39,349 nucleotides of DNA from Fodinibius sediminis (GTDB lineage Bacteria > Bacteroidota > Rhodothermia > Balneolales > Balneolaceae), in NCBI RefSeq assembly GCF_900182555.1, contig NZ_FXTH01000023.1, forward strand, positions 1 through 39,349, in the 5' to 3' direction. Of this stretch, positions 1 through 39,349 are shown piece by piece. The translations under genes were made by a program, and so were the position numbers. The notes beneath the pieces are model-generated. The model did no database searches. It worked only from the letters and a program-made list of their open reading frames with translations, and was not told the DNA's origin. Each line of letters starts with the position of its first letter. Within the stretch, counting starts at the first letter, position 1.

Positions 1-40
1 GGCGGAAGCGTAGGTCCCCTCCTGCTCTCTTTTTTACTCC

Positions 41-75
41 GGCCCTTCATGGCAGCCCCGTGAAGGGCCTTTTTT
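41..75 (+). terminator. Rho-independent terminator of a gene upstream of the window
   Basis: A perfect 9-bp stem (GGCCCTTCA at 41-49 with TGAAGGGCC at 61-69) encloses an 11-nt loop and is followed directly by six T residues at 70-75. The T-run lies on the plus-strand side, so it terminates a plus-strand transcript entering from before position 1. On the minus strand the stem is not followed by T residues, so it probably does not serve tgt, which ends at 101. Confidence 0.85.
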
Positions 76-100
76 GTAACCCCCAACCGGCAGAAATTTA

Positions 101-1228
101 TTAAATCTTGGTATCCAGCAGCTCGGCCTTCTGTTTGTACCAGCTGTGAAAGGTGTCGTCGGCAATTCTGTTTCGGGCCTCTTCCATCAGCCATAAATAA
201 AAGGTGAGATTGTGGAGCGAGGCCAGTGCCAATCCCAGTAATTCATTATTGCGGAACAGGTGATGGATATATGACATCTTGTACCGGGAACACAGGTCCG
301 TTGGAAAATCAGGATCGAGGGGACGGTTGTGATTTTTCCATTTCGCATTGCGGATATTTACATAACCATCGGGGGTGAAGATTTGACCGTTTCGGGCATT
401 GCGCGTTGGAAGTACGCAGTCGAACATGTCGATGCCCCGGGCAATACAATGCAATAGATTCGCAGGTTTCCCAACGCCCATGAGATAACGGGGTTTTTCT
501 TTTGGTAGATAATCTGTGTTGAGGTCCGTCATTTCATACATCAGTTCGATGGGCTCACCAACACTCAAGCCGCCGATAGCAATACCCTCAAAATCAAGGT
601 CCGTAATGTATTTGGCTGATTCCTTGCGTAAATCAGGGTAGGTTCCGCCCTGGACGATACCAAACTGGAATTGCTGGTGGTTGTAGTGTGGAATGGAATT
701 TAAAAAAGCATCCCGTCCGCGTTTTTCCCACCGGTGCGTGAGCTCCATGGATTCTTTGGCATAGTCATGGCTGCTGGGATAGGGGGGGCATTCATCGAGG
801 ATCATCATGATATCAGAGCCGAGAATGCGCTGAATCTCCACGACATTTTCCGGGGTAAAAAGATGTTTGGAACCGTCGAGGTGACTTTTAAAATGCGCCC
901 CCTCTTCCTTAAGTTCACGATTGTCGGAAAGTGAAAAAATCTGGTAGCCCCCTGAATCGGTGAGGATGGGATGATCCCAGCTGATAAATGAATGAAGGCC
1001 ACCGGCATTCTCAATAATCTCACAGCCGGGACGCAGATACAGGTGATAGGTGTTTCCCAGGATGATCTGTGCCTTAACCTTTCTGATAAGTTCGTCCTGC
1101 TTGACGGCTTTGACCGTGCCCAGGGTACCTACGGGCATAAATATGGGGGTTTCTATGGTTCCGTGATCAGTGGTGAGCGTTCCCAGGCGTGCTTTGGTGG
1201 TCGTGGCCGTCTTATGAAGTTCAAACAA
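101..1228 (-). CDS. tgt: Queuine/preQ1 tRNA-guanine transglycosylase
   Basis: The enzyme exchanges guanine-34 of GUN-anticodon tRNAs for the queuosine precursor preQ1 in the cytoplasm. The 375-aa length and the TIM-barrel landmarks are typical: an N-terminal HGTIETPIFMPVGT stretch, DSGGYQ (usually DSGGFQ), GIVQGGTYPDLR, and GGLSVGEP before the MGVG and DCVLPTRNARNG segments. The start fits the family N-terminus. The usual C-terminal zinc site, CxCxxC plus a later His, is reduced: only Cys313 and His339 remain and the first two cysteines are replaced by Phe and Thr. From memory, Bacteroidota Tgt proteins also lack these cysteines, so this looks lineage-typical rather than damaged. The gene diverges from the glycosyltransferase at 1379, and the 150-bp space between them should hold both promoters. 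Confidence 0.96.
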   Translation of the reverse strand: MFELHKTATTTKARLGTLTTDHGTIETPIFMPVGTLGTVKAVKQDELIRKVKAQIILGNTYHLYLRPGCEIIENAGGLHSFISWDHPILTDSGGYQIFSLSDNRELKEEGAHFKSHLDGSKHLFTPENVVEIQRILGSDIMMILDECPPYPSSHDYAKESMELTHRWEKRGRDAFLNSIPHYNHQQFQFGIVQGGTYPDLRKESAKYITDLDFEGIAIGGLSVGEPIELMYEMTDLNTDYLPKEKPRYLMGVGKPANLLHCIARGIDMFDCVLPTRNARNGQIFTPDGYVNIRNAKWKNHNRPLDPDFPTDLCSRYKMSYIHHLFRNNELLGLALASLHNLTFYLWLMEEARNRIADDTFHSWYKQKAELLDTKI

Positions 1229-1378
1229 TGGTGGAAGAATTTAATCGTTTGTGGTTTCGTTATTAGCAGAGCCCAAAATAATGAATTTCTGGCTGTAACA
1301 TTAATGCACTATTTTTATTATCCTTAAGATAATTTTGAGCTCCCTTAAATTACGTAATTCGTTTGCTAAGATCACTTT

Positions 1379-2104
1379 ATGGCTCATTCTACCTTAATTA
1401 TTGTACCCACGTATAACGAATCGAACAATATTGAGCGTCTCATTGATAAAGTAATGGGTGTGGGTGAGATGGACCTGTTGATCATCGATGATGGATCGCC
1501 CGACGGGACGGCCGGGATTGTTAAAATGAAACAGGATCAGTATCCCCATCGCCTTTTTATCATTGAGCGATCGGGCAAACTGGGGCTGGGTACAGCCTAT
1601 GTGCGGGGATTTCGGTATGCCCTGGAAAATGACTATACCTACATCTGTGAAATGGATGCGGACTTTTCGCACGACCCGGAAGATCTTCCAAAGCTGATTG
1701 AAAAAGTTAGGACTGGAGAAACGGATGTTGCCATTGGATCGCGCTATGCCGATGGCATAAGCATCATCAACTGGCCTCTCAGTCGACTTATATTGTCTTA
1801 CAGTGCCAATCTTTATGCCCGGTTTATTACGGGGCTCCCCATTTTCGATACAACGGCCGGATTCAAATGCATCCACCGGAAGGTGTTGGAGGCCATCTCG
1901 GTTGAAAATATTCGCTCCAACGGCTATGCCTTCCAGATTGAACTGCATTTTAGGGCATGGAAGGCCGGATTCCGACTGAGTGAGGTAGCTATAATATTCC
2001 GGGAACGCCAGGAAGGCGTATCCAAGATGTCAAGGTCAATTGTGTGGGAGGCCATATGGCGGGTGTGGACCCTGAAAATTCAAAGCATAATGGGACTGCT
2101 GTAA
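1379..2104 (+). CDS. Polyprenol-phosphate mannosyltransferase-like family 2 glycosyltransferase
   Basis: A GT-A fold glycosyltransferase of the DPM1 type, which moves a sugar (usually mannose from GDP-mannose) onto a polyprenyl phosphate on the cytoplasmic membrane face. Motifs visible are PTYNES (10-15), DDGSPDGT (37-44), the metal-binding DAD (93-95) followed by SHDPEDLP, and IGSRYADG. The 241-aa protein has no C-terminal membrane segments, so it resembles the soluble catalytic DPM1 subunit rather than the GtrB/ArnC type with two membrane helices. The ATG at 1379 has no obvious Shine-Dalgarno sequence. It stands alone between divergent tgt and the accA operon. The sugar donor cannot be fixed from sequence. 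A flippase or mannosyltransferase partner is not visible nearby. Confidence 0.9.
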   Translation: MAHSTLIIVPTYNESNNIERLIDKVMGVGEMDLLIIDDGSPDGTAGIVKMKQDQYPHRLFIIERSGKLGLGTAYVRGFRYALENDYTYICEMDADFSHDPEDLPKLIEKVRTGETDVAIGSRYADGISIINWPLSRLILSYSANLYARFITGLPIFDTTAGFKCIHRKVLEAISVENIRSNGYAFQIELHFRAWKAGFRLSEVAIIFRERQEGVSKMSRSIVWEAIWRVWTLKIQSIMGLL

Positions 2105-2207
2105 GGAACTTCACCTTGTATCCTGCAGGACTGTGGACCGTTGTAATGGCAGTCAGAGAGCAATTATTCGGTCGAAATAAAGTCCTTAAACTCTTCTCAG
2201 TAGTTTG

Positions 2208-2215
2208 TATATTTG
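2208..2215 (+). promoter_or_regulatory. Candidate -7 element of the accA operon promoter
   Basis: TATATTTG matches the Bacteroidota housekeeping -7 consensus TAnnTTTG exactly and lies 36 bp before the accA ATG, leaving room for a short leader. I see no convincing TTTG -33 element at the expected distance, so this is a tentative call from one hexamer-class match in an AT-rich gap. Confidence 0.35.
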
Positions 2216-2251
2216 ATCATTAATGTTTGAACCCAGTATCAGATTATCACT

Positions 2252-3226
2252 ATGCAGTATTTAGATTTTGAGCAGCCTATTGCTGATTTGGAGAAAAAGA
2301 TTAACGAACTTCGTGACCTTTCCATTACGGATGAGGACGTGCTGACACCCGAAATAAAGCGACTCGAAGAACGCGTGAATGAATTGAGAAAATCAATATT
2401 TTTGAACCTTACCCGCTGGCAGCGCGTTCAGCTGGCCCGCCATCCGGATCGGCCATATACGCTGGATTACATTGAACAGATTACAGATAATTTTGTAGAA
2501 ATCCACGGTGATCGATACCAGAGCGATGATAAAGCTATAGTAGGCGGTTTTGCCACTATTGATGGCCAGTCGGTGGTTATTATGGGCCACCAGAAAGGAC
2601 GTGATACGGAAAGCAGACAATTTCGGCGCTTTGGCATGGCAAACCCGGAAGGATATCGAAAAGCTTATCGTCTTATGAAGCTGGGTGAGAAATTTGATAT
2701 CCCAGTGATTACTCTCCTCGATACACCCGGAGCTTATCCCGGACTGGAGGCAGAGGAAAGGGGGCAGGCCGAAGCCATTGCCAAAAACCTCAAGATGATG
2801 GCCACGCTTGAGGTACCGATTATTTCAGTGGTGATAGGCGAAGGAGCCAGCGGTGGTGCAATTGGCATTGGCATGGGTAATGAAGTCTATATGATGGAAA
2901 ATACCTGGTACTCGGTCATCTCACCGGAATCCTGCTCTTCTATTCTATGGAAGACATGGGACTACAAAGAACAGGCTGCTGCAGTATTGAAACCGACGGC
3001 AGAAGATCTCAGGGATTTGGCAATCATTGATGGTATTATTGAAGAGCCGCTGGGGGGAGCCCATCGAGACCCGGAAGCATCCGCAAAGGCAGTTAAAGAG
3101 CAGTTGCTCGAATCACTGTATCGGCTCAGGGAAAAGAGTGCGGTAAAACTTGTGGAAGAGCGCATTGAAAAATATTCGCGGATGGGTGAATGGAAGACTT
3201 CCGCCAAAGTGGAATCGAGCAGTTGA
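2252..3226 (+). CDS. accA: Acetyl-CoA carboxylase carboxyltransferase, alpha subunit
   Basis: With AccD this subunit transfers the carboxyl group from carboxybiotin to acetyl-CoA, giving malonyl-CoA, the committed step of fatty-acid synthesis. The 324-aa protein has the family's N-terminal helical segment ([16 protein letters not shown]), then [32 protein letters not shown], the [14 protein letters not shown] region, and the glycine-rich oxyanion segment [12 protein letters not shown] (196-207). Length and start match AccA homologues. It is the first gene of a plus-strand run to 7828. Its TGA overlaps the next ATG as TGATG at 3224-3228, so the thioesterase is probably translated by coupling. 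AccB, AccC and AccD are not in the window. Confidence 0.97.
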
Positions 3227-3663
3227 TGGTATTCCCTGGAAAAGACCCCATATACAGCTATCCCCACTATCTGCGCAGTCGATATGGTGAGACAGATCAA
3301 ATGGGATATGTCTACTACGGGCGGTACCTGGAATATTTTGAGGAATCGCGCACGGAAATGATTCGATCGCTGGGGTTTCCTTACACCCGCCTTGAGGCCA
3401 ATGGGGTGATGCTGCCGGTGGTGCATACGGAAGTGGACTACAAGGCCCCGGTTTTTTACGATGAGCGCATGAAAATTGAGGTTACGCTTTACGACCTTCC
3501 ATCAGTGAAACTGGAAACCTACTACCGGGTGTTTACCAACAGGCAGGATGCGCCCCATATTCTTGGGAAGGTCGTGCTCTGTTTTATGAATGAAGAGAAT
3601 CGAAAACCGTGCCGTGCCCCAGCGGATTTTATTAATAGCCTCTCTTCAGCTATTGAATCGTAA
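3226..3663 (+). CDS. YbgC/FadM-type hotdog acyl-CoA thioesterase
   Basis: A 145-aa single hotdog domain that should hydrolyse an acyl-CoA or acyl-ACP thioester in the cytoplasm. The 4-hydroxybenzoyl-CoA thioesterase signature is clear: R-x-x-ETDQMGYVYYGRYLEYFEESRTE, with Asp24 at the catalytic position. An in-frame ATG exists at 3190, but it would put 12 extra residues inside accA. The ATG at 3226, overlapping the accA stop as TGATG, gives the usual family N-terminus and is preferred. Position between accA and membrane-lipid genes suggests a role in acyl-chain editing, though YbgC relatives also occur in the Tol-Pal cluster. The substrate is unknown. Confidence 0.88.
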   Translation: MVFPGKDPIYSYPHYLRSRYGETDQMGYVYYGRYLEYFEESRTEMIRSLGFPYTRLEANGVMLPVVHTEVDYKAPVFYDERMKIEVTLYDLPSVKLETYYRVFTNRQDAPHILGKVVLCFMNEENRKPCRAPADFINSLSSAIES

Positions 3664-3669
3664 ATCGTT

Positions 3670-4170
3670 ATGGAGTATCGCAATGGAAAATTATACCTGC
3701 TGGCGTTGGTATTGATCATGGGCGTTGTGATAAGTGCCCTGGGAGGCGGAGCCTTTGGCCAGCAGGAGTTTTGGCTGATGCAGTGGCAGCACCAGGCGTT
3801 TATGCCGCTGTGTCACCAGATACCCGAACGCTCATTTTGGATCGCGGGGCAGCCCATGGCGGTATGCAGCCGTTGCCTGGGCATTTATACAGGCTTTGCC
3901 CTTGGATGGCTGCTGCTACCTGTAATAGACTGTCAACGGGTGTTTCATGGCCTTGTGGCCAAACGGCTACTCGGTATCATGCTGCTGGTAAACGCTGCAG
4001 ATGTCCTTGGGGATTTCATCGGTTTTTGGGAAAATACGTTGATTTCTCGATGGGGATTGGGGTTTGCGTTGGGCATGACGGCAACACGGCTTTTTTCAGG
4101 CGTGTTCTTTAATAGAAAAATAAAATCTACGGGAGACCTCTATGGAAGAATTACCTCGTCAGGAGTTTGA
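3670..4170 (+). CDS. DUF2085 family membrane protein
   Basis: A 166-aa integral membrane protein of unknown function. It starts with a hydrophobic segment (about 9-28) and carries the DUF2085 signature: CHQIPERSFWIAGQPMAVCSRCLGIYTG, with Cys48, His49, Cys66 and Cys69 in a compact Cys/His cluster that could bind a metal or form disulfides. Two more hydrophobic stretches follow. The gene starts 6 bp after the thioesterase stop. Its last 29 bp overlap the next gene, so the two are probably co-translated. Nothing in the sequence tells the substrate or partner. Confidence 0.85.
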   Translation: MEYRNGKLYLLALVLIMGVVISALGGGAFGQQEFWLMQWQHQAFMPLCHQIPERSFWIAGQPMAVCSRCLGIYTGFALGWLLLPVIDCQRVFHGLVAKRLLGIMLLVNAADVLGDFIGFWENTLISRWGLGFALGMTATRLFSGVFFNRKIKSTGDLYGRITSSGV

Positions 4171-4735
4171 TAGCCCTTACCAGGGAACTGATGGATCGTC
4201 TGAACCATCATACTGGACATCGGTGACCATGGCCGGAGTACTATTTGGTATTGTCGCTTTTATCCTGTCTCTGGTATCCAGTTACGCCATCATCAATTCC
4301 GAACCCACCGGGACTATTTTTTCGCCCACTCAGCTGCTCGGTACGCTGGCCTGCCTGCTGGGCGCCTTCGGAGGGATGGTAGCCACCTGGCATTATATCC
4401 GGGAATTCGACCTGTCGATCAAGCTGGGGAGGGGAGCACTTATTGGATTTTTAACGGGCGTCTGTATCGCCATTGTAAGCGTCGTATTGAATCAGGTCTG
4501 GCAATTTGTTGATCCTGATATGACCCAGAAGGTCATTGAAAGTACCATAGCCAATATGGAAGCGATGGATATGCCCGAAGCACAAAAGCAGCAGATGATT
4601 GATGCCACGGCAGAGAGCGTCAGGGACCAAACCTCTATTGGCAGCCAGCTGCTGTGGGGGGTCCCACTCTACGGCATCCTCAATCTTTTCACAGGAATGA
4701 TTGGAGCGAAAATATTCAGTAAGCAGCAAGCATAA
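4142..4735 (+). CDS. DUF4199-like four-helix membrane protein
   Basis: A 197-aa membrane protein with four evident hydrophobic segments: about 30-52, 63-82, 98-121 and near 165-190. Between the third and fourth is a charged, methionine-rich soluble stretch (MTQKVIESTIANMEAMDMPEAQKQ is its core). Overall arrangement and the IREFDLSIKLGRGALIGFLTG region resemble the Bacteroidota DUF4199 family, although I would not exclude a neighbouring family. The ATG at 4142 lies inside the end of the DUF2085 gene. Function unknown. Its place before a CPBP protease and cdsA suggests an envelope role. Confidence 0.75.
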   Translation: MEELPRQEFDSPYQGTDGSSEPSYWTSVTMAGVLFGIVAFILSLVSSYAIINSEPTGTIFSPTQLLGTLACLLGAFGGMVATWHYIREFDLSIKLGRGALIGFLTGVCIAIVSVVLNQVWQFVDPDMTQKVIESTIANMEAMDMPEAQKQQMIDATAESVRDQTSIGSQLLWGVPLYGILNLFTGMIGAKIFSKQQA

Positions 4736-4749
4736 CAGAAAAGCAGTTT

Positions 4750-5709
4750 ATGAAGGATCAGCAAGGGGTTCAGCAATCATCACCTGAAGATAAGCAGCCT
4801 TATGTTTCCTGGGCAGAGCGAAACGGTTTTTCAGACTGGGCCCTGGCCCTGTTCTGGATTGTTGTTGCTTTTTTTCTGTTTCAGGTGACGGCCTCTGTGG
4901 TTGCGATAGTGTTGGTTGGAATGGAAAGCGGTATCAGCTCTGATCCCTCAGAGATGATGGGGGCCATGACGGAACACCTGGACCTGGTGTTCGTGGGTAA
5001 TTCGCTGGGGCAGATTATGTTTTTGGGCTTGGCAACCTGGTTTTATGCACGCCTGCATACTTCAAGGGACGCCCACAAATCCTTCATGAGGTTTACGGTT
5101 CAGGACGATACGCTGAAGTATGCCCTTCTGTCGGTTTTTATTGTGGTGGCCGGCCAGCCGGTGATATGGTTCTTGTCATGGCTGAATGCCCTGATACCGG
5201 TGCCAGAGTCGTTTACCAATATGCAAAGTACGCAGATGGAGATGATAGAGAATTTCCTGAAGGGAGATCATGATATGTGGCTGACCCTCTTTCATGTTGC
5301 CATTGTACCGGCAATCTGTGAGGAAGTGCTTTATCGGAGTTACGTCATGCGTGCTTTTGAAAAGAGCTGGGGCATCTGGCCGGCAATAATTATTTCAGGT
5401 CTCCTGTTCGGACTTTACCATATACAGTTGACTAACCTGCTGCCCCTGGCTACACTGGGCATGCTTTTCGCTTACATCACCTGGGTCTCCAGAAGCATTC
5501 TTCCGGCCATGGCGGCACATTTTGCCAATAATGGCGGCAGCGTGTTCGTGGGTACTTATTATCCGGAGTCCGCGTTTGCAGAGATGACACCGGAATCCAT
5601 GCCTTCCATCTGGGCGGTAATTATCAGTCTGGTTATTACTGCTTATATTGTATATTGGATGTATAACCAGTATCAACAGAAAATGCGTGAGGAGGCTCAT
5701 TATGTTTGA
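4750..5709 (+). CDS. CPBP (CAAX/ABI) family intramembrane metalloprotease
   Basis: A 319-aa polytopic membrane protein with all three motifs of the CPBP glutamic intramembrane protease family: EEVLYR at 191-196, FGLYH with His224, and HFANN with His257. Relatives cleave prenylated or membrane peptides, or act in immunity or processing. The N-terminal half has extra hydrophobic segments near 30-57 and 82-100. An insertion with acidic residues (about 150-175) may face the periplasm. It starts 14 bp after the DUF4199-like gene and its last 8 bp overlap the DUF2007-like gene. The natural substrate cannot be inferred. Confidence 0.92.
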   Translation: MKDQQGVQQSSPEDKQPYVSWAERNGFSDWALALFWIVVAFFLFQVTASVVAIVLVGMESGISSDPSEMMGAMTEHLDLVFVGNSLGQIMFLGLATWFYARLHTSRDAHKSFMRFTVQDDTLKYALLSVFIVVAGQPVIWFLSWLNALIPVPESFTNMQSTQMEMIENFLKGDHDMWLTLFHVAIVPAICEEVLYRSYVMRAFEKSWGIWPAIIISGLLFGLYHIQLTNLLPLATLGMLFAYITWVSRSILPAMAAHFANNGGSVFVGTYYPESAFAEMTPESMPSIWAVIISLVITAYIVYWMYNQYQQKMREEAHYV

Positions 5710-5971
5710 TGGTCCAAAGCCAAATGAAATCGAAGATTGGGTATGCGTATTGGAGCGGAGTACGGAATATGAGGTTGAGTTTGCAAAAAATTACCTCTCC
5801 AATATGGAGATACCATCCAATATCCTTTCCAAGAGGGATTCTTCTTTTAGTGTAAATGTAGGTGAGATTGCATTGGTTTATCTCTATGTACCTAAAGAAT
5901 ATGAACAGGAGGCCCGAAAAGCGCTTGAGGAAATTGAGATACCGTCTGACGTTAATGAGGAAGAGGAGTAG
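5702..5971 (+). CDS. DUF2007-like small protein
   Basis: An 89-aa soluble acidic protein. The reading frame is open from 5648, but a strong Shine-Dalgarno (GGAGG at 5691-5695) sits just before the ATG at 5702, which is preferred. The sequence runs WVCVLERSTEYEVEFAKNYLSNMEIPSNILSKRDS and ends VYLYVPKEYEQEARKALEEIE. That is the pattern of the DUF2007 fold, a ferredoxin-like domain sometimes called a putative signal-transducing protein, in which the middle segment is predicted to track membership of a compound family (P-II-like fold). It overlaps the protease gene by 8 bp and precedes cdsA by 5 bp. No catalytic residues are apparent. Confidence 0.8.
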   Translation: MFDGPKPNEIEDWVCVLERSTEYEVEFAKNYLSNMEIPSNILSKRDSSFSVNVGEIALVYLYVPKEYEQEARKALEEIEIPSDVNEEEE

Positions 5972-5976
5972 CTTTT

Positions 5977-6798
5977 GTGAGTGAACTGACCAAGCGTATT
6001 CTCTTTGCTGTGCCGGCCGCTGCGTTTTTTTTGTACATCACCTTTTTGGGCAGCATCTATTTTACGTTGCTCATCATAATGATTGGCATTCTCATACAGC
6101 GAGAGCTTGCCATGATTAGTGAAAAGGCAGGCTTCAAGTCGGATCTGCTCTTTTCTTATCTCATTGGACTGTGGATTTTGACCACGCCCTTCTTGTCACA
6201 CCATTTTATTACGGGAGTGGCTGTGTTCCTTCTTTTTATAGCAGTCCAGATTTTCAGGACCGGTGATATGGGGCTTCGGTCGCTTGTATCTACTTTTTTT
6301 TGTGGTATTTATGCCCCGCTTGGACTGTTGACCCTGTTGCTGCTGCGAGAGCTGGGGAGCTCGGATACCGGTTTTGTTCTCACTCTTAGCCTGCTGCTGA
6401 TGATCTGGGGGAATGATGTGTTTGCCTATTTCGGAGGCAAGAATTTTGGGAAACGTCATCTGGCCCCCCGTGTAAGCCCCAATAAAACGTGGGAGGGGTT
6501 CTTTTTTGGTATACTGGGAGCGCTGGTGGGACTGAGTCTCGTATTTTATGCCATACCCATCGACTATCCGGCAACACTCTGGCAGATGGTGCCGGCCATT
6601 CTGCTGGTCAGCATATTTGGACCCATCGGCGATTTGACGGCCAGTCGACTCAAGCGTGCGGCCGGAGTCAAAGATGCCTCGCACCTGTTGCCCGGCCACG
6701 GTGGTTTTTTTGATCGCTTTGACGCTCTTATCTTGGCAGCCCCTGCATTTTACCTTTATCTTTACCTATTGGATCTTTCCGGCTATGCCTCCTTTTAA
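5977..6798 (+). CDS. cdsA: Phosphatidate cytidylyltransferase
   Basis: Makes CDP-diacylglycerol from phosphatidate and CTP, the branch point to all major phospholipids, in the inner membrane. The 273-aa protein is almost entirely hydrophobic helices and ends with the CDP-DG synthase signature: SRLKRAAGVKD (223-233), PGHGG (239-243) and DRFD (246-249). The start codon is GTG at 5977, supported by AGGAG at 5964-5968 eight bases upstream and by the family N-terminus. The first codon of the next gene lies at or within its stop region. Its place after accA, the thioesterase and the membrane proteins supports a lipid/envelope operon. Confidence 0.95.
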   Translation: MSELTKRILFAVPAAAFFLYITFLGSIYFTLLIIMIGILIQRELAMISEKAGFKSDLLFSYLIGLWILTTPFLSHHFITGVAVFLLFIAVQIFRTGDMGLRSLVSTFFCGIYAPLGLLTLLLLRELGSSDTGFVLTLSLLLMIWGNDVFAYFGGKNFGKRHLAPRVSPNKTWEGFFFGILGALVGLSLVFYAIPIDYPATLWQMVPAILLVSIFGPIGDLTASRLKRAAGVKDASHLLPGHGGFFDRFDALILAAPAFYLYLYLLDLSGYASF

Positions 6799-6799
6799 G

Positions 6800-7828
6800 A
6801 TGAATCTAAAGAAAGTGAACCTGTCCCTGGGCCAACCCTTCACCATTGCGAGAGGGACCAAAGAGACAGTGGATAATGTGGTTGTCGAGCTTGTCAGTGA
6901 AGGGATGGTTGGCTATGGCGAAGCAGCACCCAATCGACGATATGATGAAGATGCCCGTACCGTCGTAGCATACCTAGAACGGTTGGGCTCCGATCTTTTT
7001 CAGGACCTGGAGGTTCCCGAAGAGCTGGAAGACCGTATTGAAAGAGCATCTGAAGAGATCGGGCTGCCCGTAATGCAGTCTGCCAAGGCTGCGCTCGAGA
7101 TGGCGTGGCTCGACTGGTGGGGAAAGAAACAGGACCAGCCGCTGTGGGAGTTGTGGGGCATTTCTGCCGACCATACGCCTCCCACTTCCTACACCATCGG
7201 ATTGGACAAAATCGATGTGATGCAGCAGAAAGTCGAGGCTGCAGTCGGCTATCCCATCCTGAAGGTGAAACTGGGAACCGGCAGGGATCAGCAAATTATA
7301 GAGGGAATCCGTGAAGTGACGAACCGGAAGATTCGGGTGGATGCCAATGAAGGATGGACCTCACTGGATGAAGCCAAGCATCAGATTGAATTTTTGGCGC
7401 AACAGGATATTGAATTTGTCGAGCAGCCCATGCCCGCATCCCGGCACCGTGAAATGCGAAGTCTCAAGGCATGGTCGCCGCTGCCGCTGGTGGCAGACGA
7501 AAGTTTCATGGGCCATGAAGACCTGGATATTCTGAAGGAAATGTTTGATGCAATCAACATTAAGCTGTCAAAAATTGGTAGCCTGATGAAAGGGCGGAGG
7601 GTTTTGAAACGTGCACACAGTAAAGAAATGAAGGTGATGGTTGGCTGCATGATCGAGAGCTCGCTAGGCATTGCCGGTGCGGCTCTACTGGGGGCAGAAG
7701 CTGACTATGTGGATCTGGATGGTAATCTGCTGATTGACAGGGATCCTTTTCAGGGGCTGGTCCTCGACGACCGAAAGTGTCTGCATCTGGGTGCTGCACC
7801 CGGGTTGGGGATAACCCCAGTTCACTAA
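6800..7828 (+). CDS. Dipeptide epimerase (L-Ala-D/L-Glu type), enolase superfamily
   Basis: Predicted to epimerise L-Ala-D-Glu from peptidoglycan turnover to L-Ala-L-Glu. Enolase-superfamily landmarks are all present in the 342-aa form: a KxK (Lys155, Lys157), metal ligands Asp181 (RVDANEGW), Glu208 (FVEQP) and Asp233 (VADES), and a C-terminal catalytic lysine in NIKLSKIG (Lys255/Lys258). The dipeptide-specific DxD is seen at Asp305/Asp307 (VDLDG). The frame is open from 6656 inside cdsA. The ATG at 6800, two bases after the cdsA stop, gives the family N-terminus; the ATG at 6785 is a possible alternative. It is the last gene of the operon and suggests cell-wall recycling next to lipid synthesis. 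Related epimerases act on other dipeptides, so the exact substrate is inference. Confidence 0.9.
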   Translation: MNLKKVNLSLGQPFTIARGTKETVDNVVVELVSEGMVGYGEAAPNRRYDEDARTVVAYLERLGSDLFQDLEVPEELEDRIERASEEIGLPVMQSAKAALEMAWLDWWGKKQDQPLWELWGISADHTPPTSYTIGLDKIDVMQQKVEAAVGYPILKVKLGTGRDQQIIEGIREVTNRKIRVDANEGWTSLDEAKHQIEFLAQQDIEFVEQPMPASRHREMRSLKAWSPLPLVADESFMGHEDLDILKEMFDAINIKLSKIGSLMKGRRVLKRAHSKEMKVMVGCMIESSLGIAGAALLGAEADYVDLDGNLLIDRDPFQGLVLDDRKCLHLGAAPGLGITPVH

Positions 7829-7870
7829 TACTGGCCATTGGGTATTCGGTAACCGGATGTCACTGTCCGC

Positions 7871-8311
7871 CTAGTCATTCGCTGAGTGGATCAGCAGTCC
7901 CGCCCCGATGATGCAGGTGATGAGCAGAGCATTGCGCAGGAGCGTGACTTCGAGACCTGATGCAAATCCCAGGGCTCCGAAACAGCCGCAGTTTTCGACA
8001 TTCATCCCCTGCAAGTAGAAATAGGAAAGCACGGATGAAAACCCGACCAACATTAGCAAGGCTCCGCCGAGTGCTCCTTTCAGCTGGCGCCCCCAAAGCA
8101 GGAAGAGGGCTATAACCAGCTCGGCAACAGAGGTCAGGATGACAATGAGGCTGCTGTATTCAATCAACCAGTAAAACTTGGTGGCCAGCAATTCTACCAG
8201 GTACTGGGCTTCGGAACCGCTAATCAGTTTACCTATGCCCGAAGCCAGAAAGACCAGTCCCAGTAAAATTCTGAGGGTGGTTAATATTGTGTGCTTGTGT
8301 TTAGGCTTCAT
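7871..8311 (-). CDS. MauE/DoxX-like membrane protein
   Basis: A 146-aa protein with four hydrophobic helices (about 10-30, 45-72, 78-100 and 119-142) and the MauE-type pattern: LRILLGLVFLASGIGKL at the start and a CxC pair (Cys108, Cys110) in NCGCFG near the last loop. MauE and DoxX-family proteins help with disulfide or thiol chemistry in the envelope. MauE itself belongs to methylamine dehydrogenase maturation, but no mau genes are present here, so a general thiol-redox role is more likely. It is convergent with the epimerase and divergent from the TIGR01777 gene. No clear terminator separates it from the epimerase. Confidence 0.85.
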   Translation of the reverse strand: MKPKHKHTILTTLRILLGLVFLASGIGKLISGSEAQYLVELLATKFYWLIEYSSLIVILTSVAELVIALFLLWGRQLKGALGGALLMLVGFSSVLSYFYLQGMNVENCGCFGALGFASGLEVTLLRNALLITCIIGAGLLIHSAND

Positions 8312-8387
8312 TATTTTAGTGTTACCTTGGGAATGAATTTCTGCTTTTTAATGTAATTCAAAAAAAGCATAATACAGAAACAATATT

Positions 8388-9284
8388 ATGAACATTTTTA
8401 TTTCGGGCGGAACAGGATTTATCGGCGGTTACCTCCGCAGGATGCTGCTGCAGGAGGGACACTTGTTGACGGTGGTTACACGGGATCCTGAGGAATATGA
8501 GAGTGAAACAGCCAAAAATCAACAGTTTGTTTCCTGGGACGACAATATTGCAGAAGAAATGGAGAAATCCGATGCGGTTATCAACCTGGCCGGTGCTTCT
8601 ATTTTTGGTCCCCGGTGGACAGAATCCATCAAAAAACGTATCTATTCGAGCCGTATTGAAAGCACCCGGCAGCTGGTTGAGGCCATAAAAGCTGCTGATA
8701 ATCGGCCGGGGGTCATGGTCTCGGCTTCGGCGGCTAACTACTACGAGGGGCAGGGCGACAAGGTGTTGGATGAATCAGCGAAGAGCGGCGACAATTTTCT
8801 GGCGAAAGTATGCCGGGACTGGGAAGCCGAAGCACAGAAGGTACGATCAGCGGGAGTAAGGCTGGCCATTCCGCGTATTGGCATTGTTCTGGAACGTGAC
8901 GGCGGGGCATTGGAGCAGATGCTAACACCATTCAAGCTATTTGTGGGTGGCCCCATTGGCAGCGGAGAGCAGTATTTCCCCTGGATCCACATGCATGACC
9001 TGTGTCGCGGCCTGCTTTTTGCCACCCAGGAGGAGAGCCTGGAGGGGCCGTTTAACCTGAATGCTCCCAACCCCGTTACAATGCGGGCCTTTGCCGATGA
9101 GTTGGCCTCGCAGCTGAACCGTCCCTCGTTTTTCAGGGTGCCTGAGTTCGCCCTGGAGCTGGTGCTCGGTGAAGCGGCAACATTGATCACGGCGAGCCTG
9201 CGGATGCAGCCCAAAAAATTACAGCAGCACGGTTTTGTCTTCCAGTATGAACTTCTAACGGAGGCACTGGGAGATGTTTTATAG
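8388..9284 (+). CDS. TIGR01777-family NAD(P)-binding oxidoreductase (YfcH-like)
   Basis: A 298-aa extended short-chain dehydrogenase/epimerase-like protein. It begins with the Rossmann motif GGTGFIGGYL (7-16), followed by VINLAGASIFGPRWTESIKKRIYSSRIEST and FPWIHMHDLCRG, which are the family hallmarks. The C-terminal part (FNLNAPNPVTMRAFADEL, then LGEAATLITASLRMQPKKLQQHGF) corresponds to the DUF1731 tail. The substrate of this family is unknown, and it acts in the cytoplasm. It lies alone between the DoxX-like gene and the fix cluster, convergent with fixX. Confidence 0.92.
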   Translation: MNIFISGGTGFIGGYLRRMLLQEGHLLTVVTRDPEEYESETAKNQQFVSWDDNIAEEMEKSDAVINLAGASIFGPRWTESIKKRIYSSRIESTRQLVEAIKAADNRPGVMVSASAANYYEGQGDKVLDESAKSGDNFLAKVCRDWEAEAQKVRSAGVRLAIPRIGIVLERDGGALEQMLTPFKLFVGGPIGSGEQYFPWIHMHDLCRGLLFATQEESLEGPFNLNAPNPVTMRAFADELASQLNRPSFFRVPEFALELVLGEAATLITASLRMQPKKLQQHGFVFQYELLTEALGDVL

Positions 9285-9346
9285 CCCCTGGCATAAATAC
9301 GGGAACAATAGATGGGCAGCTTGTACACGCTCTGCCCGGAAGAGGT

Positions 9347-9649
9347 CTATCCATAGTTCCAGGTGATGCCTCGGCCGATTTCCGGATCCGGGTAATTCCA
9401 GTCTACTGCGCCCTGGTCACAGGCATACATACAGGTGCCGCATTCAATACAATCTTCTACCTGAAAATGAACCCTGCCGTTGTCGTCCATCGTGTAGCAG
9501 TTGGCCGGGCAAACATAAGTGGTACACTTGTGGGGACAGACGGAGTTGCAAATATCCGTATCCACTTTAATGTGGGGTTTGATGTCTGATTTTGCCTGGT
9601 TTCGATAGCTGACCAGGCCCAGTCGTTCGGAAAGATTAAGCAGCTTCAT
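9347..9649 (-). CDS. fixX: FixX-type ferredoxin-like protein
   Basis: A 100-aa iron-sulfur protein that passes electrons between FixC and its partners. It has nine cysteines: Cys34, 38, 42, 47 and 51, then Cys67, 70, 73 and 77. The latter are CxxCxxCxxxC, a [4Fe-4S] ligand set. The first five could hold a second cluster, as reported for FixX of other organisms. The residue after Cys77 is Asp rather than the common Pro. The C-terminal motif GAVDWNYPDPEIGRGITWNYG is typical for FixX. It overlaps fixC by four bases (9646-9649), so the pair is translated together. Confidence 0.93.
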   Translation of the reverse strand: MKLLNLSERLGLVSYRNQAKSDIKPHIKVDTDICNSVCPHKCTTYVCPANCYTMDDNGRVHFQVEDCIECGTCMYACDQGAVDWNYPDPEIGRGITWNYG

Positions 9650-10971
9650 AGTGATTTTCCTCCTTTAAATCCTAATTTAATTAAATCCCAGTAGGAAGAA
9701 TGCTTTTTGACCGATTCTGCAAACAGCCTGCGTGATTTCCGGGTCGGTTTACTGTCGATGGTAAAGAATTTCCGACCGAAGTCACAGACCAGATTGGGAA
9801 TATCCCGGAACATTTCAGGGCTGTGCAGCATATGGACAGCATCCTGGAACTGGTTGATATCTTTCATCACGTAGGTTTCATCGAGTTTCCGCCGGTATTC
9901 CTGCAGGGTCTGGCTCGAAAAGTCTCCTTTTTTCTTTGCATGGATGATGGTTTCAGCACCAAGAATTCCCGAACGCATGGCAAAATCCATGCCCTGTATT
10001 GCCTTGCCCGCATTCATCAACAGGTTGGCTGCCTCGCCACAGAGCAATAAGCCATCCTTGTACAGTGCTTTGGGCATCACTTGCTTGTCGCCGGAGGAGA
10101 CCACATGGGCCGAATATTCCACTACTTCACCTCCCCGGATGGTATCCTGAATCACCGGATGGTTTTTGAATTGGTTAAGCAAATCGTGTGGGCTTTTTTC
10201 CTTTTCGCGCATGTCTCTGATACCTGCTACCAATCCAAGTGAGACGGTATCGCGATTGGTATAAAGAAACCCCCCGCCCTCCACGCCATCGGTAGCATAT
10301 CCGATGAACTCATTTGACATGCCGCTGAGTCCGTTGAGCTGAAACCGATCTTCCAGCACTTTCTGATCCAGGCGGATTACCTCCTTGATGCCGGTGAGCA
10401 TGTGGTCGGCCGGTACATAATCATCCTGTAAGCCTGCTTGGCGAGTGAGCAGATTGTTCACGCCTTCAGCAATGATGACGCTGTCTGCATGGAATTCTTC
10501 CTCTCCCGTGCGGATGCCCGTGGCTTTATCATCTTCCATGAGCACCTCATCCACCTTGATACTGGTGGCAATGAACGATTCCATGGCAAAATCACTATCG
10601 TCGATGGCTTCCTGCACCTTATCAGCCAGCCAGCGGTCAAACCTGGAGCGCAGTACCACAACCCCCGAGTAGGGGGGAGCATTGAAATGGGACGATTTGA
10701 AATCGATGGAAAAGGTTGACTCCCGGTCCATGAAGGTAAGACGTCGGTGATTGATGTAGCGTTCCCATCCGCCATCTTCCTCCTTCCAGTATTCGGGAAC
10801 CAACCTGGCCAGATCGCTGCCCCACAGTACGCCCCCGGAAACGTTTTTTGAACCAGCGAAGTCGCCCTTCTCGATGAGCAAAAACTTCATATTGTTTCGG
10901 GCCAAAATCATGGCTGCCGCCAAACCGGCAATGCCTGCTCCTACAATGATACAGTCAAATTTTTCGTCCAT
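9646..10971 (-). CDS. fixC: FixC-like FAD-dependent electron-transfer flavoprotein quinone oxidoreductase
   Basis: Together with FixX this flavoprotein takes electrons from the FixAB flavoprotein and reduces quinone at the membrane. The 441-aa protein opens with IIVGAGIAGLAAAMILAR (GxGxxG at 11-16) and has the VSGGVLWGSDLARLVPEYW segment and the C-terminal GKAIQGMDFAMRSG region of the ETF-QO family. Single-chain ETF-QO proteins are longer because the ferredoxin is fused; here it is separate, as in FixCX. An open frame runs up to 11013, but that codon is TTG, and the ATG at 10971 directly precedes the Rossmann fold, so it is used. It is the third gene of fixABCX. Confidence 0.93.
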   Translation of the reverse strand: MDEKFDCIIVGAGIAGLAAAMILARNNMKFLLIEKGDFAGSKNVSGGVLWGSDLARLVPEYWKEEDGGWERYINHRRLTFMDRESTFSIDFKSSHFNAPPYSGVVVLRSRFDRWLADKVQEAIDDSDFAMESFIATSIKVDEVLMEDDKATGIRTGEEEFHADSVIIAEGVNNLLTRQAGLQDDYVPADHMLTGIKEVIRLDQKVLEDRFQLNGLSGMSNEFIGYATDGVEGGGFLYTNRDTVSLGLVAGIRDMREKEKSPHDLLNQFKNHPVIQDTIRGGEVVEYSAHVVSSGDKQVMPKALYKDGLLLCGEAANLLMNAGKAIQGMDFAMRSGILGAETIIHAKKKGDFSSQTLQEYRRKLDETYVMKDINQFQDAVHMLHSPEMFRDIPNLVCDFGRKFFTIDSKPTRKSRRLFAESVKKHSSYWDLIKLGFKGGKSL

Positions 10972-11064
10972 GTTATTGCGGCTTTGAGGTTGAAGGTTGG
11001 AAATACTGAACAACTGGCCGCGGGGATTACACCATACCCGTGGCAGCCCGGTTCACTCCGGCCG

Positions 11065-12039
11065 TCAGGATGCTATTTTTTTCAGCTCGTCAATAAACGG
11101 CGGGAGCACGTCGTACAGATCCCCGACGATGCCATAATCAGCTATGTCGAAAATGGGGGCGTCGGGGTCTTTGTTGATGGCTACAATGACTTTGCTGCTG
11201 GCCATACCCGCAACGTGCTGGATGGCACCCGAGATACCTACGGCAATATAGAGCTGCGGTGAAACCACTTTCCCGGTCTGCCCGATTTGAAGACTGGGAT
11301 CCATAACCCCGGCCTCTGTTAGAGCACGCGAAGCACCCACACCGGCATTGAGGACGTCAGCCAGCTCCGAGATCAGCTGCTGACCCTTCTCATCCTTGGC
11401 CCCGCGTCCGGCTGCAACAATGGTTTCAGCCTCCGAGAGGTCGATGGTATCACCCGAAGAGCTGATGATCTCCTCCAGGGTGGCCCTCAGGTCTTGATCA
11501 TCGACACTAAAATCGATTTCAATAACTTCTGCATCGGATGCCTGTTCTTCCAGATCATAAGAGCCCGATCGGACGGAAACAAGAATCATGTCGCCCCGGG
11601 CTTCATTCTCCGAAAGAATTTTGGCTGCCATCACTGGTCGTGTGGCCCTGATGCCCTCTTCGGTGAGCTCAAAGGTTGAAACATCAGACAGTACTGCAGC
11701 TTCCTCTCGTGCGGCCAGTGCCCCCAGGATATCCTTGGTGCTTTCCGTGGAGGCGAAAGCAACCAGGGAGGGATCGGCCTGTTCAATGACTTTTTCCAGG
11801 GCTTTGAGCAAGGGTGCATTGAGGTGATTCTTGAAGACGGGATTTTCAACCGTATATATTTTTGATGGCCCGTATTGCTGAACCTGCCCGGTATAGCGGG
11901 AAGCTTCGGCATCAATAATTACGGCTTCGACCTGGTGGCCATGCTGTTCGGCCTGCCGGCGCAGGTGAGATAAAACCTCCAGGGATGAACGCTTAATTTT
12001 GCCATCGCTGATCGCTATGTGTGTAAGTAGTGTGCTCAT
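11065..12039 (-). CDS. fixB: Electron transfer flavoprotein, alpha subunit (FixB/EtfA)
   Basis: The 324-aa alpha subunit binds the FAD that shuttles electrons from acyl-CoA dehydrogenases or other donors. The FAD-binding C-terminal domain carries GQTGKVVSPQLYIAVGISGAIQH, with GQTGK at 253-257 and SGAIQH at 270-275, and ends with the typical DYGIVGDLYDVLP. The N-terminal half resembles the nucleotide-like domain. It lies 57 bp after fixA and 93 bp before fixC on the minus strand. Whether this ETF is a simple shuttle or a bifurcating FixAB cannot be told from what I can see. The fixCX pair next door makes both possible. Confidence 0.95.
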   Translation of the reverse strand: MSTLLTHIAISDGKIKRSSLEVLSHLRRQAEQHGHQVEAVIIDAEASRYTGQVQQYGPSKIYTVENPVFKNHLNAPLLKALEKVIEQADPSLVAFASTESTKDILGALAAREEAAVLSDVSTFELTEEGIRATRPVMAAKILSENEARGDMILVSVRSGSYDLEEQASDAEVIEIDFSVDDQDLRATLEEIISSSGDTIDLSEAETIVAAGRGAKDEKGQQLISELADVLNAGVGASRALTEAGVMDPSLQIGQTGKVVSPQLYIAVGISGAIQHVAGMASSKVIVAINKDPDAPIFDIADYGIVGDLYDVLPPFIDELKKIAS

Positions 12040-12096
12040 ATTGAAATGATATATTGGATGTTAGGAAATTCGATGCTTGAAGGCCTCTGGTGGTGA

Positions 12097-12864
12097 CTAA
12101 ACAACATTGGCCTCTTCGTCAAGGAGCCGGGCAACTTGGCGGGCTGTCTCTTCCGGTTCGCCTTCAAACTTCTGTCCTGCTTCGCGTTTCGGCTTTTCCC
12201 GGTATCCGGTCACCGCTGTTTTGGCTTCAAGGGCGCTTTCATCAATCTCCAGCGCGTCCAGTGCAATGGTTTCCATCGGTTTGCGCTTCGATTGCATGAT
12301 CCCCTTGAGGCTGGGAATACGTGGTTCATTCATGTCGTTGGAACAGCTGACCAGGCAGGGAAGGGGAAGGGCAATAAGTTCCTGTCCAGCGTCACCCTGC
12401 CGTTTTACTCTAAGCTGACCGTTCTGGGCACTGAGTGCCACGGCATTGGTGCTGTAGGGCAGGTCCAGATGTTCGGCAAGCATGCTTCCCGTTAGCCCGG
12501 CATCGGTATCCTGAGACTGTTTGCCGCAGGAGATGACATCGTAGTCCTTGTCTTCAAAAAAGGAGGCCAGGATGCTGGCATAGACGGATGAATCGTAGCT
12601 TTCCTCACGGGTCTCAATATGGGTGGCTTTGTGTGCCCCCATTGCCAGCGCCTTTCGAATTGTTTCCTTGGCTTGGTTGGGACCAATCAGTACAACCTCC
12701 ACTTCTCCTCCGTGTTTTTCGGTTAGAACGAGGGCCTCTTCCACGGCGGAGGCATCATAGGCGTTAAGAACGGTGCGGTCGGTGTCCTGGATGAGATTGC
12801 CGTTTTTGATTTGGATTGGAGCGTCTATATCCGGTACCTGTTTGATACAAACATAGAATTTCAT
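12097..12864 (-). CDS. fixA: Electron transfer flavoprotein, beta subunit (FixA/EtfB)
   Basis: The 255-aa beta subunit starts MKFYVCIKQVPD, the hallmark of the family, and has RTVLNAYDASAVEEAL, ALAMGAHKA and ISCGKQSQDTDAGLTGSMLAEHLDLP. The length matches EtfB. In ordinary ETF it carries AMP; in bifurcating ETFs it holds a second FAD. It is the first gene of the minus-strand fixABCX run. The 285-bp gap to the divergent cupin gene (12865-13149) must contain the promoter. It shows no strong consensus, only a loosely matching TGATTTTG on the minus strand near 12915-12922. Confidence 0.95.
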   Translation of the reverse strand: MKFYVCIKQVPDIDAPIQIKNGNLIQDTDRTVLNAYDASAVEEALVLTEKHGGEVEVVLIGPNQAKETIRKALAMGAHKATHIETREESYDSSVYASILASFFEDKDYDVISCGKQSQDTDAGLTGSMLAEHLDLPYSTNAVALSAQNGQLRVKRQGDAGQELIALPLPCLVSCSNDMNEPRIPSLKGIMQSKRKPMETIALDALEIDESALEAKTAVTGYREKPKREAGQKFEGEPEETARQVARLLDEEANVV

Positions 12865-13149
12865 AGGCAGAAAGTTTCGGTTGGAATGGGCTGTCTTGAT
12901 CTTGTTTCAAAATCAATATACAAAACCTGATCTTAAATATTCAGTGGGATACTTTTTCCCAAACGATGGAACCCGTTGGATAAACTGGGGTTCAAATGGT
13001 CAGTCAGGAGGCCCGGTATACGGAATAGGACAACATATTGGGGCAGCGAAGGAGAGAAGCACATTCTATTTTCAATTGGCTTTTTTTGGTTAATCTCTGT
13101 TTCTTCGCCTGCAGGCAACAACAAATATTAGTAACGGAAAAAGGTTTAT

Positions 13150-13653
13150 ATGAGTGACAAAGCACAGACAAATCGCATATATCACGAGGTGGTTCAGGAT
13201 ATTAAACGCCAGGGGTTGACCATTGTTGACAAGGATCGCCAGCGGCCGTGGGGTGGTTTTTTTGTTATTGAGGAACAGCAAGCCCCGGCTTTTGCCGATA
13301 TTTATTTTGACAATCTTTCTGTTGACGATTTAAAAATATCCGGTAAGCTGAGCCCAAAGATATTGATTGTGGAACCCCGAAAACGATTGTCATGGCAATA
13401 TCACCACCGGCGTGCTGAGATATGGAAGGTGGTCCGTGGCCCGGCAGGGGTTATCAGGAGCGATACCGATGAGCAGGGACCTCTTGAGCGGTTTGAAACA
13501 GGAGAAACCATTACCTTGAAGCAGGGCGAACGACACCGGTTGGTGGGGCTTGACAACTGGAGCGTACTGGCGGAAATCTGGCAGCATACCGACCCCGATA
13601 ATCCATCCGATGAGGATGATATTGTTCGCCTGGAAGACGACTTCGGCCGGTAG
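13150..13653 (+). CDS. Mannose-6-phosphate isomerase-like cupin protein
   Basis: A 167-aa single cupin domain similar to the C-terminal isomerase part of bifunctional ManC. The core QRPWGGFFVIEE, then KILIVEPRKRLSWQYHHRRAEIWKVV, carries likely metal ligands Gln83, His85 and Glu90. The end EIWQHTDPDNPSDEDDIVRLEDDFGR is the classic family tail. It would convert mannose-6-phosphate to fructose-6-phosphate, but stand-alone small forms in Bacteroidota relatives are often of unproven substrate. It has no ManC nucleotidyltransferase domain. A link to the DPM1-like glycosyltransferase at 1379 is possible but not shown by proximity. Confidence 0.85.
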   Translation: MSDKAQTNRIYHEVVQDIKRQGLTIVDKDRQRPWGGFFVIEEQQAPAFADIYFDNLSVDDLKISGKLSPKILIVEPRKRLSWQYHHRRAEIWKVVRGPAGVIRSDTDEQGPLERFETGETITLKQGERHRLVGLDNWSVLAEIWQHTDPDNPSDEDDIVRLEDDFGR

Positions 13654-14102
13654 GCAAGCGCCCCGGGTATATAGCCGGTCATTGGAGTAAGGCAGGTAGC
13701 TTCCATCATGATACCATAGGAGACGGCCCCGACCAGCTTTCTGCCTGGGCAGGGACGGCTCTTCTCGCGGGGATTGGAATAAGGATAGGTGCCGGAATCC
13801 ATGAGATCGGTTGAGTTCCTTGGTATAAATGATTGGAGTACAAGTTTTGTTAGGGTGTTAAACCGTTGACCGGAAGGTTGCAGGGGATTGCCTGTGGCAT
13901 CCAGAAAAATTTTAATCTTAATCCTCTGCTTTCTACATTGTAGATGGGCTTATGCATAGCGTTATTGACTGTACGGGTCGGCAGGATGAAGTGCCTTCTG
14001 GTATCTGCGTTATTCATAGGTAATATAATATTGCGGCAAGCAGTTGCTAATGTATGTGCTTTTGGGTAGACGGTATCATCATTTAAAATAAAATTATCTG
14101 TC
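13654..14102. other. Non-coding stretch between cupin and GWxTD genes
   Basis: A 449-bp gap. Two minus-strand open frames cross it (13401-13802 and 13850-14104), but neither has a recognisable family, a ribosome binding site, or codon usage resembling the neighbours. I saw no tRNA, structural RNA signature, clear terminator after the cupin gene, or strong promoter. The last 60 bases before 14103 are AT-rich and presumably hold the promoter of the GWxTD gene. Confidence 0.55.
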
Positions 14103-15515
14103 ATGGACCGTACAAGTCAATATATCTTACTCTTCTTTGCTGCTGTGCTTGCTTCCTGCAGCACCTCCCGGAATCTGAACATAGAACGGGGAACGGGGTA
14201 CAATTTCAGGGCCGGCCATCCCGAGTTTCGCACTTCGGCTTTTGGCTTTGTGGATGAGGAAAACAAGACGATGCTTGAAATTACCGCAGAAATTGTGAAG
14301 GGAAGTCTTATTTACAAGGAAGAGAATGATACACTGCAGGCTCATATTTCCATTGAATACCAGGTACAGGATCTGGAAAATTCAAATAATATTCTGGTTT
14401 CAAATCAGCTTGAACAGACAGTCAAGAGCACCGATGAGGCTGTTACTTCTACCCGGGAAGCCCTTGATCTGAGTTTCACTCATGCCGTGGAGCCCAGCCG
14501 GTACCGGGTTTTGGTCAGCATTACGGATCTTAATACCAATAAAAACATCACGCAATCGGTAGAGACGGCAATACCGGAGACCCAGCAGGGGGAGTACAAT
14601 TTATCAAACATCCAGATGTTTGGGAAAATTAACGGGAAAGAGGGGTGGGAGCCCATGAGTACTTACGACGTGAAGGGCAAAGTGGACTCTCTTCAGTTTG
14701 TCTTCCAGGTTATCAGTCCCCGTTCAGACAAGCGGATGCAAATACGCTCGCGATTGATCCAGTTTGAATCGGATACCAGTTATCCACGGCCCATGCACTA
14801 TGCCAATTACAGTCCCTCTTCCATTGAATACAAGGGTATTGATTATGATGAGGAGACGGAGCTGCAATCCAGCCAGCGTATTTTGACCGATTACAGCAGT
14901 ACCTACATTGAATACAGGTTTGCCAACCCGGGCCGGGGAAACTACCGTTTTGAAGTCAATGCCCAGCGCGGAGAGGAGGAAGAACTGTTTAAAGCCCGTG
15001 ATTTCGGCGTAAAAAGTAAAAATTATCCCGCGGTTGGATCCGCAAGGGAGCTGGCCCGTCCCCTGATTTATCTGATGGGCGAGGGTGACCATGAAGACCT
15101 GATGGCGATAACCGACCCCGATTCTTTAAAAAAAGAGGTGGACCGGTTCTGGCTGAAAAATATAGGAAATACCAACGAGGCGCGGCAGGTCATTGAGATG
15201 TACTACCAGCGTGTGGAGGAAGCCAACAAGCAGTTTTCCAACTTCAAGGAAGGCTGGAAAACCGATCTGGGAATGATCTATGTGATGTTCGGGGCGCCCT
15301 GGTACACGGAAGATCATCTCAAGGAACTGATATGGTACTATTCCTATAACCACAGCGACCCGGAGTATTCCTATTACTTCAATCAGCCCAAACTGAAAAA
15401 TCGCTACTTCCCCTTTTACCATTTCATCCTGCGGCGAAGCAACTACTACTATACGGTACAGTACCAGCAGCGGCGCCTATGGCTGTCGGGGCGAATACTC
15501 ACGCGACAGATTTAA
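14103..15515 (+). CDS. GWxTD domain-containing lipoprotein
   Basis: A 470-aa envelope protein. The N-terminus is a lipoprotein signal peptide with lipobox VLASC (Cys19). The C-terminal third carries the GWxTD motif (GWKTD at 384-388) within EANKQFSNFKEGWKTDLGMIYVMFGAPW, followed by many aromatic residues (YYSYN, YYFNQ). The domain is common in Bacteroidota, Gemmatimonadota and relatives, but its molecular role is not established. The middle part looks like an all-beta domain. The residue after Cys19 is Ser, without an acidic stretch, so there is no clear surface-export signal. It stands alone, followed by a 281-bp gap. Confidence 0.92.
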   Translation: MDRTSQYILLFFAAVLASCSTSRNLNIERGTGYNFRAGHPEFRTSAFGFVDEENKTMLEITAEIVKGSLIYKEENDTLQAHISIEYQVQDLENSNNILVSNQLEQTVKSTDEAVTSTREALDLSFTHAVEPSRYRVLVSITDLNTNKNITQSVETAIPETQQGEYNLSNIQMFGKINGKEGWEPMSTYDVKGKVDSLQFVFQVISPRSDKRMQIRSRLIQFESDTSYPRPMHYANYSPSSIEYKGIDYDEETELQSSQRILTDYSSTYIEYRFANPGRGNYRFEVNAQRGEEEELFKARDFGVKSKNYPAVGSARELARPLIYLMGEGDHEDLMAITDPDSLKKEVDRFWLKNIGNTNEARQVIEMYYQRVEEANKQFSNFKEGWKTDLGMIYVMFGAPWYTEDHLKELIWYYSYNHSDPEYSYYFNQPKLKNRYFPFYHFILRRSNYYYTVQYQQRRLWLSGRILTRQI

Positions 15516-15796
15516 GCCGGCATTCCTACTGGCCCGGTAGGTAGCAAGCTGCAGAGATCCCGGGGACAATGGATTCGTGGAAGTCCCGCCCGGGTGAGTC
15601 GTCTAACCCTGTACTGGGTCTGTGATTTATTTTACGGCAGTATTTTGCGTGTGCTTTTTTAAAACTTTCCAGATATCGTTTCCAAATTATATTTCATACA
15701 TTAAAGCGCTTTCATTTGGTGGTTAACTGTGTTGTTAAAACAGTAGTCACAAGCGTTAGAAGATGAATCTATAACTATGGAAAGATCAGATAGTAG

Positions 15797-17230
15797 ATGA
15801 ATACAGGCGAACGACGGACAAAAATTGTTTGTACCCTGGGACCCAGCAGCAATTCCGAAGAGAAAATAGATGCGCTGGTACGCAACGGTATGAACGTGGC
15901 GCGCATAAATTTTTCGCATGGTACGCACGAGCAGCACGCAGAGGTCATAAAAAGATTGCGGAAGATAGCTGACCGGTACGAGGTCAGTTTACCCATTTTG
16001 GCCGACTTGCAGGGACCTAAAATCCGGGTTGGCATGATGAAGGATGGAGGACAGCCGGTCACGGAAAACGATTACCTGACCATAACTACAGAAAATATTG
16101 AGGGTACCTCTGAGCGTATTCCCGTTGATTATCCGAACCTGGTGCAGGATGCTTCGGAAGGCAACCGTATTTTAATTGATGACGGGCTTCTTGAGCTGAA
16201 AGTGATTAAAAAGAATGAGGACAGCCTGGTAGCCCAGGTGGTGGTAGGGGGGCTGTTAAAGTCGCGCAAGGGCGTCAATTTGCCGGATGTGGATATCAGC
16301 ATGTCTTCACTGACTGAGAAGGATGTCAAAGACCTGGAGTTTGCCGCCGCGAAGGGTGTAGATTACTTCGCCATGTCGTTTGTCCGCTCGGCCGGTGACA
16401 TACAGGATGTGATTTCAAGAGTCCGGGCCGAGGGATCCAATGCCGGCATTATCGCCAAGATTGAGAAACCGGAGGCTATTGAGGTCATAGATGATATTAT
16501 AGAGGAATCGAACGGTATCATGGTTGCACGGGGCGACCTGGGCATTGAAATTGCGAGCGAGAAGGTGCCACTGGTACAGAAGATGATTATTGACAAGTGC
16601 CGAAAAGCGGGCAAGCCGGTGATTACAGCTACCCAGATGCTCGAATCAATGGTGGAGAACGCGCGTGCGACGCGAGCTGAAAGTTCTGATGTGGCGAATG
16701 CCGTACTGGACGGCACCGATGCGGTGATGCTGTCGGGCGAGACGGCCGCGGGGAAATACCCGGTCGAGGCGATCAAGACGATGGATAAAATCTGTCGATC
16801 CATAGAGAAAAATGCCCCGGATATGTACCGCAGCCTCGATTACCGTCAGCCGGAATGGAAAGAGAAGCAGATTATAGAGTCACTGGCCCATTCATGCGTT
16901 GTGCTGGCCGATAACGTGGAAGCCCGGGTGATCAGTACGATAACACACTCGGGAACCACGGCCCGGCGAATTGCCAAGTTTCGCCCCCGGGTTCCCCTCG
17001 TTGCCTTTACGGAAAGCGATGAGGTGCGTCGACAGCTGGGACTGGTATGGGGCGTGCAGCCCGTGAAGATCGATGAGATCTTTGATACCGACGAGAGCGT
17101 GCGTATGATGGAGGATTACCTGAAAGCCCACGGGCTTGCACAGGTGGGTGAGCGGGTGATCATTGCCACGGGCATGCCCATCGCCAAGAAAGGACGAACG
17201 AATATGATCAAGATCAGTACGATTGAGTAG
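15797..17230 (+). CDS. pyk: Pyruvate kinase
   Basis: Catalyses PEP + ADP to pyruvate + ATP in glycolysis. The 477-aa protein has the standard start RRTKIVCTLGPSS and MNVARINFSHG, the active-site signature IIAKIEKPEAIEV with the catalytic Lys221 and metal ligand Glu223, and downstream MVARGDLGIEI, ITATQMLESM and MLSGETAAGKYPVEAI. It has the A, B and C domains but no extra C-terminal PEP-utilising domain. The start ATG at 15797 fits the family. The gene is monocistronic on the plus strand, and its 3' neighbour on the minus strand is convergent. Confidence 0.97.
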   Translation: MNTGERRTKIVCTLGPSSNSEEKIDALVRNGMNVARINFSHGTHEQHAEVIKRLRKIADRYEVSLPILADLQGPKIRVGMMKDGGQPVTENDYLTITTENIEGTSERIPVDYPNLVQDASEGNRILIDDGLLELKVIKKNEDSLVAQVVVGGLLKSRKGVNLPDVDISMSSLTEKDVKDLEFAAAKGVDYFAMSFVRSAGDIQDVISRVRAEGSNAGIIAKIEKPEAIEVIDDIIEESNGIMVARGDLGIEIASEKVPLVQKMIIDKCRKAGKPVITATQMLESMVENARATRAESSDVANAVLDGTDAVMLSGETAAGKYPVEAIKTMDKICRSIEKNAPDMYRSLDYRQPEWKEKQIIESLAHSCVVLADNVEARVISTITHSGTTARRIAKFRPRVPLVAFTESDEVRRQLGLVWGVQPVKIDEIFDTDESVRMMEDYLKAHGLAQVGERVIIATGMPIAKKGRTNMIKISTIE

Positions 17231-17309
17231 TGGTTTCGACATGATACAAAAGCATGGACGATACCAGGGGGCGAGAGAGGACGGCCGGGATGTCGTTATG
17301 TAGTGGTTT

Positions 17310-18230
17310 TTATGTCGGAGGGGACTCGTCGCCGAGTGCATTCAGCAGCTGGCGGTATTCCTTGATCAGCTGCCGGCGAATAGGCTGTGACCGTTCGAAA
17401 ATACTGCGCTGTTGTTCCACGTAGGCAAGACGCCCCTTTTCGGTTTCTATCTTAATGGGTTCCAATCCCCGTTTCCGCAGGTCATAGGGACTGGCTTTCA
17501 TATCGACGATCCGGGTTTCTACGGCCAGCTCAAAGGCCTGACGAATGGTATTACTTGAAATCCACGGGAACATTTTGAATGCCCATTTGTAAAGGTCCAT
17601 ATTGGTATGAAGACAGCCGGGCTGCTCCATTTGGCTGAATTTCTCCCGGTTCAGTGCAAACTTATTTTTCGGTTTTGCCTCGTCAGTAAAAAAACGGAAG
17701 GCATCAAAATGGGTGCAGACCAAGGGACGGGATTCTACAAATTCCGCCAGTTTGTCCTTGTCCATGCGAAGCGGGATATGCTGGTGTCTGATACGGTCAG
17801 CTTTGTATACCATGGCCCATTCGTGCATGCCAAAACACCCGAAAGAGGGACGTTTGTTGGCTGAATTCTGCAGTACCTCCAATATCCATCTGAGCGAAGA
17901 AATACGCTCCCTGGGAAACTGGGCTAGATCCAGGAAGCAATGATTGTCCTCCGAACACATCTCCTCAAACCGCCAGTTGTGGGTGGCCCCGTCAACCAGC
18001 AGTGTTCCGAAGCCCGGTGACCAGCTGCGCAGCTTTGAGGGACGAAAAGCGTAATATTCAAAGAGAAAATCCATGACAGGATCTTTCTTTTGGTTGCTTC
18101 TCCGCTCAAGGTACGGATCAACCACCCCTCCGATCTTTTGTGTGTGATGTCTTTTTTGCTGGCTCCATTCTTTCGGGGGCAGCTGCCTGTGAATATGTGC
18201 GGCCGTTGCTGTTGACTTGGATACTCTCAT
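17310..18230 (-). CDS. Conserved protein of a family often labelled 3-methyladenine DNA glycosylase
   Basis: A 306-aa soluble protein with a basic, histidine-rich N-terminus. Its hallmarks are DPVMDFLFEYYAFRPSKLRSWSPGFGTLL, then NWRFEEMCSEDNHCF and FGCFGMHEWAMVY. I recognise this pattern from actinobacterial and Bacteroidota proteins that are frequently auto-annotated as 3-methyladenine DNA glycosylase. It lacks an HhH-GPD motif or any known glycosylase signature I can see, so that label should be treated as unproven. Conserved Cys, His and Trp residues in the middle suggest a metal or nucleotide site. The ATG at 18230 starts the frame. It diverges from the UbiA-family gene across about 115 bp. 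Confidence 0.75.
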   Translation of the reverse strand: MRVSKSTATAAHIHRQLPPKEWSQQKRHHTQKIGGVVDPYLERRSNQKKDPVMDFLFEYYAFRPSKLRSWSPGFGTLLVDGATHNWRFEEMCSEDNHCFLDLAQFPRERISSLRWILEVLQNSANKRPSFGCFGMHEWAMVYKADRIRHQHIPLRMDKDKLAEFVESRPLVCTHFDAFRFFTDEAKPKNKFALNREKFSQMEQPGCLHTNMDLYKWAFKMFPWISSNTIRQAFELAVETRIVDMKASPYDLRKRGLEPIKIETEKGRLAYVEQQRSIFERSQPIRRQLIKEYRQLLNALGDESPPT

Positions 18231-18345
18231 AACCTGTAAAATAGCAATCTTTTAATAGATTGATAAGTGGTAAATGCAAATGATGAGCTGCGGAGCAGCT
18301 GGTTTCCTGCGGCATGCATATAAGGGTGGATAGAAACCGTTAAAA

Positions 18346-19320
18346 TTGCTATGCTACGGTTTGAACACTCACAAATATTCATATGTGATTGAATCGAAGC
18401 GAGGCAAGGCGGGGTGGATATTGCAAATATGGCATTTTGTAGTACACCTGCGGCTTCATTACCAGCTGTTTATTCTTTCGGGAGCTTTTCTATTGGGGGC
18501 ACTTTTGAGCGAGAACTTCCATGCGGGGTGGTTCGCGGTTCAGTTTCTGAATGTGCATATCCTGCTTTTTGGAGGCGCTACAGCCTATAACTCATTCTGG
18601 GACAGGGACGAAGGGCCTGTTGGAGGACTGGTGAATCCGCCCTCAATGACCCAGTGGATGTGGTTTGCTTCCCTGCTTATTCAAATGATAGGCTTACTAC
18701 TGGCCCTCCCGATGGGGACGTTTTTTGTGGGTATCTATAGTTTGAGTATGCTTTTTTTCTGGCTGTACTCTTCTCCCTGGACTCGATGGAAGGGAAGTCC
18801 ACTCAAGAGTCTCGTAGCTATTGGCATCAGCACGGGCTGCAATGCCGTATTGATGGGCTACTATGCCACGGGGTTTGGTCCCCTCTACAGTTCCGTATGG
18901 ATTGCTTCTGCAGGCGTCACCCTGATGCTGCTGAGCTTGTACCCGGTTTCTCAACTTTACCAGCAGGATGAAGATTATAAGCGCGGAGACCGGACTTTTG
19001 CCATATCCTATGGTCGATATGCGGTGATACATTTTTTTGAATTCGCCTTTCCTGTGGGATTATTGATGGTAGCGGTTGCCATTGGACTGCATCACGTGAT
19101 GCTTGGCATTGCTTTTGGCATTACAGGCGTATTGGTGGGGCTCTTGGTCAACCGGAAACTGAAAGGAATGATGGAAGAGCGCAGCGATGACTATCAGAGT
19201 GTGATGCAGATAAAATACCGTACCTCCCTGGCCTTTGTTTCTTTTTTGACCATCGCCCTGCTGGCCAAACACCTTGATTTTTTTAATTCTTTGCCGTTTG
19301 TTGAATGGTTTTTGCAATGA
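18346..19320 (+). CDS. UbiA-family prenyltransferase
   Basis: A polytopic membrane protein with about eight hydrophobic helices. The two prenyl-diphosphate binding motifs of the UbiA superfamily are recognisable: NSFWDRDEG in the first half and QQDEDYKRGDRT in the second. It probably attaches an isoprenoid chain to an aromatic or sugar acceptor, but the subclass cannot be decided. The start is uncertain: the frame opens at TTG 18346, with TTG 18361 and GTG 18385 as alternatives. None has a Shine-Dalgarno sequence, and the GTG form leaves a shorter, more family-like N-terminus before the first helix (WHFVVHLRLHYQ). It stands between a divergent gene and a thioredoxin-like gene. Confidence 0.85.
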   Translation: MLCYGLNTHKYSYVIESKRGKAGWILQIWHFVVHLRLHYQLFILSGAFLLGALLSENFHAGWFAVQFLNVHILLFGGATAYNSFWDRDEGPVGGLVNPPSMTQWMWFASLLIQMIGLLLALPMGTFFVGIYSLSMLFFWLYSSPWTRWKGSPLKSLVAIGISTGCNAVLMGYYATGFGPLYSSVWIASAGVTLMLLSLYPVSQLYQQDEDYKRGDRTFAISYGRYAVIHFFEFAFPVGLLMVAVAIGLHHVMLGIAFGITGVLVGLLVNRKLKGMMEERSDDYQSVMQIKYRTSLAFVSFLTIALLAKHLDFFNSLPFVEWFLQ

Positions 19321-19374
19321 CAGTGTTGTACTGTGCCGAATCAACGACCTATAAGATCAATTTCTTGACAAATT

Positions 19375-19992
19375 ATGAGTGAAACAGCAGAAGCATTAAT
19401 TACGCCTGAACTCATCGCTGAGAGCATGAGCTACCAGGAATACCGCAGCATGATTGATGGGCTGCTTGAAGAGGATAAAACCACCGGAACCAATCATTCA
19501 GAAGCAATGATCGGATACACCCGGATGAATGTGCATCGGATGAACCGACTGGACAAGCAGGTACAGCTATCCGCCCCGCTGAAAGAGGCCCTGAAGGCTG
19601 TAGACGACTCGTGGATCTGGCTGGTACTTACCGAGGCGTGGTGTGGTGATGCAGCTCAGAATATCCCGCCTGTTGCGCGTATGGCTGAGCAAAATGACAA
19701 TATTGCCTTGCGGCTTATTCTGAGGGACGAGAACCTCGATATCATGGATGAATACCTGACCAATGGCGGTCGCTCTATCCCCAAGCTGGTTTGTCTGGAT
19801 GCTGATACGCTTGAAGAGATTGGAACATGGGGGCCCAGGCCAGCCACAGCGCAATCGATGATTCAGCAGATGAAGCAGGAAGAGGATCCGGATAAGAAAG
19901 AGTGGGTAAAGAAGATCCAGAAATGGTACGCCAAAAACAGGACTGAAGAGCTGCAGTCGGAGTTTACAGCTCTTGTTAAGGAATGGAGCTGA
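19375..19992 (+). CDS. Thioredoxin-family protein lacking the second active-site cysteine
   Basis: A 205-aa cytoplasmic protein of the Thioredoxin_9 type. The active-site region reads TEAWCGDAAQNIP: Cys90 is kept, but the position of the second cysteine in WCxxC is Ala93. The fold markers SIPKLV (cis-proline region) and the helix-strand pattern are present. The single cysteine argues against disulfide exchange and for a monothiol, scaffold or bacillithiol-type role. There is no signal peptide. It starts 54 bp after the UbiA gene and ends 11 bp before the convergent T9SS cargo gene. Confidence 0.85.
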   Translation: MSETAEALITPELIAESMSYQEYRSMIDGLLEEDKTTGTNHSEAMIGYTRMNVHRMNRLDKQVQLSAPLKEALKAVDDSWIWLVLTEAWCGDAAQNIPPVARMAEQNDNIALRLILRDENLDIMDEYLTNGGRSIPKLVCLDADTLEEIGTWGPRPATAQSMIQQMKQEEDPDKKEWVKKIQKWYAKNRTEELQSEFTALVKEWS

Positions 19993-20003
19993 GCGCCTGT
20001 TTA

Positions 20004-23000
20004 TTATTTGATGAGGGTCATTTTTTTGGATGTCATTTTCGTTCCTAATCCGGATTTGGCAACCAGCCGATAGATATAGACGCCGCTGGCCAGACCGGAA
20101 AGGTCAATTTCCTCATCATAGGAACCGGCATTAAAGGATTGATTGCGAAGAGGTTCCGTGACCTTCTGCCCGTTTATAGAATATATTGTCAGGCTTACCT
20201 CACTGTCTTCGGAAACATCAAAGGGAATATTGGTGGTGCTTCTGAAGGGGTTGGGATAATTCTGCTTAAGGGCAAAACTGTTGGGCGGGAGTACGGTGAA
20301 GGTAACAGCCGAGGGTTCCGTGCCGTCGACGCGGACTTTAAGCAAGACATCATTGTCAGGAGCCTCCGGCAGGATTGCATCACGCGGCACCTCTATAGTG
20401 AGTTCTGTGGCAGAGGCTTCAAGTACGGTAGCGGGGGTCTCCTTGCTTTGGTTGTTCAACCTGTCGATCAGCGTAACCTTATTTTCGGATAGGACCGTAC
20501 TGAATTCAAAGTTTACAGCTCTTATGATCAGGGTGGAGCCGACCCTTTGTTCCGCGTCCTGAAGCTCAATGCGCGGAAGTTCCGTGATGTCTATTGTTCC
20601 ACCGAAATCGCCGGTCGTCATACCGCGGCCATGGGTGCCGGCGGCAACATTACCGTCCGTAATCCTGGACGCCAAGTCTGACGTAACAACATTTCCGATA
20701 ACATCCTGTGCCTCCTGTCCCCACTCGGTATTGGAACCATCAAGAACCTGGGTGGAATACAGTCCTATGCTGGTCCCCAGCAGGTAGACCGTGCCTCCTT
20801 TTGCCGGGATGATAGCCGCCGACCGCAAAGAGGGTCCCGGATTGGTGTCATTACCTGTCAGGTTGCCTTCCACCGCTGTCCAGCTTTCCCCCCCGTTGGT
20901 GGAGTGATAGAGACCGGTAATGTTGTAGTTTGAAAGCACTGCCAAAACTTCGTTGGCATTGGCGGGATTTACGGCAATGTCCTTGATGTATGCGCCATTC
21001 AGTCCGGAGTTACCAGGAAGGGAAACGTCTTCGGCTCCATCGGTAGCCGTATGGGCATTCTGAAGACGTTTGATGACGGGAGCTCCGTCAGATGCATACC
21101 CACCGAGGTAAAGAATATTGGCGGGTACGGTGGAAACCTCCAGGGCGGAGACGACATAACCGCTGCCCACGGATATGTTATTGAGTTCTTCCCACCCTTC
21201 TGAGGCCCCGGAACTGGAGTTGTCGTTGGGGATATTGTTTAGCTGGGTATTGCGCCAGAGGTGGTTGCCGCCGGCATAGTACATTGTGTTTTCATTGTTG
21301 GGGTCCACCTGGTATGGGTGGATAAACAGCTGATTCTCTGCCGATGATGGGTAGACATAGGAGAGTGCACTGAAATCGTCTTCCCACCGGATAACGCTTC
21401 CTTCCTGTTGGGAAACATAGAGATAGTTATCGGTAAAATAGGAGTAGCCCCCGTCGCCGGATGAAATATCCTGGGTTTCCTGCACCACTTCCCCGCCGGA
21501 TTGGAAAAATGGGGTCCCATTGTCCTGGGTTCCGCCCATCAGGCGCGTATCATCGGCACTGGGGGCGATGGCGGCGGTATAAAATTGCGAGGTCACGTAG
21601 TCGTCATCGCGGTCCTCCCAGCTTACCGAAGTGGCCGTGACATCCGAAGTATAGCTCAGTCCACCGTCATGGCCCGCCCACAGACGTTCAGGATTATCCG
21701 AGGGCTCGGGGAAAATAACCCGGTGCTGGTCTGGGTGCTGATTGGGATAGGAAGAATAACCGTTATTTTTATTGTAGCCGCCGATCCAGTATTGGTCCTT
21801 CTGGTTCTCACTGTCCGGATCATAACCGCCCGAGGGAGCTGTGGCAAAACCGTCGGTGGATCGAAACAGGTTGATGGCGCCAAGGATGACAAAATTTTCA
21901 TCGTCCGGTTTTACGGCCACCTCCATATTGTAGCCCCCCTGCATTCCCATGTATCCGGATCCCTCACCTTCAGAATCGCGAAAGTCCGGCAAATTTTCAG
22001 AACGATCTTCAGCGCTGCCGCTGCCGAGATCGATTTTATGAAAACTCACCCCCTGATTGGAGGTGTTGTTCACTCCTTTCAGCGTAAGAATATAGAGGAC
22101 ATCAGAATTGCTCGGGGCAAAGCTCAAGACACTCCGCCGGTGGGTGGAGGGATAGGTGTCGGGAGTGATTTCGGTCCAGTTTTGACCATCATCGGTCGAA
22201 ATGAACACCCCTGGATTATGATTGGAAGAAGTGGCGTTGCTGGACTGCTGATCATCAAAAGAAGCTTCGGAAATGACGGCTGCCACGGTTCCGTCTGCGG
22301 CCACCGCCACATCACAGAACAGCTGTTCACCCGCCGTGCCCAGGGTTGGCCCCGAGAAGGTTTCTCCGTCTGTGGATCGATAGATGCCAAAACCGTTGCT
22401 GGCTATAAAGACGGTCCCTGACGAGGGGCTGACAACGATCCGGCTCACTGTATTGTAGGGAGCCACCAGTCCCTTGGCCTCGGATCTTGCCTGCGGAAGA
22501 AGGGACCAGGTGCGGCCATTGTCAGTTGATTTATAAATCCCCTCCCCATAGTAGGCTGCACCGGGAGCGCCTGCCGTGTTGCCCAGGATTTCACCGGAGG
22601 CATAGTACCAGGTATCCTGGTTCTGCGGATCCTGGGCTACAGAGGTAACACTAAGATTTGACAAGTCGGGCGTGCGGAGCTGCCAGCTTGCACCGCCGTC
22701 CGTAGATCTCCACATACCCCCGGATACGCCGCCGGCAAGTACAATGCTGGGATCACGCCGATCAACCGCTAATGCGCGTGTTCTTCCGCCCAGGTCGAAA
22801 GGCCCGGCGTGCGACCAGCTGTAATCAACCGCTTGAAATGAAGGATTCTTGGCTTTCCTTTTGCGTCGAACCTTTTCGATGGCAGGCAGTGTGCGTGCAA
22901 ACTTCAGTTCCCTGTTACGAATGTTTATGGGAATGGAGTTGGTGGCCGGATCGCGCATAAGCCGAAAGAAATATTCGGATCGAGCCGCCTTTTTTTCGGC

Positions 23001-23156
23001 GCGATCCATTTTACCCATCTGCTGATCGATGCGATCAGCCAGGGAGGCGGGATGTTCGGTGGAGGAAGAAAAATAAGACCAGAGAAGTATGCCGCCCGCC
23101 ACCAGCAGCAACATTCCCAGAATCTTCAAAAATCGTTTTGTACCGTTTGAACTCAT
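20004..23156 (-). CDS. Large secreted BNR/Asp-box repeat protein with T9SS type A sorting domain
   Basis: A 1050-aa protein. After a basic start, a hydrophobic segment (about 10-30) acts as signal peptide or anchor. A charged pro-region follows (FFRLMRDPATNSIPINIRNRELKFA), seen in other T9SS cargo. The bulk consists of many Asp-box/sialidase-like repeats such as MWRSTDGGASW and IYKSTDNGRTW, which form a beta-propeller. An IgG-like or IPT-like domain comes before the last 92 residues, the Por-secretion sorting domain (QNYPNPF at 965-971, then SGVYIYRLVAKSG). It should be exported by the type IX system and attached or released at the surface. The substrate is unknown. It lies 9 bp downstream of a small lipoprotein gene, probably in the same transcript. 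Confidence 0.93.
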   Translation of the reverse strand: MSSNGTKRFLKILGMLLLVAGGILLWSYFSSSTEHPASLADRIDQQMGKMDRAEKKAARSEYFFRLMRDPATNSIPINIRNRELKFARTLPAIEKVRRKRKAKNPSFQAVDYSWSHAGPFDLGGRTRALAVDRRDPSIVLAGGVSGGMWRSTDGGASWQLRTPDLSNLSVTSVAQDPQNQDTWYYASGEILGNTAGAPGAAYYGEGIYKSTDNGRTWSLLPQARSEAKGLVAPYNTVSRIVVSPSSGTVFIASNGFGIYRSTDGETFSGPTLGTAGEQLFCDVAVAADGTVAAVISEASFDDQQSSNATSSNHNPGVFISTDDGQNWTEITPDTYPSTHRRSVLSFAPSNSDVLYILTLKGVNNTSNQGVSFHKIDLGSGSAEDRSENLPDFRDSEGEGSGYMGMQGGYNMEVAVKPDDENFVILGAINLFRSTDGFATAPSGGYDPDSENQKDQYWIGGYNKNNGYSSYPNQHPDQHRVIFPEPSDNPERLWAGHDGGLSYTSDVTATSVSWEDRDDDYVTSQFYTAAIAPSADDTRLMGGTQDNGTPFFQSGGEVVQETQDISSGDGGYSYFTDNYLYVSQQEGSVIRWEDDFSALSYVYPSSAENQLFIHPYQVDPNNENTMYYAGGNHLWRNTQLNNIPNDNSSSGASEGWEELNNISVGSGYVVSALEVSTVPANILYLGGYASDGAPVIKRLQNAHTATDGAEDVSLPGNSGLNGAYIKDIAVNPANANEVLAVLSNYNITGLYHSTNGGESWTAVEGNLTGNDTNPGPSLRSAAIIPAKGGTVYLLGTSIGLYSTQVLDGSNTEWGQEAQDVIGNVVTSDLASRITDGNVAAGTHGRGMTTGDFGGTIDITELPRIELQDAEQRVGSTLIIRAVNFEFSTVLSENKVTLIDRLNNQSKETPATVLEASATELTIEVPRDAILPEAPDNDVLLKVRVDGTEPSAVTFTVLPPNSFALKQNYPNPFRSTTNIPFDVSEDSEVSLTIYSINGQKVTEPLRNQSFNAGSYDEEIDLSGLASGVYIYRLVAKSGLGTKMTSKKMTLIK

Positions 23157-23165
23157 AACAATAGC

Positions 23166-23600
23166 TTAGCTTTCAATGTTGATTAGCGACCATGAGACCC
23201 CGCCCGGAGTACCTTCTAAAGAGATGTCATGCTGCAGCCCGACTTTTATGCTGTCTTCCGTTGCGATATCATCAAACTCTTTTACAACAGCAATAGCAAG
23301 GGTGTCTCCCGGTGATAGGGGGGGCGTTGACGGGCCATACTTTGAAATACGGATAATCCGCAGCCTTAAAATTTTGGCTGACTTTGACTGGTCACTGGGT
23401 TCGAGGGATATCATGGCTGCTACCAAGCGGACCTGTCCGGGGGGGAGGGCAGGCTTGGTAGGAGCAATTGCAGGGATCGTATCGGAGGGCGTCTCTGTCT
23501 GCGATGGGTGGGGTGCCGGATTTTGCGGGCTATGGTCTTTCGAGCTTTTGCAGCTGTTAGCCATGAACATAAGCGATATCAGGGCCACAATGTATGTCAT
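23166..23600 (-). CDS. Small proline-rich lipoprotein, unknown function
   Basis: A 144-aa protein with a lipoprotein signal peptide (lipobox ANSC, Cys17). A Pro/Thr/Ser-rich linker (about 22-55) leads into a compact C-terminal domain beginning VRLVAAMISLEP and ending VSWSLINIES. I do not recognise the domain. It is the only gene directly upstream of the BNR-repeat T9SS cargo (gap 9 bp), so it probably shares its transcript. A long plus-strand frame overlaps it (23176-23637) but lacks any recognisable content. The start ATG at 23600 is the first codon before the hydrophobic leader. Confidence 0.7.
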   Translation of the reverse strand: MTYIVALISLMFMANSCKSSKDHSPQNPAPHPSQTETPSDTIPAIAPTKPALPPGQVRLVAAMISLEPSDQSKSAKILRLRIIRISKYGPSTPPLSPGDTLAIAVVKEFDDIATEDSIKVGLQHDISLEGTPGGVSWSLINIES

Positions 23601-23731
23601 CAGCGTTGAAGGTTTTTATCTTGCATCTGTTTATTAGGTGCGACCTGACCAAATTTCAGGCTCCTGTCATCCCGACTTCGTTTCCTGTAGTATTCCCATA
23701 AAGGGCTTCAGGATCCATCCGGTCCATTCCG

Positions 23732-24565
23732 TTAATCGTCCAGTGGCAGGACCTCAATTTTTCGGAATTGGGTAGGATGGCTTTCAGCCTGGATGGATAT
23801 TGTGCCACGGTCGATTAGCAGGTCGTTCCCTTTTATCAAAGGTTGTGCGGTGACGTCCCGCTTGTCGTACTGGGGATCGGTATAATCCATAACCAGCTCT
23901 CCATTAACATAGTGCTTGATAATCTGGCTTCCTCGCACTTCTACTTCCACTGTCACCCACTGGTCTCCGTGATAGGTTTTGGAATTGGAGTTGGTGCAGT
24001 GAGGGGTGAAGAGTTCCCCGGCCATGATAACATTAGTACCAGGCGTACACAAGTTGGCCGTTGACCGTGCATCTTTGCCATTGCCACCCAGCAGCTGAAC
24101 TTCAATGGAAACAGGAAATTCCTGATCCCGGGCCATCGTTTCAGGTTGTTGCCCGTGCAGCATAAGGCCGTTGTTGCGGATGGCCCAACCCTCGCCTCCT
24201 TTCACCTGTTCACCAATAAAGCGGTATTCTGCCCGAATTCGGTAATTGGAAAAGGAATCTTTGTAGAAAAGATGTCCGAACTCCCCGTTGAATTCATCCC
24301 ACTCGCTGTAGGAAACCGTCAGAAGCCCGTCTTCAACCCTGAACGTATTATTATAGTTGACGCCTGTCTCATAACCCGTGAATTTTGGCGTCCATCCATC
24401 CAGGTTTTTACCGTTGAACAGCGTAATCCACTCGCCGCTGGAATCGGAAGCGGCAGAATTCTCTTCGGCAGGCACCAATGCACCGGCGAAGATAGCAGAA
24501 CAAAGCAAAAATCCAAGAATAAAAACATGTCTCAGGGGGGAGAAGCGATTCAACATAGGGTTCAT
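23732..24565 (-). CDS. DUF1080 family (3-keto-disaccharide hydrolase-type) secreted protein
   Basis: A 277-aa exported protein with an N-terminal signal peptide (hydrophobic about 12-30). It shows the DUF1080 hallmarks: WITLFNGKNLDGWTPKF, FRVEDGLLTVSYSEWDEFNGEFGHLFYKDSFSNYRIRAEYRF, WAIRNNGLMLHGQ and SIEVQLLGG, ending in VEVEVRGSQIIKHYVNGELV. Members of this concanavalin-like fold hydrolyse 3-keto-glycosides or bind glycans. It is the first gene of a minus-strand pair with the lipoprotein 131 bp downstream, with no strong terminator between them. The actual substrate is inference. Confidence 0.9.
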   Translation of the reverse strand: MNPMLNRFSPLRHVFILGFLLCSAIFAGALVPAEENSAASDSSGEWITLFNGKNLDGWTPKFTGYETGVNYNNTFRVEDGLLTVSYSEWDEFNGEFGHLFYKDSFSNYRIRAEYRFIGEQVKGGEGWAIRNNGLMLHGQQPETMARDQEFPVSIEVQLLGGNGKDARSTANLCTPGTNVIMAGELFTPHCTNSNSKTYHGDQWVTVEVEVRGSQIIKHYVNGELVMDYTDPQYDKRDVTAQPLIKGNDLLIDRGTISIQAESHPTQFRKIEVLPLDD

Positions 24566-24760
24566 ATAGTAAAATCAGACATTATAAATAACGCCGGCAA
24601 TCAAGAAATTGATACCTGGCAATCTGTTAAGGTTGTATGATACTGCAGGGGTTCTCTATTCGGAATAATGTTCGCTCTTTTGCTTCTGTTAAAAGCTGAG
24701 CATCTAATACCTTATATTATACCCATAAGCAGTAATCATTAAAAAAATATTTCATCAGCT

Positions 24761-25948
24761 GTGAAAAATAAATCGTCTTTTTATCGTCACGTTGCACAGA
24801 CGAGCGATGCGCCGATGGGGCTGGAGGTAGAGCGGGCAGAAGGCCCGTTTATTTATACCACCGATGGGAAACGATATCTTGATTTTATTTCCGGCATAGC
24901 GGTAAGCAGCCTCGGTCATTGTCATCCCCGGGTTATAGAAGCGGTGAAAAAACAGGTGAACCGCCATTTGCATGTAATGGTATACGGAGAATTCATCCAG
25001 GAGCCGCAGGCAGCTTATGCTGAACTGTTGAACGCTCAGCTCCCGGACTCCCTCGATCGGGTGTACTTTGTCAACAGTGGAACCGAAGCCAATGAAGGGG
25101 CCCTGAAACTGGCAAAAAAACATACCGGACGGCATAAGTTTGTGGGCTTCCGCCACGGCTATCATGGCGATACGCACGGTTCGCTGAGTGTGACCGGCCG
25201 GGACGTATACCGGGATCCCTACCTTCCGCTGCTTCCCGATGTTTACTTTGCAGATTTCAACGGTGAGGATGCCCTGCCTCTTATTGATGAGCAAACAGCC
25301 GCCGTTATCCTGGAACCCATCCAGGGAGAGGGCGGCATCATTCCGGCCGATAAAAAATGGTTGAAGGCGGTACGCCAGCGATGTGATGAGGTAGGCGCCC
25401 TCCTCATTTTTGATGAAATCCAGACCGGCTTCTACCGCACGGGATCGCTCTTTGCCTTTCAGAAATACCAGGTAGTGCCGGATATACTTTGCCTGGCGAA
25501 AGCAATGGCCGGGGGCATGCCCATGGGCGCTTTTGTGTCCTCCTCTGAGATCTTTACTTCCTTTATGCATGATCCGCCGCTGAATCATGTGACCACTTTT
25601 GGAGGCCACCCGGTATCATGCGCCGCCGCTCATGCCACGCTTTCCGAATTACTGGACAAGGACTTTGCATCGCGGGCGGCAACGATTGAAGAGGTCACCC
25701 GCAACCAGCTGAATGCCGAGGGAATTGTTGAGGTGCGTGGCCGGGGAGCGATGCTGGGCATGGAGCTTGAAAGCAGTGAACTGACGCAACACGTAGTAAA
25801 GGACTGTCTGGAGCGCGGGATTATTCTGGGGTGGACGCTGCATTCCAATACCCTGGTGCGGCTGGCGCCTCCCCTCATCATCGATAAGGATTTGCTTGCT
25901 GAGGCCCTCGGCATTATCAACAAAAGGATTCGCAGCCGGACAGAATAA
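24761..25948 (+). CDS. Class III PLP-dependent aminotransferase (acetylornithine/ornithine type)
   Basis: A 395-aa cytoplasmic fold-type I aminotransferase. The PLP site is complete: VNSGTEANEGALKLA, the Asp218 of FDEIQTGFYRTG and Lys247 in LCLAKAMAGG, with TTFGGHPVSCAAA. It is of the group usually annotated as aspartate aminotransferase family in Bacteroidota, which includes acetylornithine, ornithine and 4-aminobutyrate transaminases. The start codon is GTG at 24761, directly before the family N-terminus, without a clear Shine-Dalgarno sequence. A succinate-semialdehyde dehydrogenase-type gene lies 2.6 kb downstream, so a GABA role is possible but speculative. Confidence 0.9.
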   Translation: MKNKSSFYRHVAQTSDAPMGLEVERAEGPFIYTTDGKRYLDFISGIAVSSLGHCHPRVIEAVKKQVNRHLHVMVYGEFIQEPQAAYAELLNAQLPDSLDRVYFVNSGTEANEGALKLAKKHTGRHKFVGFRHGYHGDTHGSLSVTGRDVYRDPYLPLLPDVYFADFNGEDALPLIDEQTAAVILEPIQGEGGIIPADKKWLKAVRQRCDEVGALLIFDEIQTGFYRTGSLFAFQKYQVVPDILCLAKAMAGGMPMGAFVSSSEIFTSFMHDPPLNHVTTFGGHPVSCAAAHATLSELLDKDFASRAATIEEVTRNQLNAEGIVEVRGRGAMLGMELESSELTQHVVKDCLERGIILGWTLHSNTLVRLAPPLIIDKDLLAEALGIINKRIRSRTE

Positions 25949-26153
25949 TTTTATTTTTGGGAGAACATTTCTCTAAATAACCGGTATACATTGACAAGCT
26001 GGGCACCCGAGAGGTGGCTACGAGTACGACCAGCGATTGTATTACAGTGTATGTTAACTAAAATATCCAGAAGCTTGAGGGCAAAGAAGAGAGAAGACTA
26101 ATCTTTGGTAGTCAATCAAACAGGCCTGACAGCCAATAGGTAACAGAATATTT

Positions 26154-26972
26154 ATGACAAGACGGTTATCAGTGTACCCCATCCTTGCTTTGCTAAACAT
26201 CTTTTTAATCGTATCGTGTTCCGATGACCCCTCATCTGCGAGCAGCGAGCCGCCCGCACTTCCTCCGGGCACTTCTATGGAAATGGATTTTTCCTCCCTT
26301 CTCAGCAGTCAGAATACCGAGAGTGCAACATCCCAGGATATGAATTTTTATGTCCAGGCCGTTTACAAGGCCGGCACACTCGAAGGTCTCATTGATGGAA
26401 CACTGGCAAAGCCCAGGAAGCTGCTGGCTGCAGCCCGGGATACAATGGGCCGGCTAAATAAAGACCAGCGCTGGGAATGGGGGTACCTGCATGCCCTGAA
26501 TGATGTGCAGTATCAATCCCGTTTGGTGGCAGAACAGATTGCCGCTAAAACAGTGAATTGGTCTCTTTATGTGACCGTTGATTCCCTGGATATCCGGGAC
26601 CAGCTGTTCTTTGACGGTACTACCATGAACGACGGAACCGAGGGGACCTGGACCTTCAACCTCTTATCGGACGGGGAGGAAGAGGCCGCCAAGTTAAACT
26701 GGGAGCTGCCGGGTGAAAGTTCATCGGACTTCTTTCTGGAATTGAATATTCTTTCTGACGGCAGCGACAGTGATATTAATTATATAACCTATGCAGGCGA
26801 AGGTCAGGTCCGAACGGTTGAGTTTTATAATGCAGCAAGTGAGACGACATCCACCATCCAGTGGAATACGGAGAACCGGTCGGGCTTTATCATTGATCCT
26901 GATGTAAATGACGGTGAAAAGGCGTGCTGGGATAGCGAATTGCAGGATGATTTAAACTGCAGCAGAGAGTAG
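26154..26972 (+). CDS. Lipoprotein of an unrecognised family, copy A
   Basis: A 272-aa predicted lipoprotein: lipobox IVSC with Cys22, followed by Ser-Asp-Asp, an acidic stretch that resembles a surface-export signal of Bacteroidota lipoproteins. The mature part has WEWGY (107-111), then NWSLYV, DGTEGTWTFN, LNWEL, IQWNTENRSGFIIDP and a C-terminal CWD...NC pair (Cys258, Cys269) that could form a disulfide. The same order of motifs occurs in the protein at 30056, so the two are paralogues. I recognise no known domain. It lies between the class III aminotransferase and a sugar dehydrogenase lipoprotein. Confidence 0.8.
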   Translation: MTRRLSVYPILALLNIFLIVSCSDDPSSASSEPPALPPGTSMEMDFSSLLSSQNTESATSQDMNFYVQAVYKAGTLEGLIDGTLAKPRKLLAAARDTMGRLNKDQRWEWGYLHALNDVQYQSRLVAEQIAAKTVNWSLYVTVDSLDIRDQLFFDGTTMNDGTEGTWTFNLLSDGEEEAAKLNWELPGESSSDFFLELNILSDGSDSDINYITYAGEGQVRTVEFYNAASETTSTIQWNTENRSGFIIDPDVNDGEKACWDSELQDDLNCSRE

Positions 26973-27232
26973 CGGGCGGCAGTGCAATGATTTGAATGAG
27001 ATTGGAATATCTTCTGAACTGTATTTTATCCACAGACGGAAGGGTAGCCTGAAGATGCATTGTGACATCTAAGGCAAACCTTTCAGTGGGTGCCTGTCAG
27101 TATTAGGAAGTCGGAAAAATTATCTTCATCTTCTTTTCAGGAGACATCGATATAACCACCGTCGATTGATTTTGCACAGAATTATTTTGATGGATTATCA
27201 CAAGGGATACTAAACTATAACGCTCAACACCT

Positions 27233-28417
27233 ATGAAAGTACCTGCCTCTATGTATTCACTACTATTGATTTTCTTTATGATATTCACCAGCTGCTCTGA
27301 TATGGAGAAAAATCCAAATCAGGAGCAGCCTCCTTCCGCCGAATCATACCAGCTTGTGGAAGCTTTTCCGGAACTTGCGTTCAACCGGCCGGTCGACTTG
27401 CAGCACCCGGGAGATGAAAGTAACCGGTTGTTTGTGGTTGAACAGCGGGGGATCATCTCTGTATTTCCCAATGATCCCACGGTTCAGGAGGCCACTACAT
27501 TCCTGGATATTGAAGATCAGGTGGACGATGCCGGTAACGAAGAGGGACTGCTGGGGCTGGCATTTCATCCCAACTACGAGAACAACGGCTACTTCTATGT
27601 GAACTATACCACGCCGGATTCAAAGACACATATCTCCCGGTTTCGTGTATCCGGTGACAACCCCGAACAGGTTGTGAAGTCCAGCGAAGAGGTTTTACTT
27701 ACCTATGAACAGCCGTTTGATAATCATAATGGGGGACAGCTGTCCTTTGGTCCCGACGGCTACCTGTACATTGCCGTGGGTGATGGCGGTTCGGGGGGCG
27801 ACCCTCAGGGCAACGGCCAGAATCGTGAGACCCTGTTGGGCACCATCCTGCGTATTGATGTGGACGGTCAGGAGGAGGACAAGTTGTATGCAATTCCGGA
27901 TGACAATCCGTTCGTGGATAATGAGCAGGGATTCCGGGAAGAGATCTATGCCTATGGACTGCGTAATGTGTGGCGATTTAGCTTCGATGCGGAGAACGGC
28001 CGGTTGTGGGCCGGGGACGTCGGTCAAAATAGCTATGAAGAGGTCGACGTTATTGAAAATGGCGGTAACTATGGATGGAATATCATGGAGGGCAACCATT
28101 GTTTCAGTCCCGAAACCAATTGCGATCAGACGGGCCTGAAACTCCCCATCTGGGAATATGGCCGGAGCGAAGGGGTATCCATCACCGGGGGATTTGTATA
28201 CCGGGGACCTTCGCTGCCAGGCTTGGAAGGGCAGTATATTTATGCCGATTACGCCTCTGGGCGGATTTGGGCGCTTGACCATACCGATATGGAAAATCCT
28301 GTCAATTCGGAGTTGATGGATTCGGATATCGCTATTGCTTCATTTGGGGTAGATGCCAACGAGGAGCTCTATATATGCGCTTTTGACGGTAAAATTTATA
28401 AACTGAGCGCGGAATGA
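27233..28417 (+). CDS. PQQ-dependent sugar dehydrogenase-like lipoprotein
   Basis: A 394-aa envelope protein with lipobox FTSC (Cys21) followed by Ser-Asp, so it is lipid-anchored and possibly surface exposed. It is a six-bladed propeller of the soluble glucose/sorbosone dehydrogenase type: RPVDLQHPGDESNRLFVVEQRG, GLLGLAFHPNYENNGYFYVNYT, the catalytic His165 in DNHNGGQLSFGPDGYLYIAVGDGG, and YAYGLRNVWRFSFD, with WAGDVGQNSYEEVD near the end. It would oxidise a sugar or related alcohol with PQQ. Homologues in Bacteroidota often lack a proven cofactor, and no PQQ synthesis genes are visible here. Confidence 0.9.
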   Translation: MKVPASMYSLLLIFFMIFTSCSDMEKNPNQEQPPSAESYQLVEAFPELAFNRPVDLQHPGDESNRLFVVEQRGIISVFPNDPTVQEATTFLDIEDQVDDAGNEEGLLGLAFHPNYENNGYFYVNYTTPDSKTHISRFRVSGDNPEQVVKSSEEVLLTYEQPFDNHNGGQLSFGPDGYLYIAVGDGGSGGDPQGNGQNRETLLGTILRIDVDGQEEDKLYAIPDDNPFVDNEQGFREEIYAYGLRNVWRFSFDAENGRLWAGDVGQNSYEEVDVIENGGNYGWNIMEGNHCFSPETNCDQTGLKLPIWEYGRSEGVSITGGFVYRGPSLPGLEGQYIYADYASGRIWALDHTDMENPVNSELMDSDIAIASFGVDANEELYICAFDGKIYKLSAE

Positions 28418-28570
28418 GATGGAACAATAGAAATTAGTAGGTTGCCTGATTGTAGCAGTGAACAACTGTTTCCCGAAGCCGTTCTCATGCCCGCCCCTTA
28501 TGGATGGTGAATGACGGATGGCTTTGTTAAGTTACAGAAAATTATCAAATACAGCTAAGAAGAGGGTCTT

Positions 28571-29932
28571 ATGAAATCTGTAAACCCAGCCACCGGCGAC
28601 GTTATTGCTACCTATGAAAAGACGACTGATCAGGAACTGCAGGCCATTGCAGAGCAGGCTGATAAAGCCCAGCAAAAGTGGCGGAACCGCAGCTTCGACG
28701 CCCGGGCGGCCTGCCTCCGGGAAATGGCCCGGCTGCTGGAGTCCAACAAGGAGAAATACGCGGAACTGATGGCGCGGGAGATGGGAAAACCACTGGCCCA
28801 GGGACAGTCCGAAAGCGAGAAATGTGCCTGGGTATGTGAGTATTACGCTGATCATGCGGCTGACTTTCTGGAGGATGATATTATCGTGTCAGACGCAGAG
28901 AAAAGCTATGTGACGTATAATCCCCTGGGGACTGTTCTGGCCGTCATGCCCTGGAATTTTCCCTTCTGGCAGCTTTTCCGTTTTGCCGCGCCCGCTCTGA
29001 TGGCCGGCAATGCTGCTATTCTCAAGCATGCCTCCAACGTGACGGGTTGTGCCCTGGCTATCGAAGAACTGATGCATGAATCGGGGATCCCCCGGGAACT
29101 GTTTCGCACGGTGGTAGCGGGAAGAGAACAGGTACAGGATCTGATACAGAATGAACATATTGCTGCCGTAACGCTCACCGGCAGTACGCGTGCGGGGAAA
29201 GCAGTGGCCTCGACGGCCGGGGGAGCTCTTAAAAAATCGGTGCTTGAGCTGGGAGGCAGTGATCCCTATCTCATTCTGGCCAACGCGGATGTGGAAAAAG
29301 CGGCAGAGACCTGCGTAACCTCCCGTCTCATTAACAGCGGACAAAGTTGCATTGCGGCCAAGCGATTTATTGTCGTTGAAAAGCATTACAAACCATTTCT
29401 GGAAGCTGTTACCGAGCTGATGAAAGGCAAGCACTTCGGGGATCCGTTTGAAGAAGGGATCGATCTTGGTCCCATGGCCCGTGAAGATTTGCGCGATGAG
29501 CTTCATCAGCAGGTTCAGCACAGTATTGAGGCAGGGGCGCAGTGTGTCTTGGGAGGTAATGTACCCGCGCGGCCGGGGGCCTTCTATCCGCCCACCATTT
29601 TGACGGAGGTAGGTCCGGGTATGCCTGCTTACGAGGAGGAGTTGTTTGGTCCGGTGGCTGCGGTCATCAGGGCCGGGGACGAACAGGAAGCGATACGTAT
29701 TGCCAACGACACCAGCTACGGTCTTGGGGCGGCGGTCTTTTCAAAGGATGTGAACCGGGCCGAGAAAATAGCGGCCCGGGAACTGGAGGCCGGCTGTTGC
29801 TTCGTTAATGCTTTCGTTAAATCCGATCCGCGTCTGCCGTTCGGGGGCATCAAACAATCGGGTTTTGGCAGAGAGCTCTCTCATTTCGGAATCAAAGAGT
29901 TTGTAAATGTTAAAACGGTCTATCGTGCATAG
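28571..29932 (+). CDS. NAD(P)-dependent aldehyde dehydrogenase, succinate-semialdehyde type
   Basis: A 453-aa aldehyde dehydrogenase of the Sad/YneI group. It begins KSVNPATGDVIATYEK and shows PWNFPFW, TLTGSTRAGK, catalytic base Glu226 in LELGGSDP, and nucleophile Cys260 in NSGQSCIAAKRF, with ELFGPVAAV and LPFGGIKQSGFGRE near the C-terminus. The likely reaction is succinate semialdehyde to succinate, which would complete a GABA shunt. A strong Shine-Dalgarno-like AGAAGAGGG lies before the ATG. It follows the sugar dehydrogenase by 153 bp and is probably its own transcription unit. Substrate specificity is inference. Confidence 0.92.
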   Translation: MKSVNPATGDVIATYEKTTDQELQAIAEQADKAQQKWRNRSFDARAACLREMARLLESNKEKYAELMAREMGKPLAQGQSESEKCAWVCEYYADHAADFLEDDIIVSDAEKSYVTYNPLGTVLAVMPWNFPFWQLFRFAAPALMAGNAAILKHASNVTGCALAIEELMHESGIPRELFRTVVAGREQVQDLIQNEHIAAVTLTGSTRAGKAVASTAGGALKKSVLELGGSDPYLILANADVEKAAETCVTSRLINSGQSCIAAKRFIVVEKHYKPFLEAVTELMKGKHFGDPFEEGIDLGPMAREDLRDELHQQVQHSIEAGAQCVLGGNVPARPGAFYPPTILTEVGPGMPAYEEELFGPVAAVIRAGDEQEAIRIANDTSYGLGAAVFSKDVNRAEKIAARELEAGCCFVNAFVKSDPRLPFGGIKQSGFGRELSHFGIKEFVNVKTVYRA

Positions 29933-29955
29933 ACTGTTGCAAATCCTCTTTTTGA

Positions 29956-29984
29956 GGGAAGTCTGATATTCCCATACTTTTTTT
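29956..29984 (+). terminator. Possible weak terminator after the aldehyde dehydrogenase
   Basis: A 5-bp stem (GGGAA at 29956-29960 with TTCCC at 29969-29973) is followed after four bases by seven T residues (29978-29984). The stem is short, so the call is tentative. Confidence 0.35.
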
Positions 29985-30055
29985 GAGCCTATTTGATGGG
30001 TAAATACGTATTACTGAATAGAAGACTTTTTATTAACCCAAAATGAGGAGATGTT

Positions 30056-30871
30056 ATGAAACGAATAAGCTATGCATTATTAATTGCGGTCCTGGTTGTT
30101 GGATTGGCTGGCTGCGGCGACGACAGCAGCAGTACCGGTCCCGATGTCAAGGAGGATCCGCCCCAGATACCGGATTTGACGGAAGTGGCTCAGCCGGATA
30201 TATCCTTTTTTGAAGAAAACAATCCACAGGGCCAGAAAGGAAAGCAAATATTGGAAGATGAGTATTCCAATTTTACCACAGCCCGCTTTAAGGCAATTTT
30301 TGGGACTTTCTTTGCTTCCTTTGGTCAGGTTTACATGGGATTTCTGAATCCCGCCTATGATAATTCCCCCGAATTTAATGATGGCGAGTGGGAGTGGTCG
30401 TATAATTACTCGGCCGAAGGCCAGAGCATGTCCATGACCTTCACCGCCCAGGATCTGGGGACTTCCACCGAATGGGCCATGTATATTTCCTACAGTGATG
30501 GCCAGGGGAACGGCTATGAAGACTACAAGGTGATGCAAGGGTCAACCACTGATGACGGAGCCCAGGGCAGCTGGACATTCAATACCCTGGATGAGGAAAA
30601 CAGTACCGAAACGCCGGCCGCAAAAACGGAATGGAATGCCGCCAGTGATACGGAGCGAACGATCAATACCGAGATCTATGATAATGGCGCCCTGGATACC
30701 ACCTTCGATTATGAACAAAACGGGGTTGAGCATACCATGACATTCGAAGAGGCGGGTAGTGCCGACATCGATGTTGTCTTCTGGAATACCGATACTCAGA
30801 CGGGTTATGTTATTGAAGATGGTTCGAAAATGTGCTGGGATGCAAATTTTCAGAATGTTGCCTGCAGCTAG
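30056..30871 (+). CDS. Lipoprotein of an unrecognised family, copy B
   Basis: A 271-aa predicted lipoprotein with a canonical lipobox LAGC (Cys20) followed by Gly-Asp-Asp, again like a surface-export signal. It repeats the motif order of the protein at 26154: WEWSY (112-116), EWAMYISY, DGAQGSWTFN, TEWNA, VFWNTDTQTGYVIED and the C-terminal CWD...C pair (Cys260, Cys270). The start ATG is supported by GAGGAG at 30045-30050. It ends 34 bp before a strong terminator, so it is transcribed alone or with the aldehyde dehydrogenase. Function unknown. I find no hit to a family I know. Confidence 0.85.
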   Translation: MKRISYALLIAVLVVGLAGCGDDSSSTGPDVKEDPPQIPDLTEVAQPDISFFEENNPQGQKGKQILEDEYSNFTTARFKAIFGTFFASFGQVYMGFLNPAYDNSPEFNDGEWEWSYNYSAEGQSMSMTFTAQDLGTSTEWAMYISYSDGQGNGYEDYKVMQGSTTDDGAQGSWTFNTLDEENSTETPAAKTEWNAASDTERTINTEIYDNGALDTTFDYEQNGVEHTMTFEEAGSADIDVVFWNTDTQTGYVIEDGSKMCWDANFQNVACS

Positions 30872-30904
30872 GGCTGAACCACATTAATTTATGAGAGAGA
30901 GTCG

Positions 30905-30932
30905 ACCCCGGATGTAAGGTCCGGGGTTTTTT
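30905..30932 (+). terminator. Strong rho-independent terminator after lipoprotein copy B
   Basis: A perfect 8-bp GC-rich stem (ACCCCGGA at 30905-30912 with TCCGGGGT at 30920-30927), a 7-nt loop and a run of T to 30932. Its placement 34 bp after the lipoprotein stop gives a clean 3' end. Confidence 0.9.
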
Positions 30933-31043
30933 ATGGTGTTGTGTAGGCAAGCATTTGTTTTTTTGGTTCAGAGATGACACGATGCTGTCAGTACTATCGT
31001 TATATTGGCAAGAGAGGATTTGATTATAACGAAAATTAGTGTC

Positions 31044-32105
31044 ATGCCGAAGGATAGTCAGAATCCCATCCGTGGAAGAGGAGCTTCCGATAATCCGATG
31101 AACCGTTTTGAGGATGAATATCTTGATTACGATCTGGATGAGGAAACCGGCCAGAGGCCGGCTCAGAAGACCAAGTTGATTCGCGATGATACCAGGGAGA
31201 TTTTATCCCAAAACAACAGCCCGGATATCCCTTTTACCTACGGGCTGAATCCCTACAGGGGATGCGAGCATGGGTGTATCTATTGCTATGCAAGGCCCAC
31301 TCATGAATTTTTGGGATTTTCATCAGGACTTGATTTTGAGTCGCGAATCATGGTTAAGTATGACGCAGCGGAAAAACTTCGGGTGAAATTCGCTTCAAGA
31401 AGCTGGACCCCCGAGCCCGTCATTATGAGCGGGGTCACCGATTCCTTCCAGCCGGTTGAGCGGAAGCTCCAAATAAGCCGTGCCTGTCTGGAAGTCTTTG
31501 CTGAAGCCCGCAATCCTGTTGGTATTATTACTAAGAATTACCTGGTGACACGCGATATGGACTTTTTGAGTCAGCTCGCGGAATACGATGCCGTCCATGT
31601 GACGCTGTCGATTACCACACTGGATCGCGACCTGGCCCGCGTAATGGAGCCGCGTACCTCTCAACCAAACCGCAGGCTGCAGGCAATAGAAAAGCTCGCT
31701 GATGCAGGAATTCCGGTGGGGGTCAATGTAGCACCTATTATCCCGGGTTTGACGGATCATGAATGTGTAAATATCCTGAGACAGGCCAGGGAGGCGGGGG
31801 CCACGTATGCAGGCTATACCATAGTTCGTCTTCCTCACAGCGTCAAAGATCTGTTTCCAAAGTGGCTGGAACAGCATTTCCCTGAAAGGAAAGACAAAGT
31901 ACTCAATCGGATCAGGGATATCCGGGGCGGCAAGCTGTATGAGAGTACCTTTGGGAAACGATTTAGCGGTGAGGGGGCCTTTTCGGATCAGATTAGAAAA
32001 ATGTTCCACATACACACCCGGAAGTTCGGATACAGGGAAACATGGGAGCCGCTCTCAGCGGAGGCTTTCAGGCGACCGGAAACAGGGCAGCTCCACTTAT
32101 TTTAA
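31044..32105 (+). CDS. PA0069-family radical SAM protein (SplB-like)
   Basis: A 353-aa radical SAM enzyme. The [4Fe-4S]-binding CxxxCxxC is seen as GCEHGCIYCYARP (Cys74, Cys78, Cys81). The N-terminal GRGASDNPMNRFE and LIRDDTREILSQNNSPDIPFTYGLNPYRG segments and the later VTDSFQPVERKLQISR are hallmarks of the PA0069 group, related to spore photoproduct lyase. The substrate of this family is unknown; DNA repair has been guessed from the relationship. The frame is open from a TTG at 31005, but the ATG at 31044 fits the family start and is preferred. Its upstream gap contains the terminator of the lipoprotein gene. Confidence 0.88.
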   Translation: MPKDSQNPIRGRGASDNPMNRFEDEYLDYDLDEETGQRPAQKTKLIRDDTREILSQNNSPDIPFTYGLNPYRGCEHGCIYCYARPTHEFLGFSSGLDFESRIMVKYDAAEKLRVKFASRSWTPEPVIMSGVTDSFQPVERKLQISRACLEVFAEARNPVGIITKNYLVTRDMDFLSQLAEYDAVHVTLSITTLDRDLARVMEPRTSQPNRRLQAIEKLADAGIPVGVNVAPIIPGLTDHECVNILRQAREAGATYAGYTIVRLPHSVKDLFPKWLEQHFPERKDKVLNRIRDIRGGKLYESTFGKRFSGEGAFSDQIRKMFHIHTRKFGYRETWEPLSAEAFRRPETGQLHLF

Positions 32106-32216
32106 ATTGGATCTTTTGTTCACATCTCTCCAACCATTTTATATATTCAGGGAACTGAGCAGCACAACTTTTTGTACCTTCAATCTAACTGACAAACGCA
32201 ACAAATATACTCAATT

Positions 32217-32795
32217 ATGTCCAATACGCCATCCACCATGCTGGAACTTGGAACCCAAGCTCCGGAATTCCGACTGTTCGATACCGTAAACAATCAGCTT
32301 GTTTCTCTGGAAGATTTTGATAACGCCAAGGGACTGCTGGTGGTATTCATTTGTAACCACTGTCCTTTTGTACAGCATATTCTGGATGAATTTGTTATTA
32401 CGGCTCGTGACCTTCAGCAGAAGGGGATCGGTGTTGTTGCCATCAGTTCCAATGATGTGGAAAACTACCCGGATGACAGTCCGGTTAAAATGGCGGCACT
32501 GGCTCGCGAAAAACAGTTTTCATTTCCCTATCTCTATGATGGAACCCAGGAAGTCGCCAAAGCCTACCGCGCAGCCTGTACGCCCGACTTCTTTCTCTTC
32601 GATGAAAATGACAAGCTGGTATATCGTGGTCAGTTTGATGACAGCCGCCCGGGTAATGACGAAGCTGTATCCGGTCAAGATATTCGGGAGGCCGCCGACC
32701 TGCTGTTTGATGAAGAGGTAAAAGAGGAGCAAAAACCGAGTATGGGTTGCAATATAAAATGGAAATCCGGCAATGAACCGGATTATTTTGGATAG
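32217..32795 (+). CDS. AhpC/TSA-type thioredoxin-family protein (redoxin)
   Basis: A 192-aa cytoplasmic peroxiredoxin-like protein. The active-site loop FICNHCPF has two cysteines, Cys46 and Cys49, in the C-x-x-C arrangement typical of this thioredoxin-family group. Other family marks are IGVVAISSNDVENYPDDSP, FPYLYDGTQEVAKAYRAACTPDFFLFD and YRGQFDDSRPGN. The likely role is peroxide or disulfide reduction. The start ATG at 32217 has no strong Shine-Dalgarno sequence. It lies 8 bp before pdxH, suggesting co-transcription. Confidence 0.88.
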   Translation: MSNTPSTMLELGTQAPEFRLFDTVNNQLVSLEDFDNAKGLLVVFICNHCPFVQHILDEFVITARDLQQKGIGVVAISSNDVENYPDDSPVKMAALAREKQFSFPYLYDGTQEVAKAYRAACTPDFFLFDENDKLVYRGQFDDSRPGNDEAVSGQDIREAADLLFDEEVKEEQKPSMGCNIKWKSGNEPDYFG

Positions 32796-32803
32796 GAGGA
32801 CCG

Positions 32804-33460
32804 ATGTCCAAAGAGACTGAGCAGGATAAAGTAGCCAAACTGCGGCGTGATTATACCCGGCAAATGCTAACAGAGTCGGCCGTGGAAGACAGCCCCATAA
32901 GCCAGTTTAACATCTGGTTTAAACAGGCGCTTTCGGCCGAGATGCTGGATCCCAATGCCATGACGTTATCGACGGCGACCAAAGAGGGGGTGCCCTCCTC
33001 TCGCATTGTGCTGTTTAAAGGGGTGGATGAGGATGGATTCCGATTTTATTCCAACTATGCCAGTCGAAAAGGCCGGGAGCTGGAAGAGAATCCCAAGGCC
33101 GCACTGTGTTTTTACTGGCCGCCACTGGAACGTCAGGTTCGTGTTGAAGGGGATGTTGAAAAAATGAATCGCGAAGCTTCTGCCGATTATTTCCGCCAGC
33201 GTCCGCGATTGAGCCAGCTTGGAGCATGGGCTTCTCAGCAGAGCAGTAGAGTGGCATCGCGGGAAGAGTTGGAGAATATGTTCCAAAAAACCAGTGAACG
33301 GTTTGAAAATAAACCGGTTCCCCTTCCCGATTTCTGGGGAGGCTTTGTGCTGAAGCCGGTCCATGTGGAATTCTGGCAGGGGCGAAAAGGGCGACTTCAT
33401 GACCGCATTTGTTACGAAAAAAAGGGAGATGAATGGAATATTTTTCGCCTCGCACCCTGA
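32804..33460 (+). CDS. pdxH: Pyridoxamine/pyridoxine 5'-phosphate oxidase
   Basis: FMN-dependent oxidase that makes pyridoxal 5'-phosphate, supplying the several PLP enzymes of the cell. The 218-aa protein has the family N-terminus RRDYTRQMLTESAVEDSPISQFNIWF, then SSRIVLFKGVDEDGFRFYSNYASRKGRELEENPKAAL, and the C-terminal VEFWQGRKGRLHDR plus EWNIFRLAP motif. A strong Shine-Dalgarno AGGAGG lies 4 bp before the ATG. It follows the redoxin by 8 bp and is followed by trmB, making a likely three-gene unit. Confidence 0.96.
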   Translation: MSKETEQDKVAKLRRDYTRQMLTESAVEDSPISQFNIWFKQALSAEMLDPNAMTLSTATKEGVPSSRIVLFKGVDEDGFRFYSNYASRKGRELEENPKAALCFYWPPLERQVRVEGDVEKMNREASADYFRQRPRLSQLGAWASQQSSRVASREELENMFQKTSERFENKPVPLPDFWGGFVLKPVHVEFWQGRKGRLHDRICYEKKGDEWNIFRLAP

Positions 33461-33483
33461 AACTGCAACTGGAGAACTGATTT

Positions 33484-34167
33484 ATGGGTCGAAATAAACT
33501 CGAGCGTTTTGATGAAATTGGAACGTTTGACAATGTGTCGGAATGTACGGACTATCAAGACGAGGAGGCCGTGCGCCCCGGGGGAAAGTGGAGAAGTGAT
33601 GTATTTGAAAATGAACACCCAATTATCCTGGAGCTGGCTTGTGGAAAAGGTGAATATGCCCTGGCGCTCAGCGAACACTATCCCGACCGGAATATCATAG
33701 GAGTCGATATCAAAGGGGCTCGCATTTGGAAGGGCGCACGGAGAGCCTTGAAAAACAACCGGTGGAATGTCCATTTTCTGCGTATTTATATTGATCATCT
33801 GGACGAATATTTTGCACCCGGTGAAGTGGATGATATCTGGATCACCTTTCCGGATCCCTACCCGCGGGGGAGCGACAGAAGCAAGCGCCTGACCTCGCCT
33901 AAATTCCTGGACATCTATCAAAAGGTATTGGGGCCGGAAGGTTCTGTGCGTTTGAAAACGGATAGCGAACAGCTTTTTGATTATACCCGGCGAACGATTG
34001 AGAAAACCGGCTGCACGCTTTTAGACCTGGTGGACGATATATACAGGGAACGCCCGGATGATAAGCTGCTTACGCAGAAAACGTATTTTGAGAAAAAACA
34101 TCTCGAAAAAGGACGGACGATCTCTTATCTTCGGTTTTCACTTCCTGAAGGAAAGATTTTAGATTAG
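33484..34167 (+). CDS. trmB: tRNA (guanine-N7-)-methyltransferase
   Basis: SAM-dependent enzyme that methylates G46 in the variable loop of tRNAs. The 227-aa protein has the SAM-binding motif LELACGKGEYALAL (the usual LEIGCGKG is slightly changed), GVDIKGARIWKGARRA, and the family hallmark FPDPYPRGSDRSKRL followed by PKFLDIYQKVL. The C-terminal TYFEKKHLEKGRTISYLRF also fits. It begins 23 bp after pdxH, with GGAG about 10 bases upstream. Length agrees with homologues. Confidence 0.94.
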   Translation: MGRNKLERFDEIGTFDNVSECTDYQDEEAVRPGGKWRSDVFENEHPIILELACGKGEYALALSEHYPDRNIIGVDIKGARIWKGARRALKNNRWNVHFLRIYIDHLDEYFAPGEVDDIWITFPDPYPRGSDRSKRLTSPKFLDIYQKVLGPEGSVRLKTDSEQLFDYTRRTIEKTGCTLLDLVDDIYRERPDDKLLTQKTYFEKKHLEKGRTISYLRFSLPEGKILD

Positions 34168-34344
34168 GGGATATTTTCAGCACTTCATCCTTTCCGTTTC
34201 GGCCATGCGTCTTTTTTTATGGGGTAAAATCAAAAGATGGGGATTGAATTGCATCGGTGGGAATATTTGCTGCCATCAAACGAGTCTGCACGGTCAGTGT
34301 GGATATTTTAAATGGATGTTTGGTTGAAAGAATATTTTTACATA

Positions 34345-34362
34345 CAGGATTGCTTTATCCTG
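34345..34362. promoter_or_regulatory. Inverted repeat upstream of the TetR gene
   Basis: CAGGAT (34345-34350) and ATCCTG (34357-34362) form a perfect 6-bp inverted repeat with a 6-bp spacer. It lies 45 bp before the TetR start in an otherwise AT-rich gap and could be a regulator site. No binding evidence exists. Confidence 0.35.
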
Positions 34363-34383
34363 CCAGAAATGTTTAATTACTAC

Positions 34384-34396
34384 TTAACACTGTTAA
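34384..34396. promoter_or_regulatory. Candidate operator of the TetR-fadE unit
   Basis: TTAACA-C-TGTTAA is a perfect 13-bp palindrome ending 11 bp before the TetR start codon (34407). The size and place suit autoregulation by a TetR protein, which would then also control the downstream fadE. The site would overlap the transcript 5' end or promoter. The exact operator remains a guess. Confidence 0.5.
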
Positions 34397-34406
34397 CCAA
34401 AGGATT

Positions 34407-35042
34407 ATGGAAGAGACGAAGGATCAAGGTTTAAAGCTTCAAATAGTAGAAGCAGCTCGAGAAGTTTTGTTGTCCGAAGGATATCGTAATTTATCTCTTC
34501 GAAAAATTGCCCGGCGGGCAGGCGTAAGTGCTACCAGTATTTACCTTCACTTTGAAGGAAAGGATGATCTTGTCCATGCACTCATTGAAGAAGCCATTGC
34601 CCGGTTGAACCACCGGCTGGAGCAGGCTGCCGGAACGACGAAAGGTTCACCCATTAATAAGATTGAGGCCCTCGCCAGAGCATATGCCGACTTTGCCCTT
34701 GAACACCCCCGCGAGTACCAGGTGATCTACCTGGTGAGCTCTGATGAGATGACCCGCTATCCGAAAGAAAAATTCCGCAAGGCCCGGAAAGGATATGAAC
34801 TGGTTATCGATGTACTGAAACAGGGCATACAGGAAGGGGTGATACAAAAGACCAAGCCCGGGACTGCGGCTTATACCTTTTGGGCCCAGCTGCATGGTGT
34901 GATGTCGGTCGTGCTGTCAAAGAGGCTTGATACGAGAATAAATCAGAACGAATTTATCGAAGAAGCCATTAGTCATATAGTAAGCGGATACAGGCAGCAA
35001 GGTTCATTGGAGATGGATGACATAAAAGAACAGCGAATATAA
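34407..35042 (+). CDS. TetR/AcrR family transcriptional regulator
   Basis: A 211-aa DNA-binding repressor. The helix-turn-helix lies at about 29-50 (LSLRKIARRAGVSATSIYLHFEGKDDL), followed by an all-helical ligand-binding domain with the sequence YADFALEHPREYQVIYLVS, similar to the WHG-type C-terminal domain of some TetR proteins. The neighbouring fadE starts only 21 bp after it, so a fatty-acyl-CoA-responsive regulator is a reasonable guess, analogous to FadR-type TetR proteins. It has its own putative palindromic operator upstream. The ligand cannot be read from sequence. Confidence 0.9.
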   Translation: MEETKDQGLKLQIVEAAREVLLSEGYRNLSLRKIARRAGVSATSIYLHFEGKDDLVHALIEEAIARLNHRLEQAAGTTKGSPINKIEALARAYADFALEHPREYQVIYLVSSDEMTRYPKEKFRKARKGYELVIDVLKQGIQEGVIQKTKPGTAAYTFWAQLHGVMSVVLSKRLDTRINQNEFIEEAISHIVSGYRQQGSLEMDDIKEQRI

Positions 35043-35063
35043 ACTCAATTGGGAGATTACATT

Positions 35064-37535
35064 ATGGATATTTTTAATGAGAGCTTGGGTTTTTTATTTC
35101 AGTATCCACTCTGGGCGGTCATTGTGAGCATGTTCGTGGTAGCCACACTCCTGGCTTTCTGGGGAACGCCGCTTTGGATATGGGCCCTTGCCGGTTTTGT
35201 AGCCCTTTGGGGCTTTTCAGCTCCGGCCTGGTTACTGGTGGTCTTCGGGATACTGGTGCTTGTATTCAATGTTAAAGCTGTTCGCCGGGCTGTTTTGACA
35301 GGACCATTGATGAAGCTGCTGGACGCGCTGAACTTTCTTCCAGCTATCTCTGAAACCGAACGGACAGCCATTGAGGCCGGTAATGTCTGGGTTGATGCTG
35401 AGTTATTTTCGGGCAAGCCGGATTTGAAACGGTTAGCCAATGAATCGTACCCGGAGCTGTCGGACGAAGAAAAGGCATTTTTGAATGGACCTGTGGAAGA
35501 ACTTTGTTCCATGGTGGATGACTGGGATGTGTTTGTTCGCAAGGGATTCACCGATGAGGTATGGGACTACATGCGGGAACATAAATTTTTCGGGCTCATT
35601 ATCCCCGAAAAGTATGGCGGCTATAATTTTTCAGCCAGTGCGCACAGTGCGATTATTGCCAAGCTGGCCTCTCGTTGCGGGCCTCTGGCCACCACGGTCA
35701 TGGTGCCGAATTCGCTGGGTCCGGCAGAGCTTTTGATGCATTATGGTACCGAGAAGCAGAAAAACCATTATCTGCCCAGATTGGCAACAGGAGAAGAGAT
35801 TCCCTGTTTTGCACTGACCGAACCCACAGCTGGTTCCGATGCCGGCGCCATGACGGCGGAGGGGGAAGTCTTCAAGGGAGAGGATGGAGAGCTTTACATC
35901 CGGCTTAATTTTGAGAAACGCTATATAACCCTGGCTGCGATATCCACGGTGATCGGATTGGCATTTAAGCTTGAAGATCCGGAAAATCATTTGGGCAAGG
36001 GGAAGAACCTGGGCATAACCTGTGCCCTCATCCCCAGCGATACGGAAGGCATCCGATTGGGCCGCCGTCACGATCCACTGGGGGTTCCATTCTATAACTG
36101 CCCGGTTAATGGCGATAATGCCGTAGTATCGATTGATCAGATTATCGGTGGACCCGAGCAGGCGGGCAATGGCTGGCGTATGCTTATGGAATCACTGGGT
36201 GTTGGCCGGGGTATTTCGCTGCCGGCCCAGAGCGCGGGAGGGGCTAAAGTCGCTACCCGTGCCATTGGTGCTTACACGGCTGTTCGTCGGCAGTTTGGAA
36301 TAAATATAGGAAAGTTTGAAGGCATCGAAGAGCCGATGGCCCGTATTGGAGGCTTTAATTACCTGATGGATGCGGCTCGCCGCTATACCTGTGCAGCACT
36401 CGACACCGGGGAAAAGCCGGCCGTGATTACGGCGATAGCCAAATATAATTTTACCGAGCTCGGACGCCAGATAGTCAATGATGCCATGGACATTCAGGGT
36501 GGAGCAGGGATCTCCAGGGGACCGCGGAATATTTTTGCGCATCAATACACGGCCCTGCCCATTGCTATTACGGTTGAGGGGGCTAACATACTGGCCCGCA
36601 GCCTCATGATTTTTGGACAGGGAGCCATTCGTTGTCATCCGTATGCTTATGACGAAATTGATGCCTTGAGCAAAAAGGATGGGAAGGCGTTTGATGATGT
36701 TTTCTGGAAACACATCGGCCATGTAGCCCGCAACGGGGCTCGTTCTTTCCTTTTGAGCCTGAGCAGGGGAGCAATATCTTCGTCGCCGGTGGGAGGTACT
36801 GCTTCAAAATACTATAAGAAATTGTCATGGACTTCCGCTTCCTTCGCCTTCCTGGCTGATATAGCCCTTGGCTCGTATGGTGGGGGACTTAAAATAAAGG
36901 AGAAGATAAGCGGGCGGTTTGCAGATATCCTCAGCTGGATGTACCTGGCTACGGCCACTCTGCGTCGATATGATGCCGAGGGACAGCGAGAGGACGACCG
37001 CATATTTTTTGAGTGGGCAATGCAGTATGCTTTCGCCCAGATACAGGAGGCTTTCGATGCCATCTATCGCGAGATACAGGTACCCGGCCTGAGCTGGTTG
37101 TTCCATGGACCGATGGCCCTTTGGTCGCGTATTAACCGCCTAGGCACCATGCCTTCCGATAAGATGGGCCACAAGGTGGCCCAGGCAATGCAGCAGCCCG
37201 GACAGCAGCGAGATCGTTTGACAGATGGCATTTACCTTCCGAAAGATAAGGATCAGGCCATGGGACGTTATGAATATGCCCTGCAGTCTTTAGTGGATGC
37301 GGAGCCCGTCTATAAGAAAATGTATGTGGCAACGAAGAAAAAAGAGCTGCCCAAAACGCAGCCCCGTTTTGTTATTGATATGGCGTTGGAAAAAGGGATC
37401 ATTTCTGAAGAAGAGGCAGAATTGGTCCGCAAGGCAGAAGAAGCCCGTGTTGACATGGTTCAGGTGGATGAGTTTACCCTGGAAGAATATCAAAACCAAA
37501 CGCCTGCGGCACCGTTGCAAACGGATAAAACATGA
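35064..37535 (+). CDS. fadE: Long-chain acyl-CoA dehydrogenase of the E. coli FadE type
   Basis: Catalyses the first step of beta-oxidation, forming trans-2-enoyl-CoA and passing electrons to an electron-transfer flavoprotein. The 823-aa protein matches E. coli FadE from end to end: N-terminal membrane segments (about 10-80), VPNSLGPAELLMHYGTEKQK, PCFALTEPTAGSDAGA, LEDPENHLGKGKNLGITCALIP, AIAKYNFTELGRQIVNDAMD, ITVEGANILARSLMIFGQGAIRCHPY, and the FadE-specific C-terminal region (SDKMGHKVAQAMQQPG). The frame opens at TTG 35049, but ATG 35064 is preceded by GGGAGA and is preferred. It is translationally close to the TetR gene, and a strong terminator follows. FixABCX at 9.3-12.9 kb would be the fitting electron acceptor. 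Confidence 0.95.
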   Translation: MDIFNESLGFLFQYPLWAVIVSMFVVATLLAFWGTPLWIWALAGFVALWGFSAPAWLLVVFGILVLVFNVKAVRRAVLTGPLMKLLDALNFLPAISETERTAIEAGNVWVDAELFSGKPDLKRLANESYPELSDEEKAFLNGPVEELCSMVDDWDVFVRKGFTDEVWDYMREHKFFGLIIPEKYGGYNFSASAHSAIIAKLASRCGPLATTVMVPNSLGPAELLMHYGTEKQKNHYLPRLATGEEIPCFALTEPTAGSDAGAMTAEGEVFKGEDGELYIRLNFEKRYITLAAISTVIGLAFKLEDPENHLGKGKNLGITCALIPSDTEGIRLGRRHDPLGVPFYNCPVNGDNAVVSIDQIIGGPEQAGNGWRMLMESLGVGRGISLPAQSAGGAKVATRAIGAYTAVRRQFGINIGKFEGIEEPMARIGGFNYLMDAARRYTCAALDTGEKPAVITAIAKYNFTELGRQIVNDAMDIQGGAGISRGPRNIFAHQYTALPIAITVEGANILARSLMIFGQGAIRCHPYAYDEIDALSKKDGKAFDDVFWKHIGHVARNGARSFLLSLSRGAISSSPVGGTASKYYKKLSWTSASFAFLADIALGSYGGGLKIKEKISGRFADILSWMYLATATLRRYDAEGQREDDRIFFEWAMQYAFAQIQEAFDAIYREIQVPGLSWLFHGPMALWSRINRLGTMPSDKMGHKVAQAMQQPGQQRDRLTDGIYLPKDKDQAMGRYEYALQSLVDAEPVYKKMYVATKKKELPKTQPRFVIDMALEKGIISEEEAELVRKAEEARVDMVQVDEFTLEEYQNQTPAAPLQTDKT

Positions 37536-37560
37536 AATATTTGGCTTAACACGGCCCTTG

Positions 37561-37597
37561 AAAGCCTGGCTGGAAATCATTCAGCCGGGCTTTTTTT
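37561..37597 (+). terminator. Strong rho-independent terminator after fadE
   Basis: A 10-bp stem (37563-37572 with 37582-37591, one G-T pair) with a 9-nt loop is followed by T residues to 37597. It closes the TetR-fadE transcript 28 bp after the fadE stop. Confidence 0.92.
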
Positions 37598-37641
37598 ATG
37601 TTAAACATAATCGAATCTCAGCGAATTCAGGACAAGCCTAA

Positions 37642-37665
37642 ACGGAATAGTCCCAAGTATTCCGT
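37642..37665. repeat. Perfect 8-bp inverted repeat in the fadE-downstream gap
   Basis: ACGGAATA (37642-37649) and TATTCCGT (37658-37665) with an 8-bp spacer. It has no T-tract, so it is not an obvious terminator. It lies between the fadE terminator and the next gene. Confidence 0.55.
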
Positions 37666-37676
37666 CCAACTGTTCG

Positions 37677-37688
37677 CTGATTAATCAG
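37677..37688. repeat. Perfect 12-bp palindrome upstream of the SelA-like gene
   Basis: CTGATTAATCAG is a complete palindrome 139 bp before the SelA-like start and 12 bp after the inverted repeat at 37642. Two-fold symmetry of this size suggests a dimeric regulator site, but nothing else identifies it. Confidence 0.45.
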
Positions 37689-37826
37689 ACCTTGCGATGG
37701 CTCGATATAAAATGACCCATACCGAAAGTTTGTGCATGGTATTCGAAAAGGTATGAAAGTATTTGATTTTCTTTAAATTATTAGTTAAATCAAAAAGCAA
37801 ATCCAATATAATGATATAGGGGTATT

Positions 37827-39044
37827 ATGATAAGTAGAAGAGCTCTTTTAAAACGGTTGTCCGCATTGTCTGTATTTGGTTTGTTCGGAAGCGGTCTTGC
37901 CGTACAGTCGTGTGAGAATGCAAAGGGGAGAGAGGAAGCAAATGATTTAGCAGAGGAACTTGGTATTCGAACGTTTATCAATGCTGCAGGCACCTATACT
38001 TCCATGACGGGCTGCCTGATGCCTGAAGAGGTTATGCAGGCGATTAATGCTTCCTCCAATGATTATATGATGCTTGATGAGGCTCAGGGCAGGGTCGGAG
38101 AACGTATTGCCGAGATGTGTCATGCCGAAGCCGCCATGGTATCTGCAGGTTGCTGGTCGGCCATGGTGCTGGGAACGGCCGGTGTGATTGCGGGCAGGGA
38201 TTCGGAAAAGGCATCGCAGCTGCCCCACCTGGAGGGAACGGACCTTAAATCAAAAGTGATCGTTCAGAAAAGCCACAATACCGGCTATGTGCATGCCGTC
38301 ACCAATACCGGGGTTGATATTGTTCCGGTTGAAAGCAGACAGGAGCTGGAGGAAGCCATTAATGATGATACGGCAATGATGTGGTTTTTAAACAAGGCGG
38401 CCCCGGATGGACAGATCCCGCACGAAGAATGGGTAGAGGTTGGAAAGCAATACCAGATTCCGACAATGATTGATATTGCTGCTGATGTGCCGCCGGTTGA
38501 GAATTTGTGGAAATTTAATGATATGGGATTCGATTTGGTCTGCATATCCGGTGGAAAAGCTCTTCGCGGTCCACAGAGTGCGGGGATACTGATGGGACGA
38601 AAAGATCTTGTGGCCGCGGCGCGGTTTAACAGTCCTCCGCGGGGAGGTAATATCGGGCGCGGAATGAAGGTTAACAAAGAGGAGGTCCTGGGCATGTACG
38701 CCGCTGTCAAGCGCTATGTGAATATGGATCATGAGAAGCAGTGGAAGACCTGGGAGGATCATATCGCCTTGATTGAACAACGGGCGAAAGAAGTGAACGG
38801 AGTGCGTACAGAGGTAACGGTCCCTCCCATCGCAAATCATACGCCTTCGCTTGCCATTTCTTGGGATCAGAATAAGATAAACATAACACAGGAGGAACTG
38901 CGAGAGAATCTTCGCCAGGGTGATCCTTCAATTGAGATGAGGGGCAGCGGAGAGAATACCATTCATCTCACGGTATTTATGCTGCAGCCCGGGGAAGAGA
39001 AAATTGTAGCCCGTCGAATCAGGGAAGAGCTGGCAAAGGCTTAA
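37827..39044 (+). CDS. Exported SelA-like PLP-dependent enzyme with twin-arginine leader
   Basis: A 405-aa fold-type I PLP enzyme of the selenocysteine synthase (SelA)-like family, which includes D-glucosaminate-6-phosphate ammonia-lyases. The PLP site is seen as Asp216 (TMIDIAAD) and Lys244 in ISGGKALRGPQSAGIL. Unlike usual members it starts with a Tat-type leader: SRRALLKRLS, then a hydrophobic stretch, then SC at 28-29 (a weak lipobox, with Gln at -2). So it is probably exported folded with its cofactor, possibly lipid-anchored. The AGGGG at 37818-37822 supports the ATG. An amidohydrolase gene follows 27 bp later. SelA-like/amidohydrolase neighbours are known in other bacteria, but usually without export leaders. 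Confidence 0.88.
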   Translation: MISRRALLKRLSALSVFGLFGSGLAVQSCENAKGREEANDLAEELGIRTFINAAGTYTSMTGCLMPEEVMQAINASSNDYMMLDEAQGRVGERIAEMCHAEAAMVSAGCWSAMVLGTAGVIAGRDSEKASQLPHLEGTDLKSKVIVQKSHNTGYVHAVTNTGVDIVPVESRQELEEAINDDTAMMWFLNKAAPDGQIPHEEWVEVGKQYQIPTMIDIAADVPPVENLWKFNDMGFDLVCISGGKALRGPQSAGILMGRKDLVAAARFNSPPRGGNIGRGMKVNKEEVLGMYAAVKRYVNMDHEKQWKTWEDHIALIEQRAKEVNGVRTEVTVPPIANHTPSLAISWDQNKINITQEELRENLRQGDPSIEMRGSGENTIHLTVFMLQPGEEKIVARRIREELAKA

Positions 39045-39071
39045 TCATAATTTTAATATTGAATAAAGAGT

Positions 39072-39349
39072 ATGAATTGTACCGTTGATACTTCCATATA
39101 TACTGATGTTTGCAAGTGGTTTGAGGTAATAAGCTTCAAGGTGATCTCCGCTATCCTTATAATGGGTACGCTGTTGTTGGCATGCCCGGTTTTAGCCGGT
39201 GCCCAGTCCTATGACCTGGTGCTCAAGGGCGGGCACGTCATCGATCCCAAAAACGATATTGATGAACCGATGGATGTGGCCATCAAAGACGGGAAGATTG
39301 CCGAAGTGTCTGCCGACATTGCGCCGGGGGATGCGGCCACGGTGGTCGA
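39072..39349 (+). CDS. Exported amidohydrolase, N-terminal part (runs off the window)
   Basis: The frame from the ATG at 39072 runs without a stop to the window end, giving 92 residues. After a longish N-terminus comes a hydrophobic signal peptide (about 18-46) ending in LAGAQS, then YDLVLKGGHVIDPKNDIDEP and DVAIKDGKIAEVSADI, the entry strand pattern of dihydroorotase-like/deacetylase amidohydrolases. The metal-binding HxH motif would lie just beyond the window. It starts 27 bp after the SelA-like gene and is probably co-transcribed. The likely role is hydrolysis of a cyclic amide or N-acyl group of an exported compound. The incomplete end prevents a family assignment. Confidence 0.8.
   Translation, partial: MNCTVDTSIYTDVCKWFEVISFKVISAILIMGTLLLACPVLAGAQSYDLVLKGGHVIDPKNDIDEPMDVAIKDGKIAEVSADIAPGDAATVV

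Follow-up and report, generated by a model that had tools for sequence, protein, structure and literature searches.

A Tat-leader SelA-like PLP enzyme and its amidohydrolase partner in Fodinibius sediminis as parts of a predicted exported gene module

In D-glucosaminate-6-P ammonia-lyase, one of the described enzymes closest to the locus analysed here, His163 protonates the enamine, which is released when this residue is missing, and docking places Arg301, Arg332, and Arg346 at the phosphate and Arg226 near the substrate carboxylate (PMC9529869). For the H163A variant of this enzyme (DGL), a transient signal near 293 nm is reported (PMC9529869). For Cap15, the known substrate is a beta-hydroxy-alpha-amino acid, and PvdN is listed together with it among the PLP enzymes that use O2 (PMC7497351). 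Our literature search, which covered titles and abstract openings (with subscription papers and bioRxiv outside its scope), found no description of the exported module presented below, nor of any exported Rid protein or SelA-like enzyme. To our knowledge, few exported PLP enzymes are known, and PvdN is presumably exported by Tat. As for amidohydrolases of the cog3964 type, acetyl-(R)-mandelate activity occurs in this family, and the proteins behind structures 2ogj and 2ics we take to be Atu3266 and EF0837, respectively.

The window, i.e., the whole stretch of 39,349 bases that was analysed, is the entire contig C23 of the F. sediminis genome (4.43 Mb, 50 contigs). The first-pass annotation had placed in it a SelA-like PLP enzyme with SRRALLKRLS at residues 3–12, a hydrophobic stretch, and Cys29, and both these features and the coordinates are correct in the sequence (Table 1). 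The SelA-like identity is likewise confirmed by Pfam (SelA 3.4e-07, Aminotran_5 9.3e-07) and by the NCBIfam profile selA_rel of the DgaE family (3e-46, yet under its cut-off). The membership profile scores (122.6 and 158 bits) are far under the family cut-offs, and against the profile of SelA proper (TIGR00474) the protein reaches 37.5 bits, compared with the curated 267.9 bits. Selenocysteine synthase (SelA) was dropped as an identity because of this low score, and true DgaE was dropped since neither its profile cut-offs are reached nor its His pair and phosphate site matched. The predicted structure (mean pLDDT 89.5) is closest to PDB entries 8t7j and 7lc0 (fold Z 38.8 and 37.7, respectively), which together with the predicted Schiff-base lysine assigns the protein to fold-type I of the SelA/DgaE superfamily. 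The nearest relative in the named collection is a full-length copy in Fodinibius roseus (Balneolota) with 83% identity, and relatives are encoded by 133 of 139 pattern-matched stretches, so the reading frame is not a chance one.

Table 1. Positions of the features discussed, numbered along the window
Feature	Position	Strand	Basis or remark
Terminator-like stem of 15 pairs followed by a T run	37560..37594	+	consensus scan only
Tat-leader SelA-like fold-type-I PLP enzyme	37827..39044	+	405 aa, ATG start
SRRALLKRLS, residues 3-12, twin-arginine motif	37833..37862	+	sequence, conservation, Tat test
Cys29, possible non-canonical lipobox (VQSC)	37911..37913	+	sequence
NKAAPDG, residues 189-195, shortened loop at ammonia-lyase His162-His163	38391..38411	+	alignment
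Lys244, predicted PLP Schiff-base lysine (SGGK)	38556..38558	+	Lys in 111/111 aligned rows
5' part of signal-peptide amidohydrolase (cog3964/PRK09237 type)	39072..39349	+	92 aa, open 3', cut by contig end

Upstream of the SelA-like gene lies an acyl-CoA dehydrogenase gene (35049–37535, Pfam), and the terminator-like stem that follows it suggests that the SelA-like gene may be transcribed on its own; the promoter scan returned weak consensus matches only. Two paralogues are encoded in the same genome. The one on contig C10 (50% identity to the window protein) is flanked by genes for a Rid with a lipobox-like leader, SGL, and a protein of the GSDH-cytochrome c type, and the one on C4 (39% identity, 558 aa) adjoins two amidohydrolases; SusC/D are nearby in both cases. 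The C4 paralogue (L008, 274–1950) carries ~150 extra residues and an RK leader in place of RR, has a match in NCBIfam and none in Pfam, and clusters in the tree with L033, L058, L063, and the Granulicella relatives as a separate, second group of exported proteins.

Export was judged by motif, hydrophobicity, and conservation tests: the Tat test combines an RR pair, spaced hydrophobic residues, and a hydrophobic stretch, and the second test looks for a Sec-like hydrophobic N-terminus using an 11-residue hydrophobicity threshold. The counts refer to 78 loci from the best 80 of the 133 stretches; since Dyadobacter and other closely related bacteria are strongly represented among these, locus counts are not independent. 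Loci L099–L112, L113–L115, and L126–L135 are represented by match positions only, and L116–L125 were left out of the analysis.

An RR pair is readable in the SelA-like leader at 77 of these 78 loci, the exception being a broken frame (L083); for L093 and L094, the pair is found a short way ahead of the start assigned by the script. In the 111-row alignment (the window, C10, and C4 proteins plus 108 frames from the 78 loci), R4 is Arg in 110 rows and R5 in 109, and the frames with no RR near the start are the C4 paralogue, two over-long starts, and one frame cut by a contig end. Within a 49-row selection (the window plus 48, omitting one C4-type row (L063, 573 aa), minus-strand rows, and very short or long rows), both leader arginines are invariant and the rest of the leader is variable. 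The Tat test is positive for 106 of 108 SelA-like frames, 49 of 58 Tat-type Rid proteins, and all 8 members of cluster T17. The corresponding values are 0/95 for amidohydrolases, 0/12 for RraA-like proteins, 0/18 for the second Rid type, 2/35 and 1/20 for the two GSDH types, 2/24 for SusC, and 0 for the other named clusters, with a background of 18 positives among 396 unassigned frames. A Sec-like N-terminus is found in 95/95 amidohydrolases, 12/12 RraA-like proteins, and 17/18 Rid proteins of the second type, the controls being M81 (0/8) and sigma factors (0/25). SelA-like leaders pass this threshold in 44 of 108 frames only, which is a caution on export and is in keeping with Tat leaders being less hydrophobic than Sec leaders.

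With an RR motif, a hydrophobic stretch, and one TatC in the genome, the enzyme has the sequence features of a Tat substrate, and the twin-arginine leader proposed by the first-pass annotation is upheld by the arginine conservation and by the Tat test. As judged from these tests, the Tat leader is a family trait of the SelA-like enzymes, and their export appears well supported; a leader artefact was rejected given the conservation. As for a possible lipoprotein, the lipobox consensus is [LVI][ASTVI][GAS]C, by which V-Q-S-C, with Gln at −2, is possible but poor; a Cys near this position is also present in F. roseus (L020) and L026, and most of the 78 relatives (best 80 of 133 stretches) have none.

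The next gene had been read as an amidohydrolase with its own signal peptide, and such a partner, with the hydrophobic N-terminus reported above, is indeed present at 69 of the 78 loci (best 80 of 133 stretches). The window fragment begins with a hydrophobic N-terminal segment ending in ...LAGAQ, followed by the amidohydrolase start, and scores 7.3e-12 (44.5 bits, for an incomplete frame) against the NCBIfam PRK09237 type, whose cut-off of 371 bits is passed by the copies on contig C12 (432) and in F. roseus (417). Its last 149 bases (39201–39349) are identical to the C12 copy (L005, 12387–13700) at 148 positions, and contig C14 (100,784 bases) breaks off within a third copy (L098, 9877–10785; 302 open residues) that starts 139 bases further along the gene than the end of C23. 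The contig break is probably due to this stretch being nearly identical between the copies, and C14 very probably holds the rest of the window gene, C23 and C14 thus forming one locus; the join rests on synteny with F. roseus and on the shared near-identical C12 copy, not on reads. The HxH motif of the window gene falls in the 139-bp gap and is present in the C12 and F. roseus copies. That the amidohydrolase frame ends just past the window, which would have spoken against the earlier reading, is very probably not the case, and this option was rejected on the strength of C14 and F. roseus. The C14 and C12 copies share 822 of 908 bases, with blocks of identity beside diverged stretches, and the near-identical stretches look like recent gene conversion.

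Extending the locus past position 39349, as had been advised, leads on C14 from the amidohydrolase to a PIG-L gene, whose product has a KRKDFL leader, and then to the importer genes for a TctC-TctB fusion and TctA. Beyond them, C14 encodes a protein that combines GSDH, PKD, cytochrome c, and CBM6, as well as a TIM barrel of the xylose-isomerase-like type. In F. roseus the gene order is SelA-like, amidohydrolase, PIG-L, TctC-TctB, and TctA, and two sulfatases with an N-sulphoglucosamine-sulfohydrolase C-terminal domain lie upstream. According to Pfam, the TctC receptor is fused to the TctB membrane subunit ahead of TctA in both genomes (L098 7136–8512, L020 12049–13425). On C12 (L005, 10165–12314), an RraA-like gene with a hydrophobic N-terminus directly follows the amidohydrolase and is followed by an SBF symporter gene (Pfam); the window genome carries the RraA-like/SBF part of the module on this other contig. 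No Rid gene is adjacent at the window locus or in F. roseus, which counts against the explanation preferred below; within the window genome, Rid genes occur at only two places, next to the paralogue on C10 and on C11, and the Tat-type Rid has no match in this genome at 1e-20.

Around the 78 loci (best 80 of 133 stretches, as for all locus counts in this paragraph), 947 frames were clustered and the cluster representatives were run against Pfam. Rid is found at 63 loci (Tat-type at 53, second type at 15), including 60 of the 68 loci of at least 11 kb; F. roseus is among the remaining 8. The catalytic Arg and Glu are present in 58 of 58 Tat-type Rid proteins, 57 of which have RR in the leader, and in 18/18 and 17/18 proteins of the second type, respectively. 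As for other partners, a GSDH-cytochrome c protein occurs at 35 loci, SusC or SusD at 26, an SBF symporter at 22, CBM9 at 21, a second GSDH at 20, cytochrome c at 17, a seven-bladed lactonase at 14, an RraA-like protein at 12, SGL at 10, and M81 at 8, and the larger exported set also includes dehydrogenases and Na+ or TTT importers. PQQ is the cofactor of GSDH proteins, pyruvate-like acids can be transported by carriers of the SBF type, and 4-hydroxy-2-oxo acids are the substrates of RraA-like proteins; the RraA-like proteins found here match the models for 4-carboxy-4-hydroxy-2-oxoadipate aldolase/oxaloacetate decarboxylase under the cut-off. In five Niastella loci the order is Rid, SelA-like, amidohydrolase, RraA-like, and SBF. 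As far as sequence comparison goes, the exported SelA-like/amidohydrolase/Rid module is real, conserved, and larger than its part in the window, having exported Rid, RraA-like, and lactonase partners, as well as importers and SusCD, outside it.

Cluster T17 is a conserved Tat-leader protein of ~432 aa (e.g., L081 3997–5295) with no match in Pfam or NCBIfam. It is present in 8 loci (L081, L055, L068, L069, L076, L077, L080, and L082) and always adjoins the exported amidohydrolase on the same strand.

In a phylum sample of 395 genomes, the SelA-like enzyme is found in 8 (the window genome included) and the Tat-type Rid in 7 (both at E 1e-20); all 7 are among the 8, and the eighth is the window genome. 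The distance between a Tat-type Rid copy and the SelA-like gene closest to it ranges from 27 to 2,381 bp. The chance value for this co-occurrence, 2.8e-14, assumes independent genomes, whereas the genomes are related (3 of the 7 belong to the window's family).

Regarding plasmid records, 238 have a match, 40 of which were listed, 11 fetched, and 9 used; the S. meliloti pCpl and Streptomyces records were left out of the alignment and the tree. Among the plasmid matches listed, three leaderless alphaproteobacterial SelA-like enzymes adjoin Rid and ABC transporters (a separate solute-binding protein and two permeases), and a PRK09237-type gene ("amidohydrolase/deacetylase family") is present at two of these three sets. 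The cytoplasmic SelA-like/amidohydrolase neighbours invoked in the first-pass annotation thus have leaderless representatives. The S. meliloti pCpl match has neither Rid nor amidohydrolase and sits among phosphonate-type genes; the Streptomyces record carries no annotation. Five leaderless haloarchaeal relatives among the same listed matches adjoin PIG-L, GH20, sulfatase, D-aminoacylase, or DHDPS-family aldolase genes. In Granulicella (Acidobacteriota), the row RraA, SelA-like, Rid, second SelA-like, amidohydrolase, and lactonase has N-termini that are Tat- or Sec-like by eye, and none of the 8 non-Granulicella plasmid-record relatives analysed has a leader. The tree of 42 hand-picked rows, which has long branches and a small control set, splits 32 exported rows from 10 others with branch support 100/99.

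At position 163 of the ammonia-lyase, the 111 aligned rows have a gap (105), E (5), or D (1) and never His; at position 162, His is found in 5 rows, and the window protein has A at 162 and a gap at 163. A His elsewhere in this loop is present in 33 of the 111 exported rows, which counts against the argument from its loss. Of the 111 rows, 1 has Arg at the equivalent of Arg301, 3 at that of Arg332, and none at that of Arg346. Loss of most phosphate-site arginines together with that of His163 agrees with a substrate that is not phosphorylated and with possible release of the enamine, which would then be dealt with by an exported Rid. Against the preferred explanation, R372 of the window protein corresponds to Arg332, the one phosphate-site arginine that it retains, and the Arg226 equivalent is Lys in 79 rows and Pro in 1 of 111. 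The idea that Rid compensates for the lost His163 is weakened, since among the plasmid matches listed a Rid gene is near all three His-keeping alphaproteobacterial relatives and near three of the five His-lacking haloarchaeal ones.

In our estimate, the chances are about even that the SelA-like/amidohydrolase pair is part of an envelope catabolic module performing periplasmic ammonia elimination. The SelA-like enzyme would acquire PLP and fold in the cytoplasm before export by Tat, and the amidohydrolase would leave the cytoplasm by Sec. In the periplasm, the amidohydrolase (here also the PIG-L-type hydrolase) would take an acyl group off an imported compound, the SelA-like enzyme would eliminate ammonia from a 2-amino-3-hydroxy acid, which may be an amino-sugar acid, and Rid, where present, would convert the enamine or imine to a 2-keto-3-deoxy acid and ammonia. 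An exported RraA-like aldolase may cleave this acid, and the product would be imported by an Na+ symporter (SBF) or a TTT system. Support is moderate for the reaction and weak for the substrate: the Cap15 substrate and DGL point to a 2-amino-3-hydroxy acid, and an amino-sugar acid is favoured because of the GSDH, lactonase, SGL, CBM, SusCD, PIG-L, and sulfatase neighbours. The limited spread of RraA-like, SBF, and SusC/SusD genes (12, 22, and 26 of the 78 loci only, best 80 of 133 stretches) counts against this explanation. Slightly short of an even chance is the fuller version, in which deacylation, PLP elimination, Rid hydrolysis, and aldolase cleavage would all take place outside the cytoplasm, enamines being both formed and quenched within the periplasm and the resulting keto acid or pyruvate alone entering the cell, as a relocated counterpart of the cytoplasmic SelA-like/Rid/amidohydrolase set. 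From the earlier interpretation, Tat export, the exported partner, and the leaderless counterpart are retained, and an amide-bearing sugar or amino compound stays a candidate substrate.

The main rival to an amino-sugar acid is 3-hydroxyaspartate. The same exported elimination would then act on a beta-hydroxy amino acid, oxaloacetate being decarboxylated by the RraA-like protein and acids being taken up by SBF or TTT carriers, which we consider unlikely though worth keeping in view. The matches of the RraA-like proteins to aldolase/oxaloacetate decarboxylase models (under the cut-off), the TctC-TctB and TctA genes that both C14 and F. roseus have behind the amidohydrolase gene, and the ABC transporters of the alphaproteobacterial sets agree with such a substrate. 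CBM6/CBM9, GSDH, lactonase, and SGL, however, point to sugars, as do SusC/SusD (26 of the 78 loci, best 80 of 133 stretches) and the PIG-L, sulfatase, and GH20 genes of other loci.

A different chemistry, in which the exported enzyme would be a Cap15-like oxidase or oxygenase that depends on O2 and PLP and acts on beta-hydroxy-alpha-amino acids in an oxic periplasm beside dehydrogenases and cytochromes, seems doubtful, more so than the 3-hydroxyaspartate reading. Its fold evidence is about level with that for the ammonia-lyase, Cap15 being the top match, and this counts against the preferred explanation; GSDH-cytochrome c genes at 35 of the 78 loci (best 80 of 133 stretches) and PvdN, an O2-using PLP enzyme that is presumably Tat-exported, also fit an oxidase. 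In the tree, however, Cap15, whose branch is long, pairs with DGL apart from the exported rows, and an oxidised amide would match the Rid and RraA-like partners less well than would an enamine and a 2-keto acid. It is very improbable that the leader is unused and that both proteins stay in the cytoplasm. The RK pair of one paralogue and the only moderate hydrophobicity of the SelA-like leaders could be read that way, but RR is nearly invariant while other leader residues vary, the partner proteins bear leaders of their own (Tat- or Sec-like), leaders also occur in the Acidobacteriota set, and the 8 non-Granulicella plasmid-record relatives analysed have none.

If periplasmic elimination is true, amine-eliminating catabolism of sugar acids or amino acids, including control of reactive enamines, would take place in the periplasm, and genes whose annotation goes no further than "aminotransferase class V", "RidA family", or "amidohydrolase" would gain a role. 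Many environmental bacteria share this gene set, and its several independent partner enzymes would make the SelA-like/cog3964 substrate testable.

In comparison with known systems, the window protein resembles the ammonia-lyase (PDB 7lc0, 7lce) in fold (Z 37.7, 351 residues aligned), PLP lysine, and TIGR01437/NF047797 profile similarity, and differs from it by an identity of 22–23%, by the leader, and by the absence of His162-His163 and of most phosphate-site arginines. Cap15 (PDB 8t7j), an O2- and PLP-dependent enzyme of capuramycin biosynthesis, shares the fold (Z 38.8) and the PLP lysine; it is, however, biosynthetic, keeps the His163 equivalent, and groups elsewhere in the tree. As for the partner, the F. 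roseus protein has the cog3964-type amidohydrolases 2ogj and 2ics, along with 8je0, among its top PDB matches and differs from 2ogj and 2ics in having a signal peptide. The Rid proteins of the module share the catalytic Arg and Glu with RidA/YjgF enamine/imine deaminases and differ from them by Tat- or Sec-like leaders. Finally, PvdN of Pseudomonas is similar in being an exported fold-type-I PLP enzyme and different in family and role (pyoverdine).
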